From positions 26,468 through 90,467 of the forward strand of contig NZ_JADGFC010000002.1 in NCBI RefSeq assembly GCF_016744025.1: a stretch of 64,000 bases of DNA, written 5' to 3'. Below the pieces are notes generated by a model that was not told the DNA's origin, ran no database searches, and worked only from the letters and a program-made list of their open reading frames with translations. Numbering within the stretch: position 1 is the first letter of the stretch; each line of letters opens with the position of its first letter. Below are positions 1-64,000 of the stretch, one piece after another. Position numbers and translations under genes: made by a program. This DNA comes from Sulfurimonas sp. (GTDB lineage: Bacteria > Campylobacterota > Campylobacteria > Campylobacterales > Sulfurimonadaceae).

Positions 1-1576
1 CAGTGATTTGTGAAAGGTTAAGGTCGAAAAACTTTTTAGTATCTTCAACTTTAGCAAAACCTTCAAGCTCTCCATTGTCACCTGTTTGACCACCACTTAA
101 AGCATAAAAAGGAGTTATATCTAAAAGAACCCATCCTTTTGAACCAGCTTGTAAGGTTTGCACACTCTTGAAGTTATCATCAAGAAGAGCTTGTACTTCC
201 CCTGAATGTTGAGTAAACTCATAACCAACAAAAGTGTTCTCGCCAAACTTCTCTAAAAGCTCTTTAAAATCACCATGAGTCTCAGAATCACCACTACCTT
301 TCCAAGCAGCTTTAGCGCGAGTACGTTGCTCTAACATTAGCTCCTCAAATTTTGCAGAGTCAAGATTAAGGTTTTTACCTTTTAACATATCTTCTGTCAG
401 GTCAAGTGGGAAACCAAAAGTATCATAAAGTTTAAATGCAACCTCACCTGAAAAAGTCTCTTTTGTGTTTAAAAGTTCTTCTTCAAATAGAGCGATTCCA
501 GACTCAATAGTCTTGAAAAATCTTGCTTCTTCAAGTTGTATTTGTTCTGTAACAGCTTTTGCTTTTACTATTAGATAATCATATTCTCCACCCATAAGTT
601 CTACAACAGTATTTACAAGTTTGTACATGAAAGCTTCTCTAAAACCAAGAAGGTAACCATGTCTTACAGCACGACGAAGAATACGACGAAGCACATAACC
701 ACGTCCTTCATTTGAGAAGTTAATACCCTGAGCTAAAAGGAAAAGTGCAGTTCTAATATGATCAGCAATTACACGATAAGATGCCCCAGTTGCATATGAA
801 TACTCTTTGCCAATTAGTTTTTCAACATCCCTAATGATAGGCATAAATAGAGATGAATCATAGTTACTAAGAACTCCCTCTTTTATAGCTACAACACGTT
901 CAAGTCCCATACCTGTGTCGATTGAAGGTTTTGGAAGTGGCGTCATTGTTCCATCAGCATTTCTTTCATACTGCATAAATACAAGGTTCCAAATTTCTAA
1001 AAATCTGTCACCCTCACCACCAAGATAATCTTCTTCGCCAGAAAAATTCTCAGCACCTTGATCATAAAAGATTTCACTACATGGTCCACATGGTCCAGTA
1101 TCACCCATTGACCAAAAGTTATCAGCATCACCAAGACGAAGAATTCTCTCTAGTGGAACATGTTTTTGCCACAGAAGTTCAGCTTCATCATCACTCTCAT
1201 GAATAGTAATCCAAAGTTTATCTTTAGGTAGTTCTAGAACCTCTGTTAAAAACTCCCATGCGTAGTCAAGTACTTCTTCTTTAAAGTAGTCACCAAAGCT
1301 AAAGTTTCCTAACATCTCAAAAAATGTATGGTGTCTTGCTGTATGTCCAACATTTTCTAAATCGTTATGCTTTCCACCGGCTCTTAAACATGTTTGACAT
1401 GAAGTAGCTCTTGGGTTAGTAGGTCTAGGAATTTCACCTGTAAAAATTGACTTAAAAGGCACCATTCCAGCATTGTTGAAAAGAAGTGAAGCATCTTCTG
1501 GCACTAGTGGCGCTGACGCAATTCTGTTATGGTTTTTTGACTCAAAAAATTTTAAGTACTCTTCTCTAATATCCAT
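1..1576 (-). CDS. alaS: alanyl-tRNA synthetase, 3' part cut by window edge
   Basis: Reverse complement from the ATG at 1574-1576 reads [47 protein letters not shown], the typical AlaRS N-terminus; open to the window edge. Confidence 0.93.
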
Positions 1577-1632
1577 CATTATTCTCTTTTATAAAATTGC
1601 TCGATTATATCTAAAAATGGGGATAAAAAGAG

Positions 1633-2079
1633 TTAAAAGTAAGTGTTTTCGTCCTCTATTTTGGTGTTTTTGTAATTTTTTTTGAATATTTCAGCCGCAA
1701 TTCCATTTGAGTAATGGAGAATGTCTCTTTGCTCATTTAATATTGGAGTAGTTCCAAACCCACAGCTCGGACTTTTTGACTTTAAAATTATCTTGTTCGC
1801 ATCTGGATTATCTTTTATAAATGAGTTAATTTCATCTTCTAAAAGCTGTGTTACATCTTCTTTAGTAACATCGGTTATTATCCTGTTATCTGCATCAATA
1901 TTTATAACACTAATTCTCTGTCTCGGTGTTCCAAAGATTGGAGCTTCAGGACAAAAAGGAATTATTTCATACTCTTTAAGGGCATCTATAATTTCTGTAC
2001 TTTTTTTTGTTTTACCGTCATAACGGCATAAATTACCAAGTAAACAAGACGAAACAATCACTTTTTTTTTCATTAACAA
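1633..2079 (-). CDS. DUF523 family protein
   Basis: VSSCLLGNLCRYDG...SKSPSCGFG Cys motifs. Confidence 0.8.
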   Translation of the reverse strand: MLMKKKVIVSSCLLGNLCRYDGKTKKSTEIIDALKEYEIIPFCPEAPIFGTPRQRISVINIDADNRIITDVTKEDVTQLLEDEINSFIKDNPDANKIILKSKSPSCGFGTTPILNEQRDILHYSNGIAAEIFKKNYKNTKIEDENTYF

Positions 2080-3488
2080 ATAATGACACTTTTTATTTCT
2101 GTCATCTCTTCTATAGCAAACTTAGGACCTTCACGCCCTACTCCGCTTAATTTCAATCCGCCATATGGCTGAATATCAAAACGAATGGTAGGTATGTCAT
2201 TTATAATAATTCCACCTGCATCTAACTCTGAAATAGCGCGTTTTGTTATACTTAAATCATTTGTAAAAACAGAAAACTGAAGACCATAAGGAGAGTTGTT
2301 CATACGAGGAATTGCATCATCAAAATTATCTACTTTTACAAGGGAGACTATAGGAGCAAAAACCTCTTCACAAACTATCGCCATATCATCACGCACATCA
2401 GCCATTACACAAGGGTAAAACATTCTTCCCTCACGTTTTAACTCAAGCATAGATGTCGCACCTTCTTTAACTGCACTCTTTACCCAATTCATAGCACGAA
2501 TAGCAGACTCATCATCTATAAGTGGACCTAAAAAAGTATCATCATCATAAGGAGAACCAACTACTAATTTTTTAGTTTCTTCTGCCATCTTAGATGCAAA
2601 CTCATCATATATATCAGCATTGACATAGATGCGTTGAAGAGAGATGCAAACCTGACCTGAGTTTACAAAAGCACCAAATGCACAACGAGTTGCCGCAAGA
2701 TCCAAATCTGCACTTGAATCTATGTATGTTGCAGCATTTCCACCAAGCTCTAGGGATACTTTTTTTATTCCTGCACTTTTAGTAATAATATTTCCAACAG
2801 GGACAGAACCAGTAAAACTTATGACTCTTGGAATGTCGCTGGTAATTAGAGCACTTCCAACCTCAGCATCACCATATACAACACTAAGAGCATCTTTTAT
2901 CGCATACTCACTATCAATAAATAGTTTTGCAAATTTATAAGCAGTTAGAGGTGCTTCAGGAGTTGGTTTTAAAACTACAGCATTACCTGCAACAAGGGCA
3001 GGAGCGAGTTTATGTGCTACAAGGTTTAGTGGAAAATTAAAAGGTGTTATAGCTACAACAACACCAGCTGGCTCTCTTGTAAAAAATGCCATTGTTTTTT
3101 TTCCACTAGCCATGGCATCTGTATTGATCGTTTCACCATGCATAGTACGCATAGTCTCACATGATAAAGTAACAGTTTCTATGCATCTATCAACTTCTAT
3201 GCGAGAAAAAGATATAGGTTTACCTACCTCATCAGTTATAGTTTGAGCTATATCTTCTCTATTTTCTTTTAGCTTAGAACATACATCCAAAAGCCAATCA
3301 CATCTTTGAGATAGAGTGCTCTTTTTAGCTTCTTTTGCCGATAAGTGTGCAATATCTAAAGCCTTCTTTGCATCTTCTTCACTACAGATAGGAGCACGAG
3401 AAACTACATCTCCCCTGTAAGGACTTATTCTCTCACTGAAGTTTTCACCTGTTTGCTCTGTTGAGCCAAAAAATATTTTTGCATCCAT
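2073..3488 (-). CDS. NAD(P)-dependent aldehyde dehydrogenase
   Basis: ALDH motifs FTGSVPVG, LELGGNAA and catalytic NSGQVCIS; start MDAKIF preferred, with GGAG RBS upstream. Confidence 0.9.
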   Translation of the reverse strand: MDAKIFFGSTEQTGENFSERISPYRGDVVSRAPICSEEDAKKALDIAHLSAKEAKKSTLSQRCDWLLDVCSKLKENREDIAQTITDEVGKPISFSRIEVDRCIETVTLSCETMRTMHGETINTDAMASGKKTMAFFTREPAGVVVAITPFNFPLNLVAHKLAPALVAGNAVVLKPTPEAPLTAYKFAKLFIDSEYAIKDALSVVYGDAEVGSALITSDIPRVISFTGSVPVGNIITKSAGIKKVSLELGGNAATYIDSSADLDLAATRCAFGAFVNSGQVCISLQRIYVNADIYDEFASKMAEETKKLVVGSPYDDDTFLGPLIDDESAIRAMNWVKSAVKEGATSMLELKREGRMFYPCVMADVRDDMAIVCEEVFAPIVSLVKVDNFDDAIPRMNNSPYGLQFSVFTNDLSITKRAISELDAGGIIINDIPTIRFDIQPYGGLKLSGVGREGPKFAIEEMTEIKSVIIC

Positions 3489-3583
3489 GAAAATCTCCAA
3501 TTTATTTTAAAATATTATATCATTTCTTTCACATTTAATCCACACAGAGTTATGTTAATTTTACATACTTAGAGGAGCTTGTT

Positions 3584-4333
3584 ATGAAAAAGATTATTAT
3601 ACTAATACTAATATCACTAAGTCTAAATGCTAACACTATGAAGATGGATTATATAGGTGAGTTGTCTATATTTGGCAAAATAGCTGCTGCAAAAGTTGTA
3701 TATGACAATGATGGTGAAAAGTACAGCATTAAAATCATAGGAAGCGGAGTTGGTATTGTTGGTAAACTTACTAATAACAAGCAGTATATATTGCAAAGCA
3801 TTGGTTTAGTTAAAGATGGGGTGCTTATTCCACAAAAGTATATTAACTCTGAGTATGGCAATGGTTTTGAGAAAATAAAAACTTATACTATCGATTATGC
3901 TAATAATAAAACTATTGTTAATGAGTATAAAAAAGATAGAGTGGAAATATCAGAGTTTGATATTATTCATGTGAGATATAACGTTAGCTACAAGGATATT
4001 ATTACAAAAAAAGAAAAAGTTTTAGATGAAATATACCAAGATGATATGATAAGTGTCTTTTTTAACAAAAAACACAATCTTCTTTCTATGAAAAAAGATG
4101 AGACAAAACAGATGAATGCTCTTGGTAGTAAAGATACTGAACAAGGCATTATAGTTAAGCATATAAGACAAGAAGACGATAAGTCTATCTTTAGCGTAAG
4201 AGTTAAAAAAGACTATCTTAGTGGTGGGTCTAAAGATGCTACATTTATTTTAGATAGTGAAAATATTTTATATGAAACTAGGATTGACGGTATTTTATTT
4301 TTTGGAAATGCAAGTGTTAGAAGAGTAAAGTAA
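3584..4333 (+). CDS. DUF3108-like exported protein
   Basis: N-terminal signal peptide; beta-rich sequence with YLSGG and late RIDG motif; RBS GAGGAG. Confidence 0.6.
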   Translation: MKKIIILILISLSLNANTMKMDYIGELSIFGKIAAAKVVYDNDGEKYSIKIIGSGVGIVGKLTNNKQYILQSIGLVKDGVLIPQKYINSEYGNGFEKIKTYTIDYANNKTIVNEYKKDRVEISEFDIIHVRYNVSYKDIITKKEKVLDEIYQDDMISVFFNKKHNLLSMKKDETKQMNALGSKDTEQGIIVKHIRQEDDKSIFSVRVKKDYLSGGSKDATFILDSENILYETRIDGILFFGNASVRRVK

Positions 4334-4334
4334 A

Positions 4335-4664
4335 TTAGATTGTTATATTATCTACAAGTTCCACATCTTGTGGAGTAACTATAATCGCGTCATACATAAA
4401 ATCTACATCTAAAGAATTCTTTTTCATATAAACATCGCCTGTTCTAAGTAGTCTTGATAATTTTTGAGGTGTTATGTTTTGGATTGCAGACTCATAGTCA
4501 AGTCCACTTTTTACTTCGACGAAGTGAAGAACTTCGTCTTTTGTTGCGATAATGTCTATCTCACCAAAACGTGAGTAGAAGTTTCGCTCTATTATCATAA
4601 AGCCATTTTCATCAAGAAATTTACATGCTTTGTCTTCAGCTAAATTTCCTTTGGCTCTACTCAT
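4335..4664 (-). CDS. YraN/UPF0102 family endonuclease-like protein
   Basis: GNLAEDKACKFLDENGFMIIERNFYSRFGEIDIIATKDEVLHFVEVKSG. Confidence 0.9.
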   Translation of the reverse strand: MSRAKGNLAEDKACKFLDENGFMIIERNFYSRFGEIDIIATKDEVLHFVEVKSGLDYESAIQNITPQKLSRLLRTGDVYMKKNSLDVDFMYDAIIVTPQDVELVDNITI

Positions 4665-6734
4665 CTAAGTGTTTATTACTTCTACTTTAATTGTCTTAAA
4701 TGCAGCAGTCATTATAAGTTCATCATGAGCATCTCCAAAGAGAGCGTTAATTTTACTTTTTGCATGATGGAAAGTTGAGAACAATGTTTTTGGTTGAACC
4801 TTATCTGTTATTTTTATAGTTAGTGGTGTTGTCTCACCAAACTCACTTCTTAATATAACCCGTTCACTCGTGAAATCAGCTGCATCTTCTTCACAAACAA
4901 GAAGTACATCTTCATCATAACGTTTCATTAAAGATTCACATCTTGAAGTTTGCGAAGCATTGTTATATTGAGCAAGAGTTCTACCTGTACTTAAGTGATA
5001 ACCTGTAAGTTTTTTATCAAGTATCTCTTTTATCATTCCACGAAGTTTATATTGATTATATTTAAAATGACCAAGTCCATCTTCAGTACGAAAGTCTAAC
5101 TGGTGAAGAATTGGTGTATCCTCAGTATGTACAGGCCACTGAAGACCACGTTTACGATGTTTCTCAAGTCTATGGTAATCAGCTCCCGAAAAGCGTCTAT
5201 AAGCAACGCGTTGAACTTCACTCCATACATCTTCACTCGTTTTATAGTCGTAATCTCCACCCATTTTATTATCAAGTATCTGTAATACTTCCCAGTCATC
5301 AGGCAAGTCAGATTTAACTAGGGGCTGAGATAGATGCAGACGACGCATAGCATTTACATAAACACCTGTTTTTTCATATGCTGATTTTACACCAACAACA
5401 ATATCCGCACGTTTTGCAATATCAGTCATAAAAAGCTCTTGAACAAAAATCATATCAAGCTTCTCAATTGCACGATCTATTTTATTAAGATTTGGATGAA
5501 TATGAGTTAAATCTTCACCAATATTAAGTACAACTTTAACTCTATCTTCTAACATCTCATCAACAAGTTGAGGAGTCATAAGACCAATCTCTTTTGGTAC
5601 TTGATAATCAGGAGCATAATATGGAAGCATTCCCATATCACATGTTCCTTGAACATTATTTTGACCACGAAGAGGCATAAGACCTGCTCCACTCTTTCCA
5701 ATATTACCAGTCATTAAGCTCAAGTGAACCATTGCCATTACAGCGTAAGAACCATCAATATGTTCAGTTATTCCAAGTCCCCAAAAAATCATAGACTTTT
5801 TAAGTGCATATTCACGAGCAACTTTTCTTATCATTTTAGAAAGATACTCATAACCTTCTATCTCGTTATAGTAGTCTGGGTTAGCAAAGGGATCATTAAT
5901 AATTTTCTCGGCAAATGCATCAAAATCTTTTGTACGATTTTTTAAAAAGTCTTCATCATAAAGCTCTTCTTCTATAATTACATAGGCAAGCATATTTAGA
6001 GTTAATAAGTTTGCTTCATGAGGCATAATAGCCTTGTATTTAGAAAATCTATGAAGTTTAATCTCACGTACATCAAAAACAGCCAAGTTGTCTTTTTTAC
6101 GCGCAACATCAATCATACGATTAGCAATAATTGGATGTGCTTCTGTTGTGTTTGAACCAATAACTATCATAAATTCAGTGTTATAAATATCATTGTAAGT
6201 ATTAGTAGCAGCACCCTCACCAATTGTTACTCTCATACCACTTAGTGATGGGGAGTGACAAACACGAGCACAATTATCTACATGTGGAGAGTTTAGAGTA
6301 TGACGAGTGAATTTTTGAAAAAGGTAAGATGATTCACAAGAAGTTCTTGCTCCACCGATAGAACAAATAGATTTACGACCATAGTTAGCTTGAGTCTCTT
6401 TTAACTTCATTGTACAAGCTGTAGTTGCATTATCAAGGTCTGTTTCATACCAAGTTTCATCTAAATCAACTAAAAAAGAAGAGATAGCTTCCTTGATTGA
6501 TGGATTTTTTTCTAAGAAACTTTTTCTGATTCTAGGAATACGAAGTCTATCTGGAGCATCTACAAAACCAAAACCATACTTACCCTTGATACAGAGCTTG
6601 CCTTGAGAAACTACACCATCTGGATGAGCAAAAATCTTTACAATTTTATTCTCTTTAGTATCTACATTTGCTGCTATATCACAGCCAACTCCACAATATG
6701 TACATACACTATCTATAGTTTCTATATTTGGCAT
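4665..6734 (-). CDS. molybdopterin oxidoreductase, formate dehydrogenase alpha-like catalytic subunit
   Basis: N-terminal CTYCGVGCD [4Fe-4S] motif; VDNCARVCHSPS Mo-ligand motif (Cys, TGT codon); GAGLMPLRGQNNVQGTCDMG. Confidence 0.85.
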   Translation of the reverse strand: MPNIETIDSVCTYCGVGCDIAANVDTKENKIVKIFAHPDGVVSQGKLCIKGKYGFGFVDAPDRLRIPRIRKSFLEKNPSIKEAISSFLVDLDETWYETDLDNATTACTMKLKETQANYGRKSICSIGGARTSCESSYLFQKFTRHTLNSPHVDNCARVCHSPSLSGMRVTIGEGAATNTYNDIYNTEFMIVIGSNTTEAHPIIANRMIDVARKKDNLAVFDVREIKLHRFSKYKAIMPHEANLLTLNMLAYVIIEEELYDEDFLKNRTKDFDAFAEKIINDPFANPDYYNEIEGYEYLSKMIRKVAREYALKKSMIFWGLGITEHIDGSYAVMAMVHLSLMTGNIGKSGAGLMPLRGQNNVQGTCDMGMLPYYAPDYQVPKEIGLMTPQLVDEMLEDRVKVVLNIGEDLTHIHPNLNKIDRAIEKLDMIFVQELFMTDIAKRADIVVGVKSAYEKTGVYVNAMRRLHLSQPLVKSDLPDDWEVLQILDNKMGGDYDYKTSEDVWSEVQRVAYRRFSGADYHRLEKHRKRGLQWPVHTEDTPILHQLDFRTEDGLGHFKYNQYKLRGMIKEILDKKLTGYHLSTGRTLAQYNNASQTSRCESLMKRYDEDVLLVCEEDAADFTSERVILRSEFGETTPLTIKITDKVQPKTLFSTFHHAKSKINALFGDAHDELIMTAAFKTIKVEVINT

Positions 6735-6743
6735 AAAAGTCCT

Positions 6744-8003
6744 TTATACTATTCTAATCATTACTGGAGTTGAGTTTACAAACTCTAACTCTTCAATCTC
6801 TTTTATCATATTTTGAATATCTTTTTCTAGTGCTATATGAGTAGAAATAAGTAAGTTTGCAGAGTTAGTTGAAGATGGACGTTGAAGCATAGTCTCAACT
6901 GAAATATTGTTATCTTCAAATACCTTAGTTATTTTTGCAAGTACTCCTGCACGATCAGATACATTTATACGAAGATAGTATTTTGAGTTAATATCGTCAG
7001 TAGCTTTTAAAGTAAGTTTTCCTTCCATTGGCTTATCAAATCCAAGCATTGGAGTTGATTTTCCACTTCTTGCAATATCAATTATGTTTGCAACAACAGC
7101 ACTTGCAGTTGCATCTCCACCAGCTCCAGGACCATAATAAAGTGTCTCACCAACCTTATCCCCTACAACAGAGATTCCGTTCATAACACCATCTATTTTA
7201 GCAATCATCTCATCTTTTGAAATCAAACAAGCATGAACTCTAAGTTCTACTTCATTTGCATCTTTTTTAGCAATTCCTAAAAGTTTTATAGCGTAACCAA
7301 ACTCTTTTGCAAAAGTAATATCATCTTGGCTAACATTCTCAATACCTTCGATTAAAATATCTTCAGGCTTGGCATCTAAGCCATAAGCGATAGATGCAAG
7401 GATAAGTAGTTTATGAGCAGCATCGTATCCACCAACATCAAAAGTTGGATCAGCTTCTGCATAACCAAGTTCTTGAGCCTCTTTTAAAATAGCATCATAA
7501 GCAACGCCCTCTTCAGTCATCTTAGTCATCATATAGTTACAAGTACCATTCATGATTCCCATGATTGATTCGATATGATTTGCAGACAAACCATCTCTAA
7601 GAGCATTAATGATTGGAATACCACCAGCTACTGAAGCCTCATACTCAAATGCGATAGTTCCAGCAATCTCTTGAAGCTCATAACGGTGATAAGCTAGTAG
7701 TGCCTTGTTAGCTGTAACAACTGCTTTTCCATTTTTAAGTGCGCGTTTAACAACTTCAAATGGCTCATCTACTCCACCCATAAGTTCTACTACAATATCA
7801 ATCTCTTCATCATTTAGAATGTCATCAACATTATCGCTAAGAGAGATATCTAAACCTCTATCTTTGTTAAGATTTTTAACAACACCACTCTTAACTGATA
7901 TATCAACACCAGCACGAGCAGAAATAATCTCTGCATTGTCTTTTAAAATTTGAGCTACACTTGTTCCAACAGTTCCAACACCCATTATTCCTACTTTTAT
8001 CAT
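6744..8003 (-). CDS. hom: homoserine dehydrogenase
   Basis: VGIMGVGTVGTSV NAD-binding motif, C-terminal ACT domain; start MIKVG with GAGGAA RBS preferred over the listed start. Confidence 0.93.
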   Translation of the reverse strand: MIKVGIMGVGTVGTSVAQILKDNAEIISARAGVDISVKSGVVKNLNKDRGLDISLSDNVDDILNDEEIDIVVELMGGVDEPFEVVKRALKNGKAVVTANKALLAYHRYELQEIAGTIAFEYEASVAGGIPIINALRDGLSANHIESIMGIMNGTCNYMMTKMTEEGVAYDAILKEAQELGYAEADPTFDVGGYDAAHKLLILASIAYGLDAKPEDILIEGIENVSQDDITFAKEFGYAIKLLGIAKKDANEVELRVHACLISKDEMIAKIDGVMNGISVVGDKVGETLYYGPGAGGDATASAVVANIIDIARSGKSTPMLGFDKPMEGKLTLKATDDINSKYYLRINVSDRAGVLAKITKVFEDNNISVETMLQRPSSTNSANLLISTHIALEKDIQNMIKEIEELEFVNSTPVMIRIV

Positions 8004-8004
8004 A

Positions 8005-9228
8005 CTATTTTTTTTCCTCTTCAAACTGTTTTAAAAAATCTTTTATACTTTTAGCCGCTTGGCGGATTCTATTGTCATTTTCAATAAGTGCTATTCGAAC
8101 ATAGTTCTCACCATAAGCACCAAAACCTATTCCAGGAGCCACTGCTACACCAGCTTCAGTTAATAGTCTTTTTGAAAATTCTAAACTACCAAGATGCTCT
8201 ACACACTCAGGCAATTTAGCCCAAACAAACATACTTGCTTGATTTTTGCGTATTTTCCATCCAGCTCTTTCAAATGCTTCAAGTAAAACATCTTGACGAT
8301 GATCATACTTATCTGTAATATCTTTAACACATTGCTGGTCGCCATTAAGTGCTATAGTAGCTGCAACTTGAATAGGAGTAAACATACCATAGTCTAACCA
8401 TGACTTTATCTTTTGAAGAGCGCCAATAAGTTTTTCATTTCCTACAAAGAAACCAACTCTCCAGCCAGCCATATTATAAGATTTTGAAAGTGTAAAACTC
8501 TCAACCGCAACATCTTTTGCACCTGGAACACTCATAATTGAAGGAGTTACATAACCACCAAAAGTTATATCTCCATATGCAATATCAGAGATGATATAAA
8601 ATCTTTTCTCTTTTGCCATTGCAACTAACTTAACATAGAACTCTTGAGTTACTGTTACAGTCGTCGGATTATGAGGAAAGTTAACTAGTACATATTTTGG
8701 TTTAGGAGAACTCTCTTTAAAAACACGATCTAAATCTTTAAAAAATTTATCTTCATCCAATTTATAGTCTTCATCAAATTCTATGCCAAACTTAACAACA
8801 TTTCCACCTGCTAAGATAAAAGAATATTCATGAATTGGATAAGTCGGATCAGGAACTACAGCAACATCACCCGGGTTAGTAACCGCATAAGTAAGATGTG
8901 CATAACCCTCTTTTGAACCCATAGTTGCAACACACTCTGTCATAGGGTCTAAATCACAGTCATATCTTCTTTTATACCAATCAGAGATTGCCATTAAAAG
9001 TTTAGGTATACCTTTTGAAGTTGAGTAACCATGTGTTTTTGTTTTTTGGGCTGACTCTACAAGTTTTTCTCGTATATGCTCTGGAGTATCACCATCTGGG
9101 TTACCCATTGAGAAGTCAATAACATCAGCACCTGCTCTACGCTCAGCCATCTTCAAGTCATTTACTTCAGCAAAAACATACTTTGGTAATCTCTTCATTT
9201 TGTCAAACTGTATTTCATCAAACATCAA
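8005..9228 (-). CDS. class I/II PLP aminotransferase (LL-DAP/alanine aminotransferase family)
   Basis: IDFSMGNPDGDTP, SKSYNMAGWRVGF PLP-lysine motif. Confidence 0.9.
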   Translation of the reverse strand: MMFDEIQFDKMKRLPKYVFAEVNDLKMAERRAGADVIDFSMGNPDGDTPEHIREKLVESAQKTKTHGYSTSKGIPKLLMAISDWYKRRYDCDLDPMTECVATMGSKEGYAHLTYAVTNPGDVAVVPDPTYPIHEYSFILAGGNVVKFGIEFDEDYKLDEDKFFKDLDRVFKESSPKPKYVLVNFPHNPTTVTVTQEFYVKLVAMAKEKRFYIISDIAYGDITFGGYVTPSIMSVPGAKDVAVESFTLSKSYNMAGWRVGFFVGNEKLIGALQKIKSWLDYGMFTPIQVAATIALNGDQQCVKDITDKYDHRQDVLLEAFERAGWKIRKNQASMFVWAKLPECVEHLGSLEFSKRLLTEAGVAVAPGIGFGAYGENYVRIALIENDNRIRQAAKSIKDFLKQFEEEKK

Positions 9229-9310
9229 ATATTCCTAGTAAAATTATTGATGTTATTTTAGCGAAAAATATTTAGAAAGAGCTAAGGAGTCTTATGTTTG
9301 ATGTGTGGGG

Positions 9311-10147
9311 CTATCTTGAGCCTAGAGGTGATAAGGTTAAATCATCACGAATATTTTTTAAAGTATAAATATCAGAAATTTTTATATAATGAACATTGTC
9401 ATTGAAGTTAAGCATTATTCTACTTCTTCTAGTGTCTTTTTTTAAGACTTTTAGTAGATGCAATGAGTTGTCATAATATGCAATGTATGGATACCAACTA
9501 TTTCTTCTTGAAGATATAATATTTAGTTTTTTGATTTGTGAAACATTTATCCACTTCGCATAAAGTGATCTTTTCAACTTTACTTCAAAACCATCTTCAA
9601 GAGTTTCAACGTTTAGTTCTCCATCTCTCATATCAACTATATATGTCCAGTCAGTTGGAGTGTTTCTATGGATATCTACAATGTTACAACCACTTTTACC
9701 AAGTTCTTGTTGCAATATTAATGGGTCAGTAGCATATTCAGAAGTTAAGTTAATAGTCCAAGTGAATTCAGAGTTATTAAGGTTTGACTCTTGTGTAACA
9801 TATCTGTAATAACCTATATTTCTAAGTGTATCACCCATAATTTTAACAAAAAATAGAGGAGAACCACTTGTTTTAAAATGAAGAGTAAGCTCACTTGGTT
9901 TTTTAAAAAATAAATTTAAAAGCCCATTATCCTTAAGTGTTTGAATAACCTTTACCGCATCTACTCTCTCACCTAGATAGTAATCTGTAGCGGGAGAAAA
10001 CAGAATATCAATATATGCACTATTTTGTTTATAAACTTGAGGTTCTATAAGAGTTTGTATTTTTTCTTTTAAAAGGTCTACTTCTTTTACTTCATCTGCT
10101 AAACTAAGAGTTAAAGATAGGAGAATGGCAAAAAAAACTTTTACCAT
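9311..10147 (-). CDS. conserved hypothetical exported protein
   Basis: ORF with signal peptide; 7-nt overlap with upstream ORF. Confidence 0.7.
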   Translation of the reverse strand: MVKVFFAILLSLTLSLADEVKEVDLLKEKIQTLIEPQVYKQNSAYIDILFSPATDYYLGERVDAVKVIQTLKDNGLLNLFFKKPSELTLHFKTSGSPLFFVKIMGDTLRNIGYYRYVTQESNLNNSEFTWTINLTSEYATDPLILQQELGKSGCNIVDIHRNTPTDWTYIVDMRDGELNVETLEDGFEVKLKRSLYAKWINVSQIKKLNIISSRRNSWYPYIAYYDNSLHLLKVLKKDTRRSRIMLNFNDNVHYIKISDIYTLKNIRDDLTLSPLGSR

Positions 10148-10974
10148 TTACTTCCTTTGTTCAATTCTTTAAACTCGCTAAAAGTAATCCTTGATAGTTT
10201 TGAATCTTTATATAAAAGTCTAATATTTTTTTTGTCTCTAAATTCTGTAATTTCTCCGTCTATCTCAACTTTTAAATAACCATGTCCAAGTGTTAATATC
10301 CAGTTTTTATTAGGATCAATATCTAATTCACCTTTAAAAAGTTTTTGATATTTTTTATAATTACTAAGATCAATATAACCTACCCAAAGTTCTGACCTTG
10401 GCATTAGCTTAAAAGATTTTACAGTTTGTATTACTTCAGGTTCTACCTCAGGAATAAGTTCAGGCTCTGGTTCTGTTTTAACTTTTATAACAACAGGGAT
10501 AGTAGTATTATTATCTTCTATAGTAGTCTTTTCATCTTCTATAATAGCATTTTGGGACATACTATCTTTAGCATTTTCAATAGCACTGTTATCAATAGTA
10601 TGTGTTTTTGCTTTAGTAGATGCAGCAGAAGTAAGATCTAGAGTAAAGGATACAGCAACTGCAAATATAATTACAACTACTAATATATAAATAAGAGTAT
10701 AACTTTTTTTCTTTTTAGAAGATACAAAAACTTTTGTGTCTGGCTCAAGTTTAGGGCTTTCTCCAGCATAGAACTCTTGTCCTTTAGCTTTTAAGTCACT
10801 TAAATCTGCACCGTATTCTCTTTCTAATATTGATATAAATCCTAAAAATTGTATTTTATTCATATCATCAAAAGTTTCATGAAGAACAGCTTGAACATGA
10901 TGTCTTGCTATATGAGTCAACTCATGTATTTTTTGAGCACCAATACCTCTTAACTTACTAAGTCCATCACTCAT
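10141..10974 (-). CDS. hypothetical single-TM protein with N-terminal helical domain
   Basis: TM segment YTLIYILVVVIIFAVAVSF; N-terminal KLRGIGAQKIHEL; overlaps next gene (translational coupling). Confidence 0.7.
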   Translation of the reverse strand: MSDGLSKLRGIGAQKIHELTHIARHHVQAVLHETFDDMNKIQFLGFISILEREYGADLSDLKAKGQEFYAGESPKLEPDTKVFVSSKKKKSYTLIYILVVVIIFAVAVSFTLDLTSAASTKAKTHTIDNSAIENAKDSMSQNAIIEDEKTTIEDNNTTIPVVIKVKTEPEPELIPEVEPEVIQTVKSFKLMPRSELWVGYIDLSNYKKYQKLFKGELDIDPNKNWILTLGHGYLKVEIDGEITEFRDKKNIRLLYKDSKLSRITFSEFKELNKGSKW

Positions 10975-11651
10975 ATTCTCATCCTGTCCATCAAAATAGC
11001 TCCTGCCACACTAACGTTTAAAGAATCAAACCCATGTAACATTTTTATACTAACGACTTCATCTAGTTTAGAAACGACACGAGAAGTTAAACCTTCTCCT
11101 TCACTTCCTAAAACTAGAACTCTTTTTTGTTTCAACTTAACTTCTCTAATATCTGTTCCACCCATGTCTGCACCATAGATGCAAAAACCAGATGTTTTTA
11201 AATCGTTCATAACATTATGTATATTATGTTCCAGTGCAAACGGCATATCGAACAATGCTCCTGTACTGGTTCTCATAACAGGTTCAAGGTTTATATTCTT
11301 AATCCCACATGCTACGATTGCATCTACACCCATAGCGTAAGCTGTTCTAACAATTGCCCCGATATTTCCAACATCGGTTAAACCTGATAGAACTAGAACA
11401 AAATCTTTATCTAAAAATGAGTTAAAAGGGTGAAGTTCATAATCATCAACTTCGGCTAATATACCCTGATGAATAGCATTTTTACACATTTTACCTGCAG
11501 CATCTGGAGGGATGCGCTTGACTTCAAAATTCATCTTCATTAATCGAGAATACTCTTTTTTCTCAAGTTCTTTTGCAAGATACAGAGTTTTGATTTTATT
11601 AGGATAATTTTCTATTATATAGTTGATTGGTTGTTTAGCATAAATTAACAT
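10971..11651 (-). CDS. TrmH/SpoU-family RNA 2'-O-methyltransferase (RlmB-like)
   Basis: SPOU motifs LSGLTDVGNIGAIVRTAYAMG, VLGSEGEGL, SLNVSVAGAILM. Confidence 0.92.
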   Translation of the reverse strand: MLIYAKQPINYIIENYPNKIKTLYLAKELEKKEYSRLMKMNFEVKRIPPDAAGKMCKNAIHQGILAEVDDYELHPFNSFLDKDFVLVLSGLTDVGNIGAIVRTAYAMGVDAIVACGIKNINLEPVMRTSTGALFDMPFALEHNIHNVMNDLKTSGFCIYGADMGGTDIREVKLKQKRVLVLGSEGEGLTSRVVSKLDEVVSIKMLHGFDSLNVSVAGAILMDRMRI

Positions 11652-11699
11652 AAAGATATTCTAGCAAAAAAAAGTGATAATCTAGTTAGTTTATAATTT

Positions 11700-12518
11700 T
11701 TATTGCAGTTTTAGCAATCTTTGGTAACAAGATTTAGTATTTTCGCCTGTTATTTTAGAAATAAGTTTTGCTTGTACTTTTTTTGGCAAGTCAAGGTCCA
11801 AAATGTCATTTTGCGAAATTGCACTACTATTATGCTTCTCTGCTGCTTGAATAACAACAACCCATTCACCACGAAAATTGTCATTTAAATTGTTTAAAAT
11901 TTCTTCTGCTGTACCACGAAAATAGTTTTGATATTTTTTAGTTAATTCTTTTGCTAAAAAAATCTCTCTAGCAGGCTCTTCTTCTTTTATTTCAAGAAGT
12001 AGCTTTTCTAGTCTATGTGGAGATTCATAAAGTACTGTTGTAAAACTATTATGTAAAGCACCTTGGAGTGAAGTAGCTCTGTCTTTACCTTTATGTGGTA
12101 AAAATCCCCAAAATAGCAGCTGTGTCTCAACAAATCCACTAGCAACAAAAGCCGTTAAAAGAGCATTTGCTCCAGGAAGAACATCATACTCAATATTATT
12201 TTGTAAAGCGTAATTTATTAAAAGTTGTCCAGGATCACTAATTCCTGGCATTCCAGCATCTGAAGCATAAACAATATTTTGATCAAAAAAAGATGGTTCT
12301 AGTTTTTCAACAAAAGATTTTTCATTATGGGAGTGAAGTGATATAAATTTCTGTTCTTCTTTAAAAACAGTATTGTATCTCTCTTTTAAAATATGTATGA
12401 GTTTTTTTGTAACGCGAGTGTCTTCGCAAAGTAGTGTATCAGCGTTGCTTAGAGCTTCAATAGCTCTAAGCGATATATCGCCTATGTTTCCAATTGGAGT
12501 TGGAACAAATGTAAGCAA
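11700..12518 (-). CDS. rsmI: 16S rRNA (cytidine(1402)-2'-O)-methyltransferase
   Basis: FVPTPIGNIGDISLRAIEAL, DAGMPGISDPG, LPGANALLTAFVASG. Confidence 0.95.
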   Translation of the reverse strand: MLTFVPTPIGNIGDISLRAIEALSNADTLLCEDTRVTKKLIHILKERYNTVFKEEQKFISLHSHNEKSFVEKLEPSFFDQNIVYASDAGMPGISDPGQLLINYALQNNIEYDVLPGANALLTAFVASGFVETQLLFWGFLPHKGKDRATSLQGALHNSFTTVLYESPHRLEKLLLEIKEEEPAREIFLAKELTKKYQNYFRGTAEEILNNLNDNFRGEWVVVIQAAEKHNSSAISQNDILDLDLPKKVQAKLISKITGENTKSCYQRLLKLQ

Positions 12519-12531
12519 GAAAAATTCTTGA

Positions 12532-12732
12532 CTATTTCTTAGCGTAACGTGCGTTAAACTTCTCGATACGACCTGCAGTATCTACCATTCTTTCAGAACC
12601 TGTGAAGAATGGGTGACACTCATTACAGATGTCAATACGGATTGATTCTTGTTCGCTTTTTGTTTCAAAGCTGTTACCACATGCACATGTTACAGCACAA
12701 GTTACTAAGTTAGGGTGAAGATCTTTTTTCAT
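12532..12732 (-). CDS. rpmE: 50S ribosomal protein L31
   Basis: MKKDLHPN...[11 protein letters not shown]...[25 protein letters not shown]. Confidence 0.97.
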
Positions 12733-12860
12733 TTTTTGCCTTTTGATACGCGATTTGAATACGCATATCTATATATTTTTTTAATCCGTATGGGTGCGGA
12801 TTTTTGGAACTCGAATTATATCGAATTATATCTTAAGATACAAACTACCACTTACCATAC

Positions 12861-13538
12861 TTACAATAGTATCTTGCTTGCAACTGCCATAACTGCACTT
12901 TCAGAGCGAAGAACCATAGGAGTATCTAGTCTAAAACTTTCTTGGCTTTGTAAAAGCTCTCTTTCTTCTTTTGAAAAACCACCTTCACAACCAATAAGAA
13001 CACGCTCAAAGTTTGCATCTGATTCTAAAATATTATCACAAAAGTCAAAAACTTTTACATCTTCAAATTTTGTTATAAACTCTTTTATGCCCTGATATGT
13101 ATCAAACTCCATATATGAACTTCGACCGCACTGTTGCATGGAAGCTTCTAAAATTCTTTCAAATCTTTTAAAATCCAATTTAATGTTTTTTTGACTTCTA
13201 TCACTGTAAATAAAAGATATTTTTTCAACTCCTATCTCATTTAATGATGGTAAAACTTTTTCTATTGATTTAATATCTATAACACACCATGCTATATGCA
13301 AAGATTTTTTACTACATCTTATTTCTTCTTTTGATGAGAGCAGTTCAAGTTCTAAAGATCTTGATTCTATATTTACAATTTTATACCTATGCAATATTTT
13401 AATATCATCTCTATTTCTAAAAAAAAGTTCATCATCTAGACTGTGACGACGAACTTTTACAAGATATTTGTGAAGTTCACCTTTTAAGTTTAAAGTCTTT
13501 TTTGAAGCTTCATCGTGGAGTATATATATCAAAGCCAC
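12861..13538 (-). CDS. rsmE: 16S rRNA (uracil(1498)-N3)-methyltransferase
   Basis: RSQKN, ASMQQCGRSSYM, LIGCEGGFSKEE, LRSESAVMA motifs. Confidence 0.92.
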   Translation of the reverse strand: MALIYILHDEASKKTLNLKGELHKYLVKVRRHSLDDELFFRNRDDIKILHRYKIVNIESRSLELELLSSKEEIRCSKKSLHIAWCVIDIKSIEKVLPSLNEIGVEKISFIYSDRSQKNIKLDFKRFERILEASMQQCGRSSYMEFDTYQGIKEFITKFEDVKVFDFCDNILESDANFERVLIGCEGGFSKEERELLQSQESFRLDTPMVLRSESAVMAVASKILL

Positions 13539-13936
13539 ATCCAGATAGATATTGATAGAACCATAATAATCTCTATCATAAATATCTTATATACCTGCTT
13601 CTTGTAAAGACTCAGTGGTTCATCTTCTTCTTTTCCTAGACACTGCAATTTTTTAGATCTTGTGTTTTCTAAAATAATAAGCACAATTGCAAAAATAATC
13701 ATAAGTATATTTTCTTCGCTAAACTCCAGATGTTTAGCTGCCATCATCACTACACCAGTAAATATAATTGTTCCAATTACAGTCATACCAATAGGCATAA
13801 ATATTGTCATAAACCTTGAATATTTTTTAATATCACGTGCTCTAAAAAGCATCATAATATTGATAAAAATCGTTCCTAAAATTCCAATAACACTGTAGTT
13901 ATGTGCTACAATACTCATATTATACATTTCATTCAT
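13529..13936 (-). CDS. hypothetical integral membrane protein
   Basis: Four predicted hydrophobic segments; overlaps rsmE start. Confidence 0.65.
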   Translation of the reverse strand: MNEMYNMSIVAHNYSVIGILGTIFINIMMLFRARDIKKYSRFMTIFMPIGMTVIGTIIFTGVVMMAAKHLEFSEENILMIIFAIVLIILENTRSKKLQCLGKEEDEPLSLYKKQVYKIFMIEIIMVLSISIWMWL

Positions 13937-13974
13937 AGTGGAATTCTACTATAATTTTTTAATAAGAGGCATAA

Positions 13975-15192
13975 ATGGCAGTAACAATAAAAGAAGCATT
14001 AGAAATCATCTATAAAAATACTAAAAAAAAATCAATTAAAATTTTACCAATTGAACAAGCTTTAGGATCAATCCTAGCTCAAGATATAATTGCACAACAT
14101 AACCTTCCACCATTTGATAATTCTGCAATGGATGGCTATGCTGTAAAAGCCTCAGATGCAAGCAAATGTGTAAAAGTTACTCATACTATTTTTGCTGGAG
14201 ATGATTCTAAGGAAATTCTTACATCTGAAAAAGGCATTAAAATAATGACAGGAGCTAAGATTCCTGAGGGTTGTGATTGTATCGTTCCTGTTGAAGACAC
14301 AACTGCATGTGAAAAAGGTGTTACTCTTCCTTCAAACCTTTCACAAGGTAGACATATTCGCCTTTGTGGTGAAGATATTAAAAAAGGCAAAACTCTTTTA
14401 AATAGTGGGGATAAATTACAAGCTCATCAAATAACACTTCTCGCTTCTCAAGGTATAAGCCACATAAAAGTTTATAAAAAACCTACCATCGCAATCTTTG
14501 CATCTGGCAGTGAACTAAAGATGCATTTTGAAAATGTTCAATCACATCAACTTTATAATACTAACACACCTACTCTATTATCACGTGCCTCAGAGTTTGG
14601 ATGTGAGGTTGACTTTATAGGAACTGCTCAAGATACTTTAGAGGACTTACATGAGCATATTAAAAGTGCTCTTAATAGTGACCTCATTATTACATCAGGT
14701 GGAGTAAGTGTTGGAGATGCAGACTTTACAAAAGAAGCATTTAGTGCATTTAATATAGAGTCACTATTTGATAAGATTGAAATAAAGCCAGGGAAACCTA
14801 CAACATTTGGAAGAATCAATGAAACTTTAGTTTTAAACCTTCCAGGTAATCCACTAGCTGCAGCACTAAACTTTGAACTCTTTGGGCAAAGTATTATCCT
14901 TGCTTTAAGTGGGGTAAATGAGAAATATCTTAATTCAATTGAAACAAAAATGAAAAATGACTACAAACTAAAAAAAGGTCGTATTTCTTTAGTCCCTGGA
15001 TATTTTGATGGAAGTAGTTTTGAGCCATGTGAAAAGTTTGCTCCAGGAATGGTTTCGCCTCTTGCATCTTCAAACTCTTATATTATGATAAATGACAGTG
15101 TTGAATCTATAAAATCTGGAGAAGTAGTTAAAATACTTCCAGTAAGGTTTTCTTTTACATCAAAAGAAAAAGTAAGTTTAGTAAGCTGTTAA
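13975..15192 (+). CDS. moeA: molybdopterin molybdenumtransferase MoeA
   Basis: NLPPFDNSAMDGYA, GSEL, TSGGVSVGDADF, LPGNPLAA. Confidence 0.95.
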   Translation: MAVTIKEALEIIYKNTKKKSIKILPIEQALGSILAQDIIAQHNLPPFDNSAMDGYAVKASDASKCVKVTHTIFAGDDSKEILTSEKGIKIMTGAKIPEGCDCIVPVEDTTACEKGVTLPSNLSQGRHIRLCGEDIKKGKTLLNSGDKLQAHQITLLASQGISHIKVYKKPTIAIFASGSELKMHFENVQSHQLYNTNTPTLLSRASEFGCEVDFIGTAQDTLEDLHEHIKSALNSDLIITSGGVSVGDADFTKEAFSAFNIESLFDKIEIKPGKPTTFGRINETLVLNLPGNPLAAALNFELFGQSIILALSGVNEKYLNSIETKMKNDYKLKKGRISLVPGYFDGSSFEPCEKFAPGMVSPLASSNSYIMINDSVESIKSGEVVKILPVRFSFTSKEKVSLVSC

Positions 15193-15199
15193 AACAGCT
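15184..15199. terminator. short hairpin between convergent moeA and queD
   Basis: Perfect inverted repeat AGCTGTT-AA-AACAGCT containing the moeA stop codon. Confidence 0.45.
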
Positions 15200-15781
15200 C
15201 TAAACACTTGAAGGGTTAATAAAACTATCACCTTGTTTTACTTTTTCCCACAGCTTTGAATCTGCCCAGTCACTTTTCACCTCATTTGAGAAGATTATAG
15301 AATCAAGTTCAATGTAACCCATATCTTTTGAGTAAGCATCATAACTAAAAGCTTGCGCATAACCTGTGTCAGTTTCATGTACAATTACACTATTTAACTT
15401 TACTTCTTTTTCTCCATTTACACTACTTGTTAATTGTAGAAGTCTATCAATCATAACAAATATAACACGTGAGAACTGTTCACATGATGGAGAAACTGGA
15501 AGCTCTACCCATCTCTGTGAATGTTTTTTCATGTTCTGAATATATTCTGTATCATCTTCACTCCAGATAGTAACTCCATGATCAAAACTCTCAACTAGTG
15601 CTTTCATATTTTGCTTCATTAGTCCAAAATCATAAACCATTTGTCCATTATCAAGGAAGTTAGATTCAAATAGAAGTTCTACCTTATATGAGTGTCCATG
15701 CAGAGAACTTCTGCACTTTACAGTTGAACAACCACGTACTACATGGGCATTTTCAAATTTAAAAAGTTTTCGTATTATCAT
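15200..15781 (-). CDS. queD: 6-carboxytetrahydropterin synthase QueD
   Basis: FENAHVV...SSLHGHSYKVELLFE, MVYDFGLMK, FDHG zinc and active-site motifs; adjacent to queE. Confidence 0.9.
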   Translation of the reverse strand: MIIRKLFKFENAHVVRGCSTVKCRSSLHGHSYKVELLFESNFLDNGQMVYDFGLMKQNMKALVESFDHGVTIWSEDDTEYIQNMKKHSQRWVELPVSPSCEQFSRVIFVMIDRLLQLTSSVNGEKEVKLNSVIVHETDTGYAQAFSYDAYSKDMGYIELDSIIFSNEVKSDWADSKLWEKVKQGDSFINPSSV

Positions 15782-16543
15782 TTATACTCCTTTATTCTGA
15801 TCCCAAATTCTTATGTGAAGTCTATCAGAAAAGTTATAACCTTTAGCTTTACAAAACTCAACTAATGGCTCTGTATTGGCTTCTACTTCAGCTTTGTTTC
15901 CACCTAATGGCATACAAAAAACTTCAGTTTTAGGAGAATGAAGCGTAATATTATGTATTTCTTCATCCAACCCAAGATTGATAGAGTCAGCATCTATAGA
16001 GAATTTAAAAAAGGCCTCTTTTGCATTTGAGGCTATTGAATGGATGATGTTTCCATTAACTCTTTTTCTAAATGGTTCTTTTGAGTTTGATAGTTTAACT
16101 GACAAGGTAAATATACACTCTTTGTATATAGGGTACTTTTCAAAGTCTACTGCCATTGAGCCATTTGTCTCAAAAGTTATTTTATGTCTAGCTTCATGAA
16201 GCTTTTCAAGAAACTCCACAAATATCTCTTCTTTAGCATATAAAAGAGGCTCGCCTCCTGTAAGCACAATATCAACTGGTTTTTGTGGAAGCTCATAAAT
16301 ATCTAGAACATTTAACAATTCTTGAGTCTTTTGTATAGGACTCCAGTTCAATGAAAAATGCTCTTTATTTACAGCATAAACAGTATCACAACCAATAATT
16401 TTTGTTCCGTCTGGTGCAAGTTCTTCACATGCGAAACCTTCACATCTCATATTACATCCGCCAAAACGGAAGAATAGAGAAGGAACACCTGTGTAACGAC
16501 CTTCACCTTGAATACTATAAAAATGTTCTACAAGGTATATCAA
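15782..16543 (-). CDS. queE: 7-carboxy-7-deazaguanine synthase
   Basis: FYSIQGEGRYTGVPSLFFRFGGCNMRC..C radical SAM; TGGEPLLY. Confidence 0.9.
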   Translation of the reverse strand: MIYLVEHFYSIQGEGRYTGVPSLFFRFGGCNMRCEGFACEELAPDGTKIIGCDTVYAVNKEHFSLNWSPIQKTQELLNVLDIYELPQKPVDIVLTGGEPLLYAKEEIFVEFLEKLHEARHKITFETNGSMAVDFEKYPIYKECIFTLSVKLSNSKEPFRKRVNGNIIHSIASNAKEAFFKFSIDADSINLGLDEEIHNITLHSPKTEVFCMPLGGNKAEVEANTEPLVEFCKAKGYNFSDRLHIRIWDQNKGV

Positions 16544-16546
16544 TTA

Positions 16547-17512
16547 TCATCCACCAGTTTCATAAAAAGCGCGAGACGAAATTTCTGCATCATCACCACC
16601 CCATCTATTTTTCTCAGGCTTTGTTCTAATAACTTCTTTAAGAACTTGGGCAGCTGCTTTAATATCCCCAGCTTTTATAGCCTTAGATATACTAAGAGCT
16701 TCATCAAAATATAGACAAGGGATAAGATTACCCTCTGCTGTAAGTCGAATACGATTACACTTTTTGCAAAAATCATCTTCATATGGTTCAATAATTCCAA
16801 ATCTATAACCATCTTTCATAGTATAGTAATGAGAAGGAGAAGAACCATCAAAGCCATCATCGCTAAACTCATACTTTGCACTTAAAATTTCTAAAAGTTC
16901 TTTTGATTTAAGACCTTTTATGTCCTTAGATGCAAAAGAATTTTCCATATATTCTATAAAACGAATACTCATGTTACGCTCTTTACAATATTCCAATACC
17001 TCTGTAATCTCATTTGCATTCACAGTTTTCATTGGAACCATATTTACTTTAACTTTTAGTCCAACTTTAAGTGCTTCATCAACACCTTCTAAAACATTTT
17101 TTAATACATCTTTTTGTGCTATTTGTTTTGCAATTTCTGGTTTAAGTGTGTCTATACTTACATTAATGCGTTTTAGACCTGCATCTTTTAACTTTTGTGC
17201 GGATCCTTTTAAAAGAAAAGCATTAGTAGTCATTGCTAAGTCAACACTAGGTTCATACTTGTAAATCATCTCTATAAATTTATCTAAACCTTCGCGAAGC
17301 AGTGGCTCACCACCTGTAATTCTAATCTTATTAACACCCTCATCAATAGCTATTTTCATAAACTCAAATAGTTCTTCAAAGCTAAGTAGATTCTCTTTTG
17401 GAACCCAAGAAAATGGTTTCTCTGGCATACAATATTGGCATCTAAAATTACAACGCTCTGTTACTGAGACTCTTAAATAATCAACGACTCTATCATAACT
17501 GTCAACTAACAT
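16547..17512 (-). CDS. moaA: GTP 3',8-cyclase MoaA
   Basis: [28 protein letters not shown]-terminal [20 protein letters not shown]. Confidence 0.96.
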
Positions 17513-17513
17513 T

Positions 17514-18164
17514 TTATTTACTCAATATATTAATTTTAAGAGTCTTAAACTCTTCGTCGTTAATAATACCTTTTTGTTTTAAGTCATAAGCTTTCATAAT
17601 TTCATCCGTTTTTGACATTGGAGCAACAGTTTGATTTGTAGTAGGAACAAGAGTTGTAGTTGTAGCTTTAACTTCAACTGATTCTGTATCTTTTGGATTT
17701 ATAAATTCTGTTATTATATTTTCTTCTGCTTCTTCAGAAGAACCCGCAAGCCCTGTCTTTGTAATTTCTTTTGATCCTATATCATTATTCACTTGTACAA
17801 ATTCAAATGAACCACCGTCTTTAGTTATCATTTTTACATAATATATTTGTCCAATTTTTAGATCCATATTAAGTACTTTTTCTTCTATCTGTTTTTTAGT
17901 AGCTGAAATAGTCATTTTCTGAGGTTTTAAGTTTAAGGCAATGTATTCATCTTCTTTTATTCTCTGTGAATATCGTTTATTATTTATTCGTATACTGTAT
18001 TCAGGATTACTCGGATTATCGTCAAATGAAACTTGAGAAAGAGTATATATATACACTAAAGATGCTTTTTCGAGTGGTGTTTGAGTTTTAAAAGGTGTTC
18101 TATTTCCACAGGCTGTAATAAGAAATAAGGCAATTGAAAGTAGTAAAATATTTATAATTTTCAT
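17514..18164 (-). CDS. lipoprotein with C-terminal SHOCT-like domain
   Basis: LFLITACGN lipobox; C-terminal [25 protein letters not shown]. Confidence 0.7.
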
Positions 18165-18234
18165 GTAGTTCTCTTTATTTTAATTTGTAAGATTATATCA
18201 TAAAGTTTTTTGATTTAAATTAATTGAAGTAGGT

Positions 18235-18257
18235 ATTCCCACGCTATACGTGGGAAT
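18235..18257. terminator. hairpin downstream of porin gene
   Basis: Perfect 9-bp inverted repeat ATTCCCACG-ctata-CGTGGGAAT about 40 nt past the porin stop codon. Confidence 0.5.
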
Positions 18258-18297
18258 AATTCGTGAAGTATCGTCTTTCTTTTAAGCTAAGTGCTTA

Positions 18298-19629
18298 TTA
18301 GAAGTTGTAACGAGCTACAAAACGAACAATATCGTTGTGATCTTCTGCTGTAGAACCATTATCTTTATCAAAGTCTTGAGAGATATAAGCTGCTAATAAG
18401 TTTACATCACCAACTTTAACTTTATATACTAATTCTATATCTAATAAGTCTTGTCCTTGACTTTTAGAACTTGCATCTGTGTATCTCTTTAAGCTAGCCT
18501 TACCAGTATCTGACATTGAACCTTGAAGTATAATTTTACCATAGTTACCAGTGTTATAAACACCTTTTAACATTATAGTATTTGAATCAAGTGCAATCCA
18601 ATCTTGGTTGGCAATCATTTGAGTATAAAGTGGTGTTTTAACACCAGTTGTGTTTCTAATAGCTACATTTGCATCAGTTTCATCACCACTAATTGATGTA
18701 TATGCTAAAGATAAAGATAAAGCGTCAATTGGTTTCATTCCAATTTTAGCACCAAGTGCTGTTGTATTTGCCATTTTAACTGCTTTAAAATTATCAGGTG
18801 CAATTTGACCACCTTGAAGACCGAAGTTAAGACCCATTGGTAAGTCTTTAGAAGCAACTTTTGCATCAAGCCACATAACATTCGCACCAATATCTCCAGC
18901 AGTCAAAGTTGTTGCAATTTTTGCTAAATCATAGTATGAAGCAGTAACTGTAGTCATTGGTAATGACTTATTTTGAACAGTTAACATATATGCAGTTCCG
19001 CCAACTGTAGTTGTACCACCAGCATCAGCACTAACTACTAAATCAGTAAATGAGCTCATGTTGTTACCAAAACCATTACCATTACCTTTAGCAACATAAG
19101 CACCAACGATAGTAGTTTTTGGAATATCAGTATTAACTACTAATCCAGCGTCGAAAGTATTTTTGAATACATTCCAACCTTCTGAGAATGCAAATGGAGA
19201 AAGTGCTTTAGGAAGCTCTTGACGACCAAGCTTAATAGTTGTTTTTCCCATTTTTTTAGCTATAAATAATTTACTAAAGTAAATGTCATCAGAAATTGAT
19301 TTTTCAGTTCCTGTAGTGCCATTTGTATTTTGCATATCAGCATTAACAAGATTTTTTTCTAATCCAAGTGTAGTTAAATAATTAATTTGTGAACCAAATG
19401 TGAAATCATTTTTAAGATCAGCATCTAAGTTTAATTGAACACCGAAATTTCCTTTTGAATTAGCTGCACCACCATTAGCAGTAAATAAGTCTTTGCCACC
19501 ATTGTTACCCAACGTATTATAGTAAACCACTGCTTGACCAGTTGTTACAATATCGATACCCTTATCAGCAGCTACTGCTGATGTTACGATTAGCGACGCT
19601 GCCGCTAAAGAAACTAAAGTTTTTTTCAT
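18298..19629 (-). CDS. outer-membrane porin
   Basis: Signal peptide MKKTLVSLAAASLIVTSAVAA; C-terminal aromatic ...VRFVARYNF; start with AGGAGAATTAGA-ATG preferred over listed start. Confidence 0.88.
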   Translation of the reverse strand: MKKTLVSLAAASLIVTSAVAADKGIDIVTTGQAVVYYNTLGNNGGKDLFTANGGAANSKGNFGVQLNLDADLKNDFTFGSQINYLTTLGLEKNLVNADMQNTNGTTGTEKSISDDIYFSKLFIAKKMGKTTIKLGRQELPKALSPFAFSEGWNVFKNTFDAGLVVNTDIPKTTIVGAYVAKGNGNGFGNNMSSFTDLVVSADAGGTTTVGGTAYMLTVQNKSLPMTTVTASYYDLAKIATTLTAGDIGANVMWLDAKVASKDLPMGLNFGLQGGQIAPDNFKAVKMANTTALGAKIGMKPIDALSLSLAYTSISGDETDANVAIRNTTGVKTPLYTQMIANQDWIALDSNTIMLKGVYNTGNYGKIILQGSMSDTGKASLKRYTDASSKSQGQDLLDIELVYKVKVGDVNLLAAYISQDFDKDNGSTAEDHNDIVRFVARYNF

Positions 19630-19912
19630 TCTAATTCTCCTGTTTTTTTTAAACGATACCACTTAAGAGAAGTGATAACTGAGTAACAGAAATGTCATTC
19701 AACTATCCCTTCTCAAAGTGTGGTTCATTTTGAGACCTCATATTGTACAAAGGTAATTTTTAAATTAAGTTTAAAGTGTCTTTTTTATTAGTTATTTGTT
19801 ACCTTTTGTGCTTTAATAGAGTAATTTGTCATTATCTGACTGACTTTTAGCCTAAAACTCATGCTTAACTTTATAAACTTAAGCCAAAGTATTAATCTGA
19901 TATAATCAGTTT

Positions 19913-20377
19913 ATGAGATTCAGAAATATTAAAAAACAACAGAAAAACAAAATAGATAAGACAAAAGTAAAATATGTGTACGCAAAATACATAGATAGAG
20001 TAAAAGCATTTATTACTGATATGTTTATGATATATGCTCCTATACTATATATTACAGCTTATATTATTATGGACGGAAAGGATGATTTTCAATCATCAGA
20101 AATAGCACCACTTTTAGGTATTACTCTTTATGGGTTTATATACGCTTTACTACTAAGTAAATTTGGTCATACTCTTGGTAAAAAAGCTTATGAAATTAAA
20201 GTTGTAGATGCTAAGACTGGAGAATACATTAGTTTTTTTAAAGCAGCTTTTAGATTTATAGCATTTTTATTTACTGCTGCAACTCTCTTAGGTTTAATTA
20301 TGCCATTTTATAGAAAAGATAAAAAAGCTTTACATGATTTATTATGTGGAACGATTGTAGTTTCAGAAATAAAGTAA
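19913..20377 (+). CDS. RDD family membrane protein
   Basis: DRVKAFITDMFMIYAP...GHTLGKKAYEIKVVDAKTG. Confidence 0.88.
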   Translation: MRFRNIKKQQKNKIDKTKVKYVYAKYIDRVKAFITDMFMIYAPILYITAYIIMDGKDDFQSSEIAPLLGITLYGFIYALLLSKFGHTLGKKAYEIKVVDAKTGEYISFFKAAFRFIAFLFTAATLLGLIMPFYRKDKKALHDLLCGTIVVSEIK

Positions 20378-20447
20378 GGCTTAATTAGTTAAATCTATAT
20401 AAATATTTATGAATGATTTGTTAAGATAGAAGAAGTTTGATAAATAA

Positions 20448-20476
20448 AAGGGCTAAGACAAAAAGTCCTAGCCCTT
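20448..20476. terminator. hairpin between convergent RDD gene and petC
   Basis: AAGGGCTAAGAC-aaaaa-GTCCTAGCCCTT, 11 of 12 pairs. Confidence 0.5.
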
Positions 20477-20531
20477 GAATATAGATGAAGTTTTAGCTTC
20501 ATACTTTAGTGACCATAGCGGTCCAAGCGGA

Positions 20532-20555
20532 GTAAAGTGGATTATTCCACTTTAC
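20532..20555. repeat. perfect inverted repeat (hairpin) next to petC 3' end
   Basis: GTAAAGTGGA-TTAT-TCCACTTTAC, followed directly by AGACTTAC-TAGT-GTAAGTCT (20556-20575). Confidence 0.7.
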
Positions 20556-20562
20556 AGACTTA

Positions 20563-21507
20563 CTAGTGTAAGTCTTTCCATACTTGTTTTTTCCAAAGAA
20601 GAGCAAAGATTGCAAATATGACGATATAAATCATTACATTTTTACCTACTTCAGCTCTTTCATGACGTTTAGTATCACCAGCGTCTTTCATATATTCAAT
20701 AACTTTAGCAGCACTATCTGCAGTAACACCAACACGCGGCATAGCTGTACCAGCTAAATGATTTTGAGGATTTTCAATTAGAGTACTAATAAACTGCTCA
20801 TTACGAGAACGGATATACATACTTAAATCTGGTGGTAATTTACCCATATAAGATTTTAGTGAGTCTTGATATTCTAATACTTTGATATCAAATGCTAACT
20901 CATCTTTTTTATCTTTAAATCCTGATTTAGTACCAATTTGAGTCCATTTTTCATAACCAACTGCATGACATCTACCACAAGCATTTTCAAATGCCATTTT
21001 AGGAGTTACATCAGCAGGGCTAACAGCAATAGACTGTAAGTAAGCTACCATATCAGCAATTTCTTGGTCTATGTCTCCACCCATACCATAGAATGGTACC
21101 ATTGGATGCATTTGAGCTTTTGCTTCATCAAACTTATGCTCAACTTTTAAAGCATGTGCAGGATTTTTAATTAGCTCAGCTAAAAATTTAGCATCGTATA
21201 TAGCACCAGCATTACTTAAATCTGGTGGATTAACACCATAGCTTTGTGCTGCCATTACTGAATCCATTGGCGCAGGCATTCCCGCTGTTTCAATTGAGTG
21301 ACAGCCAGCACAACCAGCATTCATCACTAACTCTTTACCGTTTACTGCATTTCCAGTTTTAGTTATTTCTGGTAAATCAGCATATGTAAAATTTTCACTA
21401 TCTACATGCTTGTGCATTACATGGTGAGCATAAGGCTCAACCAAATAATAAGTTACAAGTGAAAAGAATATTACAACTGCTAATATTAATGGTTCTTTAT
21501 TTTTCAT
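20563..21507 (-). CDS. petC: ubiquinol-cytochrome c reductase diheme cytochrome c subunit
   Basis: CAGCHS and CGRCHA heme motifs; downstream of cytochrome b and Rieske genes. Confidence 0.9.
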   Translation of the reverse strand: MKNKEPLILAVVIFFSLVTYYLVEPYAHHVMHKHVDSENFTYADLPEITKTGNAVNGKELVMNAGCAGCHSIETAGMPAPMDSVMAAQSYGVNPPDLSNAGAIYDAKFLAELIKNPAHALKVEHKFDEAKAQMHPMVPFYGMGGDIDQEIADMVAYLQSIAVSPADVTPKMAFENACGRCHAVGYEKWTQIGTKSGFKDKKDELAFDIKVLEYQDSLKSYMGKLPPDLSMYIRSRNEQFISTLIENPQNHLAGTAMPRVGVTADSAAKVIEYMKDAGDTKRHERAEVGKNVMIYIVIFAIFALLWKKQVWKDLH

Positions 21508-21517
21508 CTTTATCTCC

Positions 21518-22732
21518 CTATAACTTTTTTTCTAATGATGTAATAATTGGCAATGCTACCCACATAGCTATAAATATAATAGCTGCATATAGACCAATTG
21601 TACTATATATACCTTCTGGAGGTAGTTTACCCATAGCTGTAAGAACGATCATAACAATAAGCATTCCCCAGAACCAGTACTTAAATGCTCCACGACGAGA
21701 AGCAGGAACAGAATTAGGACTTCTATCTAAGAAAGGTAAGAACACAAAAATAACCTGTGCAAATCCAAATAGTGCTAAACCAAGGTCAATATTAAATGGA
21801 CGTAAAATTTCATAAGACCATAAGAAATACCACTCAGGGTAAATATGAGCAGGTGTTTTAAGACCATCTGCTGGGTCAAAGTTTACTGGATCCATTGCAA
21901 AACCATAATTATAAAAAGTAAGATAGAAAAAGAATATTAAGAAAATTCCAACTACCATCATATCTTTAGACATAAAGTCATTAGCAAATCTCATTACTTT
22001 TGAACCAACTTTGTCGCCATCTAAATATTTTTTAGACTCAGCATCAAAATCAATTTCTTCACCATCTTGATTATTTACGTGTGGTATTCTTAGAGCTGCA
22101 AAGTGAAGTCCAATAAGACCCATAATTGCTAAAGGAACAAGAAGAACGTGTAACATAAAGAAACGACCTAAGAATGCTTGTGCAGGAACATAATCCCCAC
22201 GAATCCACTCTACTAAACCGTCTGCATGTAATGAACCACCGCTAAACAAGTTAGTAATAACCATACCTGCCCAGTAAGACATTTGTCCCCATGGTAACAT
22301 GTAACCTGAAAATGCTTCAGTTGAAAATGCAATAAATAAAAGCATTCCTGAAATCCAAATCATTTCACGACCTTTTTTATAAGAACCGTAATAGATACCT
22401 GTAAACATGTGAATATAGATAACTAAGAAAACTACAGATGCCGCAACACCATGTACATGTCTCCATAACCAACCAAAATCAACTTCTCTCATTATTGTAT
22501 AATTTACACTATTAAATGCTTCATCAACAGTTGGTACGTAGTACATCAATAAAAATATACCAGAAACTACAAGCAGTGCGAAAGTGATTACAAGAACCAT
22601 ACCCATTGCCCATAAGAAGTTAATATTTTTTGGAATCCAATACTCAGATGCCATTACCTTTTCGACTTTTTCAATTGCTAATCTTTGGTTTAACCAATCT
22701 TTAACACTTGTTGCCTTTGTAAAATGTGCCAT
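21518..22732 (-). CDS. petB: ubiquinol-cytochrome c reductase cytochrome b subunit
   Basis: GWLWRHVHGVAASVVFLVIYIHMF, MLPWGQMSYWAG, PEWYFL (Qo site). Confidence 0.96.
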   Translation of the reverse strand: MAHFTKATSVKDWLNQRLAIEKVEKVMASEYWIPKNINFLWAMGMVLVITFALLVVSGIFLLMYYVPTVDEAFNSVNYTIMREVDFGWLWRHVHGVAASVVFLVIYIHMFTGIYYGSYKKGREMIWISGMLLFIAFSTEAFSGYMLPWGQMSYWAGMVITNLFSGGSLHADGLVEWIRGDYVPAQAFLGRFFMLHVLLVPLAIMGLIGLHFAALRIPHVNNQDGEEIDFDAESKKYLDGDKVGSKVMRFANDFMSKDMMVVGIFLIFFFYLTFYNYGFAMDPVNFDPADGLKTPAHIYPEWYFLWSYEILRPFNIDLGLALFGFAQVIFVFLPFLDRSPNSVPASRRGAFKYWFWGMLIVMIVLTAMGKLPPEGIYSTIGLYAAIIFIAMWVALPIITSLEKKL

Positions 22733-22750
22733 TTACTCTCCCCCCCTAAT

Positions 22751-23281
22751 TTATAGCGTAACGCCATTATCTTTCATAGTTTGCCACTCAGGACCAACTT
22801 CACCAAGAACTAACGTATTACCTTCAATTTTAAATGGAGGAATATCAAAACCTCTTGGAGGTGGTACTTTTGTTACTAAACCAGATGCGTCAAACTGTCC
22901 ACCGTGACATGCACATAGGAAATCACCTTCAGCCTCTCTAAATGCTGGAATACAGCCTAAGTGAGTACAAAGACCAATAGCAACCATAAAGTTATCATTA
23001 CCAATTTTAATATTTCTGGCTTCTGCTGCTGCGTTACCTTTTTCTTTTTCCATAACTGCTGCTGATTTCTTAAGAACAAAGATAGGTTTCCCTCTCCATT
23101 TCTCAGTAACCATAAGGCCTTCTTCGTATATACTCATATCTAAAGTTGTAAAACCAGCTGCTTTTACACTTGGTAATGGATCCCAACTCTTTTTCATTGC
23201 GACCAATGAACCTACTGCGCCAACTGCTGCTACTGCACCAAACGCTTTACCCATAAAACCTCTACGGCTGTTACTTTTCAT
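22751..23281 (-). CDS. petA: Rieske iron-sulfur subunit
   Basis: CTHLGC...CACHGGQFDASG; Tat-like RRGFMG N-terminus. Confidence 0.95.
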   Translation of the reverse strand: MKSNSRRGFMGKAFGAVAAVGAVGSLVAMKKSWDPLPSVKAAGFTTLDMSIYEEGLMVTEKWRGKPIFVLKKSAAVMEKEKGNAAAEARNIKIGNDNFMVAIGLCTHLGCIPAFREAEGDFLCACHGGQFDASGLVTKVPPPRGFDIPPFKIEGNTLVLGEVGPEWQTMKDNGVTL

Positions 23282-23341
23282 ATCTGCTCACTTCAGTGTG
23301 AATTTTAAAGCAAGATTATATACTAAATTACTTTTAAGTAG

Positions 23342-24208
23342 CTATAAATTTAAGCTCTCTTTTATAAAATCACTTAATCTTTCACTATTATGTTCCACAT
23401 TGTAATACTCGTGCTTTTCAAGCCCTTGCAATATTGTCAAAAGTTGACAATTTTCATAATTTTCAACTATAGGAATATTCATTTGATTAAAGAGTTTTTG
23501 GAAGTCTTTAGGGTAATCTTTTCTTTGAATAAAAATTGGTTTACCACCTGAAGCTAAATTTTCTAAAGCTGCTTGAGGAGACGCAGTTATTAAAATTTTT
23601 GATTTTTTTATAACTTCATCATAATCTTCAAATTCATGGTTATTTTGAAATTTATCTTTTAACATATCTTCATAATCAAGAAAATAATAAAAACCTAAAA
23701 GTAAATCTGGATTTAAACTATCTAGAAGTGAGATATTTTCTTCTAGTTCTTTTTCATAATCATCATCTCCAAAAAACAGAGAAAGTTCTATACTTTTTTC
23801 ACACTTATCAAAATACTTATCATCAATCACAACTGTCTTACAAATATCTGTTCCATCTAAATATGGAGAAATTAAAAATTCTTCATTTTCTTTTTTATCA
23901 TCTTTACTATCTGCGATTCTTATAAACTTAGAAAAATATTTTCTCATGTCATCCAACATTATTGGATTTGCCTCATCAGAATCAAAAATAATTCTATCAC
24001 CATGATGTGATATTTGCGGGATATTTCGAACCACATCTATCCCAACACTTGTATCAATACCAAACTCAGATGCCACTTGTGCAATACGAAAATCTGAACA
24101 TAGAAGTGTAATATCAACACCCTTTAAAAGACGTATTATTGTGCTTGCTCTTCTAAATCTATCTAAACCTATTCTATGACCTGTATGTACGTAGTAAAAT
24201 GTCTTCAT
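23342..24208 (-). CDS. hypothetical protein, possible glycosyltransferase-like fold
   Basis: ORF with AGGAAAATTA-ATG; HTGHRIGLDRFRRAST and ITASPQAALENLASGGKPIFI are reminiscent of GT-B/PseG-type proteins; weak. Confidence 0.4.
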   Translation of the reverse strand: MKTFYYVHTGHRIGLDRFRRASTIIRLLKGVDITLLCSDFRIAQVASEFGIDTSVGIDVVRNIPQISHHGDRIIFDSDEANPIMLDDMRKYFSKFIRIADSKDDKKENEEFLISPYLDGTDICKTVVIDDKYFDKCEKSIELSLFFGDDDYEKELEENISLLDSLNPDLLLGFYYFLDYEDMLKDKFQNNHEFEDYDEVIKKSKILITASPQAALENLASGGKPIFIQRKDYPKDFQKLFNQMNIPIVENYENCQLLTILQGLEKHEYYNVEHNSERLSDFIKESLNL

Positions 24209-24277
24209 TAATTTTCCTATTTATTCGTAAAAAGAACGAGTCTCTTTTACTTTGTATCGACCTTATGGTCACTTAGA

Positions 24278-26155
24278 TTATTTTTTCTTCTTTGCAATTC
24301 TTATATAAATATGTAGTATTTCTACAGCTGCAGGTGTTATTCCACTTATTTGCATTGCAGCTTGAAGTGTAGGAGGGTTAAACTCTTCTAGTTTTTCAAC
24401 TATTTCTTTAGATAAACCACTTACTTGTTTAAAATTAAAACCTTCAGGTATAGCAATTTTTAGATACTTTTTCATTCTCTGTATCTCTTCGCTTTGTTTT
24501 TCTATATAACGTGCATACTTACCTTCTACTAATATTTCTTCTTTTATGTAATCATCATATATATCTAACTCAGGGATTAACTTTATCATCTTATCGACAT
24601 CAAAACTCTTTCTTGCAACTAACTGCTGAGCTGTAGAAATATCTTTAATCGCCACTTCATCCATTGACTCTAAAAATGATATAAATTCTTTGTTTGGTGT
24701 GAACTTTGTATCTTCTAAAAGTTGAGCACCTTCTTTTATTTGCTTATTTTTTAACTCTACATTGTGATAAAATTCATCACTTAAAAGTCCAAGTTTATTT
24801 CCATAGTAACTAAGTCTTGTGTCAGAAGATTCTTCACGAAGAAGTAGTCTATATTCAGCACGTGAAGTAAACATTCTATAAGGCTCATTTGTTCCCTTAG
24901 TTACAAGGTCATCAATAAGAACACCTATATAAGCCTCATCACGTCTTAAAATAAGAGGTTCTTTTTCTTGTATAGAAAGAGCCGCGTTTATCCCAGCCAT
25001 AAGACCTTGAGCAGCTGCTTCTTCATAACCTGTTGTTCCATTGATTTGTCCCGCTAAATAAAGACCTGATATTTTTTTAGTCTCTAAGGAATGTCTCAGT
25101 TCACGTGGATCTACAAAGTCATACTCTATAGCATAGCCATAACGAACTATCTTTGCATTCTCTAGACCTTTTACAGACTTTATCATTTCACGTTGCACTT
25201 CGGGTGGAAGAGAAGTTGACAAACCATTTATATAACATTCTGTATTGTCCATTGTTTGTGGTTCTATAAAAAGATGGTGTCTATCTTTATCTGCAAATTT
25301 ACTTACTTTATCTTCTATACTTGGACAGTATCTTGGACTTTTACCTGCTATTTGACCTGTAAAAAGTGGTGCTCTGTAAAAATTTGAAGAGATTATTTCA
25401 TGTGTTGACTCGTTTGTATAAGCTATAAAACATGGAAGTTGTTTTTTTGTTGCTCTAAATTCTTCTCTATTAGTACGAAAGCTAAATGGACTAGGAAGTT
25501 CATCCCCACCTTGCTCTTCCATAACAGAAAAATCAATAGTTGAGCTATCTATTCTTGCACAAGTACCAGTTTTAAGACGTGATAAACTTAAGCCACAATC
25601 ATCTTTAAGTGAAGCACTTAAGCCTTCACTTCTCTCTTCTCCGTAGCGTCCACCTTTTTTTTGAACTTCTCCAATATGAAGAATTCCATTTAAAAATGTT
25701 CCTGAAGTTACAATTACTTTTTTAGCTTTATATTCATTTAGCAGGTCAGTTTTCACACCTTTAACAGTAGCATCTTCAATAATCAAAGACTCCGCTGTTT
25801 CTTGTACTAAGTGTAAGTTTGGAGTATTAAGTACTACATTTCTAGCAATAACTCTATATTTATCCATATCAATTTGTGCACGGCTTCCACGAACAGCTGG
25901 GCCTTTAGTTTGATTAAGTATACGAAATTGTATTCCAGCTTCATCCGTAATAAGACCCATCTCTCCACCAAGTGCATCTAACTCACGAACTAAGTGACCC
26001 TTAGCTAAACCACCTATTGCAGGATTACAACTTGTAGCACCAACATTATCAGCTAGCATTGAAATCATAAGAGTCTTGTTTCCCATTCTTGCAGAGGACA
26101 AAGCAGCTTCTACACCAGCATGTCCTCCACCAATAATTATTACATCATAATTCAT
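24278..26155 (-). CDS. mnmG: tRNA uridine-5-carboxymethylaminomethyl modification enzyme MnmG
   Basis: [48 protein letters not shown]-type motifs; start MNYDV with AGGA RBS preferred over the listed start. Confidence 0.96.
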
Positions 26156-26295
26156 ATATTTATTCCTACTGTTTATACATCTCAACTAAAGCTTCGCCTT
26201 TGGCGAGAAAAATTTTAATTTTTAATTTAGCCGAATTTTATCATATTTGAGTATCATTACCATAATATATATAGAATTACTTAAGGTTTTTCAAA

Positions 26296-26499
26296 ATGAG
26301 TGAAGATACAAAAGATTTATTTAAAGATTATGTTCCAGAAGTTATTGACTTTGATGAAGAAGTTGATGGTAATGATGAGCATAAAGTTAGAGAAGAACAT
26401 CTAAATACAAAAGAAGCTCTTCTTAAAAAAATTAAAGAGAAAAACTCGAATAAAAGAAGTTTTAGACTACCTATTCGAACAGAAAATGAAAAAAGTTAA
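26296..26499 (+). CDS. small charged hypothetical protein
   Basis: 67-aa ORF directly upstream of and codirectional with ribE; weak RBS. Confidence 0.5.
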   Translation: MSEDTKDLFKDYVPEVIDFDEEVDGNDEHKVREEHLNTKEALLKKIKEKNSNKRSFRLPIRTENEKS

Positions 26500-26526
26500 A
26501 GAAGAAATCATAATAAAAGGACACAC

Positions 26527-27147
26527 TTGTTTACAGGTCTTATAAGAGAAATGGCTACAGTTAAAAGCTTCTCAGGAAGTGAGTTAAGTGTAAGATCAAA
26601 ATACAAAGCAAAGCTTGGTGATTCTATTGCCATCAATGGAGCATGCCTAAGTGTTGTTAAACTTTCAAACGATGGATTTAGTGTAGAGTTATCTCCAGAA
26701 TCTCAAAAACACTTAGTTCTTGAAAACTACCAGAATGAAGTTCATATTGAACCTGCTATGATGATGGGTGATAGATTTGAAGGACATATTGTTCAAGGGC
26801 ATACAGATGCTATCGGTACAATTAAAGAGATAAGAAATAGTGGAAATTCTTTTGATGTATTTATAAATATCGACAAAAAGTTCATCCCATATATTGTGCC
26901 AAAAGGTTCAATAACTATAGATGGAGTAAGTCTGACAGTTAATGATGTTAACTCGGAAAGTTTTAGACTTACTATCATACCAATAACGATGAAAGAGACT
27001 CTTTTTAAAAACTATCGTAAAGGTAGTAGAGTAAATGTTGAAACAGATATGTTTGCAAGATATGTCTCACATATCATATCTCATCAATCTAAGAAGAGTA
27101 AAGATATAACATGGGATGACGTAGACTCTATTTCAGCTAGATACTAA
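26527..27147 (+). CDS. ribE: riboflavin synthase alpha chain (TTG start)
   Basis: MFTGLIREMATV...NGACLSV...HIVQGHTDAIGTI...TIDGVSLTVN. Confidence 0.93.
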   Translation: MFTGLIREMATVKSFSGSELSVRSKYKAKLGDSIAINGACLSVVKLSNDGFSVELSPESQKHLVLENYQNEVHIEPAMMMGDRFEGHIVQGHTDAIGTIKEIRNSGNSFDVFINIDKKFIPYIVPKGSITIDGVSLTVNDVNSESFRLTIIPITMKETLFKNYRKGSRVNVETDMFARYVSHIISHQSKKSKDITWDDVDSISARY

Positions 27148-27896
27148 TCCATTAAAGGTTTAGCATCTGGATTACACGATATCTTGTGTTGCATATCTAC
27201 AAGAGCGAACTCTTCTAGTTTAATTCTAGATGCTACAGTAGATGCTCTTATCCCATCTTCATTATTTAGATAAAGATTAAAGTCATTTTTATACAGAGCA
27301 AGTCTTATTGCAAGAGCTATTGAATAAGTAGTTAGCACTCCATCTTTTTTCATCGCATTTTTAATATCTTCAAAATATTGTAAAGTCCAAAGCATTGGGT
27401 TAGAACTTGGTGAAAAAGCATCTTGATAAACTATGTCAAACTTATTTTTAAATTCCCTCACATATTCTCTTGCATCTCCAATAAAAATCTCTATATGAAA
27501 ATCTGCATCACGATAGATGCCATGCTCACACAACTCTATAATTATGTGTTTAAACTCATCAAACTCTTTGGGATAGCTAAAATCTTTTAAAGATGATATA
27601 AGAGTAGCATCTAACTCAGGAGAATAGATATTTAGCTTAGATGTAAGGGAATGCTTTTTATGATAATAAAGCGTAGCTAGAGTATTAAAACCTAAACCAT
27701 AACAAATATCTAGTATATTAATTTCTTTTTGATTTTCTTTGATTTTAAAAGCTGGATGTACATGCTTTAAAAGCGACTCTTTCGTCGCTCCATCTTTTGT
27801 AGAGTGATAGTGTTCATCATACTCTTTTGAATAAGCTGTAAATGAACCATCTTCACTTAAAACTATCTCATGAAGTTCATCATTAAATTTATCCAC
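27144..27896 (-). CDS. MnmD-type tRNA (5-methylaminomethyl-2-thiouridine)-methyltransferase domain protein (MnmC N-domain-like)
   Basis: DICYGLGFNTLATL, VYQDAFSPSSNPMLWT, DGVLTTYS. Confidence 0.85.
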   Translation of the reverse strand: MDKFNDELHEIVLSEDGSFTAYSKEYDEHYHSTKDGATKESLLKHVHPAFKIKENQKEINILDICYGLGFNTLATLYYHKKHSLTSKLNIYSPELDATLISSLKDFSYPKEFDEFKHIIIELCEHGIYRDADFHIEIFIGDAREYVREFKNKFDIVYQDAFSPSSNPMLWTLQYFEDIKNAMKKDGVLTTYSIALAIRLALYKNDFNLYLNNEDGIRASTVASRIKLEEFALVDMQHKISCNPDAKPLMD

Positions 27897-28342
27897 TAAA
27901 GTCCATTACCCCACATATGCATCTTCTTTGCAATAACTAAATCATATCCCTCAACTATATCAATATCATTAGGCGCGCGAAATTCAAACTCTTCTAAAAG
28001 AGCTTTTGTAGCATCTACGTCCATAATGCCTTTTTTTTCCATAATAATTATATTGGCAGTATTTGCTAGTGTTAAGTATGCTAATTTTAAAATCATTTTT
28101 GGGTTTTCATGTTTATGAAAAATATCTTTTAAAATTACCATATCATTGTCTCTTGGTAATGCCCGAAAAGCTTGTGAAAAATTTAGATTGTCTTCGTTAT
28201 ATAAAGCAAGATTAACTTCACCATTGACACTTTCCATCATAGATTTTAGTGCTGTAGTAATCTCATCTTCACAGGTACTCACTTGAAGATAGTGATTTCC
28301 GGGAAGAGGAGTAAATAGTTGTAAAAATTTATCTAAATTCAT
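27896..28342 (-). CDS. conserved hypothetical protein
   Basis: ORF in overlapping gene string with neighbours. Confidence 0.6.
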   Translation of the reverse strand: MNLDKFLQLFTPLPGNHYLQVSTCEDEITTALKSMMESVNGEVNLALYNEDNLNFSQAFRALPRDNDMVILKDIFHKHENPKMILKLAYLTLANTANIIIMEKKGIMDVDATKALLEEFEFRAPNDIDIVEGYDLVIAKKMHMWGNGL

Positions 28343-28343
28343 C

Positions 28344-28646
28344 TTAGTAAGCTAAATCGTGAAGCTCTTTAAATAAATATGCTTCAACAATATCATCTAT
28401 ACTTCTTTGAGTATGTGCAACTAAAACCATCATGTTTTTTTCCATAAAAGGCCATACATATTCTTTGTCATTTGAGACAACAACACACTCACTAAACTTT
28501 TCAAAACTGTCTTTATCATTAGAGTGATTTACTTCTACCAACTGACCTTCTTCAACTAATAGTTGGGCCCAGATTTTTACATCATCAAGCTTAGTTAAAG
28601 AAGATTCTTGGACTTCATCACTATCCATTGGTAGTAAGATATACAT
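28344..28646 (-). CDS. conserved hypothetical protein
   Basis: 100-aa acidic ORF tightly packed between luxS and the next hypothetical gene. Confidence 0.6.
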   Translation of the reverse strand: MYILLPMDSDEVQESSLTKLDDVKIWAQLLVEEGQLVEVNHSNDKDSFEKFSECVVVSNDKEYVWPFMEKNMMVLVAHTQRSIDDIVEAYLFKELHDLAY

Positions 28647-29153
28647 CTAGTCTTCTACTTTTGCTAAGTCCAGAGAAAGTGCATCGTTATCCATAATATC
28701 TATATCTTTACGAAGTACAGCAGAAGCAATATCTTTAGCATCTGAGAGTGAGTGCATCTTATATGTACCACATTGATATATGTTTAGTTCTGGAATATCT
28801 TTTTGCTCTTTAACTTCTAAGATATCTTTCATTGATTTTTCCCAAGCGTTTGCAACCACTTCTTCTTCAGGTTGACCAAGAACACTCATGTAAAAACCTG
28901 TTCTACAGCCCATTGGTGAAATATCAATAATTTCAGTAGTAGAAGAGTTTAAATGATCTCTCATGAAACCTGCAAAAAGGTGCTCTAGTGTATGAATACC
29001 TTCTGATGAAAGAATATCTTCATTTGGTTTTACGAAACGTAAGTCAAAAACTGTAATGTCGTCTCCAGATGGAGTTTTCATTCCCTTAGCTTTACGAACT
29101 GCTGGTGCTGGCATGATAGTATGGTCAACTGTAAATGAGTCTAATAATGGCAT
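28647..29153 (-). CDS. luxS: S-ribosylhomocysteine lyase
   Basis: [37 protein letters not shown]. Confidence 0.97.
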
Positions 29154-29285
29154 ATATAATTCCTTAATTTAATTGAAGTATTGTAGCGAATTTTTGATGT
29201 TAAAAAATAAATATAAAAAATTAGATAAGTTATAAGGAAAAATTGATAGATTAAAAGTTTTAGATTTGGTGTAGATTGTGTTTAA

Positions 29286-29342
29286 CTTAGATAAAGGCTA
29301 GGCTAATAGCCTGCCGTATCTAAGTTGGACGCAATATGCGCC
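29286..29342 (-). terminator. double hairpin downstream of the por operon
   Basis: CTTAGATA..GGCTA-ggctaa-TAGCC..TATCTAAG (29286-29324) and GG.CGCA-ata-TGCG.CC (29327-29342). Confidence 0.5.
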
Positions 29343-29356
29343 GAAGCTAGAAGTTT

Positions 29357-30313
29357 TTAAACTTTTGCTTCTTCACGTCTTTGTAGATATGCCCAGTTAG
29401 CGTCTACACGTTCTTGCCACTCTTTGATTAAGTACTTGTACTCATCTTTGAATAAGTGTTTGAAACGTCCTTGTGCAGCTAAATACTCTTCAACTGGCAC
29501 AATGTTTTTAGGTCTGTAAGTAATATTAAATTCTTTACCACCAATAATTTCATAAAGAGGGAAAACCAATGAATCAGTAGATAAGTCAGCTAAATGCATT
29601 GTATCTTTAGGATCAAATTTCCACTCAGTTGTACAAGGTGAAACTGCATTAATAAATACTGCACCTTCAGTTGCAAAACCTTTTTGGATTTTTTTAACCA
29701 TATCTTTCCATTTATTTGGAGCAACTTGCGCCGCATATGGAATGTTATGAGCTGCCATAATACCTAGCATATCTTTTTTGTTTGTTTTTTCACCGTAAGA
29801 AATCTTACCTGCAGGTGAAGTTGTAGCAGAAGAACCAATAGGAGTCGAGCTTGAACGCTGACCACCAGTATTTGCATAAACTTCATTATCAAGAACAACA
29901 TACATCATGTCATGGTTTCTTTCCATACAGCCTGAAATCCACTGAAAACCGATATCATAAGAAGAACCGTCTCCACCAAAAGCTACAAACTTAGGGTTTC
30001 TCTCAGGTTGCTTTAAACGACCTTTTGTTTTAAGTGCATTATACATTGACTCTGCACCAGCAACAGCAGTTGAACTATTTTCAAAACCGATGTGAATCCA
30101 AGAAGCATCCCATGATGTATATGGATAAACTGAAGTACAAACTTCTAAACAACCAGTTGATGCAGCTAAAACTAAATCATCATTCGTTGCATTTAGAACT
30201 TCACGAACAATGATAGAGTGAGCACAACCCGGACATAAAAGGTTTGCACCTTCAAAACGGTCTGCTGATGTTGAAAACTCTTTTAAGTTTTTAATTTTTT
30301 TCATTTCACTCAT
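29357..30313 (-). CDS. porB: pyruvate:ferredoxin oxidoreductase beta subunit
   Basis: LLCPGCAHSIIVREV, TPP motif GDGSSYDIGFQWISGC...NEVYANTGGQRS. Confidence 0.94.
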   Translation of the reverse strand: MSEMKKIKNLKEFSTSADRFEGANLLCPGCAHSIIVREVLNATNDDLVLAASTGCLEVCTSVYPYTSWDASWIHIGFENSSTAVAGAESMYNALKTKGRLKQPERNPKFVAFGGDGSSYDIGFQWISGCMERNHDMMYVVLDNEVYANTGGQRSSSTPIGSSATTSPAGKISYGEKTNKKDMLGIMAAHNIPYAAQVAPNKWKDMVKKIQKGFATEGAVFINAVSPCTTEWKFDPKDTMHLADLSTDSLVFPLYEIIGGKEFNITYRPKNIVPVEEYLAAQGRFKHLFKDEYKYLIKEWQERVDANWAYLQRREEAKV

Positions 30314-30322
30314 ACTAATTTC

Positions 30323-31546
30323 CTATAAATAAGATAGTTTCGGTCCACGAACACCGATAAACTGTTGTTGTTGAGTAGTTAATTTACCAGCATCTGCATT
30401 TGCTTGAAGCTCTTTGTAAAGATCTACTAAGTTTGCCTTAGTTAAGTCACGACCACCTAAACCATAAACATATCCAGAAAGTAGTACTTTTGAATCTGTA
30501 TTGATTAGTGAACCTGCAACTTCATTAAACATTGCCCCAGCTGCGCCATTTGGAGATGAACGATCAAGTACAGCAACTGCTTTAATATCTTTAAGTGCAT
30601 CAGCTACTTCCATAAATGGGAATGGACGAATAACACGAAGTCCAACAACACCTGCTTTAATTCCTTTAGCTCTCATCTCAGTTGCAACTTCACGAGCAGT
30701 TTCAACTGAAGTACCTAAACAAAATACTGCAACATCAGCATCAGCCATGTCATAACATTCTACTGGATTATATTTACGACCACTAAGTTTCTCAAAGTCA
30801 GCGAATACTTCATCTATTTTTGAAGGTACTTTTACCATAAGGTCATTATGTTGACGAGCTTTATGCTCAAAGTGCCAATCTTCTTCTGTTTGAACACCAT
30901 GAGTTACTGGATGTTCAAAATCCAGCATATCATTCATTGGTTTATAAGTACCAACAAATTCAAATGCTGCATCATCAGTAAGGGGGTAAACACCCTGAGC
31001 AGTATGAGATGTCATAAAACCATCTTGATTAACTATTGCAGGAAGTCTAATATCATGATCTTCAGAAACTTTAAAAGCTATAAGGTTCATGTCATATGCT
31101 TCTTGCGGGCTAAATGCATCTAACTGAATCCAACCACTATCACGAGTTAAATACATGTCAGAGTGATCGCCATTAACGTTTAAAGGTGCAGCTAAAGCAC
31201 GGTTTACAAGATTTAAAACAATTGGTAAACGCATACCAGAAGCTTGGTAAAGTGTCTCAACCATAAGTGCAAGACCTTGAGAAGATGTTGCAGTAGCAAC
31301 ACGACCACCAGCAGCAGCAGCACCAATACATGCAGACATAGCAGCATGCTCAGACTCAACCATTACAAATTCACCCTCAATATAGTTGTCAGATTTAAAT
31401 TTTGCATATCCTTCAACAATAGGAGTTGATGGAGTAATAGGATAAGCAGCAACAACATCTACTTGTGCTTGTCTTAAAGCTTGAGCAGCAGCGAAATTTC
31501 CATCCCATACTTCAAGATCTCTTAATTCAATTTTATCAAATGCCAT
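30323..31546 (-). CDS. porA: pyruvate:ferredoxin oxidoreductase alpha subunit
   Basis: AAYPITPSTPIVE, VESEHAAMSACIGAAAAGGRVATATSSQGL. Confidence 0.95.
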   Translation of the reverse strand: MAFDKIELRDLEVWDGNFAAAQALRQAQVDVVAAYPITPSTPIVEGYAKFKSDNYIEGEFVMVESEHAAMSACIGAAAAGGRVATATSSQGLALMVETLYQASGMRLPIVLNLVNRALAAPLNVNGDHSDMYLTRDSGWIQLDAFSPQEAYDMNLIAFKVSEDHDIRLPAIVNQDGFMTSHTAQGVYPLTDDAAFEFVGTYKPMNDMLDFEHPVTHGVQTEEDWHFEHKARQHNDLMVKVPSKIDEVFADFEKLSGRKYNPVECYDMADADVAVFCLGTSVETAREVATEMRAKGIKAGVVGLRVIRPFPFMEVADALKDIKAVAVLDRSSPNGAAGAMFNEVAGSLINTDSKVLLSGYVYGLGGRDLTKANLVDLYKELQANADAGKLTTQQQQFIGVRGPKLSYL

Positions 31547-31548
31547 TA

Positions 31549-31944
31549 CTATTTCTCCTCATCTTTTGCAGGCCACGATGCGATCTCTGCCTCATCTTCT
31601 GATTGTTCTGGGAACATAATAAGTGATTTTGGGTTTGTCGGACAAACTTCAGCACAAATTCCACAGCCTTTACAGTGATCCATATCTATACCAATCATTT
31701 TCTTATCTCTTGAAATAATTGAAACATCTGGACAATAAATCCAACAAAACTGACAATCAATACAGTAATCTTTGTTAAAAATTGGCTTAATCAGTCTCCA
31801 GTCAGCAACACTAGCAGTATATGAACTGTTCTCAGAATAAGAGCGATCGTCTTGACTTGTTCCAGCTATATTATCTATGCTTCCATCGAATGTACGAAGC
31901 ATAGCTCCGATTTCGAATTCATCCCATCCTTTTTTCATCATCAT
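31549..31944 (-). CDS. porD: pyruvate:ferredoxin oxidoreductase delta (ferredoxin) subunit
   Basis: Two CxxCxxCxxxCP clusters: CIDCQFCWIYCP and CKGCGICAEVCP. Confidence 0.94.
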   Translation of the reverse strand: MMMKKGWDEFEIGAMLRTFDGSIDNIAGTSQDDRSYSENSSYTASVADWRLIKPIFNKDYCIDCQFCWIYCPDVSIISRDKKMIGIDMDHCKGCGICAEVCPTNPKSLIMFPEQSEDEAEIASWPAKDEEK

Positions 31945-31951
31945 TAATTCC

Positions 31952-32509
31952 TTATTTCACTTCGTCATAAGCACGTTGAATTGCAATCATATTTGCATCA
32001 ATAATCTTCTGTGGTAACTTTTGAAGAATTCTTTTCATGCTTTCTTTAAAAAAGTCTATTTCATACATCTTAGAAATTTTCATAAATGCGCCGAGCATTG
32101 GTGTGTTTGGAATAGGACGACCAATTGTTTCGTTTGCAATTGTAATACAATCGACAGTATGAACTTCTTTACCCGCTAACTTTGGTTGAGCTTTTACAAG
32201 TTCTTCCTTAGTTAAGTGAGTAGTAATAATATACTTTGTATCTTCCTTAGCATTTATAGTCACATCTGATGTGTAAACTAACGCAGGGTCAATTACAAAA
32301 ACAAAATCTGGCTCCATATACTTTTCATGATTCATAATCACACTATCGTCAACCCGATTATAGGCTGTCATTGCAGCTCCACGCTTAGCAGATCCGTAAA
32401 ATGCAAATGCTTGCACATGTTTACCCGTTGTTGAAATAACATCTGCTAAACCTTTTGCTCCAGTTACAGCACCTTGGCCAGCACGACTATGCCATCTAAT
32501 TTCTAGCAT
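31952..32509 (-). CDS. porG: pyruvate:ferredoxin oxidoreductase gamma subunit
   Basis: MLEIRWHSRAGQGAVTGAKGLAD; upstream of porDAB. Confidence 0.94.
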   Translation of the reverse strand: MLEIRWHSRAGQGAVTGAKGLADVISTTGKHVQAFAFYGSAKRGAAMTAYNRVDDSVIMNHEKYMEPDFVFVIDPALVYTSDVTINAKEDTKYIITTHLTKEELVKAQPKLAGKEVHTVDCITIANETIGRPIPNTPMLGAFMKISKMYEIDFFKESMKRILQKLPQKIIDANMIAIQRAYDEVK

Positions 32510-32614
32510 AAATTCTCCTTCTTTTTAATACATAAGAATCTTCAATCCTAATTACATGTATTCTAGGGAACTTGCTCTTAAATATAGCTTGATACATTAT
32601 ATAATCTTATAAAG

Positions 32615-33277
32615 TCAAGAAATGTGTTTCGTTTTGCGATTTTGTAAAAACTTAATTGCATCCAATGCATCATCAAAAATAACATCTGTAAATTGACTTA
32701 ATATATCACAATTATCGTATCCAGTTAATACACCTATAGAGTGTACACCCGCATTATTTGCGGATATTAGATCTAATTTTGTATCACCTATCATCCAAAC
32801 TTCTTCATTGCTATAATCAAGAGCATTTAGGGCTTTTACTATAGGTTCTGCGTCCGGTTTTGGCTTCTCAACATCTTCTCTGCCAATCAAAACTTCAAAA
32901 TATTTCATCAGCTCAAAATGCTCCATTAAAACCTTAGAATATTTTCCTGTTTTTGTTGTAACTATACCAAGTTTTGCAAATTCATTAGCTTGAATTACTG
33001 CTTCTTTTGCATTAATCAAAAGAGAGGTTTTTTTCGTAGCAATTACTCTGTAGTACTCTTTATAAGTTGCTACATAGTCCCAAACAACATCTTCATCTAC
33101 TCCTAATTCTCTGTACATAACATCTAATGGATATCCTATTAAAGATGCTATATCTTCGTCTTTTGGATGTGGATAGTTATGTTCTTTAAAAGAGTGGTGA
33201 AATGTCTCTAAAATCGCTTCTGTCGAGTCAATTAGTGTTCCGTCTAAATCAAAAAGTATAATCAATTTTTTTCCCAT
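32615..33277 (-). CDS. HAD-superfamily hydrolase (phosphoglycolate phosphatase-like)
   Basis: FDLDGTLIDS, GIVTTKTGK, KPKPDAEPI, MIGDTKLDL. Confidence 0.9.
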   Translation of the reverse strand: MGKKLIILFDLDGTLIDSTEAILETFHHSFKEHNYPHPKDEDIASLIGYPLDVMYRELGVDEDVVWDYVATYKEYYRVIATKKTSLLINAKEAVIQANEFAKLGIVTTKTGKYSKVLMEHFELMKYFEVLIGREDVEKPKPDAEPIVKALNALDYSNEEVWMIGDTKLDLISANNAGVHSIGVLTGYDNCDILSQFTDVIFDDALDAIKFLQNRKTKHIS

Positions 33278-34764
33278 TGTATGTAATTATGCCAGATGCC
33301 ACCAAGGCTTGGCTCTATATTTTTAATATCTTTATTTACTGTAGTAATAGAGTTAGGAATATATAAAAATAGGTATGGATTATCATCAACGATAATCTTA
33401 AACATTTTTTGCCATATTATTGCCAACTTCTCTCTATCAACTATGGTTTGAGATTCTTCTATCATCTTATCAAGTTTTTTGTTTTTATAACCAACAAAAT
33501 TAAAAGCACCCTTTTTATCGTTATCGCTATGCCATATAGAATATGGATCGGGAGTAATAGATAGATTCCAAGCAAGAACTAAAGCATCAAACTTATGTGG
33601 AAAAACTACCATATTTAAAAATGCCTGCCATTCCATTACTCTAAGTGTAACTTCTACCCCGACCTTTTTTAACTGGTGCTGTAAAATCTGGGCAACGTAA
33701 GGTCTTATAGCATTAGAGTTTGATGTAACTATCTCAAATTGCAGGGGATTATTTTCGTCATATCCAGCTTGAGCTAAAAGCTGTCTTGACTCTTTTATAT
33801 TTTGAGTAGGTGCTTTTACATCTTTATTAAAAGCTATAGAACCAGGGAGGAATGGACCCGTACAAACTTTAGCATGTGAGAAAAATAATATATCCATAAT
33901 TTCTTGTCTATTTATAGCTAAAGAGACAGCTTTACGAACCCTTGGGTCTTGGAATTTTTTCAACCTAAGATTAAATCCCAAGTATGTATATGAGTGACTT
34001 ATCTTTTCATATACATTGAACTTAGAAAAAAACGCATCAGTTAACTGTCTCTCAAACTGCATAGGTTCAATACTTCCAATATCAAGTGCAGAAGATTTTA
34101 ACATCAAAAATCTTGTCATAGGATCAGCTATAACATGAAAAGATATTTCATCAATTTTTGGTACACCTTCAAAATAGTTTTTATTTGCTTTTAAAATAAT
34201 ATTTTTAGAATGTTCTAGTAGATGCAGCTTATATGGCCCAGTACCAATGGGATTTGTATTAAATTTGGAACTCATCATATTTTGTTCATTTTGCAAAATA
34301 TGTTTTGGTAATATCCCCATTGCCCAAACTTCAAATGCTTTAAAGTAAGGTTGTTTATATATGACTTTTACTGTCAGTTTATCAATAGCCTCTACACTTT
34401 TTACAAATCTAAATCCCGCACTATATGGTGTAGATATTTTAGGTGACATTATAGTTTCATAGGTAAAAACAACATCAGCGGAACTAAACTCTTTACCATC
34501 ATGCCAGAGAACATTTTCTTTTAATTTAAAAATAACCGTAGTATTATTTTCAAAATAAAACTCTTTAGCTAAGTCTCCAATAATCTCTTTATTGTCTTTA
34601 TCATATTTAACAAGTCCGTTAAAGATAAACCCTGCTATCTCTGAAGAACTAGAGTCAGTAGCAAGCAAAGGGTTTAATCTAGATGGATTTGTCGAGGTTG
34701 CAAGATGCAAGGTTGAAGCAAATATATTTATAGATAAAAAAAGTAGTAATAAAAATTTCACCAC
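33262..34764 (-). CDS. peptide ABC transporter substrate-binding protein (SBP family 5)
   Basis: Signal peptide; LKENVLWHDGKEFSSADVVFTYE, GTGPYKL, DPRVRKAVSLAINRQ. Confidence 0.92.
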   Translation of the reverse strand: MVKFLLLLFLSINIFASTLHLATSTNPSRLNPLLATDSSSSEIAGFIFNGLVKYDKDNKEIIGDLAKEFYFENNTTVIFKLKENVLWHDGKEFSSADVVFTYETIMSPKISTPYSAGFRFVKSVEAIDKLTVKVIYKQPYFKAFEVWAMGILPKHILQNEQNMMSSKFNTNPIGTGPYKLHLLEHSKNIILKANKNYFEGVPKIDEISFHVIADPMTRFLMLKSSALDIGSIEPMQFERQLTDAFFSKFNVYEKISHSYTYLGFNLRLKKFQDPRVRKAVSLAINRQEIMDILFFSHAKVCTGPFLPGSIAFNKDVKAPTQNIKESRQLLAQAGYDENNPLQFEIVTSNSNAIRPYVAQILQHQLKKVGVEVTLRVMEWQAFLNMVVFPHKFDALVLAWNLSITPDPYSIWHSDNDKKGAFNFVGYKNKKLDKMIEESQTIVDREKLAIIWQKMFKIIVDDNPYLFLYIPNSITTVNKDIKNIEPSLGGIWHNYIQWEKN

Positions 34765-34771
34765 TAAACTC

Positions 34772-36151
34772 TTAGTTTATTGCTTTATCATTAACACTCA
34801 ACTTACCATCATTAAGTTTGATTTCAAAAACAAGATTGTTGCCATCTTCTTTAGCTAGTGAATTTGCCATCCCTGTTATAGGTGCTTCTTCGTTTACAAT
34901 AGCATAGAGCTCTTTTGAAAACTTTATTGTAGATGCAAGGTTTAAATTTTTACTCAGAGACATTGGAGCAGTTTGTAATTTTTTTGCTAAATCTGCATCT
35001 TCTTTTAAAACTACTTTTGCCATTAAGCTAAAGCCATCTATTGGTTTTTGATTTTCTATTCTTACTTGTTTGATAGACATATCTGCGATACTAAGTGATA
35101 AACCTTTTGAAAATATTCTTTTAAGTGATTCTTGAAGTTTATACTCAAAATCAGGAGAATTATTTGCATTTGCATGAGAAGTTAGTTTTCTGAACTCTTC
35201 ATATGAATCTTTATCTACACCATCTAAAGAGATGTCATAGTTAAATCCTGAAGCTCCTATGTTTGCATCTTTAGAATTAAATTTAAACTCTCCAATAGAA
35301 CTCTTTGCATTGAACTCTGCTTTTTCTCCTTGAGTATTTGAAGATACATTTATTTTAATATTATCAAGACTAGCTTCTAACTTAGAATTATTGTCTTCAT
35401 TAAGAAGAATTGATATTGATTCAATTGCAGCACCAGATAAATAAGTACTTTGTGATTCAAAAGTAGACGAAGATGTTAACTCATTCATCTCAAATCTCAC
35501 TTCTTCCCCAGACTCATCAGCAATGATAACTATCTTTGCAATACTAGTTTGTAAATTTTCAGGAGCTATTAAAGAACCATTTCCATAGTATGTAGCATCA
35601 AAGAGTTTTACAGTCATTTTACTACCATTGTCAAAAATATACTCTTCATCTATATTTTTGATATAACCATCAAAAAGTTTATCAGATATATAGTAGTTCA
35701 TATGATATAAAACACCTTTACCCTGAAGTAATTTATCTACATAAGTATAAAAAGGCATATTTTCTTGTTGTAGTTCTTCACTCAAATTTGTAGGAAGAGC
35801 TAAAGGATAGATATCTACTAATACTTTAGAACTAAAAGGAAAATTACTATATTCCAAATCTACACCTACTACTGCGCCTGATAACATTGCATCTATATAT
35901 GGTGGTAATTGTGCATCTGAGTATTGGTTAAGATGTTCTATAAACTTTTGTCCATCTGCTAGTAAAAATTCATAATGTTTTTTTGTATTTAAGTACGAAG
36001 ACTCTGTTGTAGCATTTTTCAACTCTAAACCATTAGAAGTTAAAACTGAAATTCTTGTTTTTAGAACTCCATCAACAACACTGTTACCTACTATTGGGAG
36101 AGATGCTATAACAGCAATAATTACTACGAGAGCTAAAAGAATTTTTTTCAT
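34772..36151 (-). CDS. YdgA/DUF945 family protein
   Basis: N-terminal TM plus long beta-rich domain; overall layout of DUF945 proteins. Confidence 0.65.
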   Translation of the reverse strand: MKKILLALVVIIAVIASLPIVGNSVVDGVLKTRISVLTSNGLELKNATTESSYLNTKKHYEFLLADGQKFIEHLNQYSDAQLPPYIDAMLSGAVVGVDLEYSNFPFSSKVLVDIYPLALPTNLSEELQQENMPFYTYVDKLLQGKGVLYHMNYYISDKLFDGYIKNIDEEYIFDNGSKMTVKLFDATYYGNGSLIAPENLQTSIAKIVIIADESGEEVRFEMNELTSSSTFESQSTYLSGAAIESISILLNEDNNSKLEASLDNIKINVSSNTQGEKAEFNAKSSIGEFKFNSKDANIGASGFNYDISLDGVDKDSYEEFRKLTSHANANNSPDFEYKLQESLKRIFSKGLSLSIADMSIKQVRIENQKPIDGFSLMAKVVLKEDADLAKKLQTAPMSLSKNLNLASTIKFSKELYAIVNEEAPITGMANSLAKEDGNNLVFEIKLNDGKLSVNDKAIN

Positions 36152-36228
36152 AAATGTACCTTTTTATTAATTAAGGACATTATATATGAAATAAGTTAAA
36201 TAGATTGTTTTTTGTAGAAATAGAAGGA

Positions 36229-36256
36229 TTTTACCAATGCAAAAGCATTGATAAAA
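36229..36256 (-). terminator. hairpin downstream of rplM-rpsI
   Basis: TTTTA.CAATGC-aaaa-GCATTG.TAAAA, 11 of 12 pairs. Confidence 0.55.
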
Positions 36257-36271
36257 AGGTAGAAAAAAAGA

Positions 36272-36661
36272 TTAACGTTTTGAGAACTGACGAGAACGAC
36301 GAGCTTTACGCTTACCTGGCTTCTTACGTTCAACAACACGTGAATCACGAGTCATCATACCCTCTGGTTTAAGGATAGCTTTAATCGCTGGATCAAATGC
36401 AACTAGTGCACGAGAAATACCATGACGAAGTGCATCAGCTTGACCACCGAAACCACCACCTAAAGTAGTAGCAACGATATCAACTGATGTATCTTGCTTA
36501 GAAAGAACTAATGGTTGTTTAACACGAAGCTTCTTAGCTTCAAGTCCACCTAACCATGCGTCTAAAGAAAGACCATTGATTGTGATGTTACCTGTACCTG
36601 GAGTTAACCATACTTTTGCTATTGACGCTTTACGACGACCTGTTGCATAAATTTTTGCCAT
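36272..36661 (-). CDS. rpsI: 30S ribosomal protein S9
   Basis: [17 protein letters not shown]...[25 protein letters not shown]. Confidence 0.98.
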
Positions 36662-36672
36662 GTGGTTAATCC

Positions 36673-37095
36673 TTACTTAGCTAGTTGTGCAGTGTGAGGG
36701 TGTTCAGCACCTGCATAAATTTTTAATTTTTTAAGCATCTTAGCACCAAGCTTAGTTTTAGGAAGCATACCACGAGTAGCTAATTTATATAGTTTCTCAG
36801 GGTTTTTCTCTAAAAGCTCAGTCATTTTAACACTCTTAGTTGAACCGAAGTAACCTGAGTGAGAAAAATATTCTTTGTTTGCTATTTTACCAAGACCATT
36901 AAATTTAGCCTTAGAAGCGTTGATGATAACTACGTAGTCACCACAGTCAATATTCGGAGTCCAACAAGGCTTACGCTTACCACGAAGAGCTGTTGCTACT
37001 TCTGTAATCATACGACCAAATGTCTTACCTTCAGCATCAATCAAAATCCACTTTTGATCAATCTGTTCTGGAGTTGCAATTTGTGTAAATTTCAT
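36673..37095 (-). CDS. rplM: 50S ribosomal protein L13
   Basis: [25 protein letters not shown]...GDYVVIINA...[20 protein letters not shown]. Confidence 0.98.
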
Positions 37096-37205
37096 TCAAG
37101 AACCTTTCATTTATTTAAGTGACGGAAGTATAACCACATATACTTACAAGAAGCTTAAATTAAGGTTCAATTAATTTAAAAATAGTTATTAATTTCAACT
37201 ATTAT

Positions 37206-37376
37206 CTAATCCTCTTCATACTCTATAAAATCATCTTTACTTGCTCCACAATCAGGACAACTCCAATCATCGGGAATGTCTTCAAATGCAGTTCCCGGAG
37301 CTATATCACCATCTGGGTCACCTACAACAGGATCATAAATCCAATCACATACTTCACATATATATTTCTTAGCCAT
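37206..37376 (-). CDS. rubredoxin (56 aa; below the ORF-track cutoff)
   Basis: Manual translation [56 protein letters not shown]; CxxC...CPDCG rubredoxin signature. Confidence 0.95.
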
Positions 37377-37410
37377 AATATTTCCTTTTTTTGTCTTTTG
37401 TATATGGTAC

Positions 37411-40128
37411 CTAAACTTTAGTAACCTTTACAGAGTCTTCAAGAAGATAAGCAATATAACCTTTTACCTCATCACCAGTTATCTCTTTGATAGCTTTAAC
37501 GTAGTAGTTTACTTGTTTTACATGCTTATCAGAATAACTCATGGAACTCTTATAGTCTATAACTGCCCAGCTTCCATCACTCTGTTTTACAAGAAGGTCA
37601 ATATAACGAAGGTTGTCTTTATATCTTAAAGCTTTTTCTTTATAGTAATCTCCAGATGATAGAGAAATAAACTCTTCATTTTCTAAAAGTTTGATTACTC
37701 TAGATTCTATCTCTTGTATCTCTGCATCTTCTAAGGAGTAACCATACTTATTTATCATCATATCTTTAGCATTACTAACTGCCCCAAGAGTAAAGCTTCC
37801 TAGCATCTCTAACATATAGTGAGCTGCCAAACCAAAATTTATGGCTTTTAAGTCCTCTTCATTACTCTCTTCAAGTTTTAAAATATCACTCTGAGTTCCA
37901 TAATACATATCAGAGTAGATTAGTTTTTTAAATGGCGTTAGAACTTTCTTATCTGCATTTGTATTTTTACAAATAAGTTCTCCACTACTATTGTGAATAA
38001 GGTCTAACATATCAAATGTTGAGTCTTTTGACTTTACTATAACAAAGAGGTTTTCCCTCGCTCTTGTGAAAGCAACATAAAGAGCATTAAGAGAATCTTC
38101 TTTTGCCAAGTACTTCTCTTTTGCAAGTGCCTCTTCATACTCTGCATCTATAGCATCTCTACCTTTTATGCGCAGATATACATCTTCTAGTTTTATACCG
38201 TTATACTCATAGATGATGGCATCTCTTGCAGGTGGAGCTTTTTTAAGTCTGTCCATAACTATAACATGCTCATACTCTAGACCTTTTGACTTATGAATAG
38301 TCAGAACTCTAACACCGTTAAGGTCAGATGCAGCCCCACTTGCATCTAATCTCTCATACTCAAATAAAAGAGCTTCGATATCTTCATACTTCCCTACAAC
38401 ATCCAAAAAGCGAATAAGATGAAAGTCATCACTAAATAGTCTGTACTCACTTATAACATTTTTAATAACTCTAAGAAGTTTTGTCTTAGTCAAGTTTACT
38501 CTTGGTATATCTCTTACTTCTTGGTTTATAAGTGCGAAAAAGTTATGTTTATAGATATCTTCGCCAAAGTACAGATACTTCAAGTATTCCAAAACAGCTT
38601 TAACACTCTTTTGGTTTATAAGTTTTGTAGTTGTCTCTGTTACAACTTCTATATTTTCTTCTTGGAGCATCTGCTTTATAACTTCTCCATCACCATTTGT
38701 CGCACAAAGAATTGCCACTTCATTAATATCTGCACCAAGTTGTAGAAGTCTTTTTACTTGAGTGATACTAGTCTCTATAACTTCATCACTATTGATAACT
38801 TCTACATACCCTGCATTTGCCTCTGCTCTTACATCTTGAGGCGCATAGTTGTTTATCTTTCCTGTGAAAGTTTTGTTTACAAACTCTATAACTTCTCTTT
38901 GCGAGCGGTAGTTTGTAAGAAGCGGTTCTACTTCCATTTGACACTCTTCTTTTACAGCTCCAAACAAGGCACTTACACCACCACGAAATCTATAAATAGA
39001 CTGCTTAACATCTCCAACAAAGAAGAAACTTCCATCTTCGCTAACTCCACTTCCTGAGAGTATCTCATCTATAAGTGGCTTTAGTATCTCATACTGCAGT
39101 ATGCTAGTATCTTGAAACTCATCAAGAAGAATATGTTCTATTGCCGAGTCTAGTCTAAAGTATAAAAACTCACTATCTATACGCTCTTTTAAGATGTGGT
39201 AAACCAAAACTGTAACATCATTAAAGCTTAGTTCACTGTCTTCTGTATATAGTGCTTTTTTTGCTTTTTGGTAGATGCCAGTCAACTCATTTAGAGCATA
39301 GAAGAAGTTTTGCTCTTTTGCTCTGTTTTGGTTTTTCACTGCATCTTGGATTTTAGTAAGTAGTGAGTTCATATCTGGAGTAAAACACTTTGAAAAAGTT
39401 CTATAATCTAGACTTTCTCTTCCTATCCAAGACTTAGATGCCAACTCTTCAAAGTCCTCTGCATCTACAGCTTTTTTAACAGTCGCAGATGCCGCGTCGC
39501 ATCTATCTATGATATCACGAAGATAACCTAAGTTCTCCATAGCCTCTTGCTCAAAATGTAAAAACTCTTGTTTTTCAAACTTTAGATGCGATAGTTCTTG
39601 GTGTTTTATGTAAAACTCATCAAGCAGAGTAAATATATCTCCAAGTCTCTTTTTGGACTGAAGAGAAAGAGTGATAAGAGTATTTTTCTTACCAGCTACA
39701 CTTACCTCTTTTAAAAAACGTGAAAGTAGTTTCAACTCATGCTGAGAACTCATAGTTGTAAAGTCTGGCATTAAAGATGCATAAAGAGAGAACTTACGAA
39801 GTATCTGAGCGAAAAATTTATCAATTGTCATTATCTTAGAGTTTGAGTTTAAAAACTCATCTAAGATTCTCTTTCGCTCATGCAGTAAAAACTCACGAGA
39901 AAAGCCTGTAACTTTAACTATCTCATCAAGCTCACCACGAGACTCCAACTCTTCTAAAGTAAGAACAATTCTCTCTTGCATCTCAAAGGCTGCTTTGTTC
40001 GTAAAGGTAAGAGCCAAGATTTTGTTAGGAGTTGCACCTTTAAACAAAAGAGAGAGATAACGCACAACAAGCATAAATGTCTTACCACTTCCCGCACTTG
40101 CTTCGTAGGCTAGATTGTTTTTAAACAT
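37411..40128 (-). CDS. addA: AddA-like UvrD-family helicase/nuclease
   Basis: [18 protein letters not shown] Walker [37 protein letters not shown]-terminal VIDYKSS nuclease motif; start MFKNN preferred (ORF track extends to 40149). Confidence 0.9.
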
Positions 40129-41368
40129 CTGAATCCAATAAGATGCCACTCTCTACGAAGTTACTTATTTTGTTTATTAATTCAATCTCACTATCTTCAA
40201 AATACTTAGTTCCTATACAATATTTATATATTTGAAATAGCTTTCCCGAGTTATCATCTATATATTTTAAATCATCCTTTAGTTTTTCACTTGGCGTTTG
40301 ACTTTGTCCATCTTTCTTTGCATATATTTTTGATACCTCTTTTTTTAATGTATCTAAAAAATCTTCTTTATTAACTATTAATGCATGCAGTCTTGGAATA
40401 TCCATCATTTTAGTTACTGTATCTGATGGCATATAATCTATCACAGAAGGCAATAAAAATTTATACCTACCTGTTTCATATTCTTTTAATCTCAAAATTA
40501 AATTATACTTTACGAATACTATAGTTATTAAAACTAGTATGAATATTTCTCGTTCTTCCTTCGCTTGCTCTTGATACTCTAAACAATTATCTAGAACTTG
40601 AATAAATATCCTTGCATTTTTCTCTTCAGTAATTTTTATAGCTTCTAATATTTTATCTTTGTACTCATCTAAAGCACTATATTTTTCTTTATATATAGTC
40701 TCGAATAACTCATCAACTGTAGGGTTCAGAAGCAAAAATTTATTTACACTTTTCTCTTTTATTCTACTAAATACTTCGCTATCGTTCTCTTTAAAAAACT
40801 CTTGATTAGTAATAATTACAGTTTTAGTTTTAAACACTTCTGTAAGATTTGTAATAAAACCAAATAAATCATTTAAATCTATTTTAGATGACTTTCTCTC
40901 AAAATAATCAAAGCAAATTACTCCGCCATTCATTAAACTTTCAATACCTTTTTTCATTTTCTGCTTATTATTCTCAGCTTCTACTTTTTCAGCACTTTTG
41001 TCTAATTCAACTTCTATTCCAAAAATAGAAACCTTTGGCATAAAACTAGTTACTTCTGTAAAAACTGAACATGCTGAACTTATTACTTTATTATCATCTT
41101 CAGTAGAAAGATTGTATGAAAATGAATATATTTCATTTTGTAACTCTTCAATAGAGTCTTTTCCATAAAGACTAATAAAGACATAACTTTTATCTTTTTC
41201 TTTCAAACCTTGAACAAGTTCTTTCTCAACTTCATTTTTCCAAAAATGAGTCTTACCACTTCCCCAAACACCACTAAGCATCAGTATCTCGCCATTACGA
41301 TTGTCTTGTTTAAAGTAAGAATTTTCTCCTTCCATCAAATACTGTTTTATGTCACCTTGATTCGCCAT
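40121..41368 (-). CDS. KAP-like P-loop NTPase
   Basis: LSGVWGSGKTHFWKNEV matches the G-x-WG-x-GK[ST] Walker A of KAP NTPases; Walker-B-like GVICFDYFER; 1-nt overlap with mqsA stop. Confidence 0.65.
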   Translation of the reverse strand: MANQGDIKQYLMEGENSYFKQDNRNGEILMLSGVWGSGKTHFWKNEVEKELVQGLKEKDKSYVFISLYGKDSIEELQNEIYSFSYNLSTEDDNKVISSACSVFTEVTSFMPKVSIFGIEVELDKSAEKVEAENNKQKMKKGIESLMNGGVICFDYFERKSSKIDLNDLFGFITNLTEVFKTKTVIITNQEFFKENDSEVFSRIKEKSVNKFLLLNPTVDELFETIYKEKYSALDEYKDKILEAIKITEEKNARIFIQVLDNCLEYQEQAKEEREIFILVLITIVFVKYNLILRLKEYETGRYKFLLPSVIDYMPSDTVTKMMDIPRLHALIVNKEDFLDTLKKEVSKIYAKKDGQSQTPSEKLKDDLKYIDDNSGKLFQIYKYCIGTKYFEDSEIELINKISNFVESGILLDSDV

Positions 41369-41769
41369 TATATTGCCACCCTCTTGATATCATCAAACGA
41401 TATTTTATTACTATCTATCAACCTAAAAAGTATATCTAGCGGTTTGCTTTGAGTTACTTCTGCTGTTTCGTATTTGTGAAATGCTCTGATGCCTCCACCA
41501 AAGATTTGAGATGCATCTTGTTGTGTGATTTGAAGTTTTTTTCTTATTCTTTTTAACTCGTCAGTTGTTAAGAAATGGTCTACTTCTCTTTTAAAGTTGG
41601 CTATTTGTAGTTTTGTTGATTTTAAATCTTTTTGGGACAAAAAAGCCTCTTTACATTCCATGCAATACTCACCAGACTGCGCAATCTCTATAGAGTGTTT
41701 TTTATATGTGTAAGTAGTCATTTCTGATTTGTACTCAATCTTGCCGTTACAGATAGGACACTTAGTCAT
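41368..41769 (-). CDS. mqsA: MqsA-family antitoxin (YgiT zinc finger plus HTH)
   Basis: N-terminal CPICNG...YCMECKEAF zinc site; C-terminal HTH RIRKKLQITQQDASQIFGGGIRAFHKYETAEVTQSKPLDILFRLID. Confidence 0.92.
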   Translation of the reverse strand: MTKCPICNGKIEYKSEMTTYTYKKHSIEIAQSGEYCMECKEAFLSQKDLKSTKLQIANFKREVDHFLTTDELKRIRKKLQITQQDASQIFGGGIRAFHKYETAEVTQSKPLDILFRLIDSNKISFDDIKRVAI

Positions 41770-42089
41770 GTTCGCTCCTTAAATGAGATAACGATTGCTT
41801 TGTTCGTTATTTGAAGTTTTATGTAAAGTTCTAGATTGTCTATCGTCTTATGATAAACATCTTGCCAAATCTTATTGTCACTATATGAAGTCATAGATTT
41901 ATATAAGTCCCTATTTACTAGACTCATAATTATTTCTAGGACTTGTTCATCATCCAAACCTAAGTTTGTATAATCAACTCTTGCCGTTCTTGTAACAAAA
42001 TATTGACCATCACTTATTAAATCTTTTGCGTATTGCAGACTATAATGAGCAACTTTCTTTTGAATGAAACTTTCCTCTGCTACTGACAA
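41766..42089 (-). CDS. mqsR: MqsR-family toxin (mRNA interferase), probable TTG start
   Basis: LGLDDEQVLEIIMSLVNRDLYKSMTSYSDNKIWQDVYHKTIDNLELYIKLQITNKAIVISFKER closely resembles E. coli MqsR; ATGA overlap with mqsA. Confidence 0.92.
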   Translation of the reverse strand: MSVAEESFIQKKVAHYSLQYAKDLISDGQYFVTRTARVDYTNLGLDDEQVLEIIMSLVNRDLYKSMTSYSDNKIWQDVYHKTIDNLELYIKLQITNKAIVISFKERT

Positions 42090-42116
42090 TATTAACCAAA
42101 TAGGTTAATATTGTCA
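42084..42116. promoter_or_regulatory. palindromic operator-like site at mqsR start
   Basis: TGACAATATTAACC-AAATA-GGTTAATATTGTCA, perfect 14-bp arms; AACC...GGTT core resembles known MqsA operators. Confidence 0.75.
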
Positions 42117-42196
42117 AGCTATATAATTTTACTTATCATAGCTCTTAAAACAGAATATAATTAAATCAATTGCATATTGTCATGCTTTACAAATTC

Positions 42197-44548
42197 TTAC
42201 TCTCTCCCACACATAATCTTATACTCACAAAAGAGACAGTTTTTCACTTCTTCACATTTTTCAAAGTTTACGTCTTCTATCATTAACAAGTCTTTTATAT
42301 TTGACTGTAGTATTTCAAGTTTTTCTTCTAAAAAAGCTTCTGGAACTATTTTAGAATCTTTAAGGTCGTAGTATCCACATGCACTTACTTTGCCAAGACT
42401 AAGTGCTAAGAGATAGTAAAACTCCAACTGGAAGTCCGTTGCATCTTGAAATGTTTTTGCAGTGTATATTGGGTATGAGCCTGTTTTATAATCAAGTACG
42501 AACATTTCTCCATCTTTGACATCAACTCTGTCTATAATACCTCTTAAAGTCATTCCTGCGAATGAACATTCCAAAGACTTCTCACACTCTTTGACCTGCC
42601 AGCCATCTGCAAAACGATTTATCTCTTTTTCACAAAAAGTATCTAGTCTTCTTTTTTGCATATCTATAAGATACTTGTCCAACTCACTGCCACCACAAAC
42701 ATCATCAAGTTCATTGTTTAGGTCTCTTTTTAAATAATCTAAAGAACTATACGAATTTTGTTTGCTGTATAACTCTTTTAGTGCATCATGAACAGCTGTT
42801 CCTATTTCCCATTCTGCTGGCATATCTTTTGGAATATCGTGCTGATTTATAAGTTGTACATATTTATGATAGTATTTTCTCTTACACGTCAAAAATGTTT
42901 TTAGTTTTGTGGCTGATAGTTTTACATCTTTAAAACTATGCTCCATTACTATCTTTTTTTCTTCTTTTATAAGAGGTAAAGATTTCTCAAAAAGAACCCC
43001 AGCATAGTCTAGTTCTTCATGCTCATTTTTAGCCTTGATACCTAGATGCTTTAAAAATATAGATGCATTGCTTTGTTGTGATTCTACAAAAGAGATTGCA
43101 GCTTCTTTAGATGAGTTTATCAGCATCTCATAGTAATGTTTTTGCAGGTTTTCTCTATCGCTCATTGTTGGAAGATTTGCCATCTCTCTTATGTTTGTAT
43201 TTAAAAACATATCTTTGTCACTTCGTCTTGGAACATTAGAGTCACTAAAGTCAACTATAACGACTGCATCAAAGTCTATGGCACGAGTTTCAAGTACACC
43301 CATAACCGTAACCTTACCACCTCGTACATCATCTATAGTTGTAGATACAAGGCGTTGAAGGAAAAGAGATATAAGTGATTTTATACTCATATCTTTCATA
43401 CTTGGAAGTATGTTCTTTAGAGCATAAACTTGTTCGTTAAATATTTTCTTCTCTACTTTTGTAGCTTCACAATTCTCTAAAAAGCCCTGTAAAAATTCTA
43501 TGATATTTACTTCTTCAACTTTTTTATAATAGATGCTAAATAAAGTCTTGTATATCTCATCACCAACTCTCTCTAGTCTTGCACTATTTTCTTGTGATAG
43601 TTGCTCTATCGCTTTACACGAAGAGTTTAGTTTTTCATATACTTTTGTTTTAGAGTATGGCTCACCCATCGCAAAGTTAAAGTTATGCTTGTTATCAAAA
43701 GTCTTTAAAAGTGTTGCAAATTTTTCATCTGGAAGTATTACAGCTATTCGCTCAGGTTTATATCCACTCTGAACATACTCATAAACTTTTTTCTTTACAA
43801 ATGCCACTTGAAGCATAGTTTCACTAAATGATTCACAAGAGATTATTGTGTCTTTTTCTATACTCTCTTTTTCTAGAACTTCTTTAGTGTTTAGAGATAT
43901 TTTGTATTTGAAACCTACTTCAAGCTCAAAACCTAAAAACTCTGCGAACTTGCTCTGCATCTTAGTGTTGAATTTAGATGTATCAAAGATGATGTTCACA
44001 TTGCTATACTCACTACACTTTTGTAAAAGTTCAAGCTCAAAGTTTGTTAGATGACCTACAGCGTGCAAGTCAATAGTTTTATGCGAAGATGCGTACTCTT
44101 CATTAAAAGTATAAAGCTTTGGTAAAAATATTTTATCGAGGATTTTTCTCTCATTACAGAGAGCCTCATATCTTCTATATAACTCTTGAAGTATTGTAAT
44201 ATGCTCTTCATACTCAGCGTAAATATCTGAAGTATCTAGAGTCTCTATGTCATACAACTCAGCACTTAACTCTTCAAAAAATTTAAATATATATGATGAG
44301 TTTTTAGTAAAGGTAAAAAAGTTTCTCTGAATCTGTAAAGAGTCAAATGAGTTAAAGTCAGAAGCTTCAAGAAGAAGCAGAACTCTACTATCTTCATCAG
44401 TCATTTTAAAATCTTTAACAATGCATAGTTTTGAGATAAATTCACTCATAGTTAGGTAGTTAGGTAAGAATAGCGTTGAGTGTTCTATTTTGAGTTGCTC
44501 ATGCCTGATAGCACGAGCTGAAGGTAAAATTATCGTAGTTTCATTCAT
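42197..44548 (-). CDS. addB: AddB-like PD-(D/E)XK nuclease/inactivated helicase
   Basis: C-terminal LSATKLKTFLTCKRKYYHKYV...GIIDRVDVKDGEMFVLDYKTG...CLFCEYKIMCG (4Fe-4S nuclease). Confidence 0.88.
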   Translation of the reverse strand: MNETTIILPSARAIRHEQLKIEHSTLFLPNYLTMSEFISKLCIVKDFKMTDEDSRVLLLLEASDFNSFDSLQIQRNFFTFTKNSSYIFKFFEELSAELYDIETLDTSDIYAEYEEHITILQELYRRYEALCNERKILDKIFLPKLYTFNEEYASSHKTIDLHAVGHLTNFELELLQKCSEYSNVNIIFDTSKFNTKMQSKFAEFLGFELEVGFKYKISLNTKEVLEKESIEKDTIISCESFSETMLQVAFVKKKVYEYVQSGYKPERIAVILPDEKFATLLKTFDNKHNFNFAMGEPYSKTKVYEKLNSSCKAIEQLSQENSARLERVGDEIYKTLFSIYYKKVEEVNIIEFLQGFLENCEATKVEKKIFNEQVYALKNILPSMKDMSIKSLISLFLQRLVSTTIDDVRGGKVTVMGVLETRAIDFDAVVIVDFSDSNVPRRSDKDMFLNTNIREMANLPTMSDRENLQKHYYEMLINSSKEAAISFVESQQSNASIFLKHLGIKAKNEHEELDYAGVLFEKSLPLIKEEKKIVMEHSFKDVKLSATKLKTFLTCKRKYYHKYVQLINQHDIPKDMPAEWEIGTAVHDALKELYSKQNSYSSLDYLKRDLNNELDDVCGGSELDKYLIDMQKRRLDTFCEKEINRFADGWQVKECEKSLECSFAGMTLRGIIDRVDVKDGEMFVLDYKTGSYPIYTAKTFQDATDFQLEFYYLLALSLGKVSACGYYDLKDSKIVPEAFLEEKLEILQSNIKDLLMIEDVNFEKCEEVKNCLFCEYKIMCGRE

Positions 44549-44562
44549 AGGCGTATTATAGC

Positions 44563-45087
44563 CTAGTATTCGTAAGTGACTTTTTCTCTTGTATCAGCTT
44601 TTACGTTGTAAAATCTTTGAACATCTCCAACACTTACTTTAGCCATAATATCCCATCTACCTTCAACAGGTAGTTTAATAGAAGGAAATGTATATACACC
44701 ATTTTCATAATTTGAAGATTTCAAAGTTTGATCATGTTTATGGTTATTTGGTCTTGTAACCACAACTTCTATTTTAGCATTACTTACAGCTTGTGATTCT
44801 AAATCACTTACCTTGTATTTTATAACACTGCTGTCTAAACTAAGACCCTCAGTTACATAAGATATTTTATATTTCTTATCAAATGCTATACGAGCATTTA
44901 TAAGATCGTTAGCCTTTGCATCTGCTTCATGATAACCCATCATATATGTATCACTATTCTCAACAGGAAGAGTGCTAGTGATTATAATAGTAGCAACACA
45001 AGCTCCAAAAACTAATGCTATTGATGTACCTATTGCGTATGGCCAAATTTTTCCATTACTTTTGCTCAAGTCTTTTCCTTCTTGCAT
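44563..45087 (-). CDS. FixH-family protein
   Basis: Single N-terminal TM, position in cbb3 operon, FixH-like C-terminal domain; start MQEGKD preferred. Confidence 0.65.
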   Translation of the reverse strand: MQEGKDLSKSNGKIWPYAIGTSIALVFGACVATIIITSTLPVENSDTYMMGYHEADAKANDLINARIAFDKKYKISYVTEGLSLDSSVIKYKVSDLESQAVSNAKIEVVVTRPNNHKHDQTLKSSNYENGVYTFPSIKLPVEGRWDIMAKVSVGDVQRFYNVKADTREKVTYEY

Positions 45088-45745
45088 ATAATCTTCTTTT
45101 TGTATAAAGAAATATAGCATAAACAATAAAACCGTAGAACAACACTTTTACAAAAAATATACTAGTTTGGTTAGCACTGCCTACAGCATTCTCTAAAACT
45201 ATTTCTTTAGACTCAGCTATCTGTTCTGCTATATCTGCATAACCATTAAACATAGATCCAGAGTACTTACCTAATAGTTCACCTTTTTTTGCCTTACCTG
45301 CAAGAAGAGGTAGTATTGTTCCACCACTTGTCATCTCACTAAAATCTAGATTTAGTATTGCAACAACAAATGCTTGGACTGGCGATGATATAGGGCTTAA
45401 AACTTGTTCTTTGTCAAAATACTCATATAAAGAATTTGGATAAGCTAGGATATCTACCTTTGAATCCATTTCTGAAAATGTAAGAAGTACTGTTGGTGAA
45501 GAAAATTCCTTCATTAACTCTTGTTCATACTGAACTATACTGCTTCCATATGGTAACTCTTTAAGCATTATAAGTCTTAAAGATATTCCTGTCTTTTCAT
45601 ATAGTTCAGATCCAAGTTTATTTACTTCAGCATCAAATGCTTTGTTAAAAATAACTGTATCTTTATATAAATATTCTGCACTTAGTGATGTTTGAAAAAA
45701 AATTGTGAGGATGAGGGCATAAAGCCCTCTACTTAGAAATTTCAA
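45056..45745 (-). CDS. hypothetical exported membrane-anchored protein (TPM-domain-like)
   Basis: Signal peptide, C-terminal TM, LGSELYEKTGISLRLIMLKELP resembles TPM/Psb32 domains. Confidence 0.5.
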   Translation of the reverse strand: MKFLSRGLYALILTIFFQTSLSAEYLYKDTVIFNKAFDAEVNKLGSELYEKTGISLRLIMLKELPYGSSIVQYEQELMKEFSSPTVLLTFSEMDSKVDILAYPNSLYEYFDKEQVLSPISSPVQAFVVAILNLDFSEMTSGGTILPLLAGKAKKGELLGKYSGSMFNGYADIAEQIAESKEIVLENAVGSANQTSIFFVKVLFYGFIVYAIFLYTKRRLYARRKRLEQK

Positions 45746-45755
45746 TGAAATTTCC

Positions 45756-45845
45756 TTAACCGACGAAAAGGTGATTTGGTGTTAAAACCACGTAAGCTGT
45801 ATAAATGGCCATGATAACTAGACCCCATGAAATTATTTTTTCCAT
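45756..45845 (-). CDS. 29-aa single-TM small protein in cbb3 operon (not in ORF track)
   Basis: Manual translation MEKIISWGLVIMAIYTAYVVLTPNHLFVG; AAGGAGTGTGAAAAA-ATG ribosome-binding site; fills the gap between two operon genes. Confidence 0.75.
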   Translation of the reverse strand: MEKIISWGLVIMAIYTAYVVLTPNHLFVG

Positions 45846-45858
45846 TTTTTCACACTCC

Positions 45859-46068
45859 TTACTTCACATCAACAATATGTTTTGCATTATCAGTGCTAAA
45901 CATCTTGATTGATTTTTCATCTTTTACATCGTAATAGTTAGTTGCACTTGTATTTTGAACATTAAGACCCCAAACTGTAAGACCAGCTAGGATTAAAAGT
46001 AATAATACTGTTGCAATTAACATACCAGTTATACCATCAAGAGCAAATACGCTTCTGTTTTCATTCAT
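45859..46068 (-). CDS. DUF4006 family small membrane protein
   Basis: MNENRSVFALDGITGMLIATVLLLLILAGLTVWGLNVQ; cbb3 operon context. Confidence 0.75.
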   Translation of the reverse strand: MNENRSVFALDGITGMLIATVLLLLILAGLTVWGLNVQNTSATNYYDVKDEKSIKMFSTDNAKHIVDVK

Positions 46069-46078
46069 ACCTGACTCC

Positions 46079-47002
46079 TTAGTTGCTTAAGCTAGTGATG
46101 TATGCACCAACAGCTTCTTTTTGCTTAGCATTAAGTCTATCAAATGCCGGCATTTTACCGATTGCGCCTTTTTTACCATGGTTAAGAATATTAGTAACAA
46201 GTGCTGGACTAAATGTTGCAACACTAGGTGCTACATACTCCATACCTTTACCATCTTCACCGTGACAAGCTGCACAAGTTCCAACAAATACGTCAGCACC
46301 AGTTCCAGTCATACCATTTGCAACATAAGCAGATACTACATCTATTTCAGCATCAGTAATAAGTGATCCAGTGTTAGTATTGAAAAGTCCATTACGATCA
46401 GGCATTGGCATTTCAGAACCTAGTAAATGATTGTTTGAACCATTTTCTATAGCAAACTTAACAGTTTTAGCTTCGATTCTTTGGTTAAGATTTGCAGCTT
46501 TTCCATCAATACCATCAGCTTTAAGACCGTGACAAATTTTACATTCTGCAATAAATACTGACTCACCCATTTCAACTAGTCTGTCACCAGTAATTGAGGC
46601 ATACTGTGCTTCAAACTTAGCATTATGTACTGCAACATCTTCATTGTACTCACCGATTTGTGAATATGAATTTACTGGATAACCAGCTATAAAATACCAC
46701 ATTCCCCAAACCATAGTAAGCAAGAACATAATTGCCCAGCCTTTTGGAACCTCATTTAAATACTCACCAACACCATCCCACTGCTCATCAGCAAGTTGAC
46801 CATCTGCAGTATCTGTTTGCATTTGACGAACATACTTAATAACAACAAATACTGTAATTACAACAAGTGAAATTGCAGCTGCTACTGTAAGCATGTTTAC
46901 AATGTCACCATTTAGACCACCCTCAGACATACCTACAGACATGTAAGTAAATCCAAGCATTGCTACTGTAATGACAATTCCCCAAAGATAAATCTTATTC
47001 AT
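46079..47002 (-). CDS. ccoP: cbb3-type cytochrome oxidase diheme subunit CcoP
   Basis: CKICHG and CAACHG heme motifs; operon position. Confidence 0.95.
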   Translation of the reverse strand: MNKIYLWGIVITVAMLGFTYMSVGMSEGGLNGDIVNMLTVAAAISLVVITVFVVIKYVRQMQTDTADGQLADEQWDGVGEYLNEVPKGWAIMFLLTMVWGMWYFIAGYPVNSYSQIGEYNEDVAVHNAKFEAQYASITGDRLVEMGESVFIAECKICHGLKADGIDGKAANLNQRIEAKTVKFAIENGSNNHLLGSEMPMPDRNGLFNTNTGSLITDAEIDVVSAYVANGMTGTGADVFVGTCAACHGEDGKGMEYVAPSVATFSPALVTNILNHGKKGAIGKMPAFDRLNAKQKEAVGAYITSLSN

Positions 47003-47011
47003 ATATCTCTC

Positions 47012-47215
47012 CTATTTCTCTTTATCATCAGACATAGGTGATACCGGGGCATCTCCTATATCATCTTTAAGTGCTATATTGCCATAATCTTCATAGTCAT
47101 GACCATCCGCATCTTTCCTTTTTGTGTATAAGTGATATATATACGTATAAAGAAATACAACTAAAATGACTGTAAGTGCAAAATAACCATAAGCTTGTAA
47201 TTCAGCAATATCCAC
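47012..47215 (-). CDS. ccoQ: cbb3-type cytochrome oxidase subunit CcoQ
   Basis: 67-aa single-TM protein between ccoO and ccoP. Confidence 0.9.
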   Translation of the reverse strand: MDIAELQAYGYFALTVILVVFLYTYIYHLYTKRKDADGHDYEDYGNIALKDDIGDAPVSPMSDDKEK

Positions 47216-47227
47216 TACAACCCTTTA

Positions 47228-47920
47228 CTATTTAAGACTGTTTAAATATGCAATTAAAGCAACTATTTCAGGAATTTTCCCATTAGCTACTGCATCTTTA
47301 ACATCTTGATCTTTCATGTCTTCTACAATTACTTTTGCTTCAGCTAAAGCTAGAACATTTGCATCTGCAAGACTTGAACCCATTTTAACAACCATAGTTG
47401 ATCCATCTCTCATCGGAACTGGCTTGTTATAAGGAACTGAAAAGAATTGTGCAACTGTTAATTGCTCTGCAAATGCAGTATCAATGTCAGCAGCATTAGT
47501 AAACATCCAACGGTAAGCAGGCATAATTGAACCTGGAACAACACCTGATGGATCTTTCATATGATTTTCGTGCCAGTCAGTAGTACGGTAGTTACCTACA
47601 CGCATTAAGTCTGGACCAGTTCTTTTAGAACCCCATAGGAATGGACGATCATATGCATACTCACCACTTAATGAGTAGTGACCATAACGATCAGTTTCCG
47701 ATTTAAACGGACGAACTAGTTGTGAATGACAAGCATTACAACTATTTTTAATATAAACGTGACGACCCGCTAACTCTAAAGTAGAGTATGGAGCTGTACC
47801 GATTACAGGACGAGAAGATTGAGCAAAGTTTGGAAGTATCGTAACTAAACCAGCAAAAGCAACTGTTAAGAACACACCTACCGCAAAAAAGAACGGATGT
47901 TTTTCTAACCAATGAAACAT
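47228..47920 (-). CDS. ccoO: cbb3-type cytochrome oxidase monoheme subunit CcoO
   Basis: NSCNACHSQLVRPFKSETDRYGHYSLSGEYAYDRPFLWGSKRTGPDL. Confidence 0.96.
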   Translation of the reverse strand: MFHWLEKHPFFFAVGVFLTVAFAGLVTILPNFAQSSRPVIGTAPYSTLELAGRHVYIKNSCNACHSQLVRPFKSETDRYGHYSLSGEYAYDRPFLWGSKRTGPDLMRVGNYRTTDWHENHMKDPSGVVPGSIMPAYRWMFTNAADIDTAFAEQLTVAQFFSVPYNKPVPMRDGSTMVVKMGSSLADANVLALAEAKVIVEDMKDQDVKDAVANGKIPEIVALIAYLNSLK

Positions 47921-47935
47921 ATTAAATCCTTTCTA

Positions 47936-49429
47936 TTAAGCGCCCATAGGCGATGCTGATTGTAGCTCAGACTCTTCAACAGGGCGAGCAGACATAGTTT
48001 TATAAATGTTATATGAGAACATTAAAAAACCTACTAAGTATAATAAACCACCAACACCACGAATAGTGTAGTAAGGGTGTAAAATTGTAACTGTATCAAT
48101 GAAAGAGTAAGCTAAGTTACCAAATTCATCGTGAGCACGCCACATCATACCTTGAGTAATACCAGCGATCCACATAGATGTAAAGTATAAAACGATACCT
48201 AATGTTTGGATCCAAAATTGTGTAGCCATTAAAGACTTAGAATATATCTCACGTTTGAAAACACGAGGAGCCATATGGAAAAGTGCAGCCATAATCATAA
48301 AGCCAACCCAACCAAGTGTACCATCATGTACGTGACCAACAATCCAGTCAGTAAAGTGTGCTATTGCATTAACAGATTTAATTGCTTGAATAGGACCTTC
48401 TAATGTTGAGAACATATAAAATGTTGAAGCAAGAATCATAAACTTAATCAATGGAGAAGCTGCAACTTGTTGCCACTCGCCCTTCATTGTAAGAAGCATA
48501 TTAATCGCTGAACCCCATGAAGGAAGAATCAGAATTACGGAGAATATTGAACCCATAGTCTGTACCCAGTCTGGAACAGTTGAATATAATAAGTGGTGAC
48601 CACCAGCCCATAAATATACGAACATTAATCCCCAGAAAGAAAGTAATGATAACTTATATGAATAGATTGCTTGACCTGACTCTTTTGGTAGAAAATAATA
48701 AATCATAGCAACAATAGGAACAGTAAAACCAAATGCAACTGCATTGTGACCATACCACCATTGAACCATTGCATCATTTGTACCAGCATACATAGAAACT
48801 GAATGATACCATGCACCAATTCCACTCTCACCAGCAGCACTTTCTCCTAAAATTGTAGGAATCTCCATGTTGTTGAAAAGGTAAAGCATAGCTATACCTA
48901 AGAAAGTAGCAATATAGTACCAGATTGAAATGTATAATGATTTCTCACGGCGAATACCGATAAGACCAAATATACTAATACCAAATAAAACCCAAACAAC
49001 AACGATAGCGATATCAATTGGCCATTCAAATTCAGCATATTCTTTTGAAGTAGTAATACCTAAAAATAGTGAAACAACAACTGCTGCAACACCTACTAAA
49101 TATAACCAAAAATGCAACTTACCAATAAACATCAAAAAGCCTGACTCTGCCATTGACACTTTTAGTACACGTTGACCAACATAATACCAAGTAGAAAAAA
49201 TACCACTTAGTGTAAAACCAAATATTACTGCATCTGTGTGCAGTGGACGAAGACGACTAAAGTTTGTGTATTCAGCTAGACCTTCTCCTAGAACTAAGTT
49301 TAGTTCTGGATATGCCATTTGAAATGCTAAAACTACACCGATGAGCATACCAACAATTCCTAAAATAATTGTAGTAAGCATGAACATCTTTGTAACTGTA
49401 TAGTCGTACTCTAATGGACGATTCTCCAT
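47936..49429 (-). CDS. ccoN: cbb3-type cytochrome oxidase catalytic subunit CcoN
   Basis: RPLHTDAVIFGF, WWYGHNAVAFGFT, AGGHHLLYS, GHVHDGTLGW. Confidence 0.97.
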   Translation of the reverse strand: MENRPLEYDYTVTKMFMLTTIILGIVGMLIGVVLAFQMAYPELNLVLGEGLAEYTNFSRLRPLHTDAVIFGFTLSGIFSTWYYVGQRVLKVSMAESGFLMFIGKLHFWLYLVGVAAVVVSLFLGITTSKEYAEFEWPIDIAIVVVWVLFGISIFGLIGIRREKSLYISIWYYIATFLGIAMLYLFNNMEIPTILGESAAGESGIGAWYHSVSMYAGTNDAMVQWWYGHNAVAFGFTVPIVAMIYYFLPKESGQAIYSYKLSLLSFWGLMFVYLWAGGHHLLYSTVPDWVQTMGSIFSVILILPSWGSAINMLLTMKGEWQQVAASPLIKFMILASTFYMFSTLEGPIQAIKSVNAIAHFTDWIVGHVHDGTLGWVGFMIMAALFHMAPRVFKREIYSKSLMATQFWIQTLGIVLYFTSMWIAGITQGMMWRAHDEFGNLAYSFIDTVTILHPYYTIRGVGGLLYLVGFLMFSYNIYKTMSARPVEESELQSASPMGA

Positions 49430-49461
49430 ATATAGCCTCCTTAAAGATTCAAAGCAATTAA

Positions 49462-49491
49462 GTCTAATTAAATAGTGTTATATAATTAGAC
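49462..49491. promoter_or_regulatory. inverted repeat upstream of ccoN
   Basis: GTCTAATTA-N12-TAATTAGAC, perfect 9-bp arms, about 33-62 nt upstream of the ccoN ATG. Confidence 0.4.
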
Positions 49492-49656
49492 CAATTAACT
49501 CTGTTACTATATCCATTGAAAAGTTTAAAGAATCTTAAAAAGTGACTAATTCATGACAAATTTAACTATTTATTAGTTTTTTGTTTAATTTAGTAATTTT
49601 ATTTGTTTTAAAGAAAGATGTTTGTTCTAATTAGGTTGTAATGTAATCTATTTATC

Positions 49657-49676
49657 AAAATGCCAAGAGGCATTTT
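49657..49676 (-). terminator. hairpin downstream of carA
   Basis: AAAATGCC-aaga-GGCATTTT just beyond the carA stop codon. Confidence 0.65.
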
Positions 49677-49680
49677 AATA

Positions 49681-50826
49681 TTATCTTTTTATAAGAGATA
49701 AAAATTCTGAGAATATATATCTACTCTCTTTAGGTCCAGGACTTGCTTCTGGATGATGTTGTACAGAAAATATTGGTGAATCATTATACTTTAAACCTTC
49801 AATAGTATCATCGAAAAGATTAGTATGAGTAACACTAGCTATTTCTACGATATTGTCAGGTACATTATAGTTATGATTTTGTGCTGTAATCTCTACAAAT
49901 CCTGTTTTAATATTCTTAACAGGATGATTTCCACCATGGTGACCGAACTTAAGCTTAAATGTGTCATATCCATGAGATATAGAAAGTAATTGGTGACCTA
50001 AACAAATTCCAAACATAGGCACTTTAACAGCTATTAGTTTTTTGATTTGTTCTTGTTCTTTTTTTAGAACAAGTGGATCACCAGGACCATTTGATAAAAA
50101 TACACCATCAATAGATTTTGAATTATATTTTTCTATAAGCTCATCTGCGCAAAAATCATTTGGAATAACTTCTACACCAATGCCTGCACTAACTATTTCA
50201 TTTAAAATATTACGTTTAACACCAAAATCAATTACTGCAATATTTGCTTCTGGAGTTGGTGCTTTTTCATACTCAAATTTAGTTTCTGAGTAAGTTGAAG
50301 TTTCATGCTTATAAGCTTTTTTTGTACTTACTTCTTCGATATAGTTAACGTCTTCTATGCGAGGAGCATTTTCTAATATCTTTTTGAGTTCATCTTTATC
50401 ACTAATAGTAGTAGATGCTACCATCATCATAGCACCCTCAGTTCTAATCATCTTAGTTAAAAATCTTGTATCTATATCGCAGATACCCATAATATTGTGC
50501 TTAATTAAAAAAGCATCTAAAGAAGTCTCTGCTCTAAAGTTTGAATATCTAGACTGATACTTTCTAACAATCATACCCTTAGCATGAGCTTTTGAACTCT
50601 CCATATCTTGATCATTAACACCAACATTACCAATTTCTGGCATCGTAAATGTAACAAACTGACCCGCATAAGATGGATCAGACATAATCTCTTGATATCC
50701 ACTCATAGATGTATTAAAAACTATTTCACCAACAACTGTATCATCAGCACCAAAGCTATTTGCTTGTAAAAAAGTTCCATTTTCAAGATAGACATATACT
50801 TTTTTTGACACTTCACTCATTTGCAT
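49681..50826 (-). CDS. carA: carbamoyl-phosphate synthase small subunit
   Basis: FNTSMSGYQEIMSDPSYAGQ, GICLGHQLLS, QHHPEASPGP. Confidence 0.96.
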   Translation of the reverse strand: MQMSEVSKKVYVYLENGTFLQANSFGADDTVVGEIVFNTSMSGYQEIMSDPSYAGQFVTFTMPEIGNVGVNDQDMESSKAHAKGMIVRKYQSRYSNFRAETSLDAFLIKHNIMGICDIDTRFLTKMIRTEGAMMMVASTTISDKDELKKILENAPRIEDVNYIEEVSTKKAYKHETSTYSETKFEYEKAPTPEANIAVIDFGVKRNILNEIVSAGIGVEVIPNDFCADELIEKYNSKSIDGVFLSNGPGDPLVLKKEQEQIKKLIAVKVPMFGICLGHQLLSISHGYDTFKLKFGHHGGNHPVKNIKTGFVEITAQNHNYNVPDNIVEIASVTHTNLFDDTIEGLKYNDSPIFSVQHHPEASPGPKESRYIFSEFLSLIKR

Positions 50827-51378
50827 TTACTCCATACCTCTTTTAATTAACTCTTCTCTATATATTTTTTCATATAAAATATCAAACTCATCTGTTCCAG
50901 GAATATATCTCTTTTTATATGATCTTATTTTTTCCATTACAGCATCATCCATTTGAGATGCATCTGCTATAAAAGATGTGATCGCACCATATATAATATT
51001 TTTAATACGATTTTCTGTAACTTCAAAATGAATTAAATCTTCTTCATAAAGTTCGTCTAAAATTTTATGAGCAAGATCCGAATATCTCTCTTCATAGTTT
51101 AGTATGATTCCAAACTCGGGAGCAAGTTTTTTCTTAATCATAAAGAAAAGTTGTCTTTCATCTATTAGTTGAAATTCTATCTCTTCTTCGTTATCATCAC
51201 AAATTTCACCAGCTTTTTCTTCAAGTGCCATCTCTTGATTTACATTTTGTGTAAGTATTTTCTCAGCCTCATGAGCAACAGCTTCAAGGCCTTTTGTCAT
51301 AGTAACAACACCACTCTTGTTTAAATCAATTGCGACTTTGTTAGATATATGGGGTATAGCTTTTAGTGATATTTTCAT
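50827..51378 (-). CDS. DUF507 family protein
   Basis: Helical protein coupled to carA; duplicated LxxEDLIHFEV-type repeat layout. Confidence 0.7.
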   Translation of the reverse strand: MKISLKAIPHISNKVAIDLNKSGVVTMTKGLEAVAHEAEKILTQNVNQEMALEEKAGEICDDNEEEIEFQLIDERQLFFMIKKKLAPEFGIILNYEERYSDLAHKILDELYEEDLIHFEVTENRIKNIIYGAITSFIADASQMDDAVMEKIRSYKKRYIPGTDEFDILYEKIYREELIKRGME

Positions 51379-51452
51379 AGATAGGCCCTACTTGTTTAAA
51401 ATAATTTATGAATTTTACAATAATTATGATTAGAGTTTGATTATGCTTTTTC

Positions 51453-51962
51453 TTATTTAGCTAAAAGTAACGTAAGCTCAGATGCTTTTTTTGCATCCAT
51501 TTTTGTAAGTATTTTTCCAACTGTTTTTGGTTTTAGTGATTGTAATATCGAAGATGCCTCTTTAGCTTCCATATCTGATAGTATATTTGCTGCCGAAGCT
51601 GCCTTCATTTTAGCAAATGTTTGAGCAATTTTATCCATCTTTATATTTTTTGCTTGTTTTAAAATTTCTTCATTTCTTTTTAGCATTTTTTTGATTGAAT
51701 CTTCTTTTGTAGTTATCTCAGTTAATTTTCTATCTACTATTTCTTCTTTTTGACTTAGTCTAGTCTCTTTCTTTTTTAGTAGTTCTTCTGTTGCTATTTT
51801 AAGAGAACTGAGGGCTTGTTTTTGTTCGTCTATTCTTTCTAGCTCAACTAAAAGTTCACTCTTTCTTTCTTTAAATATTTCCGTACAATCAAATAGTCTA
51901 TCGCTTGTCTGTAATGCGACCAAAGACGAGAAAGTAAAAATAAACAATACTAATAATCTCAT
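51453..51962 (-). CDS. MotE-like/MgtE N-domain-like exported coiled-coil protein
   Basis: Signal peptide, coiled coil, MKAASAANILSDMEAKEASSILQSLKPKTVGKILTKMDAKKASEL. Confidence 0.75.
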   Translation of the reverse strand: MRLLVLFIFTFSSLVALQTSDRLFDCTEIFKERKSELLVELERIDEQKQALSSLKIATEELLKKKETRLSQKEEIVDRKLTEITTKEDSIKKMLKRNEEILKQAKNIKMDKIAQTFAKMKAASAANILSDMEAKEASSILQSLKPKTVGKILTKMDAKKASELTLLLAK

Positions 51963-52381
51963 TTCTTTTCCTTGTGAGAATATGTCATTAAAGCAACTTC
52001 ATCTAAGTCTTTTGCTTCTTTTAACTTCATCTTTTTAATTTCTTTTTGTACTTCTTGAAGTTCTAAATATTTAAATTTTTCGTGTTCCATCATATCTAGT
52101 TTTAGTTTTTCTTTTGCTTGATTAAGTTGATTTTGAGCAAATCCAAACCATTCTTTGTTGTGTTCTATCATACCACGACCAGATGAGAGAAGAGATCTGT
52201 TGGCTATAAAATCTTTCATACTACCATTTTGTGGAGATGAGATTTCATTGATTGATTGGTATGATTTTTCTAGCGCCGTAGAAGCGTTATTTAGGTCTGC
52301 ATTTGCCTTTTGAACAACTCGTTCACTCTTTTCCATAGTAGTCTTTTTTAATTTCACTAATGGGCTAAAACGAGTCTTCAT
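51959..52381 (-). CDS. FliJ-like flagellar export protein
   Basis: MKTRFSPLVKLKKTTMEKSERVVQKANADL coiled-coil; overlaps motE-like gene. Confidence 0.65.
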   Translation of the reverse strand: MKTRFSPLVKLKKTTMEKSERVVQKANADLNNASTALEKSYQSINEISSPQNGSMKDFIANRSLLSSGRGMIEHNKEWFGFAQNQLNQAKEKLKLDMMEHEKFKYLELQEVQKEIKKMKLKEAKDLDEVALMTYSHKEKK

Positions 52382-52397
52382 TCATAATCCTTCAATG

Positions 52398-52473
52398 AAA
52401 ATCCCGAAAGGATTTTTGTACTTCAGTAGCCCGGCGGCTAGCGTAGGTTATGGAATTACTTCCAGAACCGTAC
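52398..52473. repeat. three consecutive hairpins between purA and fliJ-like gene
   Basis: AAAATCC-cgaaa-GGATTTT; TAGCC-cggc-GGCTA; GTA.GGTT.GGAA-ttac-TTCC.AACC.TAC. Confidence 0.65.
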
Positions 52474-52475
52474 AA

Positions 52476-53723
52476 TTATAATATTATTGTATCGTCTCTC
52501 TCAGGAGAAGTAGAAATAATACTTACTTTTGTATTAGAAATTTTTTCTATCTCTTTTACAAAGTCTTGGGCATCTTTAGGAAGAGCTTCAAAAGTTCTAG
52601 CTCCTACTGAATTATCCCAACCTTTAAAAGTTTTATAGATTGGTTTTACTGCATCTAAGTCTGCTGGCATGTAGTCTATTTCTTTACCTTCATACTCATA
52701 AGCCACACAAAGTTTTACTTCATCAAAGCCATCTAAAACATCAAGTTTCATTAGAGCAAGTTCATCACAACCATTTAAGCGAGCAGCATGACGTGTAGCT
52801 ACTGCATCAAACCAACCACAACGACGAGCACGACCTGTTGTTGTTCCAAACTCACGACCTTGAACTCCTAGTCTTTTACTATCTTCACCAAAGTCTTCAG
52901 ATGGGAAAGGTCCATTACCAACACGAGTACAATAAGCTTTAACTATTCCTATAACTTTACCGATATCTTTAGGATTAATTCCAAGACCTGTACAAGCACC
53001 AGCTGAAACTGTCGCAGATGAAGTAACATATGGATAAGTTCCATGGTCAATATCTAATAGAGTTCCTTGGGCACCTTCTAATAAGATTCTTTTATTCTCA
53101 TCTAATGCTTTCCAAACTAGTTGCGTTGTATCTGTTATAAATGGAGCTAATTTAGCTTTATAACCTTCTAATTCAGCAAGAAGTTCAGATGCTGTAGGAG
53201 TTGCTATTTCATAAATATCAAATATTTGTCTATTTTGTTCAAAATACTCGATGATTGAAGCAGTAAGTTTTACAGGGTTTAAAAGTTCACCAACACGAAA
53301 ACCAGTACGATTAATTTTATCTGCATATGCAGGTCCAATTCCCTTACCAGTTGTACCAATAGCTTTATCACCTTTTAGTCTCTCTTTTGCTTGATCAACT
53401 TGAGCGTGATAAGGTAAGTTTAGGTGTGCTTTATCTGAGACAAAAAGACGACCTTCTAAACCTTCAAACTGCACCATTTCTTTTATAATTGATTCTGGAG
53501 ATAAAACAACACCATTACCAACTACATTTATTGCTTTAGGGTTTAACACACCAGAAGGCACTAAGTGAAGTGCAAATTTAACACCGTCAACCCAGATAGT
53601 ATGACCTGCATTATGTCCACCTTGGCTTCTACAAACCATATCATATTCGCATGCTAGTCTATCAACTATTTTGCCTTTTCCTTCGTCGCCCCACTGAATA
53701 CCTACAATTAAATCTGCTTTCAT
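52476..53723 (-). CDS. purA: adenylosuccinate synthetase
   Basis: [40 protein letters not shown]. Confidence 0.97.
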
Positions 53724-53745
53724 TATTTCCTCTTTTCTCTCAATA

Positions 53746-54594
53746 TTATTTAGTTAATGTTTCACAAAGTGTATCTGTATAAATCGCAAATCCAACCGAA
53801 GTTAGGTCTTTGTTTTTATATCTTCCACCTCTTGCATACACTTCATTCTTTTCTATTACTCTAAAAAATAGCTCATCATAATAAAGCATTTTTGTATAGT
53901 ACATAGGGGCTAAAACTGTCTTTTGAAATTTAGTTTCTAAACAAAGTTCTTTCATTTTAAGTAACTCTTCTTTAATCGAAGCTGGAACCATTTCTAAAAG
54001 TTCATCTATCTGCTCAACATGTTGAAGATAAATAAGCTTTTCAAACCATTCAACTTTAAGATTTAAAAACTTATCTATGTTTAGATGTCTAAAGTCATCT
54101 AGTGTTAATTCTTCAAATATTTCCACTAATAGTTTAGGGATTCTAATGTTTGATATTTGAATCAATGGTTTTACTTCTAGCTTATTTAAAATATCTACTG
54201 CAATATTCATAACAGATGAAAGTTTTTTCTCACCCATAAGCTCAACACCTATTTGGTTTTGCTCTGTTGTAGGGTAAGTAAAAACAGGTTGAATGTAAAA
54301 CCATTTTGTTTGCTGTGTGTTTCTACCAAGTCTTTTCTCAATTATACGAACTACATCAATAGTAGAATCTGCACGTAGAGAGATAGAATTGTTCTTTTCA
54401 TCATTTATTTTAATAAGCTTTTTTTCATCTGCGATACTTAAATGCTGATGGTAAGAAAACACAGGAGTAACTATCTCCTCAAAACCGTCAGCATCTAGTA
54501 TAGTGCTAGCAACATTTTCTATCTCTCTCTTAGCCTTGGCGCTTTTACCAAAGTAAAGCTTAGAACCATTTGGAATCTCGTGTTCAAGTATCAT
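53746..54594 (-). CDS. HisZ-like ATP phosphoribosyltransferase regulatory subunit (class II aaRS-like)
   Basis: HisRS-like motif 2 region without full synthetase length; [24 protein letters not shown]. Confidence 0.7.
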
Positions 54595-54645
54595 TTACAT
54601 ACCGACCTTTATAGACTTTTTTGAAAGCGTTTGTTCAAGTATCAT

Positions 54646-55773
54646 TTATATCTCTTTTTTTTCTAATGCTGTTTTGAAATAAACTTCATTATATACTTTT
54701 GAAGCAATTCCGGTATATTCTAATCTTCCCATACGATGAAGTACAAGTTCAATCGCATTTACAACCCAAATAGACTCGTATGTATTAATAAGACCCATTT
54801 GATTTATACGAAAAATTTTACCTTTTAAATGGTCTTGACCACCAGCTACATTTATACCATATTCTTCTTTTAAAGCCGAACGTATCTTTGAAGCTTCATC
54901 ATCATCAATAGTTGTCATACTCTTTGCAGGAACAGATGGATAGACATGTAAACCTATTGCCTCAAGTGCTGCTATTGTAGCTTTTGCACGTCTAGCAGTC
55001 TCACAGTATAAGACACCAATACCACCCTGTTTTTCAATAGTCTTTAAGACTTCTAAAAGACCTATAATCAGAGTAGTGGCTGCTGTATAAGCAGTTGTAT
55101 TTTTCTTCTGTTGCTTGATTTCAGATGCGAGGTTTAGGTAGTAACCTTTTCCAGCTCCAATTTTAGTAATTGCAGCATTACTAAGTCCTAAGATAGAAAG
55201 ACCCGGAGGAAGCATAAGTGCTTTTTGACTACCTGCGATTAAACAGTCAATATTTGTAACATCTATTCTTTCAACACCAACAGCAGTAATACCATCAGCA
55301 ATAATCATAATATTAGGATTTATCTCTTTTACAGCTTTTGCTAACTCTTCTACAGGATGACGTAATCCACCTGCAGATTCACTAATTTGAACTGCGATAG
55401 CATCTATATTACTGTTTGCTTTTACAGCTTCAACAATAGATTTTACGCTTACAGGAGTGTCCCATTCATTTTTTATTTCTACATTTGCTAAACCGTTAGC
55501 TAATGCGATTTTGCCAAATCTCTCTCCAAACTTTCCAGAGTTTACACTTAATAGTGTGTTGTGACAAAGGTTTATAACTGCTGCTTCCATAGCACCCGTT
55601 CCACTAGATGCAAGCATAATAACTTCATCAGTATTAAAAAGGTTAAAAAGATATTTTCTTGTTTTTTCAAAAATTGCTTCAAACTCTGGAGTACGATGAT
55701 GCATAGTCTCATCACTCATTGCATTACGAACATTTTGAGGGACTGGAGTTGGTCCAGGTGTGAAAAGTAACAT
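54646..55773 (-). CDS. class V aminotransferase (alanine-glyoxylate/serine-pyruvate family)
   Basis: TPGPTPVPQNVRNAMSDETMHHRTPEFEA, AGSQKALMLPPGLSIL. Confidence 0.9.
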   Translation of the reverse strand: MLLFTPGPTPVPQNVRNAMSDETMHHRTPEFEAIFEKTRKYLFNLFNTDEVIMLASSGTGAMEAAVINLCHNTLLSVNSGKFGERFGKIALANGLANVEIKNEWDTPVSVKSIVEAVKANSNIDAIAVQISESAGGLRHPVEELAKAVKEINPNIMIIADGITAVGVERIDVTNIDCLIAGSQKALMLPPGLSILGLSNAAITKIGAGKGYYLNLASEIKQQKKNTTAYTAATTLIIGLLEVLKTIEKQGGIGVLYCETARRAKATIAALEAIGLHVYPSVPAKSMTTIDDDEASKIRSALKEEYGINVAGGQDHLKGKIFRINQMGLINTYESIWVVNAIELVLHRMGRLEYTGIASKVYNEVYFKTALEKKEI

Positions 55774-56077
55774 GTAAAAATTCCTAGGAGGTAATATTTA
55801 TAATTTAAAACCTTGTATTATATCGAAATAACTTAAATTTTTGATTATTTAGGCATACGTACAGAGATAACAGTTAGAGTTTGATTCTATCCTTTGTTCG
55901 CACAAACTGACTCTACAACTTCTGCTCATTGCTTCAAGGCTACCTTCTGCTTTTAAAATATTCATATCTTCTCTTTATGTGCTAAAATTTCATTTTCAGG
56001 ATTTATCACAGTTAAATAAATATTTACTTTAAAATCACTTCTTGAAAATATCATTTCTTATTATATAAAGGTATATT

Positions 56078-56848
56078 GTGACAATATTTGATTCAATAAT
56101 TCTAGGTATTATAGAAGGCTTTACAGAGTTTCTTCCTATTTCATCTACGGGGCATCTAATAGTAGCAAGCCACTTCATGGGCATTGACCAAACAAATGTA
56201 ACAAAAGCTTATGAAGTAATCATACAGTTTGCCGCAATTCTTGCTGTTATTTTTAACTATAAAGATAAATTCACTTTTAAAAAAATAGATTTATGGACTA
56301 AGGTCTTTCTTGCTTTTTTACCAATAGGGGCTGTTGGGTTTGTATTTTCATCACAGATAAAAGCACTTTTTTCTATTGAAGTTGTAGCTATTATGTTTAT
56401 TATTGGCGGTGTAATATTTATAGTAGTTGAAAAGTTTTTTATTCCAAATGAGAAAGACTTGATTGATGATGTTGAACAAGTAACTCTCAAACAATCTTTA
56501 ATCATAGGATTTGCACAAATATTTGCACTTATTCCAGGAACGAGTAGAGCTGGTTCAACTATTATAGGAGCACTTCTTGTAGGACTCAGTAGAAAAGCTA
56601 GTGCAGAGTTTAGTTTTTTACTTGCTTTTCCTGTTATGAGTGCTGTAACAGCTTATGATTTGTTAAAACATTATAATGAGTTTAATGAAGCTAACTTGCT
56701 AACTTTAGCAGTTGGTTTTGTAATCTCATTTTTTGTAGCATTTTTAACTATAAAACTATTTCTAGTATTTTTAGAAAAATTCACATTTGTTAGTTTTGGA
56801 ATTTATAGAATCATCTTCGGTGTGGTACTTTTAATACTCTTTAACTAA
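56078..56848 (+). CDS. uppP: undecaprenyl-diphosphate phosphatase
   Basis: [34 protein letters not shown]. Confidence 0.96.
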
Positions 56849-56975
56849 CAGAGTAAACTTATTTTATTGTTCTGGCTTTATTTTCAAAATTGAAAATATG
56901 CTCATCACAATAGTTTCCATTACATCTAGGAATAATCTTTGCTATATCTCCTTTGACATTGTTAAAGGAGGTATT

Positions 56976-57068
56976 ATGCAAACGATTAGCAGATACAGCG
57001 ACCAAATACATAGTTTTATGGATAGACTAGAACAATCTTTTTATGTTCTAAGTCGAAAAGTTTTATAA
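56976..57068 (+). CDS. 30-aa small ORF with strong RBS, unknown
   Basis: MQTISRYSDQIHSFMDRLEQSFYVLSRKVL preceded by AAAGGAGGTATT-ATG; overlapped by an antisense 50-aa ORF. Confidence 0.35.
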   Translation: MQTISRYSDQIHSFMDRLEQSFYVLSRKVL

Positions 57069-57153
57069 TAAAACGTTAAAGACGGGTTTAAATCACTAGA
57101 TGAGCATGGAAGCTTCATCGATTTTTGATCTGAGAAATATCCAAGGATGGATA

Positions 57154-57741
57154 TTATAAACTTTTTAAAATCTTCTTTGCTAAACTCAATGCTTTAGCAC
57201 GATGAGAAAGTTTTTTCTTTGTTTCATCATCCAACTCACCAAGTGTTTTGTCATATCCAAGTGGAATAAACATCGGGTCATAACCAAAACCAAAATCACC
57301 AACAGCCTTATCAAGTGCCGTTCCATGCATCCAACCATGAACACATTGCTCACCTTTTTTCGTAATGATTGCAATTGCCGCTGTATAGTGTGCAGGTGAA
57401 GATTCTACCCCTTTAGCTTTTATATCTTCTATAAGTTTATAAAGATTGTCTTTGTCATTAGCATCTGGACCTGCATGTCTAGCACTATAAATACCTGGTT
57501 TTCCCTCAAGTATATCAACACTTATACCGCTATCATCTGCTAAAACTATTACATCTTTATCATCCAAAGCTTTAAACACGGCTCTTGCTTTTATCAGGGC
57601 ATTCTCTTTAAAAGTACCTCCGTCTTCAATTATTTCAAATTCTTCTATAAGTTCACTATATGGAATCACTTCATACTCTTCGCAAAGAGCCTTGATCTCT
57701 CTCACTTTACCTTTATTAGATGTAGCTAAAACTAATTTCAA
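57154..57741 (-). CDS. rdgB: dITP/XTP pyrophosphatase
   Basis: [53 protein letters not shown]. Confidence 0.96.
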
Positions 57742-57805
57742 ATTTCATTCCTTATAGTGTATGTAATAATGTTTTATATATAATCACGAAATTATACTCA
57801 AATAA

Positions 57806-58073
57806 AAGTAGTAAGACATACTAAATTATAATGTCAATGAGAAAATAAGCTATAAGCTGCAAGGCAAAATCTAGCAGTTGTACGTATTGTGCTTCAAGAG
57901 ATTTTAACGAAGCAGACTATAGCTTATCTTCTCACCCTACGGGCAACATTTAAAAGACTCATCTTCTGCGTTGAATTTTAGTTAACGATACTAGTATCGC
58001 CAACTAAAGTTCGCCTTGAATCTAAACCTTTTAAATGTTGTTGACTTTATTATATTAGTATATCTTACTACTT
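57806..58073. mobile_element. candidate MITE-like nested palindromic element
   Basis: Terminal inverted repeats AAGTAGTAAGA[C/T]ATACTAA, hairpin A 57838-57934, central CCCTACGGG 57935-57943, hairpin B 57944-58040. Confidence 0.6.
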
Positions 58074-58084
58074 AAAGGCAATAC

Positions 58085-59398
58085 ATGTTTAAAAAAATTT
58101 TTCCTCTCTCAGCAATTATCTCTCTAAGATTTTTAGGTCTATTTTTAGTTTTACCTGTTATCTCTATCTATGCTGCATCTATGACAGACAACCTTCTTTT
58201 AGTTGGTATCATCGTTGGTGGTTATGCTCTAACTCAAGCTATATTTCAAGTTCCTTTTGGAATAATGAGTGATAAAATTGGAAGAAAACCAACTCTTTTA
58301 GTCGGTCTTCTTATTTTCTTAACAGGTTCACTTATCGCTGCTTTTGCTACAGATATATATACTCTTATGCTTGGACGTTTTCTTCAAGGGGCTGGTGCTA
58401 TTGGTTCTGTTATTACTGCAATGATTTCAGACCTTGTTGAAGAAGAAGTCAGAGGTAAAGCAATGGCAATTATGGGCGGAACTATCGCTCTTAGTTTCGC
58501 TGTTGCGATGGGACTTGGACCTGTAATTGGAGCTTCTTATGGAGTTGACACACTTTTCTTTATTACGGCAGGATTATCTGTATTTGCTATAATTCTCCTC
58601 TTTACAAAAGTACCTACTCCACCAAGAATCAAACATATTTACCATAAAAAAGCTAAAACTGCTGATATTTTAAAAGACTCAAATCTTTTAAATATGATTG
58701 TTATTAATGCAATGCAAAAAGCTCTTATGACTATTGCTTTTGTTCTTATACCTATTATCCTGACAAGTGATGCTTTTTCTTGGGAAAAAGGCGATCTTTA
58801 TATGGCATATTTACCTGCAATGGTTCTTGGACTTATTGCTATGGGACCTGCCGCAGTTTTTGGTGAGAAGCACAACAAACCTAAGCAAATATTTTTAGTT
58901 TCTATTGTTCTTTTTATTGGCTCATTTTTGATTATGGGTTTAACTGATTCAAGTACTCTTTTCGTAGTTGGTGTTTCAATGTTCTTCATCGCATTTAACA
59001 TGATGGAGCCACTTGTTCAGTCTATGATTACTAAGTTTGCTAAAGTTCACCAAAAAGGTGCTGCTCTTGGTATCTCTAATTCTGTTGCATATTTTGCTAC
59101 GTTTATCGGGGGAACACTAGCAGGTCTAATGCTCGATATTAGTGATAGAGCAACGATTGGTATCTCTGTGGCTGTTCTAGCGACTGTATGGTTACTATGG
59201 ACTCTTAAACTACAAAATCCAACTAAACACTCGCATCTATTTATTGCTCAAGACCTAATAGATACAGATAAACTAAATAAACTTGAAAATGAACATATTG
59301 CTGAATGGTACGTAAACGAAACAGAAAAACTAGTAGTTGTTAAATATGTAGCAGATGCCATAGACAAAGAAGACTTAAAAGCTAAAATCTCTAAATAA
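58085..59398 (+). CDS. MFS transporter
   Basis: 12-TM pattern; GIMSDKIGRKPTLLVG, GRFLQGAGAIGSV. Confidence 0.92.
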   Translation: MFKKIFPLSAIISLRFLGLFLVLPVISIYAASMTDNLLLVGIIVGGYALTQAIFQVPFGIMSDKIGRKPTLLVGLLIFLTGSLIAAFATDIYTLMLGRFLQGAGAIGSVITAMISDLVEEEVRGKAMAIMGGTIALSFAVAMGLGPVIGASYGVDTLFFITAGLSVFAIILLFTKVPTPPRIKHIYHKKAKTADILKDSNLLNMIVINAMQKALMTIAFVLIPIILTSDAFSWEKGDLYMAYLPAMVLGLIAMGPAAVFGEKHNKPKQIFLVSIVLFIGSFLIMGLTDSSTLFVVGVSMFFIAFNMMEPLVQSMITKFAKVHQKGAALGISNSVAYFATFIGGTLAGLMLDISDRATIGISVAVLATVWLLWTLKLQNPTKHSHLFIAQDLIDTDKLNKLENEHIAEWYVNETEKLVVVKYVADAIDKEDLKAKISK

Positions 59399-59633
59399 GA
59401 TTTTAGCTTCTCCTTCAACTACTTCTGCAACTAAAATACTCTTACACTTTATTCACACTTTATTCTTATATATTGAACATCTATTAAGTTATGAAGAAAT
59501 CAATACTCAAAAAGAGAAAAAGATTCAAATTAGTTTTTTAGATGAATTTGGTGAAGGAAAGACTGACGAAGATGAGATTATACAAAATCTCATCTTTACA
59601 TGTGAAGAGGGAATAGACTACAGAAAAGTATAA
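59379..59633 (+). pseudogene. 84-codon open frame without a start codon; possible gene remnant
   Basis: ...YIEHLLSYEEINTQKEKKIQISFLDEFGEGKTDEDEIIQNLIFTCEEGIDYRKV*; no in-frame ATG/GTG/TTG. Confidence 0.3.
59569..59596. terminator. hairpin between convergent MFS gene and infC
   Basis: Perfect 11-bp inverted repeat AAGATGAGATT-atacaa-AATCTCATCTT. Confidence 0.5.
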
Positions 59634-59635
59634 TA

Positions 59636-60151
59636 CTACTTTTGAGGAGTCACATACATATTGAAGTAGCGCCCTTCAAACTTAGGTGGTTTTTCCATAA
59701 CACCTAAATCTTCAACCATTGGCCAAACTCTTAGTAGAACTTCTCTACCAGCTTCAGGGTGAGCCATTTCACGACCTCTTAAGAATACGCGAAATTTAAC
59801 ATGAAAGCCTTTTTCTAAGAACTCTCTTGCATGCTTAACTTTGTAAGCTACATCATTTTCAGCAATTTTAACAGATAGTTTAATCTCTTTTACAACGATT
59901 TTTACCTGATTTTTTCTTTGCTCTTTTTGTTTTTTCTCTTCTTGGTATCTATATTTGCCGTAGTCCATGATCTTAGCAACTGGTGGTTTTGCTGTTGGAG
60001 CGATAAGAACTAAGTCCATACCTAGCTCATTAGCTTTACTCATAGCTTCATCAGTAGAAATAATTCCTAATGACTCCCCTCCATCGATATTACATCTTAA
60101 CTCTGATACACGGATATCGTCATTCATTATGACACGGTCTTTTTTTCTCAA
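59636..60151 (-). CDS. infC: translation initiation factor IF-3 (TTG start)
   Basis: [57 protein letters not shown] overlapping the thrS stop. Confidence 0.95.
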
Positions 60152-61956
60152 AAATTCACCTCATTTATTTTAGTTTGTATAAGCTTAAAGAATTCATCTT
60201 CGCTTAAATTATATTGCTCTCTAGTTCTTCTATCACGAATTGCGACAGTTTTACCTTCAACCTCTTCATCACCTATGATAACAAGCATAGGAACTCTCGT
60301 TTTTTCTGCTGTTCTAATTCTTTTATTTAAAGAATCATTTTTGTCGTATATTTCGCTATCGGCATTGATATCGATAAGTTTATCGGCTAATTCTTTCGCA
60401 TAACCGTGATGTGTATCAGCGATTGGAACGATAGCAACTTGCGTTGGAGCGATAAACATTGGAAACTCACCAGCATAATGTTCCGTTAATATACCAATAA
60501 AACGCTCAAAAGAACCTAAAATTGCTCTATGAATCATAACTGGCTGTATTTTATCGTTATTTTCGCCATTATATTCAAGTTCAAAACGCTCTGGAAGATT
60601 AAAATCTAACTGAATTGTTCCACATTGCCATTCACGACCGATGGCATCTGTAATCTTAATATCAATTTTAGGTCCGTAAAAAGCTCCCCCACCCTCATCA
60701 ATTTCATAAGCTAGTTTATTTTTATCCATAGCATTTTTAAGTGCTTGTGTAGAAACTTCCCAAACTTCATCACTTCCAACAGCTTTTTCAGGTTTAGTAG
60801 AAACCATCATCTTATAATCAAACTCAAATGTTGACATGATTTTATCTACAAAATCAACAACTTCAATGATTTGCTCTTCGATTTGCTCTGTAGTACAGAA
60901 AATATGTGCATCATCTTGTGTAAATTCACGAACTCTAAAGAGTCCATGAAGAGCACCAGTAAATTCATGACGATGAACTACACCATACTCAAAATATTTA
61001 ATTGGAAGATCACGATAAGAACGTAATGCATCTTCATATACTTTAATATGCCCAACACAGTTCATTGGTTTTACACCAAACTCTACATCATCAATCTGAG
61101 TAAAGTACATGTTTTCGCCATAGTTTTCATAGTGACCAGATGTTTTCCAAAGATCACTTTTTAGCATCTCAGGACCACGTACAGGCTCATAACCACGTTT
61201 ACGGTGAGCTTTGTAAAGTAAGCCCTCTAATCTTGCACGAAGTCTACCACCGGCTGGAAGCCAGATAGGAAAACCTGCGCCAACTTCTTCACGGAAAGTG
61301 AAAAGGTTCATTTCGTTACCAATTTTTCTGTGATCACGTTTCTCAGCTTCTGCAAGCATAGTCATATGACTTTTTAAAGATTCTTTATCTGCAAATGCTA
61401 TACCGTATATACGAGTAAGCATCTCATTTTTAGAATCTCCACCAAGATATGCACCAGCAAGTTTAAGTAGTTTAAAATATCTTATTAGACCAATGTTTGG
61501 TAAATGAGGTCCACGACATAAATCTTCAAACTCACCTTGCTTATAGATGCTAACAGTATCACTTGGAATTCTCTCCATTACAGCTAGTTTTAAATGATCG
61601 TCTTTAAATTTTTCTTTTGCTTCATCCATAGAAATTTCATATTTCTCTATTTCATATTTTTTCTTAGCAAAAGAAAGCATCTGTTTCTCAATCTTTTTTA
61701 AATCACCTTCGCCTATTTCTGAGTCTGTTTTAAAGTCATAGTAAAAACCTTCTTTAACAGTTGGCCCAACATAGAACTTTGCATCTGGGTATAGTGACTT
61801 TACAGCTTGTGCCATTAAGTGCGCTGTTGAATGACGTAGAATATCTAAAGACTCAGCTGAGTTATCTAGGTGAATTTGCTCACTTTCAAACCCAAGTTCT
61901 TTAGCAGTTTGTAAATCAATAATCTCGTCATTATGTTTTATTGCAATTGCGTTCAC
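60148..61956 (-). CDS. thrS: threonyl-tRNA synthetase
   Basis: [53 protein letters not shown]. Confidence 0.97.
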
Positions 61957-61972
61957 TTATAATTTTCCTTTT

Positions 61973-63661
61973 TTATAATTCAGTTTTTAATACTGCACCA
62001 TTAGATGCATTTGAAACTAGTAATGAGTAACGTTTAAGCCATTTTGATTTCACATGGTTTACATGAGGTACCCATTTAGCACGACGCTCGGCAAGAATCT
62101 CTTCACTTACATTTAACTGTAAAAGATGAGCATCTGTATCTAACTCTATCTCATCACCATCTTCGATTAATGCGATAACACCACCCTCAGCGGCTTCAGG
62201 AGAAATATGTCCTATTGATGCACCACGGGTAGCACCAGAAAAACGCCCATCGGTTATAAGAGCAACAGATTCACCAAGACCCATACCCATAATAAGTGAA
62301 GTAGGAGCAAGCATCTCTTGCATACCAGGACCACCTTTTGGACCCTCGTAACGGATAACTACAACATCACCAGATTTAACTTTGTGACTCATAATTCCAG
62401 TAAGTGCTTCAGGTTGAGAATTGAAACAAACTGCCGTACCTTTAAACTGTTTCATATTTCCAGTGATTCCTGCAGTTTTTACAACCGCACCCTCTGTTGC
62501 AAGGTTACCAAATAAAATTGACAATCCACCAACTTGAGAGTAAGCATTTTCATTTGTATGAATAATATCTTCATCATTTATATCACAGCCTTCAATACGC
62601 TGGGCTAAAGTCTCACCTGAAATCATAAGAGCATCAAGGTTTAAGTTATTACCACGTTTTGAAACTTCACACATTACTGCGTTAACACCACCAGCTTTGT
62701 TAACATCGTCCATGTGAACATCTGGTCTAGACGGAGAAATTTTAGAGATGTGTGCAACTTTATCTGCTATTTTATTGATATTTTCTATTTTGTATTCGAT
62801 GTCTGATTCTCTAGCAATTGCTAAAAGGTGTAAAACGGTATTTGAGCTTCCACCCATAGCCATATCTACAACAAATGCATTATGAATAGCTTTCTCATTT
62901 AAAATATTTTTCATTCTAAATTTTTCGTTGTTTTCCATTTTAGCAAGTTCAACAATACGACGAGCCGCTTTTTTTACAAGCTCAATACGTTCAGGAGTCA
63001 TCGCTAAAATAGTTCCATTTCCTGGAAGTGCGATACCCATAGCTTCACAAAGAGTATTCATAGAGTTTGCAGTAAACATTCCAGAACAGCTTCCACCACT
63101 TGGACAAGCATTACACTCTATTTCATAAAGTTCTTCGTCAGTCATCTTACCTTCTGCATGTTCACCAACTGCTTCAAAAGCCGTAGCAAGATCAATCGCT
63201 GTACCATCTGCTTTATGTCCAGCAGCCATAGGACCACCTGAAACAAAGATAGTAGGAACATTAACTCTTAGGGCTCCCATAACCATACCTGGAACAATTT
63301 TGTCACAGTTAGGAATACAAATCATTGCATCTAATTGGTGAGCATTCATAACAGTTTCTATAGAGTCGGCAATTATTTCACGAGAAGGAAGAGAGTAAAG
63401 CATACCTTCGTGACCCATAGCGATACCATCATCAACACCAATCGTGTTAAATACAAATGGAACACCACCAGCTTCACGAATAGCCTCTTTTACTATTTCA
63501 CCGTATTCGTGTAAGAAAAAATGTCCTGGGATAATATCAATATAACTATTTGCTATTCCAATAAATGGTTTGTCAAAATCTTCATCTTTTAATCCAGTTG
63601 CTCTTAATAGTGATCTGTGAGGGGCTTTATCGAACCCTTTTTTTATAATGTCACTTCTCAT
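61973..63661 (-). CDS. ilvD: dihydroxy-acid dehydratase
   Basis: [52 protein letters not shown]. Confidence 0.97.
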
Positions 63662-63801
63662 AAAAATCCTTTTACTATATATGTAATTTAATAATTAATG
63701 CGATTATATCATTTTTTTTTAAATTTCTTCTAAAAACTCTTTACAAATGATATTTTAATGGCTATAATTCCGCTCACTTAAAAAGAAGTGACAAAAAAAT
63801 T

Positions 63802-63876
<75 letters not shown>

Positions 63877-63907
63877 TTTTAATTATAAACTGTGAATTCA
63901 TTCATAT

Positions 63908-63994
63908 GCCCGGATGGCGAAATTGGTAGACGCAGGGGACTTAAAATCCCCCGGTAGCAATACTGTGCCGGTTCAAGTCCGGCTCCGGGCACCA
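63908..63994 (+). tRNA. tRNA-Leu(TAA), CCA encoded
   Basis: GCCCGGA/TCCGGGC acceptor; GGGGACTTAAAATCCCC anticodon arm; long variable arm; GTTCAAGTC. Confidence 0.97.
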
Positions 63995-64000
63995 TTGAAA

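Follow-up and report, generated by a model that had tools for sequence, protein, structure and literature searches.

The window analyzed here, a 64,000-nucleotide stretch of DNA from Sulfurimonas sp., carries a 268-bp MITE-like insertion at positions 57806-58073 (no strand assigned), between rdgB and an MFS gene. The first neighbor belongs to the RdgB/HAM1 family (TIGR00042, above cut-off), while the other encodes an MFS protein for which no NCBIfam cut-off was reached. No open reading frame of at least 80 amino acids overlaps the 268-bp element, which is thus short and without a transposase gene; the claim of the original prediction, an earlier reading of this locus, that no ORF explains the element therefore held.

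The element is bounded by terminal inverted repeats, the left one, AAGTAGTAAGACATACTAAATTATAATG, on the plus strand (57806-57833) and the right one on the minus strand (58046-58073), and its terminal arms are complementary at 18 of 19 positions. The left repeat diverges from the family types described below, AAGTAAGAGACCATAAATAACTTCATAG and AAGTGCCTGACCATAATAAATGTCATA. A TA lies at the right end (58073-58074, no strand assigned) and an AA at the left end, so that the TA flank of this copy is imperfect. Inside the repeats are two hairpins. Hairpin A (57838-57934) has its sense on the plus strand, with an internal loop formed by CAAGGC on the 5' side (57860-57865, plus) and AACGAAG on the 3' side (57906-57912, plus). 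Hairpin B (57944-58040) has its sense on the minus strand, with CAAGGC on the 5' side of its internal loop (58013-58018, minus; GCCTTG on the plus strand) and AACGCAG on the 3' side (57966-57972, minus; CTGCGTT on the plus strand), and it contains CGATACTAGTATCG at 57986-57999. Between the two hairpins lies the centre, CCCTACGGG (57935-57943, no strand assigned; CCCNNNGGG in its family form), which makes a mini hairpin in the predicted fold.

As RNA, either strand is predicted to fold much more stably than its shuffled versions: the plus strand reaches -92.4 kcal/mol (z -11.3) and the minus strand -104.6 kcal/mol (z -12.0), and none of 200 shuffles folded equally well. The features that the original prediction described (terminal arms, hairpins A and B, the centre and the 14-nt palindrome) all held, positions included, as did its claim that the hairpins share sequence blocks: CAAGGC/AACGNAG is common to both, in inverted orientation.

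Copies, ends and insertion sites of the family

The full element is present once in its own genome, yet DNA-similarity matches to it occur in 52 of 135 Sulfurimonas genomes, at many loci and with no more than 9 per genome. When copies from different loci are aligned, the alignment runs from AAGT to ACTT and stops there, giving the element sharp ends, and its size is 266-269 bp in 72 of 84 copies. A TA is found on both sides (TA/AGT...ACT/TA) in 62 of 76 compared copies. Because this count does not exceed that expected from permuted flanks (59 of 76), target duplication is unproven for these class-1 ends, and by permutation their TA flanks are indistinguishable from target preference. No match to the window element was found in a plasmid collection by distant blastn.

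The rdgB/MFS site itself is empty in G133, G009, G028, G055, G115 and G116, and remnants persist there in G105 (∼20 bp from the right end) and in G010 (both tips). These empty sites and remnants suggest that the insertion predated the splits of these relatives and was later deleted, an inference made without a dating tree. Shortened versions of ∼58-230 bp that keep both terminal repeats, suggesting internal deletions, were seen in G045, G097 and G344. At one locus (L009, G055:C284, at a contig end) the sequences flanking the element are mutually inverted copies all the way to the end of the contig, which is probably an artefact of the assembly folding back at the palindrome.

Insertion sequences with related ends were found for two classes of terminal repeat. 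In G127, 10 paired ends with AAGTGCCTAACCAAAATTAATG lie ∼1.06 kb apart, and the three of these pairs that were read carry transposase frames broken by homopolymer differences. The transposase is of the IS630 family by NF033545, above the NCBIfam cut-off, and also matches DDE_3. The end of this insertion sequence is identical to the MITE type AAGTGCCTGACCATAATAAATGTCATA at 24 of 27 positions; the match holds for this family type, the repeats of the window copy itself being divergent. The class-2 ends, ATACCAATCCCC, have an IS630 partner of their own, whose transposase is 30% identical to the first, and class-2 ends (ATACCAATCCC) are accompanied by a 3-bp TWA direct duplication in 8 of 8 examples read by eye. 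For ends AGGGCACC and TAACTGACC, no evident transposase was seen among the longest reading frames of the single ends followed up, and no partner was found for the remaining end types. A 1.58-kb candidate partner in G019 was rejected because it is a MITE into which an insertion sequence of the ISAs1 family has inserted; locus L318 (G019:C1:1479900-1481960) is a class-2 MITE with ATACCAATCCCC ends that is apparently interrupted in this way.

The element is thus very likely a MITE, as the original prediction had guessed in proposing a non-autonomous transposon: its terminal repeats act like transposon ends. MITEs of this kind are already known. A close comparison is RUP of Streptococcus pneumoniae, a MITE of IS630-Spn1 (PMC2229807, PMC3049150), which is likewise a non-autonomous, intergenic, dispersed IS630-like repeat; it has TA targets, as presumed for the element here. 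RUP differs in measuring 107 bp with 9-bp terminal repeats, compared with 268 bp and ∼28-bp repeats here, and neither paired internal hairpins with an invariant loop nor reuse of a core under unrelated ends is described for it in the relevant sections of those papers.

A double-hairpin core under unrelated ends

Some weak matches of the first DNA search proved to be the same double hairpin in elements with other ends. In this core, CCCNNNGGG is flanked by two hairpins of ∼97 nt that point in opposite directions, and both have the internal loop CAAGGC/AACG(A/C)AG. Of 397 Campylobacterota genomes, 59 (from 21 of 68 genera) contain the core according to a covariance model built on the hairpin (R1), and a second model (R2) finds the core in 89 of 135 Sulfurimonas genomes, several of which have at least 30 candidates (at a scoring limit of 30). 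The elements that bear the core are mostly 263-275 bp long and carry many unrelated terminal repeats: TAAGTGCC, TAAGTCCTTA, ATACCAATCCC, AGGGCACCTCTAAAAACCC, TAACTGACCTTACGCA, TAGACTTCTTGC and others. The window's own genome has another copy of the core (L326, G000:C13), with different terminal repeats and ends AGGGCACCTCTAAAAACCC, and a lone single-hairpin match near a contig end (G000:C230:2918-3015).

In the listed inverted pairs the plus hairpin precedes the minus hairpin, so that whichever side a transcript enters from, the first hairpin it reaches is a sense one. At one locus (L220:1501-1704, G290) both hairpins lie on the same strand and are not inverted. The shared CAAGGC/AACGNAG loop and the fixed plus/minus arrangement also fit the suggestion of the original prediction that the core was formed by inverted duplication, in this case of an ancestral hairpin; we regard such an origin as possible.

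The core was not recognized as a known RNA: Rfam gave only sub-threshold matches to the window element at E≤5 and, in 40 loci that carry the core, no family that covers it. In viral contigs a degenerate motif gave 51 hits, which we take as chance because the covariance model accepts 0 of 51. Pattern hits in Verrucomicrobia (L069, L071, L080 and L081) were likewise rejected, since they share only a 23-base pattern and the model finds nothing there; these loci, in the Verrucomicrobiaceae MAG RYN_599, hold a separate dispersed repeat with CATTGACCCAGTGGGCAACATTTAAAAG.

Two known repeat types resemble the core in part. REP, BIME and REPIN elements are likewise inverted hairpin pairs, but REP units measure 20-40 bp (PMC3733652), whereas here each hairpin is ∼97 nt long, has the CAAGGC/AACGMAG loop and lies within IS630-type terminal repeats; the alternative in the original prediction of a REP/BIME-like unit is thus not supported. 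The CIR repeats of Caulobacter and Brucella (PMC2229807) resemble the core in that their RNA model has two long arms and a linker. They differ in having GANTC in the terminal loop and unclear mobility, compared with a constant internal loop CAAGGC/AACGMAG and IS630-like ends here. We found no earlier description of the element or its core in the open-access literature searched, which leaves many subscription papers outside it. Judged by that literature, a folded core that is conserved, independent of orientation and longer-lived than the transposon ends around it is likely to be new.

The core is also present in a ribosomal RNA gene. In G183 (Campylobacterales), a 268-bp version with CACTACCAGCTACC ends lies within the 16S rRNA gene at model position ∼205-213, and the insert and the surrounding 16S sequence are identical at all three loci found, L223 (around 1468-1735), L323 and L324. 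This location applies to these G183 loci only and not to the window copy. As an insert within an rRNA gene, the G183 copy is an intervening sequence, and it belongs to the same superfamily as the window element; that RNase III would excise it is supposed only by analogy. In Helicobacter, insertions in 16S rRNA bear the name intervening sequences (PMC3335488, PMC5729898), and RNase III is the enzyme that removes inserts from 23S rRNA (PMC8708148). The inserts described from 16S and 23S rRNA in Helicobacter and Campylobacter (PMC3335488, PMC5729898, PMC8708148) are, like the G183 copy, structured and have complementary ends; the 16S insert of H. fennelliae is at nt 175 and measures 355 bp, and that of H. 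canis measures 235 bp. No link between rRNA intervening sequences and a transposon family was found in the literature searched, and their likeness to the G183 insert is drawn without sequence comparison.

Compensatory changes and strand-specific wobble pairs

Across 117 matches, 29 of 29 pairs have changed on both sides, with 95.1% of cells paired, and the covariation score is 1.014, compared with 0.228 for shuffled and 0.14-0.22 for slid alignments. Between the variable arms, the loop CAAGGC/AACG(A/C)AG is nearly invariant. Since models R1 and R2 were seeded with hairpins picked by motif and fold, both the covariation and the loop invariance of this set are partly built in. The covariation, together with the empty sites, shows nonetheless that the outcome that would have refuted the original prediction, a locus with neither empty sites in relatives nor compensatory changes, was not met.

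Because of this seeding, the folding was tested again, by wobble pairs, on 79 copies that had been collected by DNA similarity only, without motif or fold, with the pairing taken from one copy. The test counts G-U against A-C in columns with a Watson-Crick consensus. Over all 79 copies, hairpin A shows a G-U:A-C ratio of 111:18 on the plus strand, and hairpin B shows the reverse, 25:137 on the plus strand and hence 137:25 on the minus strand; the terminal repeats give 41:39. The same pattern is obtained with one sequence per cluster (30 clusters): 54:9 for hairpin A on the plus strand (p = 6e-9), 49:9 for hairpin B on the minus strand (p = 9e-8) and 27:20 for the terminal repeats (p = 0.38). 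From this G-U excess on opposite strands, selection appears to act on each hairpin in its folded, single-stranded form, which is probably RNA. If selection acted on double-stranded DNA or a cruciform, or if the palindrome were kept by repair, the two strands should look alike. Strand-biased mutation would need a ∼6-fold bias that reverses between one half of the core and the other, and we judge it unlikely, without a test. Thus the core is likely selected as a folded single strand, and the simplest reading, also likely, is that this strand is RNA, although single-stranded DNA is not excluded and transcription is inferred. The suggestion of a structured RNA in the original prediction is supported to this extent: the two inner hairpins behave like folded RNA, without transcript data. 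It holds together with the transposon suggestion, the two not being mutually exclusive.

These results bear on the plainest alternative, that the element is an ordinary MITE whose inner palindromes are passive DNA without function, kept paired through template-switch repair of quasi-palindromes. Strong folding is frequent in MITEs, strand switching can homogenise internal palindromes, and the terminal repeats do behave symmetrically (41:39). However, strand-blind template-switch repair would not yield 54:9 and 49:9 on opposite strands, it would not preserve an unpaired internal loop almost unchanged while the arms around it stay well paired, and a plain MITE would not carry one core through unrelated terminal repeats. 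We therefore consider this explanation very unlikely.

A second alternative is that the hairpins do their work as DNA, either single-stranded or extruded as cruciforms; they might, for instance, be bound by replication or recombination proteins that aid the spread of the element, as in REPIN/RAYT or attC. In its favor, G-T wobble also beats A-C in DNA hairpins, and opposite hairpins on opposite strands resemble inverted REP pairs. Against it, the transposases identified as partners belong to the IS630 (DDE) family, whose substrate is double-stranded DNA, although no search was made for Y1 transposases or integrases; furthermore, an RNA can tolerate the core, as its location in 16S rRNA shows. 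We regard this alternative as unlikely.

The genomic context bears on a third alternative, that the MITE carries a bidirectional transcription terminator or attenuator. The symmetric layout would serve both directions, and the hairpins are strong. On the other hand, no terminator-like site was found in 57600-58300. All 37 copies with enough flank lie outside predicted genes, 20 between tandem, 15 between divergent and 2 between convergent genes. The TA sites in the window's intergenic regions (335 tandem, 131 divergent and 79 convergent) lead one to expect 5.4 convergent and 8.9 divergent copies (p = 0.04). The scarcity of convergent contexts is thus a mild argument against a terminator and does not favor a role at mRNA 3' ends. 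A terminator or attenuator is, in our judgment, very unlikely.

A two-layer reading of the element

Together, these observations are likely best read in two layers, transposon ends around a core selected as a folded strand, a reading that does not itself include RNase III. In the outer layer, the ∼28-bp terminal inverted repeats would be DNA sites, presumably cut and joined at TA targets, and an IS630-family transposase supplied in trans would mobilise the element; transposition by an IS630 insertion sequence is inferred from sequence alone. In the inner layer, the ∼97-nt hairpins form a pair in opposite orientation, each with the nearly invariant asymmetric loop CAAGGC/AACG(A/C)AG. Hairpin A would act in rightward transcripts and hairpin B in leftward ones, so that in either insertion orientation a read-through transcript would first make a correctly folded sense hairpin; transcription is likewise an inference.

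What the hairpin might do is suggested by analogy. We propose that it is a cis-acting RNA processing site for a protein that binds or cuts double-stranded RNA, such as RNase III, and that processing would remove the element from host transcripts by cutting, or insulate it from them, and thereby lower its cost. RNA processing is the role we consider most likely, as an inference made without transcript, protein or cleavage data; the protein involved and the benefit are inferred as well. RNase III is proposed because rRNA inserts are known and 23S inserts are excised by it; no cleavage is shown here, and we lean slightly against the specific claim that RNase III or a similar nuclease reads the hairpins. 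The Correia elements or NEMIS of Neisseria (PMC2229807, PMC2649163) offer a parallel, being MITEs with TA ends whose folded transcript is bound or cut by RNase III. The Correia/NEMIS stem is formed by the terminal repeats. Unlike in those elements, the signal here lies in two inner hairpins, and no strand-specific selection is seen in the terminal repeats.

A bolder reading, for which we see slightly more reason to doubt than to believe, is that the core represents a new class of mobile, orientation-independent RNA device that has moved through Campylobacterota by repeated end swaps, works in cis on whatever transcript it has landed in, and is the source of at least some of the phylum's rRNA intervening sequences.

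MITEs are usually seen as passive leftovers defined by their ends, whereas here the ends vary and the core persists. This gives a testable hypothesis for how a transposon may limit harm after landing in transcribed DNA, and a hypothesis for the origin of the intervening sequences in Helicobacter and Campylobacter rRNA, which have long been known but not explained.
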